A stretch of 64,000 nt of DNA from Actinomycetes bacterium (GTDB lineage Bacteria; Actinomycetota; Acidimicrobiia; Acidimicrobiales; RAAP-2). The position numbers and the translations under genes were made by a program. The DNA is taken from assembly GCA_021806045.1 (NCBI GenBank), contig JAJZDI010000001.1, positions 70,518-134,517 of the forward strand. Direction: 5' to 3'. Positions 1 through 64,000 of this stretch are shown here, in pieces (position 1 is the first letter of the stretch; each line of letters opens with the position of its first letter). The notes under the pieces are model-generated. The model saw only the letters and a program-made list of their open reading frames with translations. It was not told the DNA's origin and made no database searches.

Positions 1-2
1 CC

Positions 3-1511
3 GTGACGTGGGCATCGGGTCGCGCTGGTGCCATCTGGCTGCTCGTCATGCGGGTGTTCCAGGGTGTCGGGGCGGCATTTCTCTTGGCGAACGCAGCTGC
101 AATCCTCACCGATGCATTCCCATCCCACGAGCGGGGTATGGCGCTCGGTCTGAACCAGATCGCCTCGGTGGCGGGCCTGTTCATCGGACTGCTCGTCGGG
201 GGGCTCCTGGCGCCGGTCAACTGGCGCCTCATCTTCCTGGTGTCGGTGCCGGTGGGTGTCTTCGGGACACTCTGGGCCTACGTGAAGCTCCGGGAGCTGG
301 GCCGTGTCCGGAGGGAGCCGATCGACTGGGCGGGCAATGTCGCGTTCGCTGCCGGCCTGGTGCTCCTCATGGCCGGCATGACCTACGGGATCGAACCGTC
401 CGGCCGCCATTCCATGGGCTGGTCGAGTCCGTGGGTGGTCGGTGCCATCGCCGGCGGCACGGCGCTCCTGGCCGTGTTCGTCGTTCTCGAGCGGCACACG
501 GACCATCCCATGTTCGACCTCGGCCTGCTGCGCATCCGGGCCTTCGCCGGGGGTCTGGCGTCCAACTACCTGGTCTCGCTCGGCCGGGGCGGCCTGATGT
601 TCATCCTGATCATCTGGCTCCAGGGCGTCTGGCTGCCGCTCCACGGTGTGGACTTCGCCCGGACGCCCCTGTGGGCGGGAGTGGCCCTCATCCCCATGAT
701 CCTCGGGTTCGTGGTGGCGGGCCCGCTCTTCGGCGTGCTCACCGACCGGTTCGGTGCGCGGGCGATCGCGACGGGCGGGGCACTGGGCACGGCGGCGACC
801 TTCGTGGCCTTCGACCGCATACCGGTCGACTTCCCCTACCCCGCGTTCGCCGTCCTGTTGTTCGCCAATGCGCTTGCCGTGGGCGCCTTCGTGGTCTCCA
901 ACCGGGCTGCCGTCATGAACAGCCTGCCCGCCCGGTACCGCGGCGTCGGGTCGGGCATGAACCAGACGGCCCAGAGCACCGCCCAGGTCCTCTCGATCGG
1001 CATCTTCTTCACCCTGATGGTCGTCGGGATGGAGCACCGGCTACCGGGGACGCTGGCCCGCGGGCTGGCCGCACAGGGCGTGCCCTCCCCGGCCGCAGTC
1101 CACGTGGCCCACCTGCCGCCGGTGTCGATGCTGCTGTCCGCGTTCCTCGGGTACAACCCGATGCACCACCTGCTCGGGGCGGCCACCCTTGCCCACCTCC
1201 CGGCCGGCCGGGCCTCGGTGGTGACGGGTCGCCGGTTCCTGCCCTCGCTCATCGAGGGACCGTTCCGCCAAGGACTCCACGACGCGTTCGTGTTCGGGAT
1301 GGTCGTGTGCCTGGTGGCTGCGGCCGCCTCGTGGTCTCGCGGCCGCCATGTCCACGGGCCGGCGACGGGTGACGGCCCCGCGCCCCGACATGACGAGCGC
1401 ACGGTGGAGGCGCGATCGCCGGCGCCGGCGGAGTCGGCGCCGGCGGAGTCGGCAGCGGCAGCGGCAGCGGCAGCGGCAGCGGCAGACGGCGAACATGCCG
1501 GTCGGGCCTGA
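3..1511 (+). CDS. MFS drug-efflux transporter, DHA2/EmrB-QacA type (5' truncated)
   Basis: Membrane exporter of the major facilitator superfamily, probably drug/H+ antiport at the cytoplasmic membrane. About 500 residues are visible, with roughly twelve hydrophobic segments. Early residues carry the GAAFLLANAAAIL and RGMALGLN blocks typical of the central helices of 14-TM DHA2 exporters, so the first two or three helices lie before the window and the GTG at position 3 is probably internal. A later block (NRAAVMNSLPARYRGVGSG) is also typical of the family. The C-terminus is a charged tail ending in an Ala-rich low-complexity run encoded by tandem repeats. It converges with the TetR gene downstream, so co-regulation is not implied. 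The substrate cannot be inferred. Confidence 0.85.
   Translation: MTWASGRAGAIWLLVMRVFQGVGAAFLLANAAAILTDAFPSHERGMALGLNQIASVAGLFIGLLVGGLLAPVNWRLIFLVSVPVGVFGTLWAYVKLRELGRVRREPIDWAGNVAFAAGLVLLMAGMTYGIEPSGRHSMGWSSPWVVGAIAGGTALLAVFVVLERHTDHPMFDLGLLRIRAFAGGLASNYLVSLGRGGLMFILIIWLQGVWLPLHGVDFARTPLWAGVALIPMILGFVVAGPLFGVLTDRFGARAIATGGALGTAATFVAFDRIPVDFPYPAFAVLLFANALAVGAFVVSNRAAVMNSLPARYRGVGSGMNQTAQSTAQVLSIGIFFTLMVVGMEHRLPGTLARGLAAQGVPSPAAVHVAHLPPVSMLLSAFLGYNPMHHLLGAATLAHLPAGRASVVTGRRFLPSLIEGPFRQGLHDAFVFGMVVCLVAAAASWSRGRHVHGPATGDGPAPRHDERTVEARSPAPAESAPAESAAAAAAAAAAADGEHAGRA
1421..1486 (+). repeat. Tandem 15-bp and 6-bp repeats in the MFS tail
   Basis: Two exact tandem copies of GGCGCCGGCGGAGTC (1421-1450) are followed by 5.7 copies of GGCAGC (1451-1486). 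They encode Ala/Glu/Ser and then poly-Ala in the cytoplasmic tail of the transporter. Both units are multiples of 3, so copy-number slippage would change tail length without a frameshift. Confidence 0.9.
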
Positions 1512-1536
1512 CGAGCGGGCCCGAACGGCCCGGCCC

Positions 1537-2157
1537 CTAGGCGCCGGCCGGCGTCCCGGTGGCGCTCGCCAGGGCTCCCGTCGCCATCTGGCGCAGGAGC
1601 CCCGACATTGCGGTGCGGTCGAGGCGGGCGCTGTGGGGCGTGGAGTTGATGAGGCCGAACACGGCATGGGCGGCGGCCCGTGCCGTGTCGTCGTCCACCG
1701 GACGGTACAGGGCGCGGATGGCGTCCACCCAGATCTCGACGTACTGGCGCTGGAGCCTGCGCACCGTCCGCTGCTCGGGGCCGGTCAGGCTGGCCAGGTC
1801 CCGGCTCTGGACGGTGATGAGGGCCGGGTTCTCCAGGGCGAAGGAGACGTGCCAGTCGATCAGGGAGTCGAGGGCCCCCTCCGGGTCGACGGCGGCCTCG
1901 ACCCGTACCCGGCCGCCGTCGAGCAACGAGCGGCTGATCCCGACCAGCAGGGCGGCCAGCACGGCGTCCTTGCTCTCGAAGTAGCGGTAGAGGGCCGGGC
2001 CGGTCAGTCCCAGGGCGGAGCCCAGGTCGTCGATCGACACGCCGTGGAAGCCGCGCTCGGCGAACAGCGGGGCGGCGACCTCCAGGATCTGGTCACGCCG
2101 CGATCCGCCCGGGTCGGGTGCGGGGGCGGCGGCCGGCTTGCGGTCGGCACGGGGCAC
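1537..2157 (-). CDS. TetR-family regulator of the leucine-catabolism operon
   Basis: TetR-type repressor of 206 aa. The N-terminal helix-turn-helix covers about residues 20-65 (motif GLTGPALYRYFESKDAVL), followed by an all-helical ligand-binding domain. It is divergent from the methylcrotonyl-CoA carboxylase operon and separated from it by 142 bp that contain two palindromes of TetR type, so I infer that it controls both itself and the operon, probably in response to an acyl-CoA intermediate. Start chosen at GTG 2157: a TACGAT hexamer lies exactly 6 nt upstream with no Shine-Dalgarno, consistent with a leaderless mRNA. The effector is a guess from the neighbours. Confidence 0.85.
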   Translation of the reverse strand: MPRADRKPAAAPAPDPGGSRRDQILEVAAPLFAERGFHGVSIDDLGSALGLTGPALYRYFESKDAVLAALLVGISRSLLDGGRVRVEAAVDPEGALDSLIDWHVSFALENPALITVQSRDLASLTGPEQRTVRRLQRQYVEIWVDAIRALYRPVDDDTARAAAHAVFGLINSTPHSARLDRTAMSGLLRQMATGALASATGTPAGA

Positions 2158-2163
2158 CCGTGC

Positions 2164-2169
2164 ATCGTA
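2164..2169 (-). promoter_or_regulatory. -10 element of the leaderless TetR promoter
   Basis: TACGAT on the minus strand ends 6 nt before the GTG start at 2157, so transcription would begin at or next to the start codon. The two operators upstream would cover the -35 region. Confidence 0.5.
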
Positions 2170-2174
2170 GAGGG

Positions 2175-2203
2175 TGGACGGAACCGTGAACGATCGCTAA
2201 CAT
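2175..2203 (+). promoter_or_regulatory. Promoter of the leucine-catabolism operon
   Basis: A -35-like TGGACG (2175-2180) and a -10 TAACAT (2198-2203) are separated by exactly 17 bp. The first operator (2187-2200) fills the spacer and touches the -10. The predicted start near 2210 lies just before the second operator, a layout expected for steric repression. Confidence 0.5.
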
Positions 2204-2228
2204 GAGGCCAGCCATTAACGATCGTTAA
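2187..2228. promoter_or_regulatory. Two tandem TetR-type operators
   Basis: A perfect 14-bp palindrome, TTAACGATCGTTAA (2215-2228), and a second copy with two changes, TGAACGATCGCTAA (2187-2200), are spaced 28 bp centre to centre. That is close to three helical turns, so two dimers could bind on one face of the DNA. They lie between the divergent TetR gene and the liu operon. Confidence 0.75.
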
Positions 2229-2299
2229 CGGCTGCCGGCTGTGGGAGGCTGGCAGCAGGAGCAGGCAGTAGGAGCAGGCGGCAGCGCAGGGGAGGAGCG

Positions 2300-3925
2300 A
2301 TGACAGCCGGCCACGACTACCCGGTGCTGGCGTGCTCGGCGCCGACCCACGGCGACGCCTTCGATGCCAACGCCGCCGCCCACGGCGCGCTGGCCACCGA
2401 GCTCACCGACCGCCTCGAACGGGCGCGGGCCGGTGGGCCGGAGGAGGCGAGGGTGCGCCACCAGTCCCGGGGCAAGCTCCTGCCCCGTGCCCGCATCGAC
2501 CGCCTGCTCGACGCCGGGTCGCCCTTCCTGGAGCTGTCGCCCCTGGCCGCCACCGGGATGTACGGCGACGAGGCCCCGGCGGCGGGGATCATCACCGGGA
2601 TCGGGCGCGTGTCCGGCCGGGAGTGCGTGGTGGTGGCCAACGACGCCACCGTCAAGGGCGGCAGCTACTACCCGATGACGGTGAAGAAGCACCTCCGGGC
2701 CCAGGAGGTGGCACTGGCCAACCGGCTGCCGTGCATCTACCTGGTCGACTCCGGCGGCGCCAACCTCCCCCGCCAGGACGAGGTCTTCCCCGACCGCGAC
2801 CACTTCGGCCGCATCTTCTACAACCAGGCGACGATGTCGGCACGCGGCATCCCCCAGCTGGCCGCCGTCCTCGGCTCGTGCACGGCCGGCGGCGCCTACG
2901 TGCCGGCCATGAGCGACGAGGCGGTCATCGTGGCCAACCAGGGGACGATCTTCCTGGGCGGCCCGCCGCTGGTGAAGGCGGCCACCGGGGAGGTGGTCAC
3001 CGCCGAGGAGCTCGGGGGCGGGGACGTCCACGCACGCATCTCGGGGGTCACCGACCACCTGGCGACCGACGACGCCGACGCCCTGGCCACCCTCCGCTCC
3101 ATCGTCGCCACCCTGCCGCCGAAGGGCCCGCCCCCGTGGGGGGTGGAGGCACCCGAGGAGCCGGCCGCCGATCCGGGCGAGCTGGCCGGCGTGGTGCCGG
3201 CCGACACCCGCACCCCCTACGACGTCCGCGAGGTCGTCGCCCGCATCGTCGACGGGAGCCGGTTCCTCGAGTTCAAGGCCGAGTACGGCCGGACGCTCGT
3301 CACCGGGTTCGCCCGCATCCACGGCCACCCTGTCGGGATCGTGGCCAACAACGGCGTCCTCTTCAGCGAGTCCGCCCTGAAGGGCGCCCACTTCATCGAG
3401 CTGTGCGACCAGCGCCGGATCCCGCTCGTGTTCCTGCAGAACATCAGCGGGTTCATGGTCGGGCGCGAGTACGAGGCGGGGGGCATCGCCAAGCACGGCG
3501 CCAAGATGGTCACCGCGGTGGCCTGCGCCCGGGTGCCGAAGTTCACCGTCGTCATCGGCGGGTCGTTCGGTGCCGGCAACTACTCGATGTGTGGGCGGGC
3601 CTACTCGCCCCGGTTCCTGTGGATGTGGCCAAACGCCCGCATCTCGGTCATGGGGGGTGAGCAGGCGGCTTCGGTGCTGGCCACCATCCGCCGGGACCAG
3701 CTCGAGGCGTCGGGCCAGGCGTGGCCGGCGGACGAGGAGGAGGCGTTCAAGGCGCCCATCCGCGACCAGTACGAGCTCCAGGGCAACCCGTACTACGCCA
3801 CCGCCCGGCTGTGGGACGACGGGGTCATCCACCCCACCGACACCCGCACCGTCCTCGCCCTCGGACTGGCGGCCGCCGCCAACGCGCCGCTCGACCCCAT
3901 CGCCTACGGCACCTTCCGGATGTAG
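2300..3925 (+). CDS. liuB: 3-methylcrotonyl-CoA carboxylase, beta (carboxyltransferase) subunit
   Basis: Carboxyltransferase half of methylcrotonyl-CoA carboxylase, which transfers CO2 from biotin to 3-methylcrotonyl-CoA in leucine degradation. It is 541 aa with two crotonase-fold carboxyltransferase domains (about 40-290 and 300-530). The blocks [27 protein letters not shown] and [16 protein letters not shown] match MCC-beta rather than propionyl- or acetyl-CoA carboxylases. ATG 2300 has a good Shine-Dalgarno (GGGGAGGAG, ending near 2297). First gene of a four-gene operon; the alpha subunit follows after 2 bp. Regulated by the palindromes upstream. Confidence 0.93.
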
Positions 3926-3927
3926 CG

Positions 3928-6042
3928 GTGGCCTTCCCCTTCTCCTCCGTCCTGGTGGCCAACCGCGGCGAGATCGCCGTGCGCATCATGCGCACCCTGC
4001 GGTCGCTCGGCCTGCGGTCGGTGGCCGTCTACAGCGACGCTGACGAGGGCGCCCGCCACGTGCTCGAGGCGGACGACGCCGTGCGCATCGGGCCCGGGCC
4101 GGCGCTGTCCAGCTACCTCGACGCCGCCGCCCTGCTCGACGCGGCCGTCGCCAGTGGCGCCGGAGCCGTCCACCCCGGCTACGGCTTCCTCTCCGAGGAC
4201 GCAGCCTTCGCCCGGGCGTGCGTCGACGCCGGCCTGGTGTTCGTGGGGCCGCCGCCCGAGGCGGTGGAGCTGATGGGCGACAAGATCCGGGCCAAGCTGG
4301 CCGTGGCCGAGGCGGGGGTGCCGGTGGTGCCGGGCCGCACCGAGCCGGGCATGTCGGACGCCCAGCTGGTCGAGGCCGCCCTCGAGATCGGGTTCCCCGT
4401 CCTCCTCAAGCCGTCGGCCGGCGGTGGCGGCAAGGGCATGCACCTGGTGGGCGAGGCGGCCGAGCTCGCTCCCGCCATCGCCACCGCCCGGCGCGAGGCG
4501 ACGAGCGCCTTCGGCAACGCCGATCTCCTCGTCGAGCGGTGGATCGAACGCCCCCGCCACGTCGAGATCCAGGTCTTCGCCGACGCCCACGGTTCGGTGG
4601 TCCACCTGGGCGAGCGGGAGTGCAGCCTCCAGCGCCGCCACCAGAAGATCGTGGAGGAGGCGCCCTCCCCCCTCCTCGACCAGGACACCCGCGAGGCCAT
4701 GGGCCGGCACGCACTCGAGGCCGCCCGCCGCTGTGGCTACGTGGGGGCGGGAACGGTCGAGTTCGTCGTGCCCGGCGACAGCCCGGGCGACCACTACTTC
4801 CTCGAGATGAACACCCGCCTCCAGGTCGAGCACCCGGTCACCGAGCTGGTCACCGGCCTCGACCTCGTCGAGCTGCAGCTGCGGGTGGCGGCCGGCGAGC
4901 CCCTCCCCTTCACCCAGGAGGACGTCGCCCTTCGGGGTCACGCGGTCGAGGCCCGCGTGTACGCCGAGGACCCCGAACGCGGCTTCCTCCCCACCGGCGG
5001 TCGCGTGCTGGTGGCGTCCGAGCCGGTGGCGGACCACGTCCGGGTGGACTCGGGGCTGCGCCAGGGCACCACCGTCACCACCCTCTACGATCCGCTGCTG
5101 GCCAAGGTGGTGGCGTGGGGACCGGACCGACCTGCCGCCCTCGCCCGCCTGCGCCGGGCACTGTCGCAGACGGCCGTCCTCGGCTTCGCCACCAACGTGG
5201 CCTTCCTGGTGGACCTGCTGGGCCATCCCGACGTGGTGGCGGGCCGGCTCGACACCGGCCTGGTGGACCGGCTGGCCGAGCGGGCCGCTGCCGGTGGTCC
5301 TGCCGGGTCGCCGGCGGCGGGCGGCGCCCCCCCGGCCCACGTGGCAGCGGCTGCCGCCATGGTGGTCGCCGCCGGGCGAGAGACGTCGCCGACCGGCGCT
5401 GACCGGTGGGACGTCCCCGACGGGTGGCGGCTGGGTGGCCGGGCGTGGATCGAGGAGCGGTTCGCGGTGAGCGGGGACGACGTCACCGTGCGGCGCCGTG
5501 CCGGAGCCGGACGGTGGGAGGTCGAGGTCGAGCTCGAAGGGGACGGCGTGTCCTCCTTCGGCGGCGTCATCCCGTCGGTGTCGGGCTCCGAGCTCGCCCT
5601 CCGTTCCGGCGACCGGACCCGCCGCTACCGGTGGGCCGTCGACGGCGGCACCGTGTGGATCGGGTGGCAGGGCGGCTCATGGGCGTTCCGACGCGAGGCG
5701 CCCGCCCGCCTGGCCGGGGCCGGGCCCGCCGGCGCCGGTGGCGGGGAGAGCGTGCGGAGCCCCATGCCGGGCACGGTGGTGGCCGTGCACGTGGCGCCGG
5801 GGCAGCGGGTCGGCGCCGGCGAGCCGTTGGTGATCGTGGAGGCGATGAAGATGGAGCACGCGCTGGCGGCGCCCCACGACGGGGTGGTGGACCAGGTGAC
5901 GGCCGTGGTCGGCCGGCAGGTGGGGCTGGACGAGCTCCTGGTCACGGTGCGCCCCGACGGCGCCGACGACGGCGCCGTCGGCGGTGACAGCGCTGCCGGC
6001 GGCGGCACCGCAGGTGCCAGTCCCGACGGGGGTGGGTCGTGA
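3928..6042 (+). CDS. liuD: 3-methylcrotonyl-CoA carboxylase, alpha (biotin carboxylase/carrier) subunit
   Basis: Biotin-dependent subunit of about 704 aa that carboxylates its own biotin with ATP and bicarbonate. Order of domains: biotin carboxylase N-terminal domain from residue 4 (VLVANRGEIAVRIMR), ATP-grasp with the Gly-rich loop PSAGGGGKGMH (about 162-172), biotin carboxylase C-terminal domain (about 335-445), a variable linker, and a biotinyl domain with EAMKM whose Lys641 is the biotinylation site. I chose GTG 3928, 2 bp after the liuB stop; the frame is open further upstream but that part overlaps liuB and has no homology. The next gene overlaps its stop by 4 bp. Confidence 0.93.
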   Translation: MAFPFSSVLVANRGEIAVRIMRTLRSLGLRSVAVYSDADEGARHVLEADDAVRIGPGPALSSYLDAAALLDAAVASGAGAVHPGYGFLSEDAAFARACVDAGLVFVGPPPEAVELMGDKIRAKLAVAEAGVPVVPGRTEPGMSDAQLVEAALEIGFPVLLKPSAGGGGKGMHLVGEAAELAPAIATARREATSAFGNADLLVERWIERPRHVEIQVFADAHGSVVHLGERECSLQRRHQKIVEEAPSPLLDQDTREAMGRHALEAARRCGYVGAGTVEFVVPGDSPGDHYFLEMNTRLQVEHPVTELVTGLDLVELQLRVAAGEPLPFTQEDVALRGHAVEARVYAEDPERGFLPTGGRVLVASEPVADHVRVDSGLRQGTTVTTLYDPLLAKVVAWGPDRPAALARLRRALSQTAVLGFATNVAFLVDLLGHPDVVAGRLDTGLVDRLAERAAAGGPAGSPAAGGAPPAHVAAAAAMVVAAGRETSPTGADRWDVPDGWRLGGRAWIEERFAVSGDDVTVRRRAGAGRWEVEVELEGDGVSSFGGVIPSVSGSELALRSGDRTRRYRWAVDGGTVWIGWQGGSWAFRREAPARLAGAGPAGAGGGESVRSPMPGTVVAVHVAPGQRVGAGEPLVIVEAMKMEHALAAPHDGVVDQVTAVVGRQVGLDELLVTVRPDGADDGAVGGDSAAGGGTAGASPDGGGS

Positions 6043-7046
6043 TCCCGGGCCAGGACCCCGTTCCCCTCGCCGGCCTCCCGGCGGAGGTGACCGTCTACGA
6101 GGTGGGACCCCGTGACGGGCTCCAGAACGAGCCGGGGGCCGTCCCGTCCGCCGTCAAGGTCGAGCTCATCGAGCGCCTGGCCGCTGCCGGCCTGGCGGCC
6201 ATCGAGGCGACCAGCTTCGTCCGGCCCGAGTGGGTGCCGCAGCTGGCCGACGCCGAGGCGGTGGTCGCCGCCCTGAGCGACGACCTCCGGTCGCAGGTCA
6301 CCGTGCTCGTCCCCAACCTGCGGGGCCTGGAGCGGGCCATCGGTGCGGGCATCGGCAGGGTGGCCGTGTTCGCCAGTGCCACCGAGTCGTTCGCCGCCCG
6401 CAACCTCAACCGGACCGTCGACGAGTCCCTGGCCATGTTCGCACCGGTGGTGGAGGGTGCCACCGGTGCCGGCATGTGGGTGCGGGGCTACCTCTCGATG
6501 TGCTTCGGCGACCCGTGGGAGGGCGCGGTGCCGCCCTCGGCCGTGGTGGGTGTCGCCACCCGCCTCCTCGAGATGGGCTGCGCGGAGCTGAGCCTGGGCG
6601 ACACCATCGGGGTGGCCACCCCCGGCCAGGTGGTGGCCGTCCTCGACGCGCTGGTCGAGGCCGGGGTGGGTGTCGACCAGCTGGCCGTCCACTTCCACGA
6701 CACCTACGGCCAGGCCCTGGCCAACACCCTGGCCGCACTCCAGCGGGGGGTGACCACGGTCGACGCCAGCGCCGGCGGCCTCGGTGGGTGCCCTTACGCC
6801 CGCAGCGCGACGGGCAACCTGGCCACCGAGGACCTGATCTGGCAGCTCCACGGGCTCGGGATCCGCACCGGCGTGGACCTCGACGCCCTGGTGGCCACCA
6901 GCACCTGGCTGGCCGGTCACCTGGGGCGGCCCAGCCCGTCCCGGGTGGTTCGGGCCCTGGCGGGGCCGGGCGGCGGCGAGGACAAAAAGAACGGCGGCGG
7001 CGACCACAGCGGCGGTGACGACGAGCACGAGGAGACAGCACCATGA
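6039..7046 (+). CDS. liuE: Hydroxymethylglutaryl-CoA lyase
   Basis: Cleaves HMG-CoA to acetyl-CoA and acetoacetate, the last step of leucine degradation. It is 335 aa, a TIM-barrel of the HMGL-like family. The N-terminal VYEVGPRDGLQNE block carries the catalytic Arg and metal-ligand Asp; HFHDTYGQA carries the metal-ligand His residues; GGLGGCPYA contains the active-site Cys251. GTG 6039 overlaps the previous stop (GTGA). The C-terminal 25 residues are Gly/Asp/Lys-rich and probably disordered. Its product acetoacetate could be reactivated by the acetoacetyl-CoA synthetase encoded at 20685-22682. Confidence 0.93.
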   Translation: MIPGQDPVPLAGLPAEVTVYEVGPRDGLQNEPGAVPSAVKVELIERLAAAGLAAIEATSFVRPEWVPQLADAEAVVAALSDDLRSQVTVLVPNLRGLERAIGAGIGRVAVFASATESFAARNLNRTVDESLAMFAPVVEGATGAGMWVRGYLSMCFGDPWEGAVPPSAVVGVATRLLEMGCAELSLGDTIGVATPGQVVAVLDALVEAGVGVDQLAVHFHDTYGQALANTLAALQRGVTTVDASAGGLGGCPYARSATGNLATEDLIWQLHGLGIRTGVDLDALVATSTWLAGHLGRPSPSRVVRALAGPGGGEDKKNGGGDHSGGDDEHEETAP

Positions 7047-8212
7047 CCATCTCCACCCATCTGCACCTGAGCGACGAGCACGCCGCCCTGCGGGCAACCG
7101 TCGAGCGGTTCGCCCGCACCGAGGTGGCGCCGGTCATCGCCGACTACTACGAGCGCGAGGCCTTCCCCTACGAGCTGGTGGCCCGCATGGGGGAGATGGG
7201 CCTGTTCGGCCTGCCCTTCCCCGAGGAGTACGGCGGGATGGGTGGCGACTACCTGGCCTTCTGCCTGGCCCTCGAGGAGCTGGCCCGGGTCGACTCGTCG
7301 GTGGCCATCACCCTCGAGGCGGGCGTCGGCCTCGGTGCCATGCCCATCTTCCGCTACGGGACCGACGCCCAGAAGGAGGAGTGGCTGCCGTCGCTGTGCG
7401 CGGGGACGATGCTGGGCGCCTTCGGCCTCACCGAGCCCGACGGCGGCACCGACGCGGGGGCCACCCGCACGACGGCCCGCCGCGAGGGCGGCCAGTGGGT
7501 CATCAACGGCACCAAGTCGTTCATCACCAACTCGGGGACCGACATCACCGGCCTGGTGACGGTCACCGCGGTGACGAGCGAGCCGGGCCGGCCCCGGGCC
7601 ATCTCGGCCATCATCGTGCCGGCCGGCACCCCGGGCTTCACCGTGTCGAAGAAGTACTCCAAGGTCGGGTGGGCGGCGTCCGACACCCGGGAGCTCTCCT
7701 TCGTGGACTGCCGGGTGCCCGAGGCCAACCTGCTCGGCACCGAGGGCCGGGGGTACGCGCAGTTCCTCCGCACCCTCGACGAGGGGCGCATCGCCATCGC
7801 CGCCCTGTCGGTCGGCCTGGCCCAGGGGTGCGTCGACGAGTGCGTCCGTTACGTGGCCGAGCGCTCCGCGTTCGGGAAGACCATCGGCTCCTACCAGGCC
7901 ATCCAGTTCAAGGTGGCCGACATGGAGGCACGGGCCTACACCGCCCGCCTGGCCTACTACGACGCCGCCGCCCTCATGCTGCGCGGCCTCCCCTTCAAGA
8001 AGGAGGCGGCCATCGCCAAACTGGTGGCGTCGGAGGCGGCCATGGCCAACGCCCGCGAAGCGGCCCAGGTCTTCGGTGGCTACGGCTTCATGAACGAGAC
8101 GCCCGTCGGCCGCTTCTACCGCGACGCCAAGATCCTCGAGATCGGCGAGGGGACATCCGAGGTCCAGCGGATGGTCATCGCCCGCGAGCTGGGGATCGCC
8201 ACCGAGGGGTAG
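7043..8212 (+). CDS. Acyl-CoA dehydrogenase, short/branched-chain type
   Basis: FAD-dependent acyl-CoA dehydrogenase of 389 aa with the usual N-terminal helical, beta-barrel (about 120-230) and C-terminal helical domains. By position in a leucine operon it should be isovaleryl-CoA dehydrogenase. However, the C-terminal motif reads EIGEGTSE with Glu369 at the classic catalytic-base position, where isovaleryl-CoA dehydrogenases have a small residue. The segment where those enzymes keep their own catalytic Glu reads LDEGRI, with Gly at that site, as in short-chain enzymes. I therefore call it short/branched-chain acyl-CoA dehydrogenase and leave the substrate open (isovaleryl-, 2-methylbutyryl- or isobutyryl-CoA). 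ATG 7043 overlaps the previous stop by 4 bp. Confidence 0.88.
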   Translation: MTISTHLHLSDEHAALRATVERFARTEVAPVIADYYEREAFPYELVARMGEMGLFGLPFPEEYGGMGGDYLAFCLALEELARVDSSVAITLEAGVGLGAMPIFRYGTDAQKEEWLPSLCAGTMLGAFGLTEPDGGTDAGATRTTARREGGQWVINGTKSFITNSGTDITGLVTVTAVTSEPGRPRAISAIIVPAGTPGFTVSKKYSKVGWAASDTRELSFVDCRVPEANLLGTEGRGYAQFLRTLDEGRIAIAALSVGLAQGCVDECVRYVAERSAFGKTIGSYQAIQFKVADMEARAYTARLAYYDAAALMLRGLPFKKEAAIAKLVASEAAMANAREAAQVFGGYGFMNETPVGRFYRDAKILEIGEGTSEVQRMVIARELGIATEG

Positions 8213-8249
8213 CGGCCCGGCCCGGCGCGCGCAGCGCCGGCTGGCGCGA

Positions 8250-8279
8250 CGAAGCCGGCGCCCGCAGGCGCCGGCTTCG
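8250..8279 (+). terminator. Hairpin after the leucine operon
   Basis: Perfect 13-bp inverted repeat, 8250-8262 against 8267-8279, with a 4-nt loop, 37 bp after the last stop of the operon and before the convergent dehydrogenase gene. There is no T-tract, as is common in high-GC actinobacteria. It could serve both converging transcripts. Confidence 0.65.
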
Positions 8280-8328
8280 CATCGGATCGGCAGTGGGCCG
8301 GGTCACCGGCCCACCCGGACCGGTCAGC

Positions 8329-9105
8329 TCACTTGGGCTGCATCTTGATCCCGCCGTCGACCCGGATCGACTGGGCGTTCACGTAGCTGTTGGTGACCAG
8401 CTCGACCACCATGGAGGCCAGCTCGTCGGGATGACCGAGGCGCTTGGGGAACAGCACGCCCTTCTCCAAGTTGGCCTTGAACTGCTCGGACGCCTCACCC
8501 TCGCCGTAGATGGGGGTGTCGATGAGGCCGGGGGCGACGGTGTTGACGCGGATGCCCACCACCGATAGGTCCCGGGCGATCGGTAGGGTCATGCCGACCA
8601 CACCGCCCTTCGACGCCGAGTAGGCGTCCTGGCCGATCTGGCCCTCGAAGGCAGCGACGGAGGCCATGTTGACGATGGCGCCCCGCTCGCCGTCGGCCAG
8701 CGGCTCGGTGGTGCTCATGGCGGTGGCGGCCAGCCGGATGCAGTTGAACGTGCCGACCAGGTTGATCTCGATCACCTTGCGGAACAGGTCCAGGTCGTGG
8801 GCCGACTCGTAGGCGCCGTCCTTGCCGATGACCCGTCCCACCCAGCCGATGCCGGCCGAGTTGACCAGGACCCGCAGCGGCCCCATGTCCTTGGCAAGCT
8901 CGATGGCGGCGATCACGTCGTCGGGCTTGGTCACGTCGACGTGGGCGAACGCCCCGCCGAGCTCGTCGGCGACAGCCTTCCCCTTGTCGTCCTGCAGGTC
9001 GGCGATGACGACCTTGGCGCCGCGTGCTGCGAGCTGGCGGGCCGAGGCCTCGCCGATGCCCGAAGCGCCGCCGGTGACGATGGCAGATACTCCGTTGATG
9101 TCCAT
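8329..9105 (-). CDS. SDR dehydrogenase, HSD10-like (3-hydroxyacyl-CoA / 2-methyl-3-hydroxybutyryl-CoA)
   Basis: NAD-dependent short-chain dehydrogenase of 258 aa. It shows the cofactor motif TGGASGIGEA (about 11-20), NSAG, a catalytic Ser in the MASV segment, and the YSASK Tyr/Lys pair. The segment after NSAGIGW, the AFEGQIGQDAYSASK block and the PGLIDTP block match type-II 3-hydroxyacyl-CoA dehydrogenases (HSD17B10 group), which oxidise 2-methyl-3-hydroxybutyryl-CoA in isoleucine catabolism. It converges on the leucine operon, so the pathway link is by function. ATG 9105 follows a -10 hexamer by 6 nt (leaderless). Substrate assignment is moderate. Confidence 0.8.
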   Translation of the reverse strand: MDINGVSAIVTGGASGIGEASARQLAARGAKVVIADLQDDKGKAVADELGGAFAHVDVTKPDDVIAAIELAKDMGPLRVLVNSAGIGWVGRVIGKDGAYESAHDLDLFRKVIEINLVGTFNCIRLAATAMSTTEPLADGERGAIVNMASVAAFEGQIGQDAYSASKGGVVGMTLPIARDLSVVGIRVNTVAPGLIDTPIYGEGEASEQFKANLEKGVLFPKRLGHPDELASMVVELVTNSYVNAQSIRVDGGIKMQPK

Positions 9106-9111
9106 GGCGGC

Positions 9112-9117
9112 ATCCTA
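9112..9117 (-). promoter_or_regulatory. -10 element, leaderless SDR promoter
   Basis: TAGGAT on the minus strand lies exactly 6 nt before the ATG at 9105. No Shine-Dalgarno fits, so the mRNA is probably leaderless. Confidence 0.45.
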
Positions 9118-9188
9118 GGTTCGCGGCCGAGCCGGGCGCATACTGGCAGTAGGGGTCGGGGACCGGCGGTCGGACCGCCGGCGGACGG

Positions 9189-11060
9189 TCACGCCCGGAG
9201 CCGCTCCTGGAGCCCCGATGCCCGCATGACGGGCCGGCCGATGGCGGCACGCAGGGCGTCCTCGCCCGCCACCACGGTGACCCGCTGGCTGGCCCGGGTG
9301 ACGGCCGTGTAGAGGAGTTCGCGGCTGAGGATGGGCGAGGTGGCCGCCGGCAGTGACACGACCACGTGGGGGAACTCCGACCCCTGGCTCTTGTGGATCG
9401 TCATGGCCCACCACGTCTCCACCCGGTCCAGTTTGGCCGTCGGGACGAACCGGGGCTCGACGGCACCGGGAAAGGCGACGGCCACACCGTCGCCGTGGCG
9501 GACCACCAGACCGGTGTCCCCGTTGTCCAGCCGGTTGAGCTGGTCGTTCGCCGTCACCATGACCGGCCGGCCGATGTACCACCGCACCCCGGCGCGCAGC
9601 CCCGGCATCCGGTCTGCCAGCGCATCCTCGATCGTCCGGCCCCACGCAAGCATGCCGGCCGGCCCCTGCCTGGTGGCCGCCAGCACCTTGACCTGGCGCA
9701 TGGCGTCGAGACCACGTGCGACCTCGTCCGTCTGGGCCGCGTCGACGACGGCGGCGCCGGCCGCGATCACCTCGTCGACCAGTGCCACCAGGGCGCCGTC
9801 GTGCGACCCGTCGATCCACGTGACGCCGGGGCGGTCCGGGTCGCGCAGCAGGTCGAGCGCCCCGGCCGCGTCCCCGACACGCACGGCCCCAGCCAGTGCG
9901 GCGATGTCCGATTCGGCGCCGAACCGCCAGGACCGCTCGAGCACGGTGACCCGCCCGGTCAGCGGGCCCGGACCGGTACCCCCGCTCGCTCCCCCGTCGG
10001 GGTCGCTGCCGGTGCCGGCCGCCACCACGTCGGCCAGCACCGATCCGGCCTCGATGCTGGTCAGCTGGAACGGGTCACCCACCAGGACCAGGCGGGCGTC
10101 GGGGCGGAGGGAGTCGAGCAGGGCGGACATGAGCGGGAGCGACACCATGGAGGTCTCGTCCACCACCACCAGGTCGTGGGGGAGCGGGTTTCCGGCCCCG
10201 TACCGGAAGGATCCACCGGGGCGGGCACCGAGCAGGCGGTGGATGGTGAGGGCTGGCTGGTCCACGAGGGCGGCGGCCACCGTCGCACCCAACCCGCCCC
10301 CGTCGCCGTCGCCGGCCAGCGATCGGTGTACGGCCTCGGTCATGCGGGAGGCGGCCTTGCCGGTAGGGGCGGCCAGCGCCACCCGCAGGCGCTGACTCCG
10401 CCGGTCGGCCATCTCCAGCGCGGCGGCGAGCAGACCGGCCACGGTCCGGGTCTTGCCCGTCCCGGGACCGCCGGCGATCACCGCCAGGTTGCCGGACAGC
10501 GCCACCCGGGCGGCGCGGCGTTGCAGGTCGGGATCGGTGGGATCGTCTGGGCCGAAGGCGGCCTCCAGGGCGGCCTCCAGGTCGGCGTCGGAGCCGACGC
10601 CTGCCGGCCCAGCCGGCCCAGCCGGCTCACGGAATGCAGCGCGTTCCACCAGCCGGTCGGCGACCAGGAGCTCGTCGGCGAAGTAGCGCTGGAGGTAGAC
10701 CCGCCGACCGTCGAGGACGACCGGGCACAGCGGCGGTACGAGGGCGTGACCGGGATCGGTGGCGATCGGCGACCGCGCCAGCGCGGCCACCCACCGGTCG
10801 ACCTCGGGCCACGGCAGCGAGCCCGCTGCCTCCCCGTCGCGGTCGGCGACCAGCCGGTGGGCGTCGCCCAGATCGACGCAGACGTGACCGAGCCTCGGCC
10901 CACGGGCGGCGACGGCCAGGCCCAGGAGCGCCTCGTCCTCGAGGCCCGGGAGGGTACGGGCGAATGTGGCGCACAGCTGCAGCTCTCCAGCCCCGAAGAT
11001 GCCGGCGTCGGCGAACGGCGCCAGGAACCCGAGTCCGGGTGGCGTGGCGGCGCCGGTCAC
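9189..11060 (-). CDS. recD: Exodeoxyribonuclease V alpha subunit (RecD helicase)
   Basis: 5'-3' helicase subunit of the RecBCD double-strand-break repair complex, 623 aa. After an N-terminal RecBCD-interaction domain of about 180 residues comes the Walker A motif GGPGTGKT (about 197-204), then a DEXX box (VVVDETSMV), GDPFQLTSIE, and the C-terminal SF1B motifs including MTIHKSQGSEF and YTAVTRA. GTG 11060 overlaps the recB stop by 4 bp. Last gene of recC-recB-recD. Length and motifs are complete. Confidence 0.93.
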   Translation of the reverse strand: MTGAATPPGLGFLAPFADAGIFGAGELQLCATFARTLPGLEDEALLGLAVAARGPRLGHVCVDLGDAHRLVADRDGEAAGSLPWPEVDRWVAALARSPIATDPGHALVPPLCPVVLDGRRVYLQRYFADELLVADRLVERAAFREPAGPAGPAGVGSDADLEAALEAAFGPDDPTDPDLQRRAARVALSGNLAVIAGGPGTGKTRTVAGLLAAALEMADRRSQRLRVALAAPTGKAASRMTEAVHRSLAGDGDGGGLGATVAAALVDQPALTIHRLLGARPGGSFRYGAGNPLPHDLVVVDETSMVSLPLMSALLDSLRPDARLVLVGDPFQLTSIEAGSVLADVVAAGTGSDPDGGASGGTGPGPLTGRVTVLERSWRFGAESDIAALAGAVRVGDAAGALDLLRDPDRPGVTWIDGSHDGALVALVDEVIAAGAAVVDAAQTDEVARGLDAMRQVKVLAATRQGPAGMLAWGRTIEDALADRMPGLRAGVRWYIGRPVMVTANDQLNRLDNGDTGLVVRHGDGVAVAFPGAVEPRFVPTAKLDRVETWWAMTIHKSQGSEFPHVVVSLPAATSPILSRELLYTAVTRASQRVTVVAGEDALRAAIGRPVMRASGLQERLRA

Positions 11061-14000
11061 CGGACAACCTCCGTCGTGGGGTGGCCGTCGAGCAGGTCGC
11101 TCAGCTCACCCACCAGTGCGGTCGGCACCCGCCAGCCGAACACGCCGTCGGGGTGGCCGTCGTGGACGGGCGTGTCCGGCCCGGCCATCCCCCGCACGAA
11201 GAGGTAGGCGGCACCGCCCAGGTGGCGATCGGGGTCGTAGCCGGGCAGCCGCCACCGCAGGTACCGGTGGAGAGCCACCAGGTAGAGGAGGGCCTGGAGT
11301 GGGTAGTGGTGCTCGGCCATGGCCGCGGCCATCGCTTCCCGCCCGTAGGCGCCGGGACCGGGCGCGGCGCCGGGCCGGGTGAGACGGTTCGTCTTGTAGT
11401 CGACGACGACGAAGCGCGGTTCGGTTCCGGGCAGCCGCAGCACGACGTCGATGGATCCGGTGAGGTGGCCGGCCAGCTCCACCTCCACCTCCCCGTCGGC
11501 CAGCTCGGCCGCCCACCCGGCGAGTGGGTCGCCGGCGGCCAGGTGGTCGAGTACTAGCCGTCCGATGTCGCGGACCCGGGGCCGGAACGCCGGCTTCCCC
11601 AGGGGGATCTCGAAGGAGAGCTCGGACAACCGATCGTGCAGCGGGACATCACGGAGAGCGATCCCGCCAGCGACCTGGCCGAGGGGGGTGGCGATGGCCG
11701 CGCCCAGGCCGTCGACCAGGAGGCGCCGGCCGTCGGCCGCGGTGCCACCGGGTTCCCCTGGTGGGGTGAGGTCGACCGGTCGCCAGTCGAGCTCGGCGGC
11801 GGCCGCTTTCTCCAGGTCGTCCTCGAGCTGCGGCGACGCGAAGTCGATCCGTTCCAGGACGGCGTGGACCACGGTGCCGAATTCGGCACCGGCCGGCAGC
11901 TTCGTCAGCGGGGAGACGAGTGGCCCGTCGGCGTGGCCCGGCTCGGGCCCGTCCTGGGGCAGGAGCGGAGGCGGGGCACCGAGGACGTCGTGCTCCCCGG
12001 TGGTGGGATCCACGGAGCCGGGGCTGCTCTCGTCGGCCGCACCGCGGTCGGCCAGGCTCGTGTCGGACGGGTCCAGGTGTGCCTCGTCCATCCGGTTCGT
12101 CATGGCGGTGAACGACCACCGGGTGGCCCACCGGTCCGGGTTGCGCTCCAGCCTGGCCACCTCGAGGGGGGACCCGGTCCCGCCGGCGCCCGGAGCCTGC
12201 CAGCTCGGGGAGGGACCGTGACGGCCGTGGGAGGCGGCGCTCATCGTCCCGCCCGACCGGGCGATGAGGGGTGCGAGGGTGTCGAGCGCCTGGGCGTCGG
12301 CGGGCGGCTTCACCGACAGCGCCCCGTAGGCGGCCGGATCGAGGCGGCCGTCGGGGTCCCGGGCGAAGAGGAGGTGGGCCAGCCCCGAGGCGCCGGCGGA
12401 CTGGGCGTTGGCCCACCAGACGATGGCGTGGTGCTCGGCCCGGGTCAGCGCCACGTACAGCAGGCGCAGGTCTTCACCGAGGACCTCCCGCTTGGCGAGG
12501 TCCTTGCGCTGCTTCTCGGTGGTGCCGTCCGCCCACGTGTCCTTGCCGACGGTGTCGTACGTGCGCCTGCCGGTATCGGGGTCCTGGTACACGACGGGCG
12601 GACGCTGAACGGACGGGTTGGACCACATGGTGGGAACGCACACCACGGGGAACTGGAGTCCCTTGGCGTTCCACACCGTCATGATGCTGACGGCGGCGTC
12701 GTCCGACTCCAGCCGGCGGGCGGCCGGGCCACCGTCGGCGTCGGCGTCGTCGAAGGCTGCCGCCGGGGTGTCGAGCACGGCCATCAGCCCCGACGGGCCC
12801 AGCCGGTCGTGGACAGCGGCCGCCTGGAACAGCTCGCCGATGTGGGCCAGGTCGGTGACGAGCCGATCGCCGCCGTCGTGCCCCAGCACCCGAGCGGCCA
12901 CGCCGCTCTCGACCCACACCTGGCGGAGCCACTCGGCCACGCCGAGGTGGTCGAGGGTCTCCGCCCATGACCACAGCCGGTCCTGGACGGCGGCCAGCCC
13001 GGCGTCGTCCAGGGCGGCGACCTGGTCGGCGCCGAGGCCGACGAAGACGGAGAGCGCGAAGGCCCGGGCGCGTCGGGGCTCGCTCGGCCGGGCCAGGGCG
13101 GCCAGCAGGCGCCGCCAGTGCTCGGCCGCCTCCGACTCGAGCACAGACGCACCCTTGGCCACCACCGCCGGCACGCCACGGGACTGGAGGGCGGAACGCA
13201 CCGCCTCGCCGTCCTTCCTCCTCCGGGTGAGGACGGCGATGTCCGAGGGGAGGATGGGCCGGTCGCCCGCGTCCGTGGGGATCCGACCGTGGTCGAGGAG
13301 GTCGATCACCTGGGTGGCGAGGTCGGACCAGATGGCCAGGCGTGCACCGTCCACACTGACGCGGCCGTCCTTGTTGCGGTCGAGGCCGGGGCCGATGGCC
13401 AGACGCAGCGCCAGGGGTTCCACCTGTCCACCGTCCGTTCGCACGAGGCGCCGGTGGCGGTGTGCGTCCGCCGGATCGACGGGGGTGTAGGCGATGGCGG
13501 CGTCGCCCAGGGTGGACCCGTCGAAGAGGGTGTCGAGGGCGGAGAGGAAGATCCCGTCGGAGCGCCAGTTGGTGGCGAGCGACCGCCGCTCGAGGCCGGG
13601 CCGGTCGGCGACGGCCGACGTGTACGTGTGGACGTCGGCGCCGCGGAACGAGTAGATGGCCTGCTTGGGGTCGCCCACGATCACCAGGCGGTGGTCGGGG
13701 CCTGGTTCCCCGAAGATGGTGGAGAGGATCTGCCACTGGACGGGGTCGGTGTCCTGGAATTCGTCGATGAGGGCGACCCGGTAGCGGGACCGGAGGGCCG
13801 CGGCCACCTCGGCGCCGGAGGGGCCGCTGAGGGCGGTGGCCAGGTGGTCGAGGACGTCGCCGAAGCTCATCGAACCCCGTCGCAGGCGGCGGGTGGCCAT
13901 GGCGTCGAGGCACCGCCGGACGAGCGCCGTCCCCAGGGTCGCCACCTCGTCGCCGTCGCGGCCGGGAGCCGGTCGCAGGTCGACGCCCGGTAGCGACGCA

Positions 14001-14572
14001 GCAGTGCGGACGGCCCGGACCAGGTCGTCCAGACCGGGCATGCCGTCGTCATCGGCGCGCTCGACGGCCGCCGCGGCCAACACGTCGCCGGCGACCTCCG
14101 TCACCAGCTCGGCATCGTCGTTGACCAGCACGGCGTCGGGATCGACACCAGCGGCGTTCCCCAGCGTGCCGAGCACCTGGGTGGCGAAGCCGTGGATGGT
14201 GGTCACGGTCATGGTGTCGAACTCGGTGACGGCCCGCTCCAGGTGACCGAGCTGTCGCTGCCGCCCGCCCGGGTCGGCGGCACGGAGGTTCGCGAGCCAG
14301 GCGTACTCGGGTGGCGGCGGTCCGTCGCCGGCGAAGAGCTCGGCGGCGGCGACCAGCTGGCGCCGGACCCGGTCCCGCAGCTCGGCCGCCGCCGCCCGGG
14401 TGAAGGTCACGACCAGGAGCTCGCCCGGTGCCGCCTCCAGCTCGACCACCGCCCGGGTGGTGAGGCCGGCCAGGGCGAACGTCTTGCCCGTCCCCGCGCT
14501 GGCGTCGATGGCAAGCGTTCCGGTCGGCAGCGGGTTGGCCGGGTCGAACGGCTCGATCGGTACCGCGGTCAC
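11057..14572 (-). CDS. recB: Exodeoxyribonuclease V beta subunit (RecB helicase-nuclease)
   Basis: 3'-5' helicase and the only nuclease of RecBCD, about 1171 aa. The UvrD-like helicase begins with Walker A (SAGTGKT, about 25-31) and has LIDEFQDTDPVQW for motif II and GDPKQAIYSFRGAD further on. The C-terminal RecB nuclease domain carries the metal-binding motif VVVDYKTNR. The start is GTG 14572, overlapping the recC stop by 4 bp; the frame is open further upstream but runs antiparallel to nothing conserved. A Gly/Asp-rich linker separates helicase and nuclease. Confidence 0.92.
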   Translation of the reverse strand: MTAVPIEPFDPANPLPTGTLAIDASAGTGKTFALAGLTTRAVVELEAAPGELLVVTFTRAAAAELRDRVRRQLVAAAELFAGDGPPPPEYAWLANLRAADPGGRQRQLGHLERAVTEFDTMTVTTIHGFATQVLGTLGNAAGVDPDAVLVNDDAELVTEVAGDVLAAAAVERADDDGMPGLDDLVRAVRTAASLPGVDLRPAPGRDGDEVATLGTALVRRCLDAMATRRLRRGSMSFGDVLDHLATALSGPSGAEVAAALRSRYRVALIDEFQDTDPVQWQILSTIFGEPGPDHRLVIVGDPKQAIYSFRGADVHTYTSAVADRPGLERRSLATNWRSDGIFLSALDTLFDGSTLGDAAIAYTPVDPADAHRHRRLVRTDGGQVEPLALRLAIGPGLDRNKDGRVSVDGARLAIWSDLATQVIDLLDHGRIPTDAGDRPILPSDIAVLTRRRKDGEAVRSALQSRGVPAVVAKGASVLESEAAEHWRRLLAALARPSEPRRARAFALSVFVGLGADQVAALDDAGLAAVQDRLWSWAETLDHLGVAEWLRQVWVESGVAARVLGHDGGDRLVTDLAHIGELFQAAAVHDRLGPSGLMAVLDTPAAAFDDADADGGPAARRLESDDAAVSIMTVWNAKGLQFPVVCVPTMWSNPSVQRPPVVYQDPDTGRRTYDTVGKDTWADGTTEKQRKDLAKREVLGEDLRLLYVALTRAEHHAIVWWANAQSAGASGLAHLLFARDPDGRLDPAAYGALSVKPPADAQALDTLAPLIARSGGTMSAASHGRHGPSPSWQAPGAGGTGSPLEVARLERNPDRWATRWSFTAMTNRMDEAHLDPSDTSLADRGAADESSPGSVDPTTGEHDVLGAPPPLLPQDGPEPGHADGPLVSPLTKLPAGAEFGTVVHAVLERIDFASPQLEDDLEKAAAAELDWRPVDLTPPGEPGGTAADGRRLLVDGLGAAIATPLGQVAGGIALRDVPLHDRLSELSFEIPLGKPAFRPRVRDIGRLVLDHLAAGDPLAGWAAELADGEVEVELAGHLTGSIDVVLRLPGTEPRFVVVDYKTNRLTRPGAAPGPGAYGREAMAAAMAEHHYPLQALLYLVALHRYLRWRLPGYDPDRHLGGAAYLFVRGMAGPDTPVHDGHPDGVFGWRVPTALVGELSDLLDGHPTTEVVR

Positions 14573-17500
14573 GACCCACCGCCCTCGGCGCGGTCGATCG
14601 AGGTGGCGGTGACCGATCCCCACAGGTGGGCGGCGAGCCGGGCCGGACGGCCACCGGGCCCGGGAGGGTCGCCCTCCTCGGCCGGGAGCTCCAGGAGCTC
14701 GCCGTACTCCAGGTTGCCGTAGACGAGACGGTTGTAGGGATCGTCGCCGTCCCCCCGCCCGTCGTGGCGGGTCCACGCGTTGCGCGTGGCGGTTCCGTCG
14801 GCCAGTGCCGGTGACAGCTGGGCGAAGAGCGGCAGCGGCTCGCACAGGCCCCGGCGGTAGAGGGCGACGACGGTCCCGAGCGCATCCGCCGCTGCGTGCG
14901 CGCGCGTTGCCGGGTCGGCGGCCGCGGCGACCAGGTCGGACACCGCCGCCACCGGGGCGGACTTCGCCTCTGACTGGTTCCGGGCCACCACCACCGAGTG
15001 CCAGGCCTGCTCCGGCTCGTACGCCACCAGTGCCATCAGGTCGAGCCAGGCGGCCAGGCGGTGCGACGGCTTCATCCTGGAGTAGGTCAACCGGAGCGGA
15101 CCCGGGTCCGGTGCCGGGAGATCACAGGGCACCGTTCCGGTTACCCGGGTCCCGTCGTCGAGGACGACCTCCACGGAAACGGGTTCGGGCACGCCGCGTT
15201 CCGCGCCCAGGACCGCGGCCCGTCCGAAGAGCTCCTCGGCCGGCTCACGTACCGCGTCGAGTGCTGGCCTGCGGAGTGCGCCGGGCGGTAGGCGGCCGGC
15301 GTGGATCTCGAACTCGGCCCAGCCGTCGGGGCTGCCGCCCGATCGCAGCGCTGCCAGCAGCCCTTCGCCCAGGGACCACGACTCAAGGCCGCTGAGCGAG
15401 AGGGAGAGGATCGACTCCAGCTGGTCTTCCTGCCGGGGAAGTGTGATCTGCAGGCGCCGCTCCAGGAAGGTGCGGACCGGGTTGCGCAGGAACTCGTGCA
15501 GGTCCGCCAGGTCGATGTCCGCAGTGGGCAGCGGCGGCAGCGGTCCGGTCAGGAACGGCCGGGAAGCCGGCCCCCGGAGGCGGCGGGCCCGGGCGGCGGC
15601 CAGGAGAGCGGGGTCAAAGCTCCAGGGACCGGCCACCAGGGCCCCCGGCTCGAAGCAGGCGGCATCGAACCCCTGGCGAGGGTGGGTGGTCTCGAGAGCG
15701 CGCCGCAACGGATCACGGTGCTCCTCGGGGACCATGGCCGCCACCGCGTCGACCAGTTCGGCGACCACCGGTGTGGCCGGGACCTTCTGGTTGGTCCGGA
15801 TGTCGACCCCGGTACGGAACAGGAGCAGGCGGTCACCGGCGGCGAGCACCGCGTCGAGCAAGGCCAGGCGGGCGTCACCCCGCGGGTCGCGATCGCCCAG
15901 CCGGGGAGCGGCCGACATCAGGTCGTCGCCGTCGGTGGTGCTCCCCGGCAGTGCACCGTCATCCAGGCCGACCAGGCAGACCACCCGGAAGGGCACGCCC
16001 CGGAGCGGGGTCATGGAAGTGACGGTGATGCCGCCCCGGAAGAAGTCGGGACGGCCGGTGCCGGCCCGGAGCTCGTAGTCGAGGATCCGGCGGAGGTCGG
16101 CGAACGTCAGCGTCACCGGCGAGCACGCCCCGCCGGCCGATGCGTTGTCGACCACCGACGCCAGTACCCGCCGGAGCTGGTCGAGCTGCCAGGGGGCACC
16201 GGGGTCCGGTGTGAGCAGCTCCTCCGCGGCCCGGCCGATCAGCGCAGCCCAGCCGTCCACCGGCCGCGGCTGGTGGACGGCCCGCTGCAGGCCGTCGAGG
16301 GCGTCGACGAGCCACGCGGCCCGCCCGGCCAGCTCGATGTCCCCCGGGTCGGTAGTGACGGGAGCGATCGACCCGGTCGCCAGGTCGGCACCGCGACCGC
16401 GGACGGCCATGCCCACCAGGGCGCGGTCCAACCCGGCACGCCACGTGCCGTCGTGGACGCCGGCGGGCACACCGAACCCGGTCCGGTGGTCGGCGTCGAT
16501 CCCCCACCGGATGCCGGTGGCCGTGACCCAGTCGGCCAGCCGGGCCAGATCTCCGTCGTCGAAGCCGAACGTGCGCCGTACCGGCGCCGTCGCCGCCAGG
16601 TCCAGCACGGCTGCCGCGTCGCACCGGCCGTCGATCATGTCGAGGAGCTGGGACACCGTCGCGATCACCGGGTTGGCGGCGGCGATCGAGCGGTCGGCGA
16701 TCCGGTAGCGGAGGGAGGGCGGCTCGAGCCCACCGGAGCCGGCGCCCCCGTCGACCGGGCCGTGCGGTGCCTCCCCCAGGCCGGCCGGGCGGCCGAAGAC
16801 CCCCTCGATCAGCGGCGCCACCTGTTCGAGATCGGAGCAGAGGACGAGGATGTCGTCCTCTGCCAGGTCGAGCTTCGGGTCGGCCAGCAGGTGGAGGAGG
16901 GCGTCGCGCAGGACCTCGACCTGGCGGGTCGTGCCGTGGCAGGCGTGGATGCGGATCGATTCGTCGTCGGGCGAGGGGATGAAGCTGCCGTCGGGTGCCA
17001 GGTCGGCACGCAGGCCGGCCTGGAGCCGGGTGAGGAGCGAGGTGTTCGGGTCGTCGCTCCGACCGCCGGTGTCGTCGGCCTTCCCGTCGGCGTCGGGGAC
17101 CGGTTCGGTGGGCGCTCCTGCGACATCCAGCCCGGAGACGTCCAGGAGGCCGGCGGCGGTGGCGTCGCCGAGCAGCACGGCCGTCTCGCGGTGCTGGCGC
17201 CCCCATGAGCGGAGCAGGGGGTGGTGGACCAGCTGGGCGCTCTCGTCGTCGGTCCGCAGGCGGGTCCCGGCGCGCGCCGGGTCGGCCAGGGGGTCGACGC
17301 GCCGCCGCACCGCCACCGACGGCTCCAGGAGGAGGAGGTGCACGTCGTGGCGGGTGGCCAACGCGCCGGCCAGTTCCACGAAGCCGTTGCCCCCAGGGAG
17401 CTGGCTGAGGCCGAACAGCGCCAGGCGGCCGGGCAGGTCCACGTCGAGGTGACCGGTGCGCAGCTGCTCGAGGAGGTCGTCGAGACGCTCGGCCGGGCTC

Positions 17501-18054
17501 GGCTCGCCCAGGCGTTCACGGCACAGGCGCCACAGGTGAGGCTGCCACCCGAGGTGCTCACTGAGGCGCTTGCCGGTCCCGTCGATCAGCCGCCCGGCGG
17601 CCCAGGCACGGATCATGTCCGGCCGGTGGAGGTGGTAGCGGTCGAACAGGTCGGCTACCCGCCGGGCCAGCCCGAAGCGCGATGCGCCGGGCGGGGGGTG
17701 GGCGAGGTGGGCCAGGTGCGGATCGCCCGGTTGGTCGGCGACCACCTCGAGGATGCACCAGACCAGCCGCTCGAGCCGCCAGGGGTCGTGCGCACCCTCA
17801 GCGGTTCCGGCGGCCAGCACCCGCTCACGCAACGAGCCGGGGAACCGGAACTCGATGTTGGCGGCGACACCGTCAGACCGGCCGTCGCCCGCGCCCAGGT
17901 GGCGGGCCAACTCGAGGGCGACCCACCTGCCCATGGCGGCAGACGGCACCGCCACCCATTCGGCGGACAGGGGATCGGGGGGCGCGTCGGCCAGGATCCG
18001 GGCCAGGTGGGCCGCCAGCGGGCGGGCCCGGTCGGCAGCGACGACGTGGAGCAC
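14569..18054 (-). CDS. recC: Exodeoxyribonuclease V gamma subunit (RecC)
   Basis: Inactive-helicase/Chi-recognition subunit of RecBCD, about 1161 aa. The N-terminus LHVVAADRARPLAAHLA followed by WVAVPSAAMGRWVALELA matches the RecC start; an inner block reads GITVTSMTPLRGVPFRVVCL and GLDDGALPG, as in other RecC proteins. I start at GTG 18054, where the family alignment begins; the frame stays open some 400 codons upstream, but that stretch lies antisense to the alcohol dehydrogenase gene. TACAGT 7 nt upstream suggests a leaderless transcript for the whole recCBD operon. Confidence 0.9.
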   Translation of the reverse strand: MLHVVAADRARPLAAHLARILADAPPDPLSAEWVAVPSAAMGRWVALELARHLGAGDGRSDGVAANIEFRFPGSLRERVLAAGTAEGAHDPWRLERLVWCILEVVADQPGDPHLAHLAHPPPGASRFGLARRVADLFDRYHLHRPDMIRAWAAGRLIDGTGKRLSEHLGWQPHLWRLCRERLGEPSPAERLDDLLEQLRTGHLDVDLPGRLALFGLSQLPGGNGFVELAGALATRHDVHLLLLEPSVAVRRRVDPLADPARAGTRLRTDDESAQLVHHPLLRSWGRQHRETAVLLGDATAAGLLDVSGLDVAGAPTEPVPDADGKADDTGGRSDDPNTSLLTRLQAGLRADLAPDGSFIPSPDDESIRIHACHGTTRQVEVLRDALLHLLADPKLDLAEDDILVLCSDLEQVAPLIEGVFGRPAGLGEAPHGPVDGGAGSGGLEPPSLRYRIADRSIAAANPVIATVSQLLDMIDGRCDAAAVLDLAATAPVRRTFGFDDGDLARLADWVTATGIRWGIDADHRTGFGVPAGVHDGTWRAGLDRALVGMAVRGRGADLATGSIAPVTTDPGDIELAGRAAWLVDALDGLQRAVHQPRPVDGWAALIGRAAEELLTPDPGAPWQLDQLRRVLASVVDNASAGGACSPVTLTFADLRRILDYELRAGTGRPDFFRGGITVTSMTPLRGVPFRVVCLVGLDDGALPGSTTDGDDLMSAAPRLGDRDPRGDARLALLDAVLAAGDRLLLFRTGVDIRTNQKVPATPVVAELVDAVAAMVPEEHRDPLRRALETTHPRQGFDAACFEPGALVAGPWSFDPALLAAARARRLRGPASRPFLTGPLPPLPTADIDLADLHEFLRNPVRTFLERRLQITLPRQEDQLESILSLSLSGLESWSLGEGLLAALRSGGSPDGWAEFEIHAGRLPPGALRRPALDAVREPAEELFGRAAVLGAERGVPEPVSVEVVLDDGTRVTGTVPCDLPAPDPGPLRLTYSRMKPSHRLAAWLDLMALVAYEPEQAWHSVVVARNQSEAKSAPVAAVSDLVAAAADPATRAHAAADALGTVVALYRRGLCEPLPLFAQLSPALADGTATRNAWTRHDGRGDGDDPYNRLVYGNLEYGELLELPAEEGDPPGPGGRPARLAAHLWGSVTATSIDRAEGGGS

Positions 18055-18061
18055 GTGGCGG

Positions 18062-18067
18062 ACTGTA
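18062..18067 (-). promoter_or_regulatory. -10 element of the recCBD operon
   Basis: TACAGT on the minus strand, 7 nt before the recC GTG. No Shine-Dalgarno is seen near that start, so leaderless initiation is likely. Confidence 0.45.
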
Positions 18068-18276
18068 GCGACCGGGTGTATCGCGATGCCGGTGCGCCGG
18101 CTCGTCGCCGGTCCCGCACGGGCCGTCCGCACGCCCGGCGGGTGTCCCGGCTTCCCGAGCACCCGGCGGTGTGGCAGCATCTGGCCGACGTCGCATCGGC
18201 CGGGGGGAGCGGGAACGGCCGGGCGGCGGGGAACGAGGGTGCCGGCGCCGTGCCGCACCACATGGGGAGGGACACT

Positions 18277-19389
18277 GTGCAGACCGAGGCCGCCATCTGT
18301 TGGAACGCCGGGGAGCCGTGGTCGGTCGAGACCATCGAGCTCGACCCGCCGAAGGAGGGCGAGGTCCTGGTGCGCATGGTGGCGTCGGGCATGTGCCACA
18401 GCGACGAGCACCTCCGCACCGGCGACCTGGCCGGCATGTACCCGGTCATCGGCGGGCACGAGGGTGCCGGCATCGTCGAGGAGGTGGGGCCGGGCGTCGA
18501 GGGCCTGGCGCCGGGGGACCACGTCGTCTTCGGGTTCGTGGCCGCCTGCGGGCGGTGCCCGTCGTGTGTGCGGGGACACTCCAGCCTGTGTGACGTGGGC
18601 GGCCTGCTGATGATGGGCGCCCAGGCCGACGGCACCTACCGCCACCACTCGTCGTCGGGCCAGGACCTGGGCACCCTCGTGTGCCTGGGCACCTTCGCCC
18701 GCCACACCGTCGTGAACCAGGCCTCGTGCGTCAAGGTCTTCGACCACTACCCGCTGGACAAGGCGTGCCTGGTCGGCTGCGGGGTGACGACCGGGTGGGG
18801 ATCGGCCGTCTACGCCGCCGAGGTGAAGCCGGGCGACGACGTCGTGGTCATCGGCATCGGTGGCCTGGGCGCGGCCGCCGTCCAGGGCGCCCGGCTGGCC
18901 GGGGCCGAGCGGATCTTCGCCATCGACCCCGTCCCCTACAAGCTGGAGATGGCGACCAAGTTCGGTGCCACCCACACCGCCTCCTCCATCGGCGAGGCGA
19001 TGCCCCTGGTGAACGAGGTCACCTGGGGGAAGAACGCCGACAAGGTGATCTGCACCATGGGGGTCGGCGAGGGCGGCCTGATGGAGCAGATCATGCAGCT
19101 GGCGGCCAAGGGTGGCCGGGTGGTGGTGACCAATATCCACCCCATGTCGGAGACGGAGGTCACCATCTCCCTGACGTGGCTGACCCTCCTCCAGAAGCAA
19201 CTGGTGGGCACCATCTTCGGCTCGGCCAACTTCCGCTACGACATCCCCCACCTGCTCCGCCTGTACGAACAGGGCCAGCTCGACCTGGACTCGATGGTGA
19301 CCAACACCTACTCCCTTGACCAGGTGAACGAGGGCTACGCCGACATGCTGGCCGGTAAGAACATCCGGGGCGTCATCCTCTTCGACTAG
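18277..19389 (+). CDS. NDMA-dependent alcohol dehydrogenase (zinc, MDR family)
   Basis: Zinc-containing medium-chain alcohol dehydrogenase of 370 aa. Catalytic-zinc ligands are in GMCHSDEH and GGHEGAG; the four-Cys structural-zinc lobe is ACGRCPSCVRGHSSLC; the cofactor loop is GIGGLGAAAVQGA. The sequence fits the actinobacterial subfamily with tightly bound NAD that is assayed with the artificial acceptor NDMA and is often linked to mycofactocin as redox partner; no mycofactocin genes are in this window. GTG 18277 sits 6 nt after GGGGAGG (18264-18270). An ATG at 18262 is in frame but lies before that Shine-Dalgarno. Confidence 0.88.
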   Translation: MQTEAAICWNAGEPWSVETIELDPPKEGEVLVRMVASGMCHSDEHLRTGDLAGMYPVIGGHEGAGIVEEVGPGVEGLAPGDHVVFGFVAACGRCPSCVRGHSSLCDVGGLLMMGAQADGTYRHHSSSGQDLGTLVCLGTFARHTVVNQASCVKVFDHYPLDKACLVGCGVTTGWGSAVYAAEVKPGDDVVVIGIGGLGAAAVQGARLAGAERIFAIDPVPYKLEMATKFGATHTASSIGEAMPLVNEVTWGKNADKVICTMGVGEGGLMEQIMQLAAKGGRVVVTNIHPMSETEVTISLTWLTLLQKQLVGTIFGSANFRYDIPHLLRLYEQGQLDLDSMVTNTYSLDQVNEGYADMLAGKNIRGVILFD

Positions 19390-19548
19390 CGACCTGGACC
19401 AGTGCTCCGCTGCCGGCGCCCGGCCAGGGATCCCGAGTTCCCGCAGGTCGGTTGCTCAAGTGGGTCGAACTGCCGCCGGAACCGTCGACGAGGTCGACCT
19501 GCATCACTTCTACCTCGGACTCCGTGAACCGCGGATCCTCGAGGTGTG

Positions 19549-20403
19549 TCAGCGTGGCCTCGGCGGAACGTCGGCGGCCTCAACTCGACGGTCGATCTCA
19601 CCGGATGTCCGCGGCAGGAAGAAGAAGTTGTACGCGTACCGGGTCGCGAGGATCGGATCGCTAGGATCGAGGAGTCGTCGGACGTCCATGGGTGCCAGAA
19701 TGCCGTCATCGTTCAGAACGTATCCGTGGTAATCCAGATGCTGGAGAAGCTCGATGAGCTTTGATGGATCTCGTCCAGAACGACGGTCTATCTCGAGGAG
19801 CAGGAATGGCTTCGAAGTTTCGAGAGTTTCCATGGCGCCACTCAGGACGCCGAGTTCGTGGCCCTCGACATCAATTTTCATGAAACGCGGAGCGAGGCCC
19901 AGGCTATCGAAGGGGACCGTTTGCACCTCGATACTCCGCCCTCCGGATTCTTCCAATGTCGCATGACCGAGCGCAGGAGCACCGTCGAATAAAGGAACAG
20001 TCAGCGTCGCGATACCCCTGCTGGCACTGAGCGCAAGCTCGTGGACGAGGACGGTTCTGCTGCCCCTGAATGCCCGCTTCAGGTAGTCCGAAAGATCTGG
20101 TTGCGGCTCGAACGCATGGACCGATCCGGATGGACCAACCAGGCGCTGGAGGTGCCACGAGTAGAGTCCCTTGTGGGCTCCCACGTCGACGACGAGATCA
20201 CCGCACCCAACAAATTTGGGCAGAACGGAGAGCTCGGCTTCCCGCGATCCGCCGAAGCGTGACCGGAGAATGACCGAGGTCGAAGGGAACAGCTGGTCGG
20301 CGGCGTCGACGGCGACCTGATAGGCATTGCCGACTGGACCCGATTGCTTCATTCTTGCTACAGCAGAGGAACATCTGCTGCGAAATCGGTCCACCGATGC
20401 CAC
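19549..20403 (-). CDS. FkbM-family SAM-dependent methyltransferase
   Basis: Methyltransferase of up to 284 aa. The Rossmann core has the SAM motif VVDVGAHKGLYSW (about 70-82), FEPQPDLSDYL for motif II, and the FkbM signature MKIDVEGHE. FkbM enzymes usually O-methylate sugars or polyketides, but no glycan or polyketide genes are near. Codon use is visibly less GC-rich than in both neighbours and the gene stands alone between convergent and unrelated genes, so recent acquisition is likely. GTG 20403 is uncertain; an ATG at codon 18 is possible. Confidence 0.82.
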   Translation of the reverse strand: MASVDRFRSRCSSAVARMKQSGPVGNAYQVAVDAADQLFPSTSVILRSRFGGSREAELSVLPKFVGCGDLVVDVGAHKGLYSWHLQRLVGPSGSVHAFEPQPDLSDYLKRAFRGSRTVLVHELALSASRGIATLTVPLFDGAPALGHATLEESGGRSIEVQTVPFDSLGLAPRFMKIDVEGHELGVLSGAMETLETSKPFLLLEIDRRSGRDPSKLIELLQHLDYHGYVLNDDGILAPMDVRRLLDPSDPILATRYAYNFFFLPRTSGEIDRRVEAADVPPRPR

Positions 20404-20684
20404 CAGTCACCACCGCCAGAGATCTGAGCCAACACGGGCAAGAGGCATCCTATCCTGGGCACCAAGACGGGACATTGGGTGGTGCCGGACCGATGGCCGT
20501 CCGACCGCCGCGTCACCGCCGGACCCCACCTTGAGGCTCGCTCCTGGGCGGCCACTCCGGGTCGCGTCTCGGGTGTCCCCGTTCCGCATGCCGGGTCCGG
20601 TCGCCATCGATTGCTGCCGGTCGCGGACGACGGACGGCGAAGACGCCCTCGACGTCGCGATCGGTCCGCCGCCGGCCCCGTGGG

Positions 20685-22682
20685 TCAGCCGGCCGCGTCG
20701 CTGGCGGCCAGCTCGACGAAGGGCCGGAGGCTGTCCGGGTCGGCCACCGATGCCAGGGTGAGGGCCTGGCCGGCGGGGACGCCGGCCAGGATCCTCTTGA
20801 CGGGCACCTCGAGCTTCTTCCCCGACAGCGTCTTCGGTACCGACGGGACCCGCACGATCCGGTCGGGGACGTGGCGGGGCGACAGGTCGTGGCGCAGTGC
20901 GGCACGGAGGCGGTCCTCCAGGGAGCCCGGTCCGTCGGGGGGGCCGGCCTCGTCGCCCGCGACCACGAACAGCCACAACGAGCCCGGCCCGCCGTCGGGG
21001 TCCTCGACGTGGACGACCAGGCTGTCGACGACGTCGTCGAACGCCTCCGTCACCGCATAGAACTCGGCCGTCCCCATGCGCACGCCGCCCCGGTTGAGGG
21101 TCCCGTCCGAACGCCCGCTGATGACGACCGTCCCCCGGCTGGTCAGCGTGGCCCGGTCGCCGTGGGCCCAGATGCCGGGGAACCGCTCGAAGTAGGCGGC
21201 CCGGTAGCGGCGGCCCTCCGGATCGCCGACGAAGGCCACGGGCATGGACGGGAGGGGGGCGGTGATGACCAGCTCACCCTCCTCGTCGACGACCGGTCGG
21301 CCGGCGTCGTCGAACACCTCCACCCTGGCGCCGAGGCACCGGCACGAGATCTCGCCCGGCCACACCGGGTGCATCGGGCTGGCGCCGACGAACCCGGTGC
21401 ACACGTCCGTCCCGCCGCTGAAGGACGCCAGCAGCAGGTCGGACCGGACCGCTTCGTACACCCAGGCGGCGGCGGCGGCCGGCAGGGGGGAGCCGGTGGC
21501 GCCCAGGGTGACGAGCGCCCCGAGGTCGTAGTGCTCGCCGGGGACGGCTCCGGCCTTCATGCCGGCCACCAGGTAGCCGGCGCCCACCCCGGCGCACGTC
21601 GTCCCCGTCTCGGCCATGACCTCCCACAGGCGCTCGGGATCGGGCCATGCGGGATCGCCGTCGAAGAGGACGACGGCCGCCCCCACCACCAGCCCGGAGA
21701 CGCAGAAGTTCCACATCATCCAGCCGGTGGTGGTGAACCAGAAGAAGCGCTCCCCCGGACCGAGGTCGAAGTGGAGGCGCAGCGCCTTGGCGTGCTCGAG
21801 GAGGATCCCCCCGTGGCCGTGGACGATGGCCTTCGGCTTTCCGGTGGTGCCCGACGAGTAGAGGACGTAGAGGGGGTGGTCGAAGGGGACCGGCTCGAAC
21901 TCGAGCGGCCCCTCCTCCGCGGTCAGCTCGTCCCACGCCTGCCAGCCGTCCGGCGTGGCCGATCCGGCCCCCCCGAGGTAGGGCAGCCACACCGCCGCCC
22001 GCAGTGACGGCAGCCCGGCACGGATCTCGTCCGCCTCGGCCTGCCGGTCGATCGTGCGCGTGCCGTAGCGGTAGCCGTCCACCGCCAGGAGCACGACCGG
22101 TGCCACCTGGGTCAGGCGGTCGAGGACGCCCTGGACGCCCATCTCGGGAGCGCAGCAGGTCCACGTGGCGCCGAGGCTGGCGCTGGCCAGCATGGCGGCC
22201 AGGGTCTCGGGGATGTTGGGCAGGTAGCCGGCGACGGTGTCCCCCCGCGTAACGCCGGCCTCGACCAGGCCTCGACGCACCCGGGCCACGAGCGACCGCA
22301 TCCCGTCCCAGCTCAGCTCGGTGCCGTCGCGGGTCTGTGACACCGCGATGACCGCGGTGGCGCTGCCGTCGCCGGCCGGCGGGGTGAGGGCCCGCTCCGC
22401 GTAGTTGACCAGGCCGCCGGGGAACCACCGGGCACCGGTGACGTGATCGGGGTCCGCCTCGAGGGCGGCGGTGGGCGGAGCGTGCCAGGTGACGCCGGCC
22501 TCCGAGGCGATGTCCGCCCAGAACGCCCCGGCCGTCGACGGGTCGGTCGACCACTCCCACGCCTCGTCATAGGAGGCGAAGCCGTGGGCCGCCAGGAACG
22601 CGGCCAGCGCCGATCTCCCGGACCGGGCCGCGCTGGGCTCCCACAGGGGCGCCGGCACGGCCCCTCCGTCACCGGCCGTCAT
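20685..22682 (-). CDS. Acetoacetyl-CoA synthetase (acetoacetate-CoA ligase)
   Basis: ATP-dependent ligase that converts acetoacetate to acetoacetyl-CoA, 665 aa, within the usual length of the family. The acyl-adenylate loop is YSSGTTGKPKAIVHGHGG; further ANL motifs are WMMWNF, SGRSDGTLNRGG (hinge region) and KTLSGKKLEVPVKRIL with the adenylation Lys. The N-terminal block places a Trp-rich ACAS_N domain at about 30-95. ATG 22682 fits the family N-terminus. It would recycle acetoacetate made by the HMG-CoA lyase encoded about 14 kb away; there is no operon link. Confidence 0.88.
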   Translation of the reverse strand: MTAGDGGAVPAPLWEPSAARSGRSALAAFLAAHGFASYDEAWEWSTDPSTAGAFWADIASEAGVTWHAPPTAALEADPDHVTGARWFPGGLVNYAERALTPPAGDGSATAVIAVSQTRDGTELSWDGMRSLVARVRRGLVEAGVTRGDTVAGYLPNIPETLAAMLASASLGATWTCCAPEMGVQGVLDRLTQVAPVVLLAVDGYRYGTRTIDRQAEADEIRAGLPSLRAAVWLPYLGGAGSATPDGWQAWDELTAEEGPLEFEPVPFDHPLYVLYSSGTTGKPKAIVHGHGGILLEHAKALRLHFDLGPGERFFWFTTTGWMMWNFCVSGLVVGAAVVLFDGDPAWPDPERLWEVMAETGTTCAGVGAGYLVAGMKAGAVPGEHYDLGALVTLGATGSPLPAAAAAWVYEAVRSDLLLASFSGGTDVCTGFVGASPMHPVWPGEISCRCLGARVEVFDDAGRPVVDEEGELVITAPLPSMPVAFVGDPEGRRYRAAYFERFPGIWAHGDRATLTSRGTVVISGRSDGTLNRGGVRMGTAEFYAVTEAFDDVVDSLVVHVEDPDGGPGSLWLFVVAGDEAGPPDGPGSLEDRLRAALRHDLSPRHVPDRIVRVPSVPKTLSGKKLEVPVKRILAGVPAGQALTLASVADPDSLRPFVELAASDAAG

Positions 22683-22889
22683 CGGCCGGCCGCCGGGACG
22701 CGCCGGTCCGGCAAGTTCGATCGAGCGGATCTCGCGTGGTGCACTGCTTCTCCTCGTGGGCTGCGGGTCCGCCGGAGGTCGTTTCCGTCGGGGTCGATCG
22801 TAGGGGGTCGTGCCGCCCTGCACCACCGGCGCCGCCATGTGCGACGACCGGTGTCATGGCCCCTCCGCCGATCTGGCACGCTGGTAGCG

Positions 22890-23891
22890 GTGCCCGCCGT
22901 CCTGCCCGTCCTCGCCACCGACCTCCGCTACATCCCCATCAACCGCAACTTCGGCGCGACCGAGATCGGCGCCGTGCCCACCGTGATGCTGGTGGGGGTT
23001 CTGGTCCTCTACCTGTGGGGCGTGCGCCACTTCAACGCCAACCACGACGAGCGCTGGTCGGGCTGGCGCACGGCTGCCTTCGTCGCCGGCCTCGCCGTGA
23101 CGGCGGTGGCCATCGAGAGCTTCATCGGCGCCTACGACGACGTGGTCTTCTTCGACCACATGATCCAGCACCTGATGCTGGTCATGGTGGCCGGCCCCCT
23201 GCTCGCCCTGGGCGCACCCCTCGACCTGGCCGACCGGGGCACGACGGGGGGTGTGCACCAGGCGGTCCGTTCCGTCCTCGGCTCCCGGGTCGCCGAGTTC
23301 ATCGGCCACCCGATCGTGGCCTTCCTCCTCTACGCCATCCTCATCCCGGTCACCCACCTGACCAACCTCTACAACCTCACCCTCACCAACGACCTCATGC
23401 ACGACACCGAGCACCTGGCGTTCGTGGTCGTCGGCTACCTGTTCTGGCGGCCGGTGGTGGGCATCGAGCCGAGCAGGCACCCGCTGATCATCCCCATGCG
23501 GCTCGTCTACCTCTTCTTCGCCGTGCCCATCGACACCTTCACGGGCGTGGCCCTCGTCTCCACCGGGCACGAGCTCTTCCCCTACTACCTCACCTTCCAC
23601 CGGGGATGGGGGCCGAGCCTGGTCGACGACCTCCACATCGGCGGGACCATCATGTGGGTGTTCGGCGACAGCCTCATGGGGCTGGCCATGGTCCCGGTCG
23701 TGATGCAGTGGTTCCGCGACGAGGACCGCCGCACCGCCGTGCTCGACGCCGAGCTCGACGCCGAGCTGGCCCGCCAGGCTGCGGCGGACGCCCACGAGGG
23801 CGGGCCACCGGGGACCGGTGGCGGCCGGCCGGACGGTCAGGCCCGTGTCCCCCCAGACGCCCGGCCCGGCCCGGCCAGCAACGCCTCGTAG
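22890..23891 (+). CDS. ctaG: CtaG-family membrane protein (cytochrome c oxidase assembly factor)
   Basis: Integral membrane protein of 333 aa with about seven hydrophobic helices, of the Caa3_CtaG family needed for assembly of caa3-type oxidase in Bacillus. Conserved His residues occur in [24 protein letters not shown], in the [10 protein letters not shown] segment and in the [10 protein letters not shown] segment, possible copper or heme ligands. The last 60 residues are a charged, Gly/Pro-rich tail. GTG 22890 is the only start compatible with the conserved region. Its 3' end overlaps the convergent macrodomain gene by 55 bp. No oxidase genes are nearby. Confidence 0.8.
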
Positions 23892-24373
23892 GTGCGCAGC
23901 GTCGCCGCGTCGAAGGCGACGAGGACCACGTCGTCCACCGGGGTGTCGGCACCCGACAGCGCCTGCACGGCGACGGCCGCCGCCTCGGCCGGCGGGTACC
24001 CGAAGATCCCGGTGGAGATGGCGGGGAAGGCGATCGAGCGGGCACCCAGGTCCCCGGCCACGGCCAGCGAGCTCCGGTAGCACGAGGCCAGCACCTCGGG
24101 CTCGCCCGACGTCCCCCCGTGCCACACGGGCCCGACGGTGTGGATGATCCACCGTGCCGGCAGGCGGAACCCCGGGGTGGCCCGGGCCTCCCCCGGTGGG
24201 CAGCCACCCACCTGGGCGCAGGCGGCCGCCAGCTCCCGCCGGCCGGCGGCCCGGAAGATGGCGCCGCACACCCCGCCCCCCTCGGCCAGGGCGCTGTTGG
24301 CCGCGTTGACGATGGCGTCGACCTCGAGGGCGGTGATGTCGGCCTGGAGGGCACGGAGGTGCGCTGGCGTCAC
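23837..24373 (-). CDS. Macrodomain protein (ADP-ribose/O-acetyl-ADP-ribose hydrolase type)
   Basis: Single macrodomain of 178 aa (MacroD/YmdB group). The N-terminal [18 protein letters not shown] segment binds the adenine and distal ribose; [13 protein letters not shown] and [14 protein letters not shown] form the two phosphate loops. Such enzymes remove ADP-ribose from proteins or DNA, or deacetylate O-acetyl-ADP-ribose. GTG 24373 begins only 7 bp after the stop of the ada-alkA fusion, so the two are probably one transcript, which suggests a role in DNA-damage responses; that role is inference. Confidence 0.88.
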
Positions 24374-24380
24374 CGTCCCA

Positions 24381-25799
24381 TCATCGCCCGCCCGGAACCG
24401 CGCCGGCGGCTGCCCGTACCGGTCCGGCCCACACCTGGAAGGTGGCCGCCGCCCGGTGCGGTGACCACCCTGCAGCCGCCCGGCGGATCGCCGCGGCGCC
24501 GGCCGGACGGCCGGTGCCCGCCCCCACCGCCCGGCGGACGGCCAGGTCGCCCGCGGGGAACGCGTCACGCTCGCCCAGGCGCATGGCGAGCGCCTGGGCC
24601 GTCCACGGCCCGATGCCGGGCAGCGCCTCGAGCGACGCGGTCAGCCGCTCGAGCCCGGTGCTGCCGTCCAGGACGACCTGGCCCCCGGCCACGGCCGCGG
24701 CGAAGTGCGCCACCGCCTGCTGGCGGGCCGGGGTCAGGCCAATGCCCGCCAGGGAACCGGGGACGACATCGGCCGCTGCGGGGAACGCCGTGCCCAGCCC
24801 CAGGGGGTCGATGCCGGGCACCGGACGCCCCAACCGGGCGGCGACGGCGCCGGCCATCCTCGACGCGGTGGCCACCGCCACCTGCTGGCCGGCGATGATC
24901 CGCACGCCGGTCTCGAACCCGTCCCAGCACCCGGGTACCCGCAGGCCCGGTCGGGCCCGGAACAGCGGCCCGACGACGGGGTCGTCACCCAGGGCCCCGA
25001 CGGCCTCGGACGGGTCGGCATCGAGGGCGAAGATGCGCCGCACCCGGGCCACCACGTGGATGAGGCCCTCCCAGTGGGGCAGGTGGGCGACAAGGCGGAG
25101 CTCACCGGGCGGGCCGGCCGACACCTCGATGACGCCGGGGTCGCCGCCCACCACGACGGTGCGGCGGTAGGCGCCCCCGCGCACCGACTCCACGCCGGGG
25201 ATGGCCCGAGCGGCCAGGAAGGCCAGCATCCCGTCCCAGTCGAGCGGACCCTCGTAGGGAAGGCGGAGGGGGAGGCCGCCGTCGGCCACCAGCCGGTCGT
25301 CCCGTCGCCGCCGGGCGCGCAGGGCGAGCGGCGCGGCCCGGAAGATCTCGATGCACGCCCGGTTGAGCTGGCGGACGCTGCCGAACCCCGAGGCGAAGGC
25401 GATCTCGGTCACGGTCAGGTCGGTGTCGTCGAGGAGGCGGCGGGCGAAGTGGGCCCGCCTGCTCCTCGCCACCTGGTCGGGGGTGGCCCCTACGTGCTCG
25501 ACGAACAGGCGCCGCAGGTGGCGGGGGGAGACGCCCAGCCGTGCCGCCAGGTCCGTCTCGGTGCCCCCGTCGAGGGCGCCCCCCACCACCAGGTGGACGG
25601 CACGGCACACCAGGTCGGGGCCGGTGGCGCCGACCGGCACCGCCCGGCGGTAGGGGCGGCAGCGCAGGCACGCCCGGTAGCCGGCCGCCTCGGCCGCCGC
25701 CGGGTCCGCAAAGGAGCGGACGTTGCGGGGGTCGGGGCGGGCCGAACAGTCCGGGCGGCAGTAGATGCCGGTGGTGGCGACGGCGGTCACCGGGGTCAC
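24381..25799 (-). CDS. Ada-AlkA fusion: methyl-phosphotriester sensor/activator and 3-methyladenine DNA glycosylase
   Basis: About 472 aa. The N-terminal Ada metal-binding module has the four Cys ligands as Cys14, Cys18, Cys44 and Cys47 (IYCRPDC and CLRC); an AraC-type helix-turn-helix follows (about 85-165); then an AlkA N-terminal fold and the HhH-GPD glycosylase with [15 protein letters not shown] and the catalytic Asp in [10 protein letters not shown]. It senses methylated phosphates, activates repair genes and excises alkylated bases. The Ada module starts unusually close to its first Cys: about 20 residues usually found before it are missing, and no other frame supplies them. The start (GTG 25799 or 25805) is therefore uncertain. 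Divergent from ogt. Confidence 0.85.
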
Positions 25800-25910
25800 G
25801 GCCACCGGTCTACCCCGCGCGGTGCGCCGGCACCGGACGGATGCGGACACGTCCGGGGGCCTGTCCGGATCTGTCGGGCGGCGGGTCCCGGGGCGGGGCA
25901 AGGTGGTGGC

Positions 25911-26534
25911 ATGGCACCTCCCACCACCGGACCTTCCCGCCCTTCCGGCCGGCCGCCCCGGGGGCGGGGCAGTACAGGACCCCGGAGCCAGGGGCGGGCC
26001 CGGAACCGCGCCGGCGCCGACATCACCTGGGTGCCGCTGCCGACAGAGCCCGAGGCGTGCACCGCCGTCGACACGCCCATCGGTCGGTTCGTGCTGGCCG
26101 GCCGGGGCGGGGTCCTCACCGGGGTGTGGCTGTCCGGCCACGAGCGCAGCCCGGCCGGCCCGCAGGCCGGTGGCGACGGCGCGCCGGTGGAGGCGGCCAC
26201 CCAGCTGGCCGCGTACTTCGCCGGGGAGCGCCGGGAGTTCGAGCTGGCCGTGGCGGCGGAGGGCACGCCGTTCCAGCTGGCCGTGTGGCGCTCGCTGGCC
26301 GCCATCCCCTACGGCACCACCGTCTCCTACGGCGAGCTGGCCGGTCGCATCGGCCACCCGGGAGCCCAGCGCGCCGTGGGCAGCGCCAACCGCGCCAACC
26401 CGCTGTCCCTGGTGGTCCCGTGCCACCGGGTCGTCGCCGCCGGGGGCGCCCTCTCCGGCTACGGGTGGGGCCCCGAGCGCAAGGCCTGGCTGCTGGCCCA
26501 CGAGCGAGGCGAGACCCTGCCTCAGCTGCGCTGA
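25911..26534 (+). CDS. ogt: Methylated-DNA--protein-cysteine methyltransferase (Ogt/MGMT)
   Basis: Suicide repair protein that removes methyl groups from O6-methylguanine, about 207 aa. The C-terminal domain has GTTVSYGELA, the Arg-finger segment QRAVGSANRANP and the active-site motif PCHRV with Cys171. The N-terminal RNase-H-like domain starts near residue 45; the first 40 residues are Pro/Arg-rich and probably disordered. ATG 25911 follows a purine-rich AGGTGG. It is divergent from ada-alkA with a 111-bp spacer, the expected target region of the Ada activator, so methylation-induced expression is likely. Confidence 0.88.
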   Translation: MAPPTTGPSRPSGRPPRGRGSTGPRSQGRARNRAGADITWVPLPTEPEACTAVDTPIGRFVLAGRGGVLTGVWLSGHERSPAGPQAGGDGAPVEAATQLAAYFAGERREFELAVAAEGTPFQLAVWRSLAAIPYGTTVSYGELAGRIGHPGAQRAVGSANRANPLSLVVPCHRVVAAGGALSGYGWGPERKAWLLAHERGETLPQLR

Positions 26535-26605
26535 CCCGGCGCCGCCGCTGTCCTGACGCTGCGCTGACCGGTGGGTGCGATCGGCCCGGCCGCCCCTGCC
26601 GCCGG

Positions 26606-27466
26606 TCAGGAGTCGGCCGGTGCCGGCTCCCACCCGGGCGGGCGCACCAGGCGCTGGGCGGCACGCCACCACCCGGTGGTCCGGGCCACGTCGCGGGCCA
26701 GGGCGGCGTACTCGTGGGTGGCGATACGCAGCGGGTTGAAGGTGGCGATGTTCGTGGTCAGGCCGTAGACGACCGGCTCGTCCGCCGCCTCTGCCTCGAA
26801 GGTGTGGAACAGCCGGTCCCAGATGATGAGGATGCCTCCGTAGTTCCTGTCCAGGTACCGCCGGTTGGAGCCGTGGTGGACGCGGTGGTGGGACGGGGTG
26901 TTGAACACCAGCTCGATCGGGCGGGGCAGGTGGTCGATGGCCTCGGTGTGGATCCAGAACTGGTAGACGAGGTTGATCCCGCCGGCGGCGAACACCAGCC
27001 ACGGCTCGATGCCGAACAGACACAGCGTCGGGAAGAACAGCCATTCGTTGAACGACGTCACCGGCTGGCGCAGCGCGGTGGACAGGTTGTAGTGCCGGCT
27101 GGAGTGGTGCTGGACGTGGTTGGCCCACAGGATCCGGATCCGGTGCCCGGCCCGGTGGTTCCAGTAGTAGGAGAAGTCCCACGCCACGAGGGCGGCGGCC
27201 CATCCGAGCGCCCCCGTGCCCAGGTCGAGGAGGCGGTGGTGCCAGGCGAAGAGGGAGATCGGTACGTCAACCGCGGCGATGGCCAGCCCGACGACCAGGC
27301 TGCCCACCCCCATCGACAGGCTGGCCAGGGTGTCGGGCGTGCGGTAGCCGACGGCTCGGGACCGTGCGCCGGCCCGGGCGCGGCCGAGGGCCATCAGCTC
27401 CACGGCGATGGCCAGCGCGTAGAAGGGGATGGCGTACGTGGTGATGGGGATGTGGCGGGTCAGCAC
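26606..27466 (-). CDS. Sterol desaturase/fatty acid hydroxylase family membrane protein
   Basis: Di-iron membrane oxygenase of 286 aa with several hydrophobic helices. The His clusters of the family are present: HRAGH (HxxxH), HVQHH (HxxHH) and HHRVHH (HxxHH). Substrates of relatives are sterols, fatty acids or carotenoids; this one cannot be assigned. GTG 27466 overlaps the stop of the upstream TetR gene by 7 bp, so the two are translationally coupled and the TetR protein is the likely regulator. Confidence 0.85.
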   Translation of the reverse strand: MLTRHIPITTYAIPFYALAIAVELMALGRARAGARSRAVGYRTPDTLASLSMGVGSLVVGLAIAAVDVPISLFAWHHRLLDLGTGALGWAAALVAWDFSYYWNHRAGHRIRILWANHVQHHSSRHYNLSTALRQPVTSFNEWLFFPTLCLFGIEPWLVFAAGGINLVYQFWIHTEAIDHLPRPIELVFNTPSHHRVHHGSNRRYLDRNYGGILIIWDRLFHTFEAEAADEPVVYGLTTNIATFNPLRIATHEYAALARDVARTTGWWRAAQRLVRPPGWEPAPADS

Positions 27467-28086
27467 GGTGCGGCCGCCAGGGCGGCGGAGCCGAGCAACG
27501 CGGCAGCGGTCTGCTCGAGCGAGGCCAGCAGCGCGGTGCCGTCGACCGCCTCGGGCAGCACGGTGGCGTTGACCACCTGTCCCTGCATGGCCATGACGGC
27601 CAGGTAGGAGGCCCGCTCGGCCAGCTCTGCATCGACCCCGGGGATGCTGACGAGGACCTCCCGTCCCACCTGGGCCAGCCGTTCCAGGTGGGCCCGGACC
27701 ACCGGCTCGATGGCAGACCGGAGCGCGTCGTCCGTCCGGGCGGACGCGTACGCGTCGTAGACGGCGGCCAGCCGGTGGTCGACCATCACCCCCCACACCA
27801 GGGCCAGCAGGTCCGAGACGTCGAGGCCGGCGCCCCCGGCCCCGCCGGCGGCCGCGTAGGCGGCGTCGAAGTCGGACCGCAGCTGCCCGAGGACGTGCTC
27901 GACGGTGGCGGCCAGCAGGCTGTGGCGGGTGGGGAAGTGGCGGAAGAGGGCGCCGTTCGAGAGCCCGGCGCGCCGGACGACCTCGGTGGTGGTGAAGCGG
28001 GTGGCGCCGTGGTCGCACAGGGTGGCGGCGGCCGCGTCGAGCAGCTCGGCACGGGTGGTGGCCCGGCGTTCGGCCTGGGTGGGCAT
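27460..28086 (-). CDS. TetR-family regulator coupled to the sterol-desaturase gene
   Basis: TetR repressor of 208 aa. The helix-turn-helix (about 10-58) has TTEVVRRAGLSNGALFRHF; the C-terminal part is a helical ligand pocket with Ala-rich helices. First gene of a two-gene operon with the di-iron membrane protein. ATG 28086 is preceded at 6 nt by TACCGT and has no Shine-Dalgarno, so the transcript is probably leaderless. A 12-bp near-palindrome overlaps the -35 position, consistent with autorepression. Confidence 0.85.
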   Translation of the reverse strand: MPTQAERRATTRAELLDAAAATLCDHGATRFTTTEVVRRAGLSNGALFRHFPTRHSLLAATVEHVLGQLRSDFDAAYAAAGGAGGAGLDVSDLLALVWGVMVDHRLAAVYDAYASARTDDALRSAIEPVVRAHLERLAQVGREVLVSIPGVDAELAERASYLAVMAMQGQVVNATVLPEAVDGTALLASLEQTAAALLGSAALAAAPC

Positions 28087-28092
28087 GGCGGC

Positions 28093-28121
28093 ACGGTAGC
28101 AGAAAAAGGGAGTGGCTACTC
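28093..28121 (-). promoter_or_regulatory. Leaderless TetR promoter with candidate operator
   Basis: TACCGT (28098-28093, minus strand) is 6 nt from the start codon. GAGTGGCTACTC (28110-28121), which pairs at 5 of 6 positions, covers the expected -35 site and is the best operator candidate in the 210-bp gap before the divergent amidase gene. Confidence 0.4.
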
Positions 28122-28296
28122 TCTAATCAAGTCGGCCCACCCGCTGGCATCCCCCGGCATCCCCCGGCGTGGCCTGGTCCCGAGCCCGGTCGCCCGGCGG
28201 GGAGAGCGTCTGCCAAGATCGGTCCGTCCGGGCCCGAGGCCCGGTCGGAGAGCCACGCACCGCCGGGGTGCGGCTCCGAGGAGGAAAGGGGGCGCC

Positions 28297-29724
28297 ATGG
28301 CTGACGATGCCATGGTCGACGCCACCGGCCAGGCCGACCTGGTCCGCCGGGGGGAGGCCACGCCGGCTGATCTCGTGGAGGGAGCCATCGAGCGGATCGA
28401 GCGGCTCAACGGCCAGGTCAACGCCGTCATCCACCCCCGGTTCGAGCGGGCCGTGGACGAGGCCAGGGCGGGCCGCACCGGCCCGTTCGCCGGCGTGCCC
28501 ATCCTGCTCAAGGACCTGGGCGCCCCCATGGCGGGCGAGCCGCACTACGCCGGCACCGCGTTCGCCAAGGCGGCCGGCCACCGGTCGCGCCGCGACAGCA
28601 CCATCGTCCAGCGCCTCACCGGCGCCGGCTTCGTCGTGGTGGGCCGCACCAACTGCCCCGAGTTCGGGATGACCATCACCACCGAGCCCGACACCTACGG
28701 CCCCTCCCGCAACCCGTGGGATCTCGATCACACCACCGGTGGGTCCTCGGGCGGCTCGGCCGCCGCGGTGGCGTCGGGCATGGTGGCGGTGGCCCACGCC
28801 AACGACGGCGGCGGCTCCATCCGGATCCCCGCCTCCAACTGCGGGCTCTTCGGGCTGAAGCCCAGCCGGGGCCGGGTCAGCCCCGGTCCCGATCCCGTCG
28901 AGTTCGGGTGGGCCGGGTCCACCATCGACCACGTTCTCACCCGCACCGTGCGGGACTCGGCCGCCCTGCTCGACGTGCTGGCCGGCGAGGAGCCCGGCGA
29001 CCTGTTCGTGGCCCCGCCGCCCGCCCGGCCGTTCGCGGAGGAGGTCGGTGCCGACCCTGGGAGCCTGCGGATCGCCTGGTGGGACGGACCGGCCATGGAG
29101 GCCTTCGGCATCGACGACGAGTGTGCCGCCGCCGTCCGCGGGACGGCGGCGCTACTGGAGGAGCTGGGGCACCGCACCGAGCGGTCCCTTCCCCGGGCCA
29201 TGGCCGAGCCCACCTTCGAGGACCACTTCCTCGTCCTGGTGACCACCGCCCTCCTCACCGAGCTCGCCTCCTGGAGCGAGGAGCTGGGCCGCGAGATCGC
29301 CATTGACGAGCTGGAGCCGGGCAACCAGGTGCTGGCCGCCCTGGGGGCCGAGCACAGCGGGGTCGACTACCTCCGGGCCGTCCTGTGGTGCGAGACGTGG
29401 CGGCGGGAGCTGGCGGCCACCTTCGCTGGCGGGATCGACCTTCTGTGCGTCCCCGTGCTCGCCTACCCGCCCGCCCGCATCGGCGAGCTGTCCGACCCGG
29501 TCGAGGGGTTGGGCCGGGTGATCGCCACCATGCAGTACACCGCCCAGGCCAATGTGGCCGGGGTCCCGGCCATGTCGGTGCCCCTCCACTGGACGCCGTC
29601 GGGCCTGCCGGTCGGCGTGCAGTTCATCGCCCCCTACGGGCGGGAGGACCGCCTCATCCGGCTGGCCGCGCAGCTCGAGGCGGCCCGGCCGTGGGCGGCG
29701 CGGGTGCCCCCGGTCCACGGTTGA
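28297..29724 (+). CDS. Amidase-signature hydrolase
   Basis: Amidase of 475 aa with the Ser-cisSer-Lys triad: Lys72 in ILLKD, the cis-Ser in GGSSGGS (148-154), and nucleophile Ser174 in [10 protein letters not shown]. It hydrolyses amides or related C-N bonds in the cytoplasm; the substrate is unknown. It is not a GatA: no gatB or gatC is nearby and the C-terminal part resembles aryl/acyl amidases of actinobacteria. ATG 28297 follows the strong GAGGAAAGG at 28281-28289. It is divergent from the TetR gene, whose operator may also affect it. Confidence 0.87.
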
Positions 29725-29936
29725 TCCGCCGGCGGGACGGGAGACGGGACCCCCGGGTACTGCTGGGCGCGAGTCCCGGGCCACGGTGCTGGTGCGCGCC
29801 TGAGGCGCTGCACCCGTCGTCACCGACCGGCTGACCGCGGTCGCCGGCCCGACGCTGCACGAGCCGAGGTGTTCCCGATCCGGCGGTCCCGTGTGGCCGG
29901 ACCGCCCGCCGGCCGGCTCGCTGCTTCCGCCGGGGC

Positions 29937-31739
29937 CTACCGGGCGGCGATCTCGGTCACCGAATTCCCGTACTCGTTGGCGACCCAGACATGGGTGCCG
30001 TCGAAGGCGATGGCGGAGGGTCCGTTGAATCCGTAGGAGGAACTCGAGAACGTGTTGATCCAGGCACCGTTCGACGCGTTCAGCTCGGTCACCGAGTTGT
30101 TGCCGAAGTTGGCGACCCAGACATGGGTGCCGTCGAAGGCGATGGCGGGGGGTCCGTTGAACCCGTAGGAGCCGCCTGAGTAGGTGGCCACCGATGCACC
30201 GGTGGATGCGTCGAGCTCGGTCACTGAGTTCCCGTTCCCGTTGGTGACCCAGATGTGGGTGCCGTCAGAGGCCACGCCGGTGGGGAAGTTGAACCCGTAG
30301 GAGCTGCCCGAGTAGGTCCCCACCCAGGTTCCGGTGGACGCATCGAGCTCGGTGACCGACCTCCCGAACAGGTTGGTGACCCAGATGTGGGTGCCGTCGA
30401 AGGCCACACCGTAGGGCCAGTTGAACCCGTAGGAACCGCCCGAGTAGGTGGCCACCCAGCTGCCGGTGGACGCGTCGAGCTCGGTCACCGAGTTCCCGTT
30501 CGAGTTGGTGACCCAGATGTGCGTGCCGTCGAATGCCACACCGTAGGGCGAGTTGAATGCGTAGGAGCCGCCCGAGTAGGTGGCCACCCAGGCGCCGGTG
30601 GACGCGTCGAGCTCGGTCACCGAGTTGCCGCTCTCGTTGGCGACCCAGATGTGCGTGCCGTCGAATGCCATACCGGAAGGCGCGTTGAACCCGTAGGAGC
30701 CGCCAGAGTAGGTGGCCACCCATGCGCCGGTGGCCGCGTCGAGCTCGGTCACCGTGTTCCCGTCCTGGTTGGCGGCCCAGATGTGGGTGCCATCGAAGAC
30801 CAGAGCACGAGGGAAGTTGAACCCGTAGGAGCCGCCCGAATAGTTGGCCCCCCACCAGGCGAGGGTGGCCACCCTCTGGAGATCGGGGGTGGTGGGAGCG
30901 CCAGCCGGGCCGACCAGGCTGGCGCCGTTCGCCGGCCATGCCCCCGATGCCTTCGGCCCGTAAAGCACCTCAGTGGCGGTGTCGAGGTAGAAGTCACCGT
31001 TCACCCCCTCGGACGAGGTCGGTGCCGACGTGCCGTTCAGGATGGTGTTGCCGTTGGTGCCAGCCGGTCCCGCCTGGCCTGCCGGGCCGACCAGGCTGGT
31101 GCCGTTTGCCGGCCATGCCCCCGATGCCTTCGGCCCGTAGAGCACCTCGGTGGTGGTGTCGAGGTAGAAGTCACCGTTCACCCCCTCTGGCGAGGTGGGT
31201 ACCGATGCGCCGTTCAGGATGGTGTTGCCGTTGGCGCCTGCCGCGCCGGGGGCGCCTGCTGTGCCTGTCGCACCGGCAGGTCCGGGCACGCCCTTGGGCC
31301 CTTGGGGCCCGGGACAGCCCGTCACCGCCGCGGCTGATGACGCCCCGACGACGGGGGCGGCCAGGTGGAGCCCGGTCGGGTTGCCCTCGTACTTCGCGTC
31401 CCCGAACGCGAAGATCCCGCCGTCCTTCGCCACCAGCCAGTAGCCGCCGCCGTCGGGGGTGGCCACGATCCCGACGATTGGAGCGTTCAGGTGTCTGCCG
31501 GCCATCGAACCGTAGAAGGGAGCGCCGCCATAGGAGAACACCCCGCCGTCAGCCGCGGCCACCCAGTAGCCACCGTGGGCCGAGCCGGCCGCACACCCCG
31601 ACTGGACCGCCGAGGCCAGGAGGGAGGACACACCCGGAGTTGGCCCCGACGACAACGCCGCCGACGATCCCGCCGTCGCCAGTGTCAGCACACACGCACC
31701 GACGACCAGCACCAACCGCATCCGTGACCGCATCCGCAT
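29937..31739 (-). CDS. Secreted modular protein: Acidimicrobiia-type repeats, collagen-like segment and seven-repeat beta-propeller
   Basis: Exported protein of 600 aa. A signal peptide with Arg-rich n-region (about 1-30) is followed by two 38-residue repeats of the GGYW..DGGIFAFG type (about 48-123), a short Gly-X-Y collagen-like stretch, two near-identical 59-residue modules (NGNTILNG... to GPAG), and seven repeats of 44 residues containing FDGTH(I/V)W and VTELDA, most simply a seven-bladed propeller of the YVTN/NHL kind. No anchor or sorting signal is visible, and the function is unknown; surface adhesion or recognition is a guess. The start ATG 31739 has GGGGAGGGGG upstream; TAAGGT at 31780-31785 could be its -10. 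Confidence 0.82.
   Translation of the reverse strand: MRMRSRMRLVLVVGACVLTLATAGSSAALSSGPTPGVSSLLASAVQSGCAAGSAHGGYWVAAADGGVFSYGGAPFYGSMAGRHLNAPIVGIVATPDGGGYWLVAKDGGIFAFGDAKYEGNPTGLHLAAPVVGASSAAAVTGCPGPQGPKGVPGPAGATGTAGAPGAAGANGNTILNGASVPTSPEGVNGDFYLDTTTEVLYGPKASGAWPANGTSLVGPAGQAGPAGTNGNTILNGTSAPTSSEGVNGDFYLDTATEVLYGPKASGAWPANGASLVGPAGAPTTPDLQRVATLAWWGANYSGGSYGFNFPRALVFDGTHIWAANQDGNTVTELDAATGAWVATYSGGSYGFNAPSGMAFDGTHIWVANESGNSVTELDASTGAWVATYSGGSYAFNSPYGVAFDGTHIWVTNSNGNSVTELDASTGSWVATYSGGSYGFNWPYGVAFDGTHIWVTNLFGRSVTELDASTGTWVGTYSGSSYGFNFPTGVASDGTHIWVTNGNGNSVTELDASTGASVATYSGGSYGFNGPPAIAFDGTHVWVANFGNNSVTELNASNGAWINTFSSSSYGFNGPSAIAFDGTHVWVANEYGNSVTEIAAR
29940..30842 (-). repeat. Seven 132-bp repeats encoding propeller blades
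   Basis: Six full 132-bp units (30051-30842) and a final 111-bp unit (29940-30050) each encode one 44-residue blade. Middle units differ by only a few bases over long stretches, so they look like recent tandem duplications kept in register. Confidence 0.9.
30891..31232 (-). repeat. Direct repeat of a 177-bp collagen-associated module
   Basis: Two copies (31056-31232 and 30891-31055) encode the same 59-residue module with about half a dozen replacements, separated by Gly-Pro-Ala-Gly collagen-type triplets. Confidence 0.88.
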
Positions 31740-31896
31740 ACCGCCTGCCCCCTCCCCTGATCGCTGCCCAGCGGCAAACACCTTACCGACGGTCCTGATC
31801 GCCGGGTCGGTCGGGGATGGTCGGGTGTCCGTTGCCGAGATGGTCGTTCGTGCCTCCGCCTCGGATCGTCCCGCCGGTCCGCTGGACAGGTGCTCG

Positions 31897-33495
<1,599 letters not shown>

Positions 33496-33710
33496 GGGAG
33501 GGGGCCGCCGGCGCCGGGCGCGCAGCGGGAGATGCCAGCGTAGCGAGATCGGGCACCGCCCCCGTCCCGGCCAGGGGAGGCAGGGCGGCGTGGGCGGCGT
33601 GGGCGGCGGCCGGTGTCACACGGGAGGTGCACGCTTGCCCGCTGATGGGATCGGTCACACCACGCGTGCCGAGAACGCGCCGCCGCCCCGTTCCACTGTG
33701 CTCTCGACTG

Positions 33711-34037
33711 GTGCGCGGTGAAGATGGAGACCCGGAATCCGACCGTCGGTCGGCCCTGGCATTCCGACAGCGATGGCCCGACTGGGGGCGCTATGGGCTG
33801 TCTGCCTTCTATGCCGAGGATGACGACGCTGTCGATGGTCTGGCTGCAGGACAATTGGAACGGTTTCCGGTGCTCAACCTGTACCGACCCGCCGACCTCG
33901 CCGCATTCGGGCTCGGCGTGGTCCCGACATTTCGGTCGCCGCACGTCACGCTCGTCTTCGCCCATCTCGAAACCGGCCTCGCTGCCCTGCGGCGCGCACC
34001 TCATGAGGCCTGGTCGAACCCCTACCATGAGACCTGA
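33711..34037 (+). CDS. Conserved small protein of unknown function (first of a pair)
   Basis: Protein of 108 aa beginning RGEDGDPESDRRSALAFRQ, with an aromatic-rich middle (WPDWGRYGLSAFYAEDD) and a C-terminal half that reads like a compact alpha/beta fold. I recall related actinobacterial proteins with the same start and the same following gene, but know no function. GTG 33711 begins the conserved part; an upstream in-frame ATG (33645) is possible. No Shine-Dalgarno is seen. Base composition is less GC-rich than the neighbours. The second gene follows after 12 bp, so the pair is an operon. Confidence 0.6.
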   Translation: MRGEDGDPESDRRSALAFRQRWPDWGRYGLSAFYAEDDDAVDGLAAGQLERFPVLNLYRPADLAAFGLGVVPTFRSPHVTLVFAHLETGLAALRRAPHEAWSNPYHET

Positions 34038-34049
34038 GAGGAGGAGCCC

Positions 34050-34298
34050 GTGGACGACCGACTCGACCTCGTGGTCGACCTGAACACGATGGATGACTCA
34101 GGCCTCCCGTGGGCCTTCCTCGCTGACGCCCCTGATCCGTCAGTGATCGTTCCCGGGGCCAACGTCGTCGTCGGCTCGGGAACGGTGCGGGCGGTGGCGA
34201 CGGTCGTAGATGTCACGGACGGCATCGCGCATGTGCGGCCACTCAAAGGTCCCGTAGATGAGCACGCCCACCTGCTCCGGGGTCGGCAGGCTTCCTGA
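34050..34298 (+). CDS. Conserved small protein of unknown function (second of a pair)
   Basis: Acidic protein of 82 aa, with LNTMDDSGLPWAFLADAPDP near the N-terminus and an all-beta-looking C-terminal half (VVVGSGTVRAVATVVDV), perhaps a small barrel. A strong Shine-Dalgarno, AGAGGAGGAG (34037-34046), precedes GTG 34050 and overlaps the stop of the first gene, evidence for translational coupling. The pairing of two small proteins resembles a toxin-antitoxin or a two-subunit unit, but nothing in either sequence proves that. Confidence 0.65.
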   Translation: MDDRLDLVVDLNTMDDSGLPWAFLADAPDPSVIVPGANVVVGSGTVRAVATVVDVTDGIAHVRPLKGPVDEHAHLLRGRQAS

Positions 34299-34534
34299 CC
34301 AGCGGACGGACTCCGACGGGGCGCCGAACGTGGCCGCGTGGGAGGAGCGAGGTGGTCGGTCTCGTCGCCGAGGTGGGGGGTGATGACGAGCGCGATGCCA
34401 GCAGCGTCGAATCGCTGACGAGGGTCGAACCGCCCCGTCGCCGGGCGACCTCCGGGTGACCTCCGGCCCTATGCCCGTCACCGGGCGCGGGCGGACGATG
34501 GCCGTGGGCTCGGCGCGGCGATCGGAGGTGCCCC

Positions 34535-36856
34535 GTGGATGCGATCCGGTGGTTCGACGAGATCGGGCTGGGCGACACCGCCCAGGTGGGCGGCAAGGGC
34601 GCCAACCTGGGTGAGCTCACCGAGGCGGGGCTCCCGGTCCCGCCCGGCTTCGTTGTCACCGGCGACGCCTATCTGGCCGCCCTCGACCACGCCGGCGTGC
34701 GGGGGCGGCTCCGGGCCCTGCTCGCCACCGCCCGCCCGGACGACATCGACGAGCTGGACCGGGTGGCGACCGAGGCCCAGGCGCTGGTGCGCGGCGTCGC
34801 CGTGCCCCCCGACCTCGCTTCGGCCGTGCTCGACGCCTACCACCGGCTGGGGACGGGCATCTCGGTGGCCGTGCGGTCGTCGGGGATCGGCGAGGACGCC
34901 GAGGGCACGTCGTTCGCCGGCATGAACGCGACCTTCACCAACGTCAGCGGCGACGAGGCCGTCCTCACCCGCCTGGTCGACTGCTGGGCGTCCCTCCACG
35001 GCGCCCGGGCCCTCGCCTACCGGGCCAGCCGCGACCTGACGGGCGAGCCCACGGTGGCCGTCGTCGTCCAGGAGATGGTCCCCTCGGAGCGGGCCGGGGT
35101 GATGTTCACCGCCGACCCGTCCAACGGCGACACCAGCCGGCTGGTGATCGAGGCCGCCTTCGGTCAGGGCGAGGTCGTGGTCAGCGGCCAGGTCGAACCG
35201 GACACCTACGTCGTGGACAAGGAAGGGCCACGGCTCGTCCACGTCCGGGTGGGGACCCAGTCCTTCGAGATCGTCCGCGGCGCGGCGGGGACCGATACCC
35301 GGGTGGAGCTGTCACCCGAGGCGGGCGGTGCCCGGGTCCTCGACGACGCAGAGGTGCTCGCCCTGGCCCGCCTGGGACTGGCCGCCGAGTCCCACTACGG
35401 CGCCCCCCAGGACACCGAGTGGGCCATGGCCGGCGACCGCACCGTGCTGGTGCAGTCCCGCCCCATCACCACCCTCGCGCCGGCACCTCCGCCGCCACCC
35501 CAGAGCGGCACGCCCGCCGGGAGCGCGGCACCGTCGGGCACGGGCCGGGTCCTCGTGCGGGGCCTGGCCGCGTCGACGGGCCGGGCCACGGGCCCGGTGC
35601 GGGTGCTGGCCTCGCCCGACGAGGGCGACCGGCTCGAGCCGGGCGAGATCCTCGTCGCCCACGTCACCAGCCCCGACTGGGTGCCGGCCATGCGACGGGC
35701 AGCCGCCCTCGTCACCGACGGCGGGGGCATGACGTGCCACGCCGCCATCGTCTCACGCGAGCTGGGCGTGCCCTGCGTGGTCGGGACCCGCGACGCCACC
35801 ACCGTCCTGCGTGACGGCGAGGTGGTGACGGTGGACGGGGCCCGCGGGCTGGTGACCGAGGGAGCCGTCGTGGCACCCACTGCCGCTCCGGTGCCCGCCG
35901 CACCGGCGGCTCCGGCCTCACCGGTGCCGCTGGCCACCCGCATGTACCTCAACCTGGCCTTCGCCGAGCACGCCGAGGAGGCGGCCGAGCTGCCGGCCGA
36001 CGGGGTCGGCCTGTTGCGTGCCGAGTTCATGGTCACCGAGGCCCTCCACGGTGTCCACCCCCGGCTGCTGCTCGAGCGGGGCGAGGAAAAGGAGTTCGTC
36101 GACGCCATGTCGACCTCGCTCCTCACCATCGCCCGTGCCTTCGCCCCCCGCCCCGTCGTCTACCGGAGCATCGACTTCCGCACCAACGAGTTCTCCAACC
36201 TCGAGGGCGGCGCCCGCTTCGAGCCGGTGGAGGCCAACCCGATGATCGGTTACCGGGGGTGCTTCCGCTACGTGAAGGAGCCCGACCTGTTCCGCCTGGA
36301 GCTCGACGTCCTGGCCGCCGTGCGCGAGCAGTCGGACAACCTCGTGCTGATGATCCCGTTCGTGCGGACGGCCAGCGAGCTCGAGGCCTGCCTCGACGTG
36401 GTCGAGTCGAGCCCGGTGGGCGGCGAGCTGCCGGTCTGGGTCATGGCCGAGGTGCCGTCGGTCGCCTATTGGATCCCCCGGTACGCGTCCATGGGGATCA
36501 GCGGCGTGTCGATCGGTAGCAACGACCTCACCCAGCTCATGCTGGGGGTCGACCGCGACTCCGAGGTGTGCGCCGAGCTGTTCGACGAGTCCGACCCCGC
36601 CGTGCTCGACGCGGTGGACCGGATCATCGGTGCCGCCTCCGACGCCGGCATCACCTCGTCGCTGTGTGGCCAGGCGCCGTCCAACGACCCCACCTTCGCC
36701 GCCCATCTGGTCGAGCAGGGCATCACGTCGATCTCGGTCAACCCCGACGCGCTGGAGCGGACCCGCCGGGCGGTGGCCACCGCCGAGTGGCGCATGGTGG
36801 TGGGTGCCGCACGGGATCGGGGCACGACGGCGACCCCCAGCAGGTCGGCTCGCTGA
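34535..36856 (+). CDS. ppsA: Phosphoenolpyruvate synthase (pyruvate, water dikinase)
   Basis: Converts pyruvate and ATP to PEP, AMP and phosphate for gluconeogenesis, 773 aa. The N-terminal ATP-binding domain starts with GGKGANLGEL and has VRSSGIGEDA and MVPSERAGVMFT; the swivelling phosphohistidine domain has GGGMTCHAAIVSRELG with His402; the C-terminal PEP/pyruvate barrel includes GSNDLTQL and the late SLCGQAPS with the usual Cys. The Pro/Ala-rich linkers at about 310-330 and 445-465 are long. GTG 34535 has GGAGGTG upstream. Growth on leucine, whose breakdown is encoded nearby, would require such a gluconeogenic route. Confidence 0.92.
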   Translation: MDAIRWFDEIGLGDTAQVGGKGANLGELTEAGLPVPPGFVVTGDAYLAALDHAGVRGRLRALLATARPDDIDELDRVATEAQALVRGVAVPPDLASAVLDAYHRLGTGISVAVRSSGIGEDAEGTSFAGMNATFTNVSGDEAVLTRLVDCWASLHGARALAYRASRDLTGEPTVAVVVQEMVPSERAGVMFTADPSNGDTSRLVIEAAFGQGEVVVSGQVEPDTYVVDKEGPRLVHVRVGTQSFEIVRGAAGTDTRVELSPEAGGARVLDDAEVLALARLGLAAESHYGAPQDTEWAMAGDRTVLVQSRPITTLAPAPPPPPQSGTPAGSAAPSGTGRVLVRGLAASTGRATGPVRVLASPDEGDRLEPGEILVAHVTSPDWVPAMRRAAALVTDGGGMTCHAAIVSRELGVPCVVGTRDATTVLRDGEVVTVDGARGLVTEGAVVAPTAAPVPAAPAAPASPVPLATRMYLNLAFAEHAEEAAELPADGVGLLRAEFMVTEALHGVHPRLLLERGEEKEFVDAMSTSLLTIARAFAPRPVVYRSIDFRTNEFSNLEGGARFEPVEANPMIGYRGCFRYVKEPDLFRLELDVLAAVREQSDNLVLMIPFVRTASELEACLDVVESSPVGGELPVWVMAEVPSVAYWIPRYASMGISGVSIGSNDLTQLMLGVDRDSEVCAELFDESDPAVLDAVDRIIGAASDAGITSSLCGQAPSNDPTFAAHLVEQGITSISVNPDALERTRRAVATAEWRMVVGAARDRGTTATPSRSAR

Positions 36857-36914
36857 CCCCGGACCCCCGGCCGGTCAGCCATCCGGCAGGTCGGCCGGTC
36901 AGCCATGGGGCCGG

Positions 36915-38021
36915 TCAGCCGGGCCGGCTCCCACTGTGGGGTGGTGCCGGCGGGCGCGGCCTCCCCGGCGCCCATCCCGGCGGCGGCGTTGCCGGCGGGG
37001 GCATCGTCGGGGGCGGGTAGCCGGGAACTGGCCACATGCCGCCGCCGGGCCCCGACCAGGGGGGCGGTGCACCCCAGGGCGCCGGACCACCGCCCGGGGC
37101 GCCCGGAGCGCCCGGAGCGCCGGGTGGCTGCATCTGCTGCATCTGCTCGCGCTGCCACCGCTCGACGGCTGACCGGGCGGCAGCCTGCTCCTCGGCCGCC
37201 GCGCCGAGGAACACGAAGATGCCGATGAAGATCAGCCACAGGTCGTAGAAGAGGCCGGCCACGATCATCACCACGGCGATCCCGCGGGCGATGCGCCCGG
37301 CCAGGCGGGTGGCCGTCAGGGGATCCCGGCGCCGCTCCAACCACGCACGCAGGACCCGACCGCCGTCCATGGGCAGGGCGGGGAGCATGTTGAACGCGGC
37401 GAGCAGGATGTTCAGCCAGCCGAGCCGGGCCCACCACGATCCGGCCAGCAGCGTGGGCGGCCACGCGGCCGCTCCGGTGGCCAGGGCCACCCCGAGGAAG
37501 GCGATGCCGAGGACGAAGCTGGTGAGGGGGCCGACGGCGGCGATGGCCAGCTCGTCGGGCGGGCGCTCGGGCATCTTGTCGATCTGGGACACGCCCCCGA
37601 TGGGCAGGAGGATGATCCCGAGGACGGTGGCCCCCCGGCGCCGGGCGACGATGCTGTGGGCCAGCTCGTGGAGGACCACACAGGCGAAGAGGGCGCCGAT
37701 CCAGGCCAGCAGGTTGACGATCGCCGCCGGGCCGGCCGACCATCCGGCCGCCACGATGAAGGCGATCAGCAACAGGAAGCTCCAGTGGACCCGGATGGTG
37801 ATACCGGCGACGCGGGCGATGGGCATGCCCGACGGCCGGCCCGGGGGCGGCTGGTCACCGGAAGGCGGCTGGTCACCCATGGGGGGCCCACCCGGCACCC
37901 GCCCGTAGGGCGAGCCGCCGGCAGGAGCACCGGGGACACCGGCCCGAGGCGGCCAGCCGCGTGGGTCCGACCAACCTGCCGGTGTGCCGTCCCGCCCACG
38001 AAGCTGGGGAGTCTCGCCCAT
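36915..38021 (-). CDS. Site-2 protease family membrane zinc metalloprotease
   Basis: Intramembrane protease of about 368 aa. A Pro/Gly-rich cytoplasmic N-terminus (about 1-65) precedes the membrane core. The zinc site is HELAH (HExxH) in the second helix and the third ligand lies in NMLPALPMDGGRVLRA. It resembles SpoIVFB-like S2P proteins without CBS domains. The C-terminus is another Pro/Gly-rich tail after a Gln-rich helix. Start ATG 38021 or GTG 38030. Such proteases release membrane-bound regulators; no anti-sigma gene is adjacent. The P-type ATPase gene upstream ends 34 bp before it, so the two may be co-transcribed. Confidence 0.85.
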   Translation of the reverse strand: MGETPQLRGRDGTPAGWSDPRGWPPRAGVPGAPAGGSPYGRVPGGPPMGDQPPSGDQPPPGRPSGMPIARVAGITIRVHWSFLLLIAFIVAAGWSAGPAAIVNLLAWIGALFACVVLHELAHSIVARRRGATVLGIILLPIGGVSQIDKMPERPPDELAIAAVGPLTSFVLGIAFLGVALATGAAAWPPTLLAGSWWARLGWLNILLAAFNMLPALPMDGGRVLRAWLERRRDPLTATRLAGRIARGIAVVMIVAGLFYDLWLIFIGIFVFLGAAAEEQAAARSAVERWQREQMQQMQPPGAPGAPGAPGGGPAPWGAPPPWSGPGGGMWPVPGYPPPTMPPPATPPPGWAPGRPRPPAPPHSGSRPG

Positions 38022-38055
38022 CTGTGTCACCGATCCGTACCGTTCTCCGTCCACC

Positions 38056-40506
38056 CTAGGGGGCCGTCGCTCCACCTCCAGCGTGCGCCGACCCGCCCGG
38101 CCCGGCCAGGGCCCTTCGCCTCGCCTGCCACTGGCGGGCCAACCCGATGCCGGCTGCTCCCACGAGGATCCCGCCCACGTCGGCCACCACCGCCACCCCG
38201 ACCAGCCACACCGGGGGCACGGCCAGGTCGAACACGTCCCGGCCGACGGGGACGGCGAACAGCAGGGCCAGGCCGGCGGCCATGGCCACCACCAGCCCGA
38301 TCCGCCACGGCACCAGCGGCCGGGCCACCAGGGCCAGCACCCACAGCCCGGCGCCGAACAGCGCCAGCATCGACGCCGTGCGGACCTGGTCCGAGGGGAC
38401 CGAGGACGCCGCACGCCCGACGCCGTAGGTGGCCAGGGTGGCGAGCGCGCACCCGAGGCCGGCGGGCATCGTGAAGGTGAGGACGCGGCGGACGAACCCC
38501 GACCGTGCACGGGGGGCGCCGGGGGCGAGGGCGAGGAAGAAGCCGGGGATGCCGATGGTGAGCGAGCTGATCACCGTGAGGTGGCGGGGGTAGAAGGGGT
38601 AGGGGACACCGCCCACCGCCACCACCACGGCCAGCAGGGAGGCGTAGACGGTCTTGGTCACGAACAGGTTGGCCACCCTGGTCACGTTGGCCACCACCCG
38701 CCGCCCCTCGTCGAGCACCCGGGGCAGCGGCCCGAAGGAGTCGCCGAGGAGGACGATGCGGGCCACGGCACGGCTGGCGGCGCTGCCCGAGCCCATGGCG
38801 ATCCCGAGGTCGGCCTCCTTCAGCGCGCTGAGGTCGTTCACCCCGTCGCCGACCATCGCCACCACGTGGCCGCCGGCCTGCAGGGCCCGCACCGCGCCCA
38901 GCTTCTGCTCGGGGCGGATGCGTCCGAGCACGTTGGTCGTACCGAGGACCTCGACCAGCCCGGCATCGTCGAGGCCGGTGGCATCGGCCGGCCGGCCCCG
39001 CACGGGGATCCCCGCCTGGCGGGCCACCGCGGCCACCGTGGTCGGAGCATCTCCCGACAGGACAGTGATCTCGATGTCCTGGGCCAGCAGGGCGGCGATG
39101 GTGGTGGCCGTCTCGTCCCGCAGGCGTTCGGCCAGTACCAGCAACGCCGCCGGGGTGAGGGCGGACCGGTCGAGGGGCTCGGCGGCGGGCACCGGCGACG
39201 CCGCCAGCAGCACCACCCGCCTCCCCTCGGCCTGGAGCTCGGCCACCCGTGCCGCCTCGGGCGCGCCCGGGGCCAGCAGCATCTCCGGCGCGCCGAGGAG
39301 CCACGTTCCCCTGCCGGCGAAGGTGGCCGCGCTCCACTTGCGGGCGGAGGAGAAGGGGACCCGGTCGGTGCACGTCCACGGGGGCGCCTCCCGGTCGCCG
39401 GCCAGCGCGCTCAGCGTGGCGTTGGGTGCCGGGTCGGCGGCGGCGAGGGCGGCTGCCACCGCGTGCACGTCGACGTCCCCCCTCACGTCGGCCTCACCGG
39501 TTCCGGTGCCGGCCCCGTCGGCCCCGCCGGGCGTGCCGGGCGTGCCGAGCGGCTCCACCGCCACCAGGTGCATGCCCGGGGCGGTGAGGGTGCCCGTCTT
39601 GTCCACACACACCGTGTCGACGTGGGCCAGGCCCTCGATGGCCGGCAGCTCCTGGACGAGGACCCGGGCGGTGGCCAGCCGGACGGCTCCCACCGCGAAG
39701 GCGATCGAGGTGAGGAGGACCAGGCCCTCGGGCACCATCGCCCCCACCCCGGCCACCGCTCCCCGCAGCGCCTCGGCCAGGGACTGGTGGGTGCGGAGGA
39801 GCTGGCTGGCCACCAGTGCGAACCCGGCCGGGACCATGACGAACGTGACCAGCCGCAGGAGCTCGTTGGTGCCGTCCTGGAGCTCGGAGCGGACGGCGAC
39901 GAACCGCCGGGCCCCCGCCTCGAGGCTGTGGGCGAAGGCTTCGGGCCCCACGGCCGTGGCCCGCATCAGGCCGTCGCCGGCCACCACGAACGTTCCCGAC
40001 AGGACGGTGTCGCCGGGGGCCTTGGCCACCGGCTCCGCTTCGCCCGTCACCAGAGCCTCGTCGACCTCGAGGTCACCGGCCACCAGCACCTCGCCGTCGG
40101 CGGGCACCTGGTCGCCCGGTCGCAGGGCGATCACGTCGTCCAGGACGACCTCGGCTGTCGCCACCTCCATCCGTTCCCCTCCCCGCACCACCCGGGTCCG
40201 GGGGGCCGAGAGGACGGCCAGCCGGTCGAGCACCCGCTTGGCCCGCACCTCCTGGACGACACCGATGGCCACGTTGGTCACCAGGACCACGCCGAACAGC
40301 CCGTCCTGCACGGGGCCGACGAAGATCACGACGAGGAGAAGGCCGCCGAGAATGGCGTTGAAGCGGGTCAGCACGTTGGCCCGGACGATCTGGGCGAAGG
40401 TCCGCCCCGTCCGGGCCGCCACCTCGTTGGTCTGACCGGCCGCCCGGCGCGCCGCCACCTCGGCCGGGCCGAGCCCGTCCAGCCCGGCCGGTGCGTCCGT
40501 GGTCAT
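38056..40506 (-). CDS. ctpE: P-type cation ATPase, CtpE-like
   Basis: Membrane cation pump of 816 aa. The phosphorylation motif is CVDKTGTLTAPG; the actuator loop has TGEAEP; the hinge has VAMVGDGVNDLSALKEADLGIAMGSGS. About ten membrane helices, and a long soluble nucleotide domain with Pro/Gly-rich inserts. There is no N-terminal metal-binding domain and no CPC motif, so it is not a heavy-metal pump; the best match by memory is mycobacterial CtpE, a Ca2+ importer. ATG 40506. Divergent from the hemerythrin-fused ATPase with 107 bp between. Confidence 0.85.
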   Translation of the reverse strand: MTTDAPAGLDGLGPAEVAARRAAGQTNEVAARTGRTFAQIVRANVLTRFNAILGGLLLVVIFVGPVQDGLFGVVLVTNVAIGVVQEVRAKRVLDRLAVLSAPRTRVVRGGERMEVATAEVVLDDVIALRPGDQVPADGEVLVAGDLEVDEALVTGEAEPVAKAPGDTVLSGTFVVAGDGLMRATAVGPEAFAHSLEAGARRFVAVRSELQDGTNELLRLVTFVMVPAGFALVASQLLRTHQSLAEALRGAVAGVGAMVPEGLVLLTSIAFAVGAVRLATARVLVQELPAIEGLAHVDTVCVDKTGTLTAPGMHLVAVEPLGTPGTPGGADGAGTGTGEADVRGDVDVHAVAAALAAADPAPNATLSALAGDREAPPWTCTDRVPFSSARKWSAATFAGRGTWLLGAPEMLLAPGAPEAARVAELQAEGRRVVLLAASPVPAAEPLDRSALTPAALLVLAERLRDETATTIAALLAQDIEITVLSGDAPTTVAAVARQAGIPVRGRPADATGLDDAGLVEVLGTTNVLGRIRPEQKLGAVRALQAGGHVVAMVGDGVNDLSALKEADLGIAMGSGSAASRAVARIVLLGDSFGPLPRVLDEGRRVVANVTRVANLFVTKTVYASLLAVVVAVGGVPYPFYPRHLTVISSLTIGIPGFFLALAPGAPRARSGFVRRVLTFTMPAGLGCALATLATYGVGRAASSVPSDQVRTASMLALFGAGLWVLALVARPLVPWRIGLVVAMAAGLALLFAVPVGRDVFDLAVPPVWLVGVAVVADVGGILVGAAGIGLARQWQARRRALAGPGGSAHAGGGATAP

Positions 40507-40613
40507 GGCCCGATTGTGCGGCCCCCCCCACCAGGGGGCAAGGGCCGTTCGGGACGTGTGGCCCGGGACGTTCGGCCCTCCCTCGGCCAGGCCTCGGGGA
40601 GGACCATGGAGCT

Positions 40614-42989
40614 GTGAAGGAGAAGAGCGGAGAGCCGGCGCGCCCCGGTGGCCTGCCGCGCCCCAGCCTGGCGGCGTCGATGCTCGTCGCCACCGGCGTG
40701 GCCCTCGCCACCGGGGGCATCCTGCACCTGGCCGGCGCAGGCGGCGCGGGCGACGTGGCGTGGGCGGCATCCGGCGGCCTGGGTCTCGCCTATGCCGTCG
40801 GCGCGGTGGCGGCCAGCCTCCGCCACGGGCGCCTGGGCGTCGACGTCATCGCGGTGGCCGCTCTGGCCGGTGCGCTGTGGGTGGGGGAGCTGCTGGCCGG
40901 CGCCGTCGTCAGCGTCATGCTGGCGACGGGCCGCACCCTCGAGACGTGGGCGGCCGGACGGGCACGCCGGGACCTGGCCGCACTGCTGGCCCGGGCGCCC
41001 CGCACGGCCCGCCGGCTGTCGGGTGGCACCATCGAGGTGGTCGACCTGGACCAGGTGGCGGTGGGGGACCTGATCACGGTGGGCCCGGGCGAGGTCGTCC
41101 CGGTGGACGGCACGGTCACCAGCCACGCCGCCGTCTTCGACGAGTCGGCGCTGACGGGTGAGCCCCTCCCCGTCGAGCGCCCGGTGGGCGACGTGGTGCG
41201 GAGCGGGGTGGTGAACGCGGGTGCGGCGGTGGACATCCGGGCGGTGACGGCCGCCGCCGAGAGCACCTACGCCGGCATCGTGCGCATGGTGGCCGAGGCG
41301 GAGGCGGTGCCGGCGCCCTTCGTTCGCCTGGCCGACCGGTGGGCCGGCTGGTTCCTCGCCGTCACCGCCGTGGCGACCGCGGTCGCCTTCTGGCAGGGGG
41401 GTGCCCCCCGGGCCGTGGCCGTGCTGGTGGTGGCGACGCCCTGCCCCCTGATCCTGGCCGTTCCCGTCGCCGTGGTCGCCGGCCTGTCGCGTTCGGCCCG
41501 GCGCGGTGTGGTCATGAAGGGCGGGCCGGTGCTCGAGCGGCTGGCCGGCTGCACCACCGCCCTGCTCGACAAGACGGGCACCATCACCACCGGGCGGCCC
41601 GCACTCAGCACGGTGGTGGCCCGACCGGGACTGGACCCTGACGAGGCCCTGCGGCTCGCCGCCTCGGTGGACCAGGTCTCGCCCCACGTGCTTGCCCGGG
41701 CCGTGGTGTCCGCCGCCTACGGCCGAGGGCTGGTGCCCGAGCCGCCGGGGTGGGCCGACGAGACCCCGGGCCAGGGGATCCGGGGGTCGGTCGGGGGTAC
41801 GGAGGTGGCGGTGGGGCGGGCGGCGTGGGTGGGGATGGACCCCCTGCCCGACTGGGCCCGCAACGCCCGCCGGACGGCCCGGCGCGAGGGGGCCATGACC
41901 GTGTTCGTCGCCACCGGCGGCGAGCCGGCGGCCATGCTCGTCCTCGAGGACCGGGTCCGCCCCGATGCCCGGCGCACGCTGGCCGCCCTGCGGTCGGCCG
42001 GGATCGACCGGATCGTGATGGCCACGGGCGACCGGGGGGAGGTGGCCCGCATGGTGGGCGAGGTGGTCGGGGTCGACGAGGTCCTCTCCGAGCAGACCCC
42101 GGCCGAGAAGCTCCATGCCCTCGAGGTCGAGCGGCGGCGGGCCCCCACCATGATGGTGGGCGACGGGATCAACGACGCCCCCGCGCTGGCCGCCGCCGAC
42201 GTGGGGGTGGCGGTGAGCGGCGGCAACGCCACCGCGTCGTCGGAGGCGGCCGACGTGGTGCTGACCGTGGAGCGGGTCGACCGGTTGGGCGAGGCCGTGC
42301 AGCTGGCCCGCCGGACCCGGCGCATCGCCCGCCAGAGCGTGGTGGCGGGCATGGGGATGTCGCTGGCCGCCATGGTCGCCGCCGGTGCCGGCTACCTGCC
42401 GGCGGTGGCCGGCGCCATCCTCCAGGAGGCGATCGACACCGCGGTGATCGTGAACGCCCTGCGGGCCCTGCGCCCCGGGCCGGCCGCCTCGCCGCTCGAC
42501 GCGGCCGGCAGCGAGCTGACGCGGCGGTTCCACACGGAGCACGTGGCCATCCGCGCCTTCCTCGAGCGCCTGCGGCAGGTGGCCGACGACCTGGGCGTGG
42601 TGCCGCCCGAGCAGTCGCTGGCCGAGGTCACCGCACTCCAGCGCCAGATGGTCGAGGAGGTCCTGCCCCACGAGGCGGCCGAGAACGATGTCCTCTACCC
42701 CGTCCTGGAGCGCGCCCTGGGCGGCCAGGACCCGACCGGAACGATGACCCGGGCCCACGTGGAGATCGCCCACCTGGTCCGCCGGATCGGCGACCTGCTG
42801 GACGACCTGGGCGGGGCCCCGCCCGATGCGGCCGACCTGGCCGAGCTGCGGCGCCTCTGCTACGGCCTCCACGCCGTGCTGGCCCTGCACACCGAGCAGG
42901 AGGAGGAGAGCTACCTGTCGCTCGGTGAGGATGCCGCCCCCGCCCCCGAAGGGGCGCTCACCCCGCCGCCCCACCGGGGAGCGCGCTGA
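40614..42989 (+). CDS. P1B-type metal ATPase with C-terminal hemerythrin domain (P1B-5-like)
   Basis: Metal-export ATPase of 791 aa. The membrane motif is TPCP (275-278, Cys277) instead of CPC; the phosphorylated Asp319 is in LLDKTGTITTG; GDGINDAPALAAADVG is the hinge. There is no N-terminal metal-binding domain. From about residue 640 there is a hemerythrin-like four-helix bundle with the ligand pattern HTEHVAIRAF, HEAAENDVLYP and HTEQEEESYL. This architecture defines the P1B-5 subgroup, whose characterised members move Fe2+ or Ni2+ and may sense iron or O2 through the di-iron centre. GTG 40614 follows GGGGAGGA by about 10 nt. The 3' end overlaps the convergent gene by 32 bp. Confidence 0.88.
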   Translation: MKEKSGEPARPGGLPRPSLAASMLVATGVALATGGILHLAGAGGAGDVAWAASGGLGLAYAVGAVAASLRHGRLGVDVIAVAALAGALWVGELLAGAVVSVMLATGRTLETWAAGRARRDLAALLARAPRTARRLSGGTIEVVDLDQVAVGDLITVGPGEVVPVDGTVTSHAAVFDESALTGEPLPVERPVGDVVRSGVVNAGAAVDIRAVTAAAESTYAGIVRMVAEAEAVPAPFVRLADRWAGWFLAVTAVATAVAFWQGGAPRAVAVLVVATPCPLILAVPVAVVAGLSRSARRGVVMKGGPVLERLAGCTTALLDKTGTITTGRPALSTVVARPGLDPDEALRLAASVDQVSPHVLARAVVSAAYGRGLVPEPPGWADETPGQGIRGSVGGTEVAVGRAAWVGMDPLPDWARNARRTARREGAMTVFVATGGEPAAMLVLEDRVRPDARRTLAALRSAGIDRIVMATGDRGEVARMVGEVVGVDEVLSEQTPAEKLHALEVERRRAPTMMVGDGINDAPALAAADVGVAVSGGNATASSEAADVVLTVERVDRLGEAVQLARRTRRIARQSVVAGMGMSLAAMVAAGAGYLPAVAGAILQEAIDTAVIVNALRALRPGPAASPLDAAGSELTRRFHTEHVAIRAFLERLRQVADDLGVVPPEQSLAEVTALQRQMVEEVLPHEAAENDVLYPVLERALGGQDPTGTMTRAHVEIAHLVRRIGDLLDDLGGAPPDAADLAELRRLCYGLHAVLALHTEQEEESYLSLGEDAAPAPEGALTPPPHRGAR

Positions 42990-45726
42990 GGGCCCGCATC
43001 AGCGGGTCCGGCCCGCGGCGCGCCGGTGCGATGCGGACCTTGGCGTCGACGACCACCACGCCCGACGAGGTGACGATCACCGGGTTGCAGTCGAGCTCGA
43101 CGATCTCGGGCAGTGCTTCGGCCAGTTGGCTCACGGTGGCGACCAGCTCCACCAGCGCGTCACGGTCGGCGGCGGGCGCTCCCCGGTAGCCGTCGAGCAG
43201 CGGTGCCGCCCGCAGCGATGCCACCATGGACTCGACCTCGACGCGCTCCAGGGGCGGGATGCCGAAGGCGTGGTCGCCGAACAGGTCGGTGAGGACGCCC
43301 CCCAGCCCCACCATCACCACCGGGCCCGTGTCCGCCTCGGCGGTCAGCCCGACGATCGCCTCCACCCCGGGGGCGGCCATGGGCTGGACCACGACCGGCA
43401 GCATGGCCGGCCCCAGGCGATCCGACAATCCGGCGAACGCGTCGGCCAGCTCCTCGGGCCCGGCCAGGCCGAGGGCCACGCCACCCGCCTCCGTCTTGTG
43501 GACGAGCTCGCCGTTGCCGGCCTTGAGGGCGACCGGGTAGCCGACCTGTTCGGCGGCGGCCAGCGCCTCGGCCAGGTCGCGAGCCCCCAGGGTGGGGGCC
43601 ACCGGCACACCGGCCGCTTCGAGGAGCCGGGCCGCGTCGGGACCGTCCAGCCAGCCGCCCGAGGGACGCCGCGCAAGCTCGGCGGCCACCATGCGCTGGG
43701 CGCCGTGGGTGCTCCCCCACCACGTGGGTTCGGGGGCGGGGGGCACGTCACGGCGCCAGGCGGCGTGGGCCACCACCCGGGCCAGCGCGGTCGCCGCCCG
43801 CTCCGGCGACGGGAGCTCGGCCACGGCCGGGTGGCCCGGCGCCCCGGAAGGGCGCTCGGCGCCGAGGATGCACGCGATGACCGGGACGGTGCGGCCGTCG
43901 GGCGACCGGTCGGCCCACGACGTCACCGCCTGCCTGGCCTCGTCGGCACTGATGGCGGGCAGGTCGGTCACCACCACGATGACGGCGTCGACGCACGGAT
44001 CGGCCGCCACCAGCTCGAGCGTCCGGGTCAGGGTGGCGGCATCGCCACCGGAGGTCAGGTCCACCGGGTTGCCCGTCGCCCCGGCCGGGTCGACCACCTG
44101 CTCGAGGGCGGCCCTGGTCGCCGGGGCCAGATCGGGGACCTCCAGCCCGGCGGTGGCGCACGCGTCGGTCGCCAGGATCAGTGGACCGCCCGAGTTGCCG
44201 ACCAGGGCGACCCGCTTGCCGGCGGGCAGCGGTGTGCACAGCAGCACGGTGGTCACGTCGGTCAGCTCCTCCAGGCTGTCCACCTCGATGACCCCGGCCC
44301 CCCGCAACAGGGCGGCGGTGACGACCTCGGGAGTGGCGTTCGCCGCCGTGTGCGAGCGGGCACCGCGGGCGCCGGCCGGGGTGCGCCCCGCCTTCAGGGC
44401 GACGATGGGCGTGGTGCGGCTGACGCGGCGGGCGACCCGGGCGAACTTGCGGGGATTGCCGAACGACTCGAGGTAGAGGGCCACGACCCGGGTGCGTTCG
44501 TCCCGCTCGACGAAGCACAACAGGTCGTTCGAGCTGACGTCGAGCTTGTTCCCCATGGACACGAACAGGGAGAGGCCGAGGCCGGACCGCACCGCCTGCT
44601 CGACGAGCACGACCCCCACCGCGCCGGACTGGGAGATGACGGCCAGCTCGCCGGGCGTGGCCGCCGCCCCTCCGAAGGTGGCGTCCATCCGCACCTCCGG
44701 ATCGGTGTTCACCACACCGAGGCAGTTGGGCCCGACCACCCGCATGCCGGCACCGCGGGCCACCTCGAGCAGCTCGGCCTCGGCGTCGCGGCCGCGCCCG
44801 CCCTTCTCGGCCAGGCCCGAGGTGATGATGACCGAGGCACGCACGCCCAGGCGGGCCGCTTCGGCCACCACCCCCTCCAGCACGTCGACGTGGACGGCGA
44901 ACACGGCCAGGTCGACCCGCTCGGGCAGCGAGGTGAGGTCGGGGAATGCGGGCACACCGCACACGGAGCGGGCATGGGGGTTGACCGGGTAGACGGTGCC
45001 GGCGAAGTCGCCGGCCAGCAGGGCGCGCACGATGCCGTGACCGACGCCTCCCGGCTCCCTCCCGGCGCCGACCACGGCGATGGAGCGGGGACGCAGGAGG
45101 GCGGCCAGGCTGGCCGCCTCCGCCGTCGCCTCGCGCTCGTCGCAGGCGGCCAGGTAGGCGGCGGTGGGGCGCAGGTCGATCTCCACCCGGACCGTCCCCT
45201 GGTCCCACGCCCGGGTGACCTGCAGGCCGGCTGCCGAGAACACGCCCAGCATCGACGCGTTCTCGGGGAGCACATCGGCCACGAACCGGTCGATGGCCTG
45301 GGTGCGGGCGTAGGCGACGAGGTGCTCGACGAAGAGGGTCCCCACACCCCGGCCCTGGTACTCGTCGGCCACGACGAAGGCGGCCTCGGCCTCGTCGGTC
45401 CCCGGGGTGCGGTCGTAGCGGGAGACGCCGATCATCGTCCCCGCCACCTCGGCGACGAAGGCCATCCGGTCGCGGTAGTCGACCTGGGTGAAGCGGCTGA
45501 CCTCGTCGGGGGAGAGCCGGGGGTGGGCGGAGAAGAAGCGGAAGTGGACGGTCTCCTGGGAGAGGCCGGCGTGGAAGGCGACGAGGGCGTCGGCGTCGTC
45601 GGGACGGATCGGTCGGACCCGCACCCCGACGCCGTCGGTCAGGAGCCCGTCGGTGGTCCACCCTGCCGGTTCGGCTGCCGGCTCTCCCGGTTCAGCCGGG
45701 ACCGTCTCGTCGGACACCTCGGTCAT
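42958..45726 (-). CDS. GNAT acetyltransferase fused to NDP-forming acyl-CoA synthetase-like protein (Pat type)
   Basis: Protein of 922 aa. The N-terminal GNAT domain (about 33-180) has the acetyl-CoA loop DEYQGRGVGTLF. It is followed by a CoA-binding domain (about 195-290, IAVVGAGREPGGVG), succinyl-CoA-ligase-like domains (SQSGAVG, NSGGPL) and a C-terminal ATP-grasp (about 690-910). In Salmonella Pat the GNAT domain is at the C-terminus; here the order is reversed, as in Streptomyces-type PatA. These enzymes acetylate and switch off acyl-CoA synthetases, so the acetoacetyl-CoA synthetase encoded in this window is a natural candidate target. ATG 45726 has GGAGGT at good spacing. Confidence 0.88.
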   Translation of the reverse strand: MTEVSDETVPAEPGEPAAEPAGWTTDGLLTDGVGVRVRPIRPDDADALVAFHAGLSQETVHFRFFSAHPRLSPDEVSRFTQVDYRDRMAFVAEVAGTMIGVSRYDRTPGTDEAEAAFVVADEYQGRGVGTLFVEHLVAYARTQAIDRFVADVLPENASMLGVFSAAGLQVTRAWDQGTVRVEIDLRPTAAYLAACDEREATAEAASLAALLRPRSIAVVGAGREPGGVGHGIVRALLAGDFAGTVYPVNPHARSVCGVPAFPDLTSLPERVDLAVFAVHVDVLEGVVAEAARLGVRASVIITSGLAEKGGRGRDAEAELLEVARGAGMRVVGPNCLGVVNTDPEVRMDATFGGAAATPGELAVISQSGAVGVVLVEQAVRSGLGLSLFVSMGNKLDVSSNDLLCFVERDERTRVVALYLESFGNPRKFARVARRVSRTTPIVALKAGRTPAGARGARSHTAANATPEVVTAALLRGAGVIEVDSLEELTDVTTVLLCTPLPAGKRVALVGNSGGPLILATDACATAGLEVPDLAPATRAALEQVVDPAGATGNPVDLTSGGDAATLTRTLELVAADPCVDAVIVVVTDLPAISADEARQAVTSWADRSPDGRTVPVIACILGAERPSGAPGHPAVAELPSPERAATALARVVAHAAWRRDVPPAPEPTWWGSTHGAQRMVAAELARRPSGGWLDGPDAARLLEAAGVPVAPTLGARDLAEALAAAEQVGYPVALKAGNGELVHKTEAGGVALGLAGPEELADAFAGLSDRLGPAMLPVVVQPMAAPGVEAIVGLTAEADTGPVVMVGLGGVLTDLFGDHAFGIPPLERVEVESMVASLRAAPLLDGYRGAPAADRDALVELVATVSQLAEALPEIVELDCNPVIVTSSGVVVVDAKVRIAPARRGPDPLMRALSALPGGAAG

Positions 45727-45841
45727 CGTGGTACCTCCGTCGTGGGCGGCTCCGGTCGATCGGTGCGCCGGTCCGGTTCCGCGCCCATCGTGCCCCACCG
45801 GTCGCCTGCCGGCCAGACGTCGCAGCCGGGCACCGCCGGTC

Positions 45842-46771
45842 TCAGCGGGTGCCGCCTTCGTCCATGCCGCGGCGCTCGGCCTCGCGTTGGGCCCGGATGA
45901 AGTCGGACAGGGTCCCCTGGGCGGCCCGGGTGGCCGTCACGTCGCCGCCCCGGCCCCGCAGGACGAACGCCATCCCCACCGCCACCACCGCGCCGGCCAG
46001 CGGCCCCACCACGTAGACCCACCAGGAGCCGAACTGGAGCCCGACCAGCTCGGGTGCGAACGACCGGGCCGGGTTCATCGACGCGCCGGTGGCCGGAGCG
46101 GCCCAGATCCCGGCCAGTGCGATGTAGCCGCCCACGGCGATGGCTGACAGCGGCCCGACGTTCTGGGCGCCGGAAGCGGTGCCGAGGATGGTGGTGACCA
46201 ACCCCATGGTGAGGACGGCCTCGATGGCCACCGCGGCCGCGGTGGCCAGCCCGTGTGCCGGCACCGTGTTCCCGAGCGCTCCGACGTCGCCGAAGATCCC
46301 CCGTAGGAACAGGCAGGCCAGGACGCCCCCGGCCACCTGGGCGACGATGTAGCCGGGCAGCCGGCGCCAGGGGAACTCGCTTCGCATGGCGAAGGCCAGG
46401 CTCACGACGGGGTTGAGGTGGGCGCCCGACACCGTCCCGATCGAGAGGATGACGACCATCACCATCAGGGCCGGTGCCGTCACCGCCGCGGCCAGGCCGA
46501 CCTGTTGGTGGGTGGCGGCACCCACGACGGCCGGTCCGGCGGCTGCCAGGACGAGCAGGAACGTCCCGATCAGCTCGCCCGCCACCCGCCGCCACTCGAG
46601 CGAGATGTCGGCGAACTCGCGCGCCCACTGCGTCCCCATGATGACCGAGGCCCGGCCGACCTGACCGGGCACGGCGGGCCGGCGGCCACCGGTGGCCCCA
46701 CCGGGCACGTCCACACCGCCGTCCCCGGCCGCGCCGGCACCTCCGGCTGCGCTCACGGGGCCTGATCCCAT
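45842..46771 (-). CDS. Aquaporin / MIP-family channel
   Basis: Six-helix channel of 309 aa (or 265 from ATG 46639). The first pore motif is SGAHLNPVVSLA, a variant with Val in place of Ala (NPV); the second is ASMNPARSF. The N-terminal 60 residues are Gly/Ala-rich. The residue before the second NPA is Met and a bulky Phe follows ARS, which fits a water channel more than a glycerol facilitator, but I would not exclude other solutes. AGGTGGG about 9 nt before ATG 46771 supports the longer form. Confidence 0.85.
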   Translation of the reverse strand: MGSGPVSAAGGAGAAGDGGVDVPGGATGGRRPAVPGQVGRASVIMGTQWAREFADISLEWRRVAGELIGTFLLVLAAAGPAVVGAATHQQVGLAAAVTAPALMVMVVILSIGTVSGAHLNPVVSLAFAMRSEFPWRRLPGYIVAQVAGGVLACLFLRGIFGDVGALGNTVPAHGLATAAAVAIEAVLTMGLVTTILGTASGAQNVGPLSAIAVGGYIALAGIWAAPATGASMNPARSFAPELVGLQFGSWWVYVVGPLAGAVVAVGMAFVLRGRGGDVTATRAAQGTLSDFIRAQREAERRGMDEGGTR

Positions 46772-46834
46772 CCGCGGTCCCACCTGCCGTGAGCCGTGCG
46801 CACGGCACAGGTCGGACGCACGGCACGGGTCGCG

Positions 46835-46879
46835 TGCGTCCTGCCCGTCATGTGCGTCCTGCCCGTCATGTGCATCCTG
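46835..46879. repeat. 18-bp tandem repeat, 2.5 copies
   Basis: TGCGTCCTGCCCGTCATG occurs at 46835-46852 and 46853-46870, with a partial third copy to 46879. It lies in the 206-bp gap between the aquaporin and SDR genes, upstream of the aquaporin. No coding or binding role is evident. Confidence 0.8.
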
Positions 46880-46977
46880 GACGAAGCCTTGCCTGCGCCC
46901 GGAGCTGCTGCAAGGGTCCTCTGACCTGTCCTCCGGAGAGCCTCGGGTGTCAGGCCTCGGCCGCCGGCCCTCGGGTG

Positions 46978-47985
46978 TCAGGCGGCAGCGCCCCCGCCGC
47001 CAGACGCTGCGGCCGCGCACCACGCCCACAGGTCGCCGCCCTCGGTGCCGGCCCGACCGTGCGGGGGCCGGGTGCCCGGAAGGTGGTAGGCGCTCCGGCG
47101 CCGCCGGTCGTGCCAGATGCCGCCGGGCGCCACGTGGTCGCCTGCCCCACCGGCGGCCAACCACACCACCGTGTCGGCTCCCTCGGCCGGCGTCCGCAGC
47201 ACGGGGCGCCACAGGCGGCGGAAGGTGGGCAGACCGGACTCGAGGCCGGGGGTGTCCACCCATCCGGGGTGGACGACGACGCTCGAGATCCCCGCTCCGG
47301 CCAGGCGCTTCCCCCACTCGGCGGCCAGGACGACCTGGGCCCGCTTCACCCGTGCGTAGGCGGTGACCCCGTTGTAGGACGCCTCGTCCATCACGAGGTG
47401 GTCGAGGTCGAACCGCTGGGTGTACATGCCGCCGGACGAGACGGTCACCATCCGGCCCGACGGTGCCGCCTCGAGCAGCGGCAGCAGTGCCTGGGTGAGG
47501 GCGAACGGGCCGACCAGCCCGACGGCGACCGTCTGCTCGAGCTCGCCGGCAGCGGCGCGGTAGGTGGGGGAGAGGGCGCCTGCGCCGTGCACCAGCGCGT
47601 CGAGGCGGTCGCCGCTCTCCACCAGGCGGGTGCCGAGAGCGGCAGCGGCCGCCGGGTCGCCCATGTCGACCAGGTGGACGCCGGCGACGGTGCCGCCTGC
47701 CGCTTCGACCTCGAGAGCGGCGGACCGTGACCGGGGACCGTCCCGGCCGACCAGGTGGACGGCCGCCCCCAGCCGGCCGAGTGCCACCGCCGCCGCCCGG
47801 CCGATGCCGGAGGTGGCGCCGGTGACGAGGACGGTGCCGCCCTCCAGGCGGGGCGGGTCGTCCCAGTGGTCGACCGCCCGGCGGGCGACGATGCCGATCC
47901 GCGAGAAGCTCCCGGCAACGGTGGCCTCGAGCACCCCGTCGACGGCGTGGGCCAGTGGGTGACGTGCGCGTTCCACGTTGGTCAC
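46978..47985 (-). CDS. Short-chain dehydrogenase (light/B12 module)
   Basis: SDR enzyme of 335 aa with an N-terminal extension of about 45 residues before the cofactor motif TGATSGIGRA. The active-site Ser is in TVSSGGMY and the catalytic Tyr/Lys in YARVK. C-terminal 40 residues are Gly/Ala-rich. It resembles dehydrogenases of the WW-oxidoreductase/retinol-dehydrogenase-like group; the substrate is unknown, a lipid or terpenoid by context. GTG 47985 overlaps the stop of the SRPBCC gene by 4 bp, so it is the second gene of that operon and shares the divergent promoter with the flavin-oxidase operon. Confidence 0.82.
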   Translation of the reverse strand: MTNVERARHPLAHAVDGVLEATVAGSFSRIGIVARRAVDHWDDPPRLEGGTVLVTGATSGIGRAAAVALGRLGAAVHLVGRDGPRSRSAALEVEAAGGTVAGVHLVDMGDPAAAAALGTRLVESGDRLDALVHGAGALSPTYRAAAGELEQTVAVGLVGPFALTQALLPLLEAAPSGRMVTVSSGGMYTQRFDLDHLVMDEASYNGVTAYARVKRAQVVLAAEWGKRLAGAGISSVVVHPGWVDTPGLESGLPTFRRLWRPVLRTPAEGADTVVWLAAGGAGDHVAPGGIWHDRRRRSAYHLPGTRPPHGRAGTEGGDLWAWCAAAASGGGGAAA

Positions 47986-48434
47986 CTGTCCACCGTTTCG
48001 TCCACCGCACCGAGTGCCGCACGCAGCCCGGCCTCCGCCCGGCGGCCGATGGTCCGGAAGGAGGCGGCCAGCAACGGGGCCGTCACCCACGCCAGGCCCC
48101 GGGGCTCGAGGAGAGCCTCGTAGCGGAGCACGGAGCCGTCGCCGTGGGCACGCACGGTGATCCGGTCCCGGGACCGGACGAAGGCGTTGGCCGCCTCCAC
48201 CACCACGGACCCGGAGGGCTCGAGCTCGGTGACCGTGTAGCGCAGCGGCAGCGTGCGGCCGGCGAAGCGTACCTGGAGGTCGAAGCGGCTGCCCACGTGG
48301 ACGTCACCCCCGTCCACGTCGGTGGCGGCGGCGACGCCGGGGTCCCACAGGGCCGCGTTGGAGAACCGGGCCATGTAGTCGAAGACCTCGACGGCGGGGC
48401 GGGGGGAGCTGATGTTGATCACGAAGCGGGACAC
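47982..48434 (-). CDS. SRPBCC-family (START-like) lipid/ligand-binding protein
   Basis: Protein of 150 aa with the helix-grip fold: an N-terminal strand (FVINISSPRPAVEVFDYM), an acidic middle and a long C-terminal helix (TAPLLAASFRTIGRR). Members bind hydrophobic ligands or act as cyclases/dehydratases. GTG 48434 is preceded at exactly 6 nt by TAATAT on the minus strand, so the message is probably leaderless. First gene of the two-gene operon with the SDR. Together with a flavin oxidase, DUF1365 and CFA-like methyltransferase across the promoter, it probably belongs to a lipid-modification set. Confidence 0.8.
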   Translation of the reverse strand: MSRFVINISSPRPAVEVFDYMARFSNAALWDPGVAAATDVDGGDVHVGSRFDLQVRFAGRTLPLRYTVTELEPSGSVVVEAANAFVRSRDRITVRAHGDGSVLRYEALLEPRGLAWVTAPLLAASFRTIGRRAEAGLRAALGAVDETVDR

Positions 48435-48435
48435 G

Positions 48436-48455
48436 GTGCTATATTAGCACTAAAT
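48436..48455. promoter_or_regulatory. Symmetric divergent promoter/operator of the light/B12 module
   Basis: A perfect inverted repeat, GTGCTA-TAT-TAGCAC (48436-48450), provides an extended -10 in both directions: TGC-TATATT (plus) and TGC-TAATAT (minus, leaderless for the SRPBCC gene). Followed by TAAAT, it contains TTAGCACTAAA, of which 10 of 11 bases recur at the regulator's own promoter (52942-52952). A protein binding here would block both operons. Confidence 0.65.
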
Positions 48456-48515
48456 ACAGGAGCGGCCGGGCAACGAACGATGTCCGGGGGCACCGCCACA
48501 CGGCAGGAGAGCAGC

Positions 48516-49769
48516 ATGCGCATCGCCATCGTCGGAACAGGGATCTCGGGGCTGGTCGCCGCCCACCTGCTCTCCGAGCGGCACGACGTGACCGTCTTCG
48601 AGGCGGACGACCGCCCCGGCGGCCACACCAACACCGTCCGGGTCGACCTGCCCGATGCCACCGTCGACGTCGACACCGGCTTCCTCGTGTACAACGACCG
48701 CACCTACCCGAACTTCATCCGCCTGCTCGACCGGCTGGGGGTCGCCACCCAGGCCAGTGACATGAGCTTCGGGGTCCAGGACGAGCGCACGGGCATCGAG
48801 TGGCGGGCTACGTCCCTCTCCACCGTGCTGGCCCAGCCGTCGAACGCCCTCCGCCCGGCCTTCGTCCGCATGCTGGTCGACATCGCCCGCTTCAACCGGA
48901 TCGGCCGTCGCATCCTGGCCGACCCGCCCCCGCTGTCGGTGACCCTGGAGGACGTGCTGGCCGGGGGGAGGTGGTCGGAGGGATTCCGCTCGTGGTACCT
49001 GGTCCCCATCGGATCGTCGATCTGGTCGGCCGACCCCACGACGTTCCTGCGCATGCCCGCCTACACCTTCTGTCGGTTCTTCGAGCGCCATGGGCTGCTC
49101 GCGTTCGGCGACCAGCCGCAGTGGCGGACGGTCACCGGCGGTGCCCGGAATTACGTCGACGCCATCCTCGATCCCCTGCGGGCCGAGGGCCGGCTCCGCC
49201 TGGGGTCGCCGGTCGACAAGGTGCGCCGCAGTGACGGAGGCGTGGAGCTCGTAAGTGCCGCGTTCGGCGCCGAGACCTTCGACCACGTGGTGCTGGCCGG
49301 GCACGCCCCCCAGATGCTCGGCCTGCTCTCCGACGCCGACCGCCTGGAGCGGGAGGTGCTCGGCGCACTGCGCACCCAGCCCAACCGGGCCACCCTCCAC
49401 ACCGACGCCTCGGTCATGCCTCGGGCTCGGCGGGCCTGGGCAAGTTGGAACTACCACCGGACCGATCCCGAGCACGACTCGGCCACCCTGACCTACTACC
49501 TCAACTCCCTCCAGTCGCTGGACAGCGATCACCCGGTGTTCGTCACCCTCAACCGCGACGACGTGATCGACCCGGACAAGGTGGTCGCCTCCTTCGACTA
49601 CGCCCATCCGGTGGTGGACGGCGCCGCGGTGGCCGCCCGCGCCCGCCACGACGAGCTCAACGGCAGGCGCAACACCTGGTACGCGGGGGCATACTGGGGG
49701 TCCGGGTTCCACGAGGACGGCGTGGTCAGCGCGTTGGCGGCGTGCCGGGCGCTGGGCGCCGACCTCTGA
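48516..49769 (+). CDS. NAD(P)/FAD-dependent flavin amine oxidase-like protein
   Basis: Flavoprotein of 417 aa. The dinucleotide motif is IVGTGISGLVAAHLL at the N-terminus, with FEADDRPGGHTNT after it; later blocks are FLVYNDRTYPNF and GSSIWSADP, typical of the group that is encoded beside DUF1365 and CFA-synthase genes. In other bacteria relatives take part in modifying unsaturated or cyclopropane fatty acids (for example in Rhodobacter furan-fatty-acid synthesis, as I recall). ATG 48516 has CAGGAGAG upstream. First gene of a three-gene operon. Confidence 0.88.
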   Translation: MRIAIVGTGISGLVAAHLLSERHDVTVFEADDRPGGHTNTVRVDLPDATVDVDTGFLVYNDRTYPNFIRLLDRLGVATQASDMSFGVQDERTGIEWRATSLSTVLAQPSNALRPAFVRMLVDIARFNRIGRRILADPPPLSVTLEDVLAGGRWSEGFRSWYLVPIGSSIWSADPTTFLRMPAYTFCRFFERHGLLAFGDQPQWRTVTGGARNYVDAILDPLRAEGRLRLGSPVDKVRRSDGGVELVSAAFGAETFDHVVLAGHAPQMLGLLSDADRLEREVLGALRTQPNRATLHTDASVMPRARRAWASWNYHRTDPEHDSATLTYYLNSLQSLDSDHPVFVTLNRDDVIDPDKVVASFDYAHPVVDGAAVAARARHDELNGRRNTWYAGAYWGSGFHEDGVVSALAACRALGADL

Positions 49770-49819
49770 GCGGCCCACGGTTCCCGACGAGCAACGACCA
49801 GCAGCCGGCCAGACGCAAC

Positions 49820-50680
49820 ATGCCATCTCCCACCCACCTCGATCCCACCGCCCCGCCGCCCACCGCGGGCGGCACCGCCGCACCCGTCACCAGCGCCGTC
49901 TACCGCGGCGAGATCGTCCACCGCCGCCGTGACGGCGTCGCCCACGGCTTCCGGCGCACCGACGTGCTGCCGTTCATCCGCCTTGACGAGGTCGACCGCT
50001 TCTGCGACCTCCACCCGTGGTGGTCGGCACGGCACCGGGCGCCGGTGCACGTCCGCCGCGGCGACTTCCTCGGCGACCCGTCGGTGCCGCTCGACGAGGC
50101 CGTGCGCGATCTGGTCGCCGAGCGTACCGGGAGCCGACCGGCCGGCCCGGTGGCCATGCTCGGCCACGTCCGCACCTTCGGCTTCCTCTTCAATCCCATC
50201 ACCTGCTACTTCTGCTACGACGTGACGGGCACCCGGGTCGAGGCCATGGTGTTCGAGGTCGAGAACACGCCGTGGCACGAGCGGCGCGCCACCGTGGTGG
50301 GGCCGCCCGGCCACCACGTGGTGGCGAAGGACCTCCACGTCTCGCCGTTCCTCCCCGACGACCTCGTCTACCACCTCCACTACACGCAGCCCGGCGACCG
50401 GTTGACGGTGCGCTTCGACGTCCGCAGGGGGGACGCCCCCGTCTTCGTGGCCGCCATGGCCCTCCAGCGCATGGAGGCCGACCGGTCGTCCCTCGCCATC
50501 GCCACCCGGCAGGGTGGCTGGCCGACGCTGCGGGTGAGCGCCGGGATCTACCGGGAGGCGTTCCGCCTGTGGCGGGCCGGGGCGACCTTCGTTCCCCATC
50601 CGGACGGCGCCCGGCCACGGTGGCTGGGCCTCGGTGCCGGCAGGTCCCGCCGCCACCGGTCCCCGGGGGTGTCCCGATGA
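49820..50680 (+). CDS. DUF1365 family protein
   Basis: Protein of 286 aa of unknown biochemistry. The family signature is seen as VYRGEIVHRRR, RRTDVLPFIRLDEVD and HVRTFGFLFNPITCYFCYD, with NTPWHERR and KDLHVSPF further on. DUF1365 genes almost always lie between a flavin oxidase gene and a CFA-synthase-like gene, as here, and are often induced by light or singlet oxygen. The Arg-rich C-terminal 30 residues are probably disordered. ATG 49820; its stop overlaps the next start. Confidence 0.9.
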   Translation: MPSPTHLDPTAPPPTAGGTAAPVTSAVYRGEIVHRRRDGVAHGFRRTDVLPFIRLDEVDRFCDLHPWWSARHRAPVHVRRGDFLGDPSVPLDEAVRDLVAERTGSRPAGPVAMLGHVRTFGFLFNPITCYFCYDVTGTRVEAMVFEVENTPWHERRATVVGPPGHHVVAKDLHVSPFLPDDLVYHLHYTQPGDRLTVRFDVRRGDAPVFVAAMALQRMEADRSSLAIATRQGGWPTLRVSAGIYREAFRLWRAGATFVPHPDGARPRWLGLGAGRSRRHRSPGVSR

Positions 50681-52002
50681 CCACCACGGCGTCCCGACCG
50701 GCGACCCGATCCGGACCTGCGTCAGGCGCCGGCGACGAGGTGGTGCGCAGCGCCGACCTCCTGGGCCTGGTGGGCGACGTTCCCCGCCGCCCGGGAGCGG
50801 TGGACCGCCTGGCCGGCGCGCTCGTCCGGGCGGCGGCACGCCACAGCTCGGGCGGCACCCTGGTCGTGCGCGGCCCCGACCGCACCGACCGGTTCGGCTC
50901 CGGGGAGCCGGTGGCCACCGTGACGGTGCACGACCCCCGCGCCTGGCGGGCCCTCGCCCTCCGGGGGTCGGTGGGTCTCGGCACGTCCTACGTCGCCGGG
51001 TGGTGGGACGCCGACGACCTGGTGGCGACGGTGCGGCTGCTGGTGGCCCGGACGGCACGGCTGCGGTCGGTCCTCGACGGTGCCGTCCCCCATGTCGCAC
51101 CCGTCCTCGACCTGGTGGCGAGGCGCGGACCCGACCGCACGACCGACCGCCGCAACATCGGGGCCCACTACGACCTGTCCAACGAGTTCTTCGCCCTCAT
51201 GCTGGACGAGACCATGGCGTACTCGTGCGCGGTGTTCGAGGACGAGGGGATGGACCTGGCCGACGCCCAGCGGGCCAAGTTCGACCGCCTCTGCCGCAAG
51301 CTGGACCTCCGCCCCGGGGACCGGCTGGTCGAGATCGGCACCGGGTGGGGCGGGCTGGCCATCCACGCCGCCCGCCACTACGGCGCGCACGTCACCACCA
51401 CCACCATCTCCGACGAGCAGCGCGCCCTCGCCGTCGAGCGGGTGGAGGCGGCCGGTCTGGCCGGCAGGGTCACCGTCCTCGGCCGGGACTGGCGCGACCT
51501 CGACGGCACCTACGACAAGCTGGTGTCGGTCGAGATGATCGAGGCGGTCGACTGGCGGTGGCACGATGCCTTCCTGGCCACCTGCGCCCGCCTCCTGCGG
51601 CCCGACGGGCTTGCCGCCATCCAGGCCATCGTCATCGCCGACCGCAGCTTCGAGCGGGCCAAGCGCCACGACGACTTCATCCGCCGGATGATCTTCCCCG
51701 GCGGGTGCATCCCGTCGGTCACCGCACTGGCGGCGTCAGCCACCCGGGCCACCGATCTCCGCATCGTCGACGTCGAGGACATCGGGCGCCACTACGCCCG
51801 CACCCTGCACCTGTGGGCCGAGAACCTGGAGGCGGCCGGCGGCCGCGTCGCCGAGCTCGGGGTGACGCCGGCGTTCCGCCGCCTGTGGGACCTGTACCTC
51901 GCCTATTGCGAGGCGGGGTTCCTCGAGCGGCACATCAGCGACGTGCAGATCGTCCTGGCGAAGCCGGCGTGGCGTGGTCGCCTGGCTGCCCGCCCGTGCT
52001 GA
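50677..52002 (+). CDS. Cyclopropane-fatty-acyl-phospholipid synthase-like methyltransferase
   Basis: SAM-dependent methyltransferase of 441 aa acting on membrane phospholipid acyl chains. The N-terminal domain (about 1-150) is followed by NIGAHYDLSNEFFALMLD, the SAM motif LVEIGTGWGGLAIHAA and SVEMIEAV, then RRMIFPGGCIPS and a C-terminal His/Tyr-rich helix region (GRHYARTLHLWAENL). Products in the family include cyclopropane, methyl-branched and furan-type fatty acids; which one is made here is open. ATG 50677 overlaps the DUF1365 stop (ATGA). Its 3' end overlaps the convergent regulator gene by 68 bp. Confidence 0.9.
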   Translation: MTTTASRPATRSGPASGAGDEVVRSADLLGLVGDVPRRPGAVDRLAGALVRAAARHSSGGTLVVRGPDRTDRFGSGEPVATVTVHDPRAWRALALRGSVGLGTSYVAGWWDADDLVATVRLLVARTARLRSVLDGAVPHVAPVLDLVARRGPDRTTDRRNIGAHYDLSNEFFALMLDETMAYSCAVFEDEGMDLADAQRAKFDRLCRKLDLRPGDRLVEIGTGWGGLAIHAARHYGAHVTTTTISDEQRALAVERVEAAGLAGRVTVLGRDWRDLDGTYDKLVSVEMIEAVDWRWHDAFLATCARLLRPDGLAAIQAIVIADRSFERAKRHDDFIRRMIFPGGCIPSVTALAASATRATDLRIVDVEDIGRHYARTLHLWAENLEAAGGRVAELGVTPAFRRLWDLYLAYCEAGFLERHISDVQIVLAKPAWRGRLAARPC

Positions 52003-52933
52003 CCGGCCGTCCGGTCGCCAGTTCCTCCACCAGCTCGACCACCGACCGCCCGTCGGGCGTGTAGTGGTCGGCGCCGACGGAGCGGGCAACGGCCTCGTCG
52101 GTCACCGCTGCCCCCCCGACGAAGACGGGGAGTCCCGGTGCGGTGGCACGCACGGCGGCCACCGCGTCGCGCATCCCCCCCAGCGCGCCGTCGCACACGG
52201 CGACGAGGCCGACGGCCACCGGCCGGCTGCAGGCGGCCACCGCGTCGGCCACCGACCCGGCAGGGGTGTCGGCTCCCAGTTCGACGACGTCGAACCCTGA
52301 CCACCGCAGCAGGTCGGCCACCATGGCGACGGGGAGGGCGTGGAGCTCACCGGCCGGCGCGGCCAGGACGACGCCACCCCGGCGGCGGCCGCGGCGGGTG
52401 AAGCGTGGTCCGAGGCGGGCGATCAGGCGGGCCGCGGTGGCGCTCGCCCGGTGCTCGTCGGCCACGCTGAGCGATCCGGACGCCCAACCGCTCCCGATCC
52501 GGGCCAGCGCGGGGCCGAGCAGTTCGAGGTGGATCCGGTCGGGGCCCGCGCCCCGCCCGAGGGCCGTCTCGACCAGGTCCCAGGCTGCAGGCTCGTCGCC
52601 GGCGGTGAGGCGATCGGCCAATTGGGGCACCAGCCGTGCCGACAGCGGCGCCCCCCCACCGTCCCCCGCCGGCCGGCGCCCCGGGGGGGCCGGCGGCTCG
52701 AGTCGGGCCAGGTCCGCCGCATCCACCACCCACTGGCTGCCTGCACGGCGCGCCGGGAGCTTCCCCGTGCGCACGTAGCGGTAGGCGGTCATGTAGTGGA
52801 CGCCGAGGCGGTCGGCGGCCTGGTGGAGGGTCAGCTCGTCCGGGTCGTGGCCCATGGCTGCCCTGGCGCGTCGTTCAACGGTGCTCCCTTGCCTGCGCCC
52901 CCACCATCCGGTCCCGTCCGGACCAGCACGCAT
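51935..52933 (-). CDS. Cobalamin-binding light-type regulator (CarH/LitR-like) with excisionase-type DNA-binding head
   Basis: Regulator of 332 aa. An excisionase-type helix-turn-helix (about 34-77, LTLHQAADRLGVHYMTAYRYV and then ARRAGSQWVV) replaces the usual MerR head of CarH. A four-helix cap (about 95-175) contains Trp150, Glu160 and His161, exactly the W-x9-EH signature of adenosylcobalamin photoreceptors, and a Rossmann B12-binding domain (about 187-320) has GELH with His198 at the position of the lower cobalt ligand. In relatives, adenosylcobalamin assembles a repressing tetramer that light breaks. ATG 52933 is 5 nt after TAAACT (leaderless). The motif over that -10 matches the divergent operon promoter, so autoregulation is likely. 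Confidence 0.85.
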   Translation of the reverse strand: MRAGPDGTGWWGRRQGSTVERRARAAMGHDPDELTLHQAADRLGVHYMTAYRYVRTGKLPARRAGSQWVVDAADLARLEPPAPPGRRPAGDGGGAPLSARLVPQLADRLTAGDEPAAWDLVETALGRGAGPDRIHLELLGPALARIGSGWASGSLSVADEHRASATAARLIARLGPRFTRRGRRRGGVVLAAPAGELHALPVAMVADLLRWSGFDVVELGADTPAGSVADAVAACSRPVAVGLVAVCDGALGGMRDAVAAVRATAPGLPVFVGGAAVTDEAVARSVGADHYTPDGRSVVELVEELATGRPVSTGGQPGDHATPASPGRSARR

Positions 52934-52938
52934 CCCTC

Positions 52939-52953
52939 AGTTTAGCAGTAAAA
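52939..52953 (-). promoter_or_regulatory. Promoter and candidate operator of the B12 regulator
   Basis: On the minus strand TTTACTGC is followed directly by the -10 TAAACT, 5 nt from the ATG. The same arrangement, TTTAGTGC before TAATAT, occurs at the SRPBCC start: 12 of 16 positions agree with identical register to the -10. It may be an operator, or a shared promoter class. Confidence 0.55.
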
Positions 52954-53035
52954 AATGGGCTGCACGGGGGTGGCCAGAGAACGGCAGGTGCGCCCGGGCT
53001 ACCCTCGGCATCGACAGACGGGGGAGGAGGCGCCG

Positions 53036-53410
53036 ATGGACGGGCCGGAACTGGTTGTCCGGGAATTCTGCGAGGCGGCCGCCGGTCGCGACGTGGACCG
53101 GATGGCGGCGTTGCTGACCGACGACGTCGTGTACCACAACATGCCGATGGACCCGCTGGTCGGGAAGGAGGCTGCGGTGGACCTGCTCCACTCCTTCATC
53201 GACGGGTGCGACGAGCTCGCCTTCGACATCCGTGGCCTGGCCGTGGCCGGGCACCTGGTGCTGACCGAGCGGGTGGACTCGTTCGTGCGGGGGGACCAGC
53301 GCCTCGACCTGCCGGTGATGGGGGCGTTCGAGGTGGACCGGGGGAGGATCCGGGCCTGGCGCGACTACTTCGACCTCGGCCCCGTGCTCGGGTTCTTCGC
53401 ACCGTCGTGA
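53036..53410 (+). CDS. Limonene-1,2-epoxide hydrolase-like (LEH/SnoaL fold) protein
   Basis: NTF2-like protein of 124 aa. The catalytic set of limonene-epoxide hydrolase can be traced: Tyr33 and Asn35 in VVYHNMP, Arg79 and Asp81 in ERVDSF, and an Asp in the RDYFD motif (113). Substrates of relatives include terpene, steroid and fatty-acid epoxides. It is divergent from the B12 regulator, which makes membership in the same regulated set plausible. ATG 53036 has GGGGAGGAGG at 53021-53030; TACCCT at 53000-53005 is a candidate -10. Confidence 0.78.
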   Translation: MDGPELVVREFCEAAAGRDVDRMAALLTDDVVYHNMPMDPLVGKEAAVDLLHSFIDGCDELAFDIRGLAVAGHLVLTERVDSFVRGDQRLDLPVMGAFEVDRGRIRAWRDYFDLGPVLGFFAPS

Positions 53411-53428
53411 GCGGGGCGGCGTGAGATC

Positions 53429-53716
53429 TCAGACGGTGTGTTCCTGGCCGGCCAGATCGGGACGGTCGGAGCCGTGCGCCATCCACACCACGAGGACGCG
53501 GCGGGCCTCCTCGTCGATCCGGTACACGATCCGGTAGTTGCCGGCACGGGCCGCCCGGTAGCCGGTGAGCTCGCGTCCCAGCGGGAGACCGGTGGTGTGG
53601 GGGCGGGTGGCGAGGCCGTCGGTCAGCAGGCCGACGATGGACGCCGCCACCGGATGGACGAGCGCGGCGATGCTGTCGGCGGCCTCGGGGGCGATGCGGA
53701 CCTCCCAGGCGCTCAT
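53429..53716 (-). CDS. RelE/ParE-family toxin
   Basis: Toxin of 95 aa with the RelE fold: the N-terminal WEVRIAPEAADSI strand-helix and the core YRAARAGNYRIVYRIDEE carrying basic residues used for mRNA cleavage in RelE relatives. It ends in a short hydrophilic tail. Start ATG 53716 overlaps the antitoxin stop by 4 bp (ATGA), the usual antitoxin-first arrangement. Confidence 0.87.
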   Translation of the reverse strand: MSAWEVRIAPEAADSIAALVHPVAASIVGLLTDGLATRPHTTGLPLGRELTGYRAARAGNYRIVYRIDEEARRVLVVWMAHGSDRPDLAGQEHTV

Positions 53717-54003
53717 GACCGCTCGACGCGACGGCGTTCGATCCGTTCGGCCAGTGCGGTCGGATCGAGCCCGCCGGCAGCCAGGGCCGCCTCCGCCCGG
53801 CGCACGCCGGCCAGTGCTGCGGGGTCGCCCAGCACGTCGAGGGTCTCCTCGAGGGCCTCGAGGTCGGCCGGGCCGATCAGCACGGCCGCCGGCCGGCCGT
53901 CGCGGGTCAGGATCACCCGATCGTGCCGGCGTTCGACCGCGGTCACCAGGTCGGTCAGCCGCCGCCGCCCCTCGTCGAGGGTGACCGACTTCCATTCGTC
54001 CAT
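53713..54003 (-). CDS. Phd/YefM-family antitoxin
   Basis: Antitoxin of 96 aa. The N-terminal DNA-binding part has EGRRRLTDLVTAVERR and VILTRDGRPAAVLI, typical of Phd/YefM. The C-terminal half is helical and charged (ERIERRRVERS) and would wrap the toxin. First gene of the pair; expression should be autoregulated by the complex. GATACT lies 7 nt before ATG 54003, so the transcript may be leaderless or nearly so. Confidence 0.87.
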   Translation of the reverse strand: MDEWKSVTLDEGRRRLTDLVTAVERRHDRVILTRDGRPAAVLIGPADLEALEETLDVLGDPAALAGVRRAEAALAAGGLDPTALAERIERRRVERS

Positions 54004-54174
54004 GCTCCCCAGTATCCACCGCCGGCGCGCCGGAGCCGACCGGACGGCACCGTCGTCGGGGAGCGCAGGCGGCGGTGCCGCGGCCGATGCGGGCGCAGGC
54101 GGTTGGACATGGCGGGGGTGGCGGACGGAGCCGACCGGCCCGCCGGGAGTGCGTTGCGAACGCTCAACGTGGCC

Positions 54175-54208
54175 CGGTAGCTACCGAACGTGCCTCCTCC
54201 GGTACCGT
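54175..54208 (+). promoter_or_regulatory. Leaderless TetR promoter with 12-bp palindrome
   Basis: TACCGT (54203-54208) is exactly 6 nt before ATG 54215. CGGTAGCTACCG (54175-54186), a perfect palindrome, covers the expected -35 position and is the best operator candidate for the TetR protein it precedes. Confidence 0.5.
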
Positions 54209-54214
54209 AGTGCG

Positions 54215-54949
54215 ATGGTTGATGATCCTCGTGGGGCCTCGGCGCACTCCGATCTGCCCGCCGGGCCGCCCACGGGCCGGCGTTACGGGGGTCTCACGCC
54301 CGAGGAGCGCCGGGCGGCGCGTCGGGCCCGGCTCACCGCTGCCGCGCTCGAATTGTTCTCCGACCAGGGCTACGCGAACACCACCATCGAGGGGATCTGC
54401 TCGACCGCCGGCGTGACCGCCCGCCACTTCTACGAGGAGTTCGGCTCCCGTGAGGAACTGCTCCGGGCCGTGTTCGATGAGGCGGTCGATCACGCCACCG
54501 AGCGGATCCTCCACGCCCTGGCCGTCGCCACCGAGCAGTCGCTGGGCCTCGAGGCGAGCGTGCGGGCCGGCGTCGACGCCTTCGTGCACGCGTTCCTCGA
54601 CGACCCCCAGCGGGCCCGGATCATGTGCCTGGAGTCGATCGGCGTCAGCGCCGAGCTCGAGGCGCACCGGCGAGAGGTGATCCATGCGTTCGCCGGCATC
54701 CTCGAGGCGGATGCCCACCGCTTCATGGACATCGATGCCATCCGCCACGGGGACGTCGTCCTCACCACCCGCGCCCTGGTCGGGGGCATCAACGAGATCG
54801 TCGTCGACTGGATCCTGGACGAGGACCCACCGCCACTCGAGATGGTGGCCCGGGTGACGGCCAACATGTTCCTGGCCGTCATCGGCTACCGGCCGGGCGG
54901 TTGGCTGCCCGGTGCAGCCGGTACCTCGGGACCCGTCAGCGAACCTTGA
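54215..54949 (+). CDS. TetR-family regulator
   Basis: TetR repressor of 244 aa with a 30-residue N-terminal extension before the helix-turn-helix (about 34-80, TTIEGICSTAGVTARHFYEEFGSREELL). The C-terminal domain is helical with a Trp in DWILDEDPPP. It does not share a promoter with any enzyme gene: the antitoxin gene is divergent upstream and the RDD gene is convergent, overlapping 14 bp. I therefore see only autoregulation through the palindrome at 54175-54186. Confidence 0.85.
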   Translation: MVDDPRGASAHSDLPAGPPTGRRYGGLTPEERRAARRARLTAAALELFSDQGYANTTIEGICSTAGVTARHFYEEFGSREELLRAVFDEAVDHATERILHALAVATEQSLGLEASVRAGVDAFVHAFLDDPQRARIMCLESIGVSAELEAHRREVIHAFAGILEADAHRFMDIDAIRHGDVVLTTRALVGGINEIVVDWILDEDPPPLEMVARVTANMFLAVIGYRPGGWLPGAAGTSGPVSEP

Positions 54950-55646
54950 TGACGACGGTGCCGACCGCCTTGTCGTGGAACCCCTGGCGCCGGGAGTCCC
55001 ACAGGGGCGACAGCCCGCACACCAGACAGTAGAGCTCGGCGATCGTGCCCAAGAAGGGGATCCACGCAAGCACGATCTGGGGGGCGAGGACGAGGATGCG
55101 CATGGCGGCCCGCTGGGGACCGATCTCCCCGCCGGTGGACGCGTCCCGCACGGCGATGCCCATGGCCATCTTCCCGACCGTCTGTCCCTTGCTGCTGCCG
55201 TTCAACGCGGAGAAGTAGGCGATCTCCACGACGGCGCCGACCACGGCGGCGATCAGGATCTTGGCGGCGATGTGATTGGTGGCGACGCCGGCTGTCCCCA
55301 GGGCGGCACCGAGGATGATGCCGAGGGGGATGCCGATGATGAGGGCGTCGATGATGATGGCCACCAGTCGCTGCCACCAGTCGGCCAGCGGGCGACCCAG
55401 GCTGTCGACCGGGCCGGGAACGGCGCCGTAGCCGTAGGGGGACCCACCGGGGGGCGTGCCATAGGGCGGCATCTGGCCGTACCCGGGGGGCGGTGCGGAC
55501 GGCGGCGGACCGTAGCCAGGCGGCGGACCGTACCCCGGTGGTGGCGCGGACGGCGGGGGACCGTACCCGGGTGGCGGCGCGGACGGCGGGGGCGTCTGGC
55601 CGGAGGGAGGCTCCTGCCCCGGGGCCGGAGGTGAAGTGTCACTCAT
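54936..55646 (-). CDS. RDD-family membrane protein with Pro-rich N-terminus
   Basis: Membrane protein of 236 aa. The first 80 residues are Pro/Gly/Tyr-rich with repeated PPPSAPPPGYG units, probably disordered. The RDD domain follows (about 85-235), with ADWWQRLVAIIIDALIIG for the Arg-Asp pattern, three hydrophobic helices and a DxxxxxxGK-type loop SKGQTVGKMAMGI. RDD proteins are thought to act in transport or ion exchange, but the function is unsettled. Divergent from the MarP-like protease gene with 251 bp between. Confidence 0.83.
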   Translation of the reverse strand: MSDTSPPAPGQEPPSGQTPPPSAPPPGYGPPPSAPPPGYGPPPGYGPPPSAPPPGYGQMPPYGTPPGGSPYGYGAVPGPVDSLGRPLADWWQRLVAIIIDALIIGIPLGIILGAALGTAGVATNHIAAKILIAAVVGAVVEIAYFSALNGSSKGQTVGKMAMGIAVRDASTGGEIGPQRAAMRILVLAPQIVLAWIPFLGTIAELYCLVCGLSPLWDSRRQGFHDKAVGTVVIKVR

Positions 55647-55897
55647 CGTTGTCCCCGATCTGTGATTACCACCTGGTCGCGGCGCACGCACGCCGTGCAC
55701 GCGATCATTGCACGGGTGCGGGATCGGAGGCGTGCTTTGCCGGCCAGGGGTGCGTCGCGCCCCCACCCGGCACCGTCTACTGTCGACCACCGGTCCGCGG
55801 ACGAGCTGACCGGCGACGGGAGCGAGGTGAACGAGGACATGCGGCGGCAGGGCGCCCTCGGCGGGGGGGACAACGGTGGTTCCCGGGGAACTGGCCG

Positions 55898-57070
55898 GTG
55901 AACATCGTCGATCTCATCCTCCTCCTGTTCGTGGCCCTCGCTGCGGTGGAGGGGCTCCGTCTCGGCGCCGTGCTCCAGGTGTTCTCCTTCAGCGGCTTCT
56001 GGATCGGCATGTTCCTCGGCGCGCTCCTGGCCTCGGTGACCGCGTCGCATGTCCAGGGGCAGACGGCGAGGGCGGTGGTGGCCCTGGTGACCATGCTGGG
56101 CATGGCCATGCTGCTCGGCGGGGTGGGGCGCTACGCCGGCGTCATCCTCTTCAAGCGGGTCCACCGCACGAAGCTCGGCGGCCTGGACTCGGCCCTCGGC
56201 GTCGTCGTCTCGGTGGCGGCGTCGCTGCTCGCCATGTGGCTGGTGGCCAGCACCCTCGCCAGCAGCGCGTCGCAGAGCCTCAACTCGGCCATCTCCGGTT
56301 CCGCCATCGTGCGGGCGCTCGACCGGGTCCTCCCGCCGCCACCCGCCGTGTTCGCGGGGGTGCAGCGCTTCCTGTCGGACAACGGGTTCCCGTCCGTGTT
56401 CGCCCAGCTCCCCCCGCTGGCCGCCGGCACGGTGCCCCTCCCGTCCCCGGCGGAGGTCGACGCGGCCGTGCAGGCGGCGGGCCCGTCGACGGTCAAGATC
56501 GTCGGCGAGGGGTGCGGCCAGATCCAAGAGGGGTCCGGGTTCGTGGCCGCCCCGGGGCTGGTGGTCACCAACGCCCATGTGGTGGCCGGCATCCCCCATC
56601 CTGAGGTGGAGGACCGGTCCGGCTTCCACCACACGACGGTCGTGCTCTTCGATCCGTCGTTCGACCTGGCCATCCTGCGGGTGGCCAACCTGACCGACCC
56701 GAGCCTCCCGCTCGACCCGGGGACGGTCCCCCGGGGGACGGGCGCGGTGGTCATGGGCTACCCCGGTGGCGGCCCCTTCACCTACGGTCCGGCCGGCGTG
56801 CTGGCCGAATTCCAGGCCGAGGGGCGCGACATCTACGGCCAGGGCCTGACCGTGCGTGACGTCTACGAGATCCAGGCCATCGTCCGTCCGGGCAATTCGG
56901 GTGGGCCGCTCGTGACCCCGGCCGGCAAGGTCATCGGGGTCGTCTTCTCCCGTTCCACGACCAACTCCGACATCGGCTACGCGCTGACGTCGCCGGGCGT
57001 CATCCAGCGGGTCGACCGGGTCATCTCGTCGGTGGCACCGGTGGGCACCGGCGCCTGCATCGCCGGCTGA
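55898..57070 (+). CDS. MarP-like membrane-anchored periplasmic serine protease
   Basis: Protease of 390 aa. An N-terminal CvpA-like membrane domain with four helices (about 1-125) is followed by a trypsin-like domain with His227 (TNAHVV), Asp256 (FDLAILR) and Ser334 (RPGNSGGP). Cys206 and Cys387 could form the stabilising disulfide reported for MarP. Mycobacterial MarP is needed for survival in acid; here a role in envelope stress is likely by homology. GTG 55898 puts the first helix at the N-terminus; the frame is open upstream without conservation. Confidence 0.87.
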   Translation: MNIVDLILLLFVALAAVEGLRLGAVLQVFSFSGFWIGMFLGALLASVTASHVQGQTARAVVALVTMLGMAMLLGGVGRYAGVILFKRVHRTKLGGLDSALGVVVSVAASLLAMWLVASTLASSASQSLNSAISGSAIVRALDRVLPPPPAVFAGVQRFLSDNGFPSVFAQLPPLAAGTVPLPSPAEVDAAVQAAGPSTVKIVGEGCGQIQEGSGFVAAPGLVVTNAHVVAGIPHPEVEDRSGFHHTTVVLFDPSFDLAILRVANLTDPSLPLDPGTVPRGTGAVVMGYPGGGPFTYGPAGVLAEFQAEGRDIYGQGLTVRDVYEIQAIVRPGNSGGPLVTPAGKVIGVVFSRSTTNSDIGYALTSPGVIQRVDRVISSVAPVGTGACIAG

Positions 57071-57153
57071 ACGGGCGCCCACCCCTCAACCGCCGCGGCC
57101 GGTGCGGCCGGCCCCGCCCGGCATCGGCGGGCCGTCCCGGCTAGACAGGATGC

Positions 57154-59145
57154 GTGGCACTCCCCCTCGAGGACTACGGCATCATCGGCGATCTCCACAC
57201 CGCGGCCATGGTCGGGCGCGACGGCTCGATCGACTGGCTGTGCCTCCCCCGGTTCGATTCGCCCGCGTGCTTCGCCAAGCTGCTCGGTGACGACGGCAAC
57301 GGTTCGTGGCGCCTGGCACCGAAGGGGGCCAGGCGCGCCACGCACCGCCGCTACCTCGGCGATTCGCTGGTCCTCGAGTCGGAGTTCGTCACCGACGAGG
57401 GCACGGTGCGGGTCACCGACTGCATGCCCGTCCGCCGCGAGCACGCCGAGGTGGTGCGCCTCGTCGAGGGGGTACGGGGGCGGGTCACGATGGAGATGCA
57501 CCTGGCCATCCGCTTCGGCTACGGCCAGGTGGTCCCCTGGGTGCGGCGTCTGGACGGGACCCTGACCGCGGTGGCGGGCCCGGACGGGCTCTCGCTGTGG
57601 ACGCCGGTGCACACCCGGGGCGTGGACATGACCACCGTCGCCGAGTTCACCGTGGGCGAGGGCCAGCGCGTCCCCTTCTCGCTCGCCTGGTTCCCGGCAA
57701 ACGAGGAGCCGCCGCGGCCCATCGACGCCGTCTACGCCATCGAGGACACCGAGCAGTGGTGGTCGGACTGGGTGGCGCAGTGCAGCTACGAGGGGGACCA
57801 CCGCGACGCGGTGGTGCGCTCGCTCGTCACGTTGAAGGCGCTGACCTACCAGCCCACCGGCGGCATCGTGGCCGCCGCCACCACGTCACTCCCCGAGGCG
57901 CTCGGCGGCGGGCGCAACTGGGACTACCGCTACTGCTGGCTGCGCGACGCCACACTCACCCTCGAGGCGCTCATGCGGGGCGGGTTCTTCGAGGAGGCCC
58001 TGGCGTGGCGCGACTGGCTCCTGCGGGCGGTGGCCGGCGACCCGTCCCAGATGCAGATCATGTACGGCCCTGCCGGCGAGCGGCGCCTGGACGAGTGGCA
58101 GGCGGACTGGCTCTCCGGCTACGAGTCCTCCGCGCCGGTCCGGATCGGCAATGCGGCCGCCGGCCAGTTCCAGCTCGACGTCTACGGCGAGGTGATGTCG
58201 GCCCTGTTCGAGGCGGCCCATGCCGGCGATACGGTGACGCCACCGGCGTGGGAACTCGAGCAGGCGCTCATGACGTTCCTGGAGGACGGCTGGCGGGAGC
58301 CCGACGACGGCATCTGGGAGGTGCGCGGCCCACGGCGACACTTCACCCACTCCAAGGTGATGGCGTGGGTGGCGGTGGACCGGGCCATCAGGACGGCCGA
58401 GCTGTGCAGCACGGAGGGCCCGCTCGACCGGTGGCGGGCGCTGCGGGCCGAGATCCACGACCAGGTGTGCGACCAGGGCTTCAACGCGGCGAAGGGCTCG
58501 TTCACCCAGTACTACGGATCGGACGCCCTCGACGCCAGCCTCCTCATGATCCCCCTCGTGGGGTTCCTGCCCGCCACCGATCCGCGGGTGCGGGGGACGG
58601 TCGAGGCCATCGAGCGCGAGCTCATGGACGGCGGTTTCGTCCTCCGCTACCGCACCGCCGACACTGGCGAGGTCGACGGGCTGACCGGGCGCGAAGGCGC
58701 CTTCCTCGCCTGCTCGTTCTGGCTGGCCGACTGCCTGGCCATGATCGGCCGGGAGCACGACGCCCGGGCCATGCTCGACCGCCTGCTCGGGTTGCGCAAC
58801 GACCTGGGCCTCCTCTCCGAGGAGTACGACCCGGTGGCCGGTCGGCTGGTCGGCAACTTCCCCCAGGCCTTCTCCCACGTGTCGCTGGTCAACTGCGTGT
58901 CCAAGCTGTCGGGAGCGGAACGCCCGATCATGGGTCCCGGAACGGTGGATCGCACCCGGCGGGGGATGCACCGCTCGACGTCGGGGGCGGGCCGCCTCCA
59001 CCTGGCCGGCAAGGCACCCGTCTCCCGGGCGCGGCGGTCGCTCCACGGACACCGCACGTCGGGTGGCACCGGGTCGAGCAGTGCGGGGTCGGGCGGAGCG
59101 GATGGGCCTACGGGCGGCGCCGGGTCGGGGAGCGCCGGGTCGTGA
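57154..59145 (+). CDS. Glycoside hydrolase family 15 (glucoamylase/trehalase type)
   Basis: GH15 enzyme of 663 aa. An N-terminal beta-sandwich starts with LEDYGIIGDLHTAAMVGRDG; the (alpha/alpha)6 barrel has RNWDYRYCWLRDA, IWEVRGPRRHFTHSK with the likely general-acid Glu, and NFPQAFSH near the end. In mycobacteria close relatives are trehalases, so trehalose or an alpha-glucan is the likely substrate; both give glucose. The last 60 residues are a Ser/Gly/Thr-rich tail. There is no signal peptide, so it acts in the cytoplasm. GTG 57154 has TAGACA at 6 nt. First of three same-strand genes. Confidence 0.9.
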   Translation: MALPLEDYGIIGDLHTAAMVGRDGSIDWLCLPRFDSPACFAKLLGDDGNGSWRLAPKGARRATHRRYLGDSLVLESEFVTDEGTVRVTDCMPVRREHAEVVRLVEGVRGRVTMEMHLAIRFGYGQVVPWVRRLDGTLTAVAGPDGLSLWTPVHTRGVDMTTVAEFTVGEGQRVPFSLAWFPANEEPPRPIDAVYAIEDTEQWWSDWVAQCSYEGDHRDAVVRSLVTLKALTYQPTGGIVAAATTSLPEALGGGRNWDYRYCWLRDATLTLEALMRGGFFEEALAWRDWLLRAVAGDPSQMQIMYGPAGERRLDEWQADWLSGYESSAPVRIGNAAAGQFQLDVYGEVMSALFEAAHAGDTVTPPAWELEQALMTFLEDGWREPDDGIWEVRGPRRHFTHSKVMAWVAVDRAIRTAELCSTEGPLDRWRALRAEIHDQVCDQGFNAAKGSFTQYYGSDALDASLLMIPLVGFLPATDPRVRGTVEAIERELMDGGFVLRYRTADTGEVDGLTGREGAFLACSFWLADCLAMIGREHDARAMLDRLLGLRNDLGLLSEEYDPVAGRLVGNFPQAFSHVSLVNCVSKLSGAERPIMGPGTVDRTRRGMHRSTSGAGRLHLAGKAPVSRARRSLHGHRTSGGTGSSSAGSGGADGPTGGAGSGSAGS

Positions 59146-59182
59146 GGGGGCGGGTCGTGCGGGTCGTGAGGCGGGCCGGCCG

Positions 59183-60232
59183 ATGAAGGCGCTCACCGTG
59201 GTCCCCGGCACCGCAGGTTCGGCCAGGCTGGACGACGTGGCCGAGCCGCCGGCCGAGGACGGTCCCGTCCTGGTGGAGACGCTGGCTGTCGGCGTCTGCG
59301 GGACCGACCACGAGATCCTGGCCGGGAACTACGGCTGGGCGCCCCCGGGGCGTGAGCGCCTGGTGCTCGGGCACGAGTCGCTGGGCCGGGTCGTCGACGC
59401 GCCCGCCGATGCGGGGCTGGCCACCGGCGACCTGGTCGTCGGCATCGTCCGCCGCCCCGACCCGGTGCCGTGCGCCAACTGCGCGGTGGGCGAGTGGGAC
59501 TTCTGCCGCAACGGCCGCTACACGGAGCGGGGGATCAAGGAGCACGACGGGTACTGCTCGGAGCGGTACCGGATCGACCCCTCCTTCGCGGTGAAGGTCG
59601 ACGCATCGCTCGGTGTCCTCGGTGTGCTGCTCGAGCCGGCCAGCGTGGTGGCCAAGGCGTGGGAGCAGGTGGAGCGGATCGGCGGACGGGCCCACTTCGC
59701 TCCGAAGACGGCGGTCGTCACGGGGGCCGGGCCCATCGGCCTGCTCGCTGCCCTCATGGGCATGCAACGGGGCATCGATGTCCACGTCATCGACCGGGTC
59801 ACCTCGGGGCCGAAGCCCGACCTGGTCCACGCGCTGGGCGCCACCTACCACACGGGCGCCATCGAGGACGCGGTGGACGCGCCCGATGTCGTCATCGAGT
59901 GCACCGGGGTGGACTCGCTCGTGTTCGACGCCCTCGACCACGTCGGCCCCGGAGGGGTCGTGTGCCTCACCGGCGTCTCGTCGGGCGGGCGTCAGATCAC
60001 GGTCGACGGTGGGACGCTCAACCGGACCATGGTGCTGGAGAACGAGGCGGTCGCCGGATCGGTGAACGCCAACCGGCGCCACTACGAGGCCGCCGCCGCC
60101 GGCCTGGCCGCCGCCGACCACGACTGGTTGGCCCGCCTGGTGTCGAGGCGGGTCCCCCTCGAGAATTGGCACCAGGCCCTCGAGCCGGAGGACGACGACG
60201 TGAAGGTGGTGATCGAGGTGCAGGCACCGTGA
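59183..60232 (+). CDS. Glucose 1-dehydrogenase (zinc MDR family)
   Basis: Medium-chain dehydrogenase of 349 aa. Catalytic zinc ligands are in GVCGTDHEIL and GHESLG; the structural-zinc lobe is CANCAVGEWDFC; the family block GRYTERGIKEHDGY and LLEPASVVAKAW match archaeal-type glucose dehydrogenases that make gluconolactone. The cofactor loop is TGAGPIGLLAALMG. ATG 59183 is 37 bp after the GH15 stop, and the next gene overlaps by 4 bp, so the operon appears to take glucose released by GH15 straight to oxidation. Confidence 0.87.
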   Translation: MKALTVVPGTAGSARLDDVAEPPAEDGPVLVETLAVGVCGTDHEILAGNYGWAPPGRERLVLGHESLGRVVDAPADAGLATGDLVVGIVRRPDPVPCANCAVGEWDFCRNGRYTERGIKEHDGYCSERYRIDPSFAVKVDASLGVLGVLLEPASVVAKAWEQVERIGGRAHFAPKTAVVTGAGPIGLLAALMGMQRGIDVHVIDRVTSGPKPDLVHALGATYHTGAIEDAVDAPDVVIECTGVDSLVFDALDHVGPGGVVCLTGVSSGGRQITVDGGTLNRTMVLENEAVAGSVNANRRHYEAAAAGLAAADHDWLARLVSRRVPLENWHQALEPEDDDVKVVIEVQAP

Positions 60233-61224
60233 CCGGGGGGAACGGGCACGACCACGGGCACGGGCACGGGCACGGGCACGCCCACGTCGGCGGGGAGGAG
60301 AGCCCGGCGGTCGGCACCCCCATCGCCGACGGCGTCCTCGAGATCGACACCATGCTCGGGGGGTGGGAGCGGGTCACCGCCGGCTACCTGATCGAAGGTC
60401 CGGCGCCGGTGCTGGTGGAGACGGGGAGCCAGAGCTCGGTGCCCGTCCTGCTCGACGCGCTCGACCGGTTGGGGCTGGGCCCCGGCGATCTGGCCGGTGT
60501 GGTCGTCACGCACATCCACCTGGACCACGCCGGCGGCGTGGGCGACGTGGCCCGGGCGTTCCCGAACGCCACCGTCTACGTCCACGAGAAGGGGGCGCGT
60601 CACCTGGCCGATCCCACCCGGCTGGTCGACTCCGCCGCCCGCGTCTACGGGCCGCTCCTCGACTCCCTCTACGGGCGCCTCGACCCGACCCCGGCCGAGC
60701 GCCTGCACGTGCTGGCCGACGGCGAGGAGATCCGGGTGGGCCCCGGCCGGGTGCTGGTCGCCGTGGACTCACCCGGGCATGCCAAGCACCACGTTGCCGT
60801 CCACGACTCCCTGAGCGGCGTGCTGTTCGCCGGCGACGCCGTCGGGGTGCGGCTGCCCGACTCGGGCATCCTGCGACCGGCCACCCCGCCACCCGACTTC
60901 GACCTCGACCAGGCGCTGCACTCGCTGGCGAGGTTCTCGGCCCGCCGTCCCGAGGGGATCGCGCTGGCGCACTACGGGCTGCTCACCGACCCCCAGGACC
61001 TCCTGGCCGAGGCGGAGGGGACGCTCCGGCGGTGGACCGAGGTGGCCGAAGCCGCCTACCGGGCCGGCACGGACATCGCCGAGGCGCTGTCGGCCGAGTT
61101 CGACCCGCTCATGGCAGACGTGCCCGAGGAGCACCGCCACAAGCTCGAGGTGTTGAACGGCGTCCACTCCAACGCCGCCGGCCTCCAGCGGTGGCTGGCC
61201 GGCCGCGACGCGCCGAAGGGCTGA
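60229..61224 (+). CDS. Metallo-beta-lactamase-fold hydrolase with His-rich N-terminus
   Basis: MBL-fold hydrolase of 331 aa. The metal site is HIHLDH (His95, His97, Asp99, His100), with PGHAKHH and GDAVG later and a final His in LAHYG. The first 20 residues contain HDHGHGHGHGHAH, encoded by a hexanucleotide repeat (60253-60280), a likely metal-loading tail. The substrate is unknown; because the preceding gene makes a lactone, a lactonase role is possible, but many MBL activities would fit. GTG 60229 overlaps the previous stop. Confidence 0.82.
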   Translation: MTGGNGHDHGHGHGHGHAHVGGEESPAVGTPIADGVLEIDTMLGGWERVTAGYLIEGPAPVLVETGSQSSVPVLLDALDRLGLGPGDLAGVVVTHIHLDHAGGVGDVARAFPNATVYVHEKGARHLADPTRLVDSAARVYGPLLDSLYGRLDPTPAERLHVLADGEEIRVGPGRVLVAVDSPGHAKHHVAVHDSLSGVLFAGDAVGVRLPDSGILRPATPPPDFDLDQALHSLARFSARRPEGIALAHYGLLTDPQDLLAEAEGTLRRWTEVAEAAYRAGTDIAEALSAEFDPLMADVPEEHRHKLEVLNGVHSNAAGLQRWLAGRDAPKG

Positions 61225-61340
61225 TCGGGGCTACGGCGCACGCCGGAGATCCGGCCCGGGTGCGCGGTCTCGGCGGTCAGGTGCCTCGGCTCGAGGCCGC
61301 CGGTGACCACCGGACCGCGCACACTCCGGTGCCGCTCGGC

Positions 61341-61425
61341 GGAGGGAGTGGGATTCGAACCCACGGTACCCAGGGGGCACAACGGTTTTCGAGACCGTCC
61401 GATTCGGCCACTCTCGCATCCCTCC
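61341..61425 (-). tRNA. tRNA-Ser (anticodon CGA)
   Basis: An 85-nt tRNA with a 7-bp acceptor stem (GGAGGGA with TCCCTCC), a D-arm, an anticodon loop reading CTCGAAA (anticodon CGA, codon UCG), the long variable arm of class II tRNAs, and a T-arm with GGTTCGAATCC. The CCA end is not encoded. It lies 11 bp after tadA on the same strand and is probably processed from the same transcript. Confidence 0.95.
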
Positions 61426-61435
61426 GCCGGAGAGG

Positions 61436-61924
61436 CTAGCCGCGCCGGGAGGCGAAGAATCCCGCGAGCAGCTCGGCGGACGGCTCGGCCAGCACGCCGC
61501 CCGTCACCTCCACCTCGTGGTTGAGTCGGGGATCGGCGCACAGGTTGTAGAGGGAGCCGGCGGCACCCGCCTTGGGGTCGGCAGCCCCGAACACCAGCCG
61601 TCGCAGGCGCCCGGCCACCAGGGCGCCGGCGCACATCGGGCAGGGCTCCAGGGTGACGTAGAGGGTGACGTCGCCCAGCCGCCACGACCCGAGCGCGGCG
61701 GCTGCGTCGCGCAGGGCGAGGATCTCGGCGTGGGCGGTCGGGTCCCCGGCCAGCTCCCGCTCGTTGTGGCGGGAGGCCACCACGCGGTCACCGACGATGG
61801 CCACGGCTCCCACCGGCACGTCGCCGTGGGCTACGGCCGCACCCGCCTCGCCCAGGGCAAGGGCCATCGCCTCTTCGTCGGTCACCGGTGGCCACCCGTC
61901 GCCGGTCGGTCCCGTGTGCCCCAC
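61436..61924 (-). CDS. tadA: tRNA-specific adenosine deaminase
   Basis: Deaminates A34 of tRNA-Arg(ACG) to inosine. Up to 162 aa; the shorter start GTG 61885 would give 149 aa, closer to the usual length. The cytidine-deaminase fold has THAE-type zinc motif as AHAEI (catalytic Glu) and PCPMCAG for the two Cys ligands. It ends in a short C-terminal helix. The tRNA-Ser gene follows immediately, making a small translation-related unit. Confidence 0.9.
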   Translation of the reverse strand: MGHTGPTGDGWPPVTDEEAMALALGEAGAAVAHGDVPVGAVAIVGDRVVASRHNERELAGDPTAHAEILALRDAAAALGSWRLGDVTLYVTLEPCPMCAGALVAGRLRRLVFGAADPKAGAAGSLYNLCADPRLNHEVEVTGGVLAEPSAELLAGFFASRRG

Positions 61925-62050
61925 GGCCCCGTAGGGTGGGTCGGCGTGCTCGGGTGGTGCACCATGCGCTCACGGTAGCGGCGCTGCCCGGGCGATCGGT
62001 GAAGATGGGCGGCGATACGACAGGCGGCGAGAGGCAAGGAGGTCGGGAAC

Positions 62051-63136
62051 GTGGTCATGGCCAAGCGCCCAGGGGTGGCGACAGCACCGGCGCCCATCGC
62101 GGCGATCGACACCGCCGTCCTCGCCGGCCAGCTGGCCGCGGCGCTGGCCCGGGTCCCGTTCCGCCGGCCGTTCCACGGCCGCTCCTCACTCCCCGCCAAC
62201 GTGGTGACCTCGGTCACCCGCGAGGTGCTCCGTTCGTTCATGGGCTATGTGTCGTCGCTGCCCGTGCCCGAGTTCCGTTCCGTCGAGCTGCTGCTCGACG
62301 AGCTGTGCCGGGTGACCATGCCGCCGGTGGTGCGGTCGTTCGACGTGGAGCAGCGGAACGTGGTCCTCGGCGGTGTGCCCGGCATCCACTACCAACCCCG
62401 CGGCCGGGAGCCGGCCGGCACCATCCTCTACCTGCACGGAGGCGGCTACATCGGGACCTCCCCGAACATGTACGCCTTCTTCACCGCCCGCCTGTGCCGG
62501 GCCACCGGGTGCTCCGTCTTCGTCGCCGACTACCGCCTGGCGCCCGAGTTCCCCTACCCGGCCGCGGTGGAGGACGCCGCCTCCGCACTGGCCGCCCTCG
62601 AGGAGGCGGGCACGCCGCCCGAGCGGCTGTTCGTGGCCGGTGACTCCGGCGGGGGCGGCGTGGCCCACAGCCTGATGGTCGACGTGGCCCACGGCCGGGG
62701 CGCGTGCCGCCGGCCGGCCGGCCTCCTCCTGTTCTCCCCCGAGGTCGACCTGCGCATGGAGGACCCGTCGATCACCGCCAACGCGGAACGCGACATCCTC
62801 CCCTGGAACATCCCCTCCGGTGCGTACCTCCGGGGGGTCGAGCCCGACGACGGGCGGGTCACGGCGGTCAACGCCGACCTGTCCTCCTACCCGCCGACGT
62901 TCGTGTCGTGGGGGGGCGACGAGATGTTCCGGGATCCGATCCGCCGCTTCGCCGAGCGCCTCGGGGCCGAGGGCGTTCCCGTCCACGCCCACGAGGCCGA
63001 GGGCATGTTCCACGTGTTCCAGATCCTCATGCCGTGGGCCGACGACAGCCGCGACGTCTACCGGGAGGTCGCCCTGTTCACCCGCCGCCTGCTCGACGAC
63101 GCCCCCCCGGCCGGCCAGGTCGCCGAAGCGGGCTGA
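62051..63136 (+). CDS. Alpha/beta hydrolase, hormone-sensitive-lipase family esterase
   Basis: Esterase/lipase of 361 aa. The oxyanion loop HGGG (in YLHGGGYIG), the nucleophile motif GDSGGGG, an acidic residue in the segment after FVSWGGDEMF, and a C-terminal His in MFHVF give the complete machinery of the HSL family. An N-terminal region of about 100 residues forms a likely cap. GTG 62051 sits 7 nt after AAGGAGGT (62036-62043), better placed than ATG 62057. Substrate unknown; short-chain esters are usual. Confidence 0.87.
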   Translation: MVMAKRPGVATAPAPIAAIDTAVLAGQLAAALARVPFRRPFHGRSSLPANVVTSVTREVLRSFMGYVSSLPVPEFRSVELLLDELCRVTMPPVVRSFDVEQRNVVLGGVPGIHYQPRGREPAGTILYLHGGGYIGTSPNMYAFFTARLCRATGCSVFVADYRLAPEFPYPAAVEDAASALAALEEAGTPPERLFVAGDSGGGGVAHSLMVDVAHGRGACRRPAGLLLFSPEVDLRMEDPSITANAERDILPWNIPSGAYLRGVEPDDGRVTAVNADLSSYPPTFVSWGGDEMFRDPIRRFAERLGAEGVPVHAHEAEGMFHVFQILMPWADDSRDVYREVALFTRRLLDDAPPAGQVAEAG

Positions 63137-63289
63137 TCCGGAACCTGCCGGCCCCTCGGTGGATCACCCCGGACCGGCTTGTGGCCTGGGTCGCCGCCAC
63201 CGCAGCCGCCACCCTGGAGAGGCGAACCGGGGAGGTCACGCACGGGGAGCGTCGGCCGGGTCCACGATCCGTGGGAGGGAGCGCGTCCG

Positions 63290-63357
63290 ATGGATAGTAG
63301 CTCAATATGCTGATGAATCGTATCGTGTGGAGTCGATAGATAGTAGCGTAGAATGTG
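63290..63357 (+). promoter_or_regulatory. AT-rich island before the AAA_14 gene
   Basis: This stretch is much richer in A+T than anything around it. It holds two direct repeats of GATAGTAG (63293-63300 and 63339-63346), a 5-bp inverted repeat TATCG/CGATA, and TAGAAT (63349-63354) just before the start codon. It is probably the promoter, and marks a likely insertion boundary. Confidence 0.45.
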
Positions 63358-64000
63358 ATGTCGCCATCGGAGAGCCGCCTGCCTCACTACCGGACCCGGG
63401 TCGTCGACGCCGAGCTCGACGCCCTGCTCCCGTTCCTGCCGGCCCTCAGTCTGGAGGGGCCCAAGGGGGTCGGCAAGACTGCGACGGTCACCGAACGCGC
63501 CGGCACGGTGGTTCGCCTCGACGATCCGGCAGTGCTCGAGGTGATCGTTGCTCGACCGGCCCGGTTGGCCGACGGGGTGGCACCCATCGTCATCGACGAG
63601 TGGCAGCGCTTCCCGGTGTCGTGGGACGTCGTGCGCCGTGCGGTCGACGAGGATCCATCGCCCGGCCGATTCCTGCTCACCGGCTCCGCCACCCCGATCG
63701 ACAAGCCGACACATTCGGGCGCCGGTCGCATCGTCCCGATCCGCATGAGGCCGCTCACGCTGGCCGAACGCGGCGTGGCCACTCCGACAGTGTCGCTGGC
63801 CACGCTGCTGACCGGTGCCCGCCCCACGCTCGGTGGCACCTCCGACGTGACACTGGAGAAATACACGTCGGAGATCCTGGCGGGTGGGTTCCCGGGGATG
63901 CGCTTCGACGATCCCCGGTCCCGACGCGTCGCGCTCGATGGCTACATCGAGCGCATCGTCGACAGTGATCTACCCGAACTGGGCGTCACCGTACGCCGGC
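63358..64000 (+). CDS. AAA_14/DUF4143-type ATP-binding protein (3' truncated by window)
   Basis: The first 214 residues of a P-loop ATPase. Walker A is EGPKGVGKT (about 33-41), Walker B is PIVIDEWQ, and a TGSAT sensor follows, the layout of the AAA_14 family, which normally continues with a DUF4143 nuclease-like domain outside the window. These genes are scattered among bacteria, carried horizontally, and have no settled function. ATG 63358 (or GTG 63355) follows an AT-rich promoter unlike the rest of the chromosome. Confidence 0.82.
   Translation, partial: MSPSESRLPHYRTRVVDAELDALLPFLPALSLEGPKGVGKTATVTERAGTVVRLDDPAVLEVIVARPARLADGVAPIVIDEWQRFPVSWDVVRRAVDEDPSPGRFLLTGSATPIDKPTHSGAGRIVPIRMRPLTLAERGVATPTVSLATLLTGARPTLGGTSDVTLEKYTSEILAGGFPGMRFDDPRSRRVALDGYIERIVDSDLPELGVTVRR

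Follow-up and report, generated by a model that had tools for sequence, protein, structure and literature searches.

The window analysed here, a 64-kb stretch of DNA from an Acidimicrobiales genome (RAAP-2), carries a regulator gene whose predicted product joins an HTH_17 DNA-binding head to a two-part cobalamin (B12)-binding module. Two copies of a short palindrome, which we treat as candidate operators O1 and O2, lie in front of the regulator gene and between a pair of divergent genes (Table 1). The latter pair opens onto an SRPBCC and short-chain dehydrogenase (SDR) side and onto a putative UfaM-like gene set.

Table 1 Features of the regulator locus, in positions of the window.
Feature	Position	Strand	Basis
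ORF with short-chain dehydrogenase, downstream of SRPBCC gene; start approximate, near 47985	46978..48090	-	Pfam adh_short 3e-26
SRPBCC / Polyketide_cyc2 protein; GTG 9 nt from O2	47982..48434	-	Pfam
-10-like box TAATAT, 6 nt before SRPBCC GTG, overlapping O2	48441..48446	-	Sequence reading
Candidate operator O2, ATTAGCACTAAA, between divergent SRPBCC and FAD-oxidoreductase genes	48443..48454	.	PWM 25.2
FAD-dependent amine-oxidase-type oxidoreductase, first gene of putative UfaM-like set; ATG 26 nt from O2	48480..49769	+	Pfam Amino_oxidase 4e-23
ORF with DUF1365 (domain about 49898-50605)	49445..50680	+	Pfam DUF1365 4e-53
Cyclopropane-fatty-acid-synthase-type methyltransferase (UfaM-like), approximate start; convergent with regulator gene	50680..52002	+	Pfam CMAS 1e-84
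Regulator gene, 332 aa: HTH_17 head, four-helix B12-binding_2 cap, Rossmann B12-binding domain	51935..52933	-	ORF, Pfam, AF2, Foldseek
B12-binding Rossmann domain, residues 188-290; carries G195-E-L-H198 and G220xxxP224	52064..52372	-	Pfam and conservation
B12-binding_2 four-helix bundle, residues 104-174; carries G147xxW150 and E160-H161	52412..52624	-	Pfam and conservation
HTH_17 (excisionase-like winged helix) head, residues 34-77	52703..52834	-	Pfam; 55/55 homologues
Recognition helix H46-Y-M-T-A-Y-R-Y-V-R55	52769..52798	-	Alignment of 64 homologues
-10-like box TAAACT (TANNNT), 5 nt before regulator ATG, overlapping O1	52939..52944	-	Sequence reading
Candidate operator O1, TTTAGCAGTAAA, one mismatch from TTTAGYRCTAAA, 8 nt upstream of regulator ATG	52941..52952	.	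PWM 22.5
SnoaL/limonene-epoxide-hydrolase-like gene, divergent from regulator, 84 nt from O1	53036..53410	+	Pfam LEH 9e-22

An HTH_17 head on a B12 module

We compared the whole regulator protein with Pfam. It matched HTH_17 at 40.0 bits (gathering cut-off 27), B12-binding_2 at 46.8 bits and B12-binding at 45.3 bits, the last two also above their cut-offs, and no MerR model was found at E<=1. No Pfam domain was found beyond B12-binding, where about 40 low-confidence residues follow residue 290. The sequence-only reading had assigned residues 34-77 to an HTH_17/Xis domain and not to MerR, and a profile comparison of the head alone bears this out: HTH_17 scored 43.9 bits, against 15.5 for MerR and 13.3 for MerR_1, both MerR models falling below cut-off. 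As a yardstick, the TtCarH head scored 68.7 bits with MerR_1 and 23.8 with HTH_17. The regulator also passes TIGR01764 (31.6 bits, cut-off 28.8). Its single-sequence AF2 model has a mean pLDDT of 61, with about 90 across the head and a poorly modelled B12 domain; Foldseek searches with this low-confidence model returned the B12 domains of photocobilin, CtMerR and CarH.

The signature GxxW, EH, GxxH and GxxxP was derived with SignatureFinder and tested for light-responsive B12 domains (PMC11796333). It is complete in the regulator (G147-W150, E160-H161, G195-H198, G220-P224), and H198 is predicted to be the lower axial ligand. W150, E160, H161 and H198, which the same reading had described as intact, all occupy the positions it gave, and its open reading frame, strand and coordinates were correct. 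No His follows the Trp; Ala151 stands at the position of TtCarH His132, where 5 of 64 homologues have His. A second regulator of the HTH_17-B12 kind was not found in the genome, in which the sole other B12-binding_2 protein is MetH-like. The gene for a PduO-type cobalamin adenosyltransferase adjoins MetH, so that AdoCbl could be produced from imported or made cobalamin.

Homologues matching across both the head and the B12 module (E<1e-40) occur in 64 of 298 genomes of the order Acidimicrobiales. A search for related loci gave one distant Spirochaetales locus only, and relatives were then taken from whole-genome searches; a phylum-wide search added three families of a different order, in which 21 of 30 genomes have this architecture. 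HTH_17 was matched in all 55 homologues scanned, MerR also in 8 of them and more weakly. By comparison, the curated CarH model detected MerR-type relatives in only 2 of 298 genomes, each scoring under the cut-off (135-146 vs 400 bits). Across the 64 aligned homologues the recognition helix HYMTAYRYVR is near-invariant (H46 in 64, Y47 in 63, M48 in 60, T49 in 64, Y51 in 64, R55 in 64). The B12 motif is similarly retained (W150 in 60, E160 in 59, H161 in 61, H198 in 64), as are the further signature positions G147 (63), G220 (62) and P224 (61). Conservation of the W/EH/H198 motif over this many homologues indicates that it is not there by chance.

A subgroup with an NLKQVA-type head lacks the W/EH motif and keeps the recognition helix and H198 (L041:8330-9340 (-), L064:230-1216 (+), L082:7793-8839 (-)). 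In place of the W/EH motif this subgroup shows DSWP, GIQY or GGQH; at L042:8266-9135 (+) only E is changed, to Q. The subgroup is possibly a branch that is CarA-like, B12-independent or differently tuned. Since some relatives have lost W/EH yet keep the head, some family members may not be AdoCbl photoreceptors. Three contigs carry two paralogous regulators 7-10 kb apart (L037, L039 and L071; G107:C23, G291:C114 and G214:C27), with ferrochelatase, WhiB and glutaredoxin-like genes among the neighbours.

A candidate operator and its geometry

Enrichment of k-mers upstream of the 64 homologues yielded TTAGCACTAA/TTAGTGCTAA, and alignment of the sites gave a 14-bp palindrome, ATTTAGYRCTAAAT. No CarH-type 11-bp repeats surfaced in this k-mer search. 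In the 64-kb window TTTAGCASTAA occurs twice with at most one mismatch (52941-52951 and 48443-48453) vs 0.01 expected, and the best non-site scores -1.7 on the PWM. Over the 3.1 Mb genome, TTTAGYRCTAAA with at most one mismatch is found in three places, namely O1, O2 and a site on contig C25 between FAD-oxidoreductase and DUF2867 epimerase genes. The genome's own photolyase has no site nearby. The 0.95 Mb of regulator loci contain 48-49 sites, vs 0-1 in first-order Markov shuffles; reversing the motif gave 3. The 5' end of a regulator gene accounts for 23 of 48 sites; the other 25, away from the regulator promoter, played no part in motif discovery.

The site and the regulator also occur together across genomes. 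Of the 64 genomes that have the regulator, 38 contain exact TTTAGYRCTAAA, vs 19 of the 234 that lack it (OR 16.5, p 3e-17 by Fisher's test, which ignores kinship), and the reversed pattern showed no association over the order (OR 0.87, p 0.85). The exact 12-mer is missing from 26 of the 64 regulator genomes, and at several regulator loci no site was recognised out to about 8 kb. The regulator probably reads the DNA signal TTTAGTGCTAAA, which is unlike the known CarH signal, and the pair of protein and signal is found again in dozens of relatives. At six loci two palindromes lie 16-21 bp apart (L037:13237/13255, L048:9080/9098, L052:9149/9168, L069:10154/10170, L045:1939/1959, L076:3540/3561), as if two dimers or one tetramer bound side by side.

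To compare half-site geometry, we grouped the homologues by recognition helix. In the window's clade (HYMTAYRY), TTAGY forms an abutting inverted repeat in 8 upstream regions vs 0.13 expected. The second clade (HYMTAYRW) has TTAGY direct repeats at exactly 10 bp in 6 of 23 upstream regions vs 0.10 expected. The third (HYQT) has TTAGY arrays at 10, 20, 30 and 40 bp, each in 2-3 of 20 vs at most 0.1 expected, as in the example TTAGTCTAAT TCAGCTAGAT TTAGTTCAAC TCAGCGAGAT at L090. The register of the half-sites is strict, though the counts are small. With MerR-type relatives as the root, the tree separates the clades (HYQT 98/97, HYMT-W core 100/100, main clade 91/80), and a single change of operator geometry suffices. 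For reference, the direct repeats of BldC (9 bp; PMC5859096) and of the CarH operator (11 bp, nnnnTnnACAn; PMC9304148) are also spaced near one helical turn.

These results bear on whether the palindrome belongs to another regulator, such as WhiB, HrcA or an unrelated transcription factor, while the B12 protein reads something else. WhiB genes do adjoin some sites, and the half-site TTAGCAC is identical to the CIRCE half-site of HrcA. We nevertheless hold this assignment to be quite unlikely, as the sites track the presence of the B12 regulator over 298 genomes, are often at its own start, and have a half-site geometry that follows the regulator's own clades with a single change on the tree; the real CIRCE of the genome, moreover, differs in layout. 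CIRCE/HrcA was ruled out as the source of the palindrome: the true element, TTAGCACTC-N9-GAGTGCTAA, precedes a groEL-like start with the N9 layout (L197:1502-1529; G000:C36, near 156203). As the two elements share this half-site, HrcA might conceivably cross-talk with the candidate operator.

Start codons most often lie exactly 9 nt from the palindrome, in a sharp peak of 12 cases. Over 43 sites, the palindrome half nearer the gene tends to read TAANNT, with T as the last base in 53%. This pattern suggests a leaderless promoter with the -10 box inside the candidate operator. Such a layout, in which the sites share bases with the -10 box and the start codons are 8-10 nt away, differs from the 19-20 bp spacer between -35 and -10 in which classical MerR proteins bind palindromes and activate. 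BldC-like heads are capable of both repression and activation, so a MerR-type activator that distorts the promoter and switches it on in the light, in place of a steric repressor, deserves mention. Given the site positions, and as CarH relatives are dark repressors, we regard it as very unlikely.

Predicted targets

Genes next to the sites were chosen by a simple coding score, and representatives were identified by Pfam. Besides the regulator itself, they encode FAD-oxidoreductase, SRPBCC, SDR, WhiB, DNA photolyase, superoxide dismutase, ferrochelatase, CobA-HemD, polyprenyl (GGPP-type) synthase, lycopene cyclase, fasciclin, a P450-ABC1 fusion, and an FMN-dependent dehydrogenase that resembles IPP isomerase 2. 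Judged by these annotations, the set is a list of predicted photooxidative-stress functions. Single matches to a sigma factor, a carbonic anhydrase and a transglycosylase may be chance or wider targets.

The genes around O2 recur at sites in relatives. Nine sites precede FAD-oxidoreductase homologues, and a site heads the FAD-oxidoreductase gene set in 8 of the 8 loci carrying that gene. SRPBCC genes adjoin sites at L054, L062, L107 and L109, and SDR genes at L053, L056, L066, L083 and L135. At L036 a DNA photolyase gene diverges from the regulator at the site. A homologous set in Pseudomonas (SDR, FAD-oxidoreductase, ufaM and phrB) is light-induced 25-33-fold under a LitR-family regulator (PMC9758184). 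The SnoaL/LEH-like gene beyond O1 is a possible co-target.

The make-up of the list also speaks to the nature of the signal. Were it AdoCbl level or corrinoid supply, and not light, the same fold and operator would serve, and AdoCbl-dependent DNA binding alone would report the level of the cofactor; six loci (L097-L102) do have sites in front of CobA-HemD, a tetrapyrrole gene. Most identified targets are, however, photoprotective (photolyase, carotenoid genes, the UfaM-like set and SOD) and not concerned with B12 transport or synthesis, and the complete light signature is conserved, including the Trp over the adenosyl group. A cofactor-level signal thus seems unlikely to us, and we retain light as the predicted signal.

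Three further arrangements were seen at these loci. In one branch the regulator is flanked by a glutaredoxin-like gene on one side and ferrochelatase on the other, and WhiB and an Fpg/Nei-like DNA glycosylase are often present as well (L034, L037, L039, L045, L048, L050, L052, L069, L071, L074, L076, L081, L085 and others), an arrangement that ties light to haem synthesis and redox. A candidate operator lies 14-20 nt from the start of a fusion gene that joins a cytochrome P450 to an ABC1/UbiB-like kinase domain (L087:8238-11177 (-) and L088:4931-7855 (+)). A small hydrophobic protein of 67-86 aa with no Pfam match is encoded beside the palindrome in two genomes (L106:3844-4104 (+) and L112:4761-4964 (-)).

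Proposed mechanism and known B12 photoreceptors

The domains, motifs, operator linkage and target types are computational results; from them we infer AdoCbl binding, a light response, contact between head and palindrome, and repression. We consider it probable that the protein is an AdoCbl-dependent, light-responsive B12 repressor with a head distinct from that of CarH, which would repress a photoprotection regulon in the dark through its own operator. In the dark, AdoCbl would have the helical cap (W150, E160, H161) on one side and, on the other, the Rossmann domain, which would supply H198 as lower ligand. The AdoCbl-bound protein would be an oligomer whose paired heads each contact one TTTAG half-site of the palindrome. 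As the candidate operator overlaps the -10 box of a leaderless promoter, RNA polymerase would be shut out, and the regulator would also repress its own gene. Light would break the Co-C bond and dissociate the oligomer, and the freed operator would allow expression of the photoprotection genes and of the regulator, which would thereby induce itself. In the sister clades, half-sites in a 10-bp register suggest heads arranged head-to-tail on one face of the DNA.

The regulator shares with class I CarH/LitR proteins (Thermus, Myxococcus, Bacillus) the two-part B12 module, the Wx9EH and (D/E)xH motifs (here E196-L-H198) and an N-terminal DNA-binding head, together with a photoprotection gene set and, as predicted here, autoregulation. 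It differs in several respects. The CarH head is a MerR domain with an RxWERRY recognition helix, whereas the head here is HTH_17 with HYMTAYRYVR. The CarH operator is built of tandem TnnACA repeats, whereas the candidate here is a palindrome, with TTAGY repeats in the sister clades. TtCarH His132, present in many but not all CarH proteins, is the upper ligand in the bis-His light state and is replaced by Ala151. The curated CarH model NF052513 gave 60.4 bits, over the B12 region only, against a cut-off of 400. Thus the regulator is, by its predicted working, CarH-like, and lies outside CarH by head, curated score and candidate operator. The initial label of a CarH-type photoreceptor is loose. 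Wx9EH and the lower-ligand motif are in place, but the B12 part carries Ala151 and is nearer to photocobilins and CtMerR than to TtCarH: the family profile scored 139 bits for photocobilins, 112 for CtMerR, 106 for methionine synthase and 85 for TtCarH. The different operator code that the sequence-only reading had inferred gains support from the candidate palindrome and the TTAGY repeats, set against the 11-bp repeats of CarH.

The nearest characterised precedent is CtMerR of Chloracidobacterium thermophilum (PDB 8jbs/8jbt), whose B12 domain undergoes a light-driven tetramer-to-monomer change (PMC11796333). CtMerR shares the light signature and likewise lacks a His behind the Trp; its head scores best as HTH_17 (32.2 vs 22.4 bits for MerR_1, which it just passes; head sequence from alignment). 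Its tetramer dissociates in light even so, and a bis-His light state is thus not required. Identity between the two proteins is low, about 27% in the structure comparison, and we found no description of a CtMerR operator or regulon in the available portion of PMC11796333, which does record fusions of light-responsive B12 domains to HTH domains. An HTH_17-B12 architecture is therefore not categorically new; the earlier claim of an alternative architecture stands for the HTH_17 head in place of MerR, and has this precedent.

The closest B12 module in both sequence and fold is that of the photocobilins (SasPcob 8j2w and AbDPcob 8j2y, the latter from an Acidimicrobiaceae bacterium; PMC10979010). 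These pair the B12 module with a biliverdin-binding domain and lack a DNA-binding head, whereas the regulator has the head and no biliverdin-binding domain. As in the BldC family (PMC5859096), the head is a small MerR/Xis-type winged helix, and the tandem half-sites of the sister clades, at 10 bp, resemble the 9-bp spacing of BldC. BldC, however, has no sensor domain and recognises the repeat AATTXXXX(C), whereas the regulator has a sensor domain and its own clade uses a palindrome. The class II LitR regulon of Pseudomonas (PmlR/PplR; PMC9758184) contains homologous light-induced photolyase, SDR, FAD-oxidoreductase and ufaM genes; PmlR and PplR have a MerR head but no complete B12 module, and light is sensed via a LOV protein.

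In the literature searched, which included few subscription papers, we found no prior description of an HTH_17-B12 regulator, its operator or its regulon; the family spread, operator, regulon and geometry change appear to be new. We lean towards the view that HTH_17-CBD proteins are a widespread family of B12 photoreceptor repressors in their own right, which in these lineages largely fills the role of CarH, with TTAGY as its own half-site. One clade would have exchanged 10-bp direct repeats for a palindrome, with half-site and recognition helix retained, and that clade would control a multi-locus photoprotection regulon from leaderless promoters. A B12 light switch paired with a different predicted DNA code lets light-sensing and DNA-reading modules be regarded as separable in nature. 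The clade-linked change from direct repeat to palindrome would be a case of operator geometry evolving under a fixed half-site, and it bears on which B12-photoreceptor oligomer binds DNA. The protein is a prospective optogenetic repressor orthogonal to CarH, and the analysis offers a testable operator, regulon and mechanism for bacterial groups with almost no known light response.
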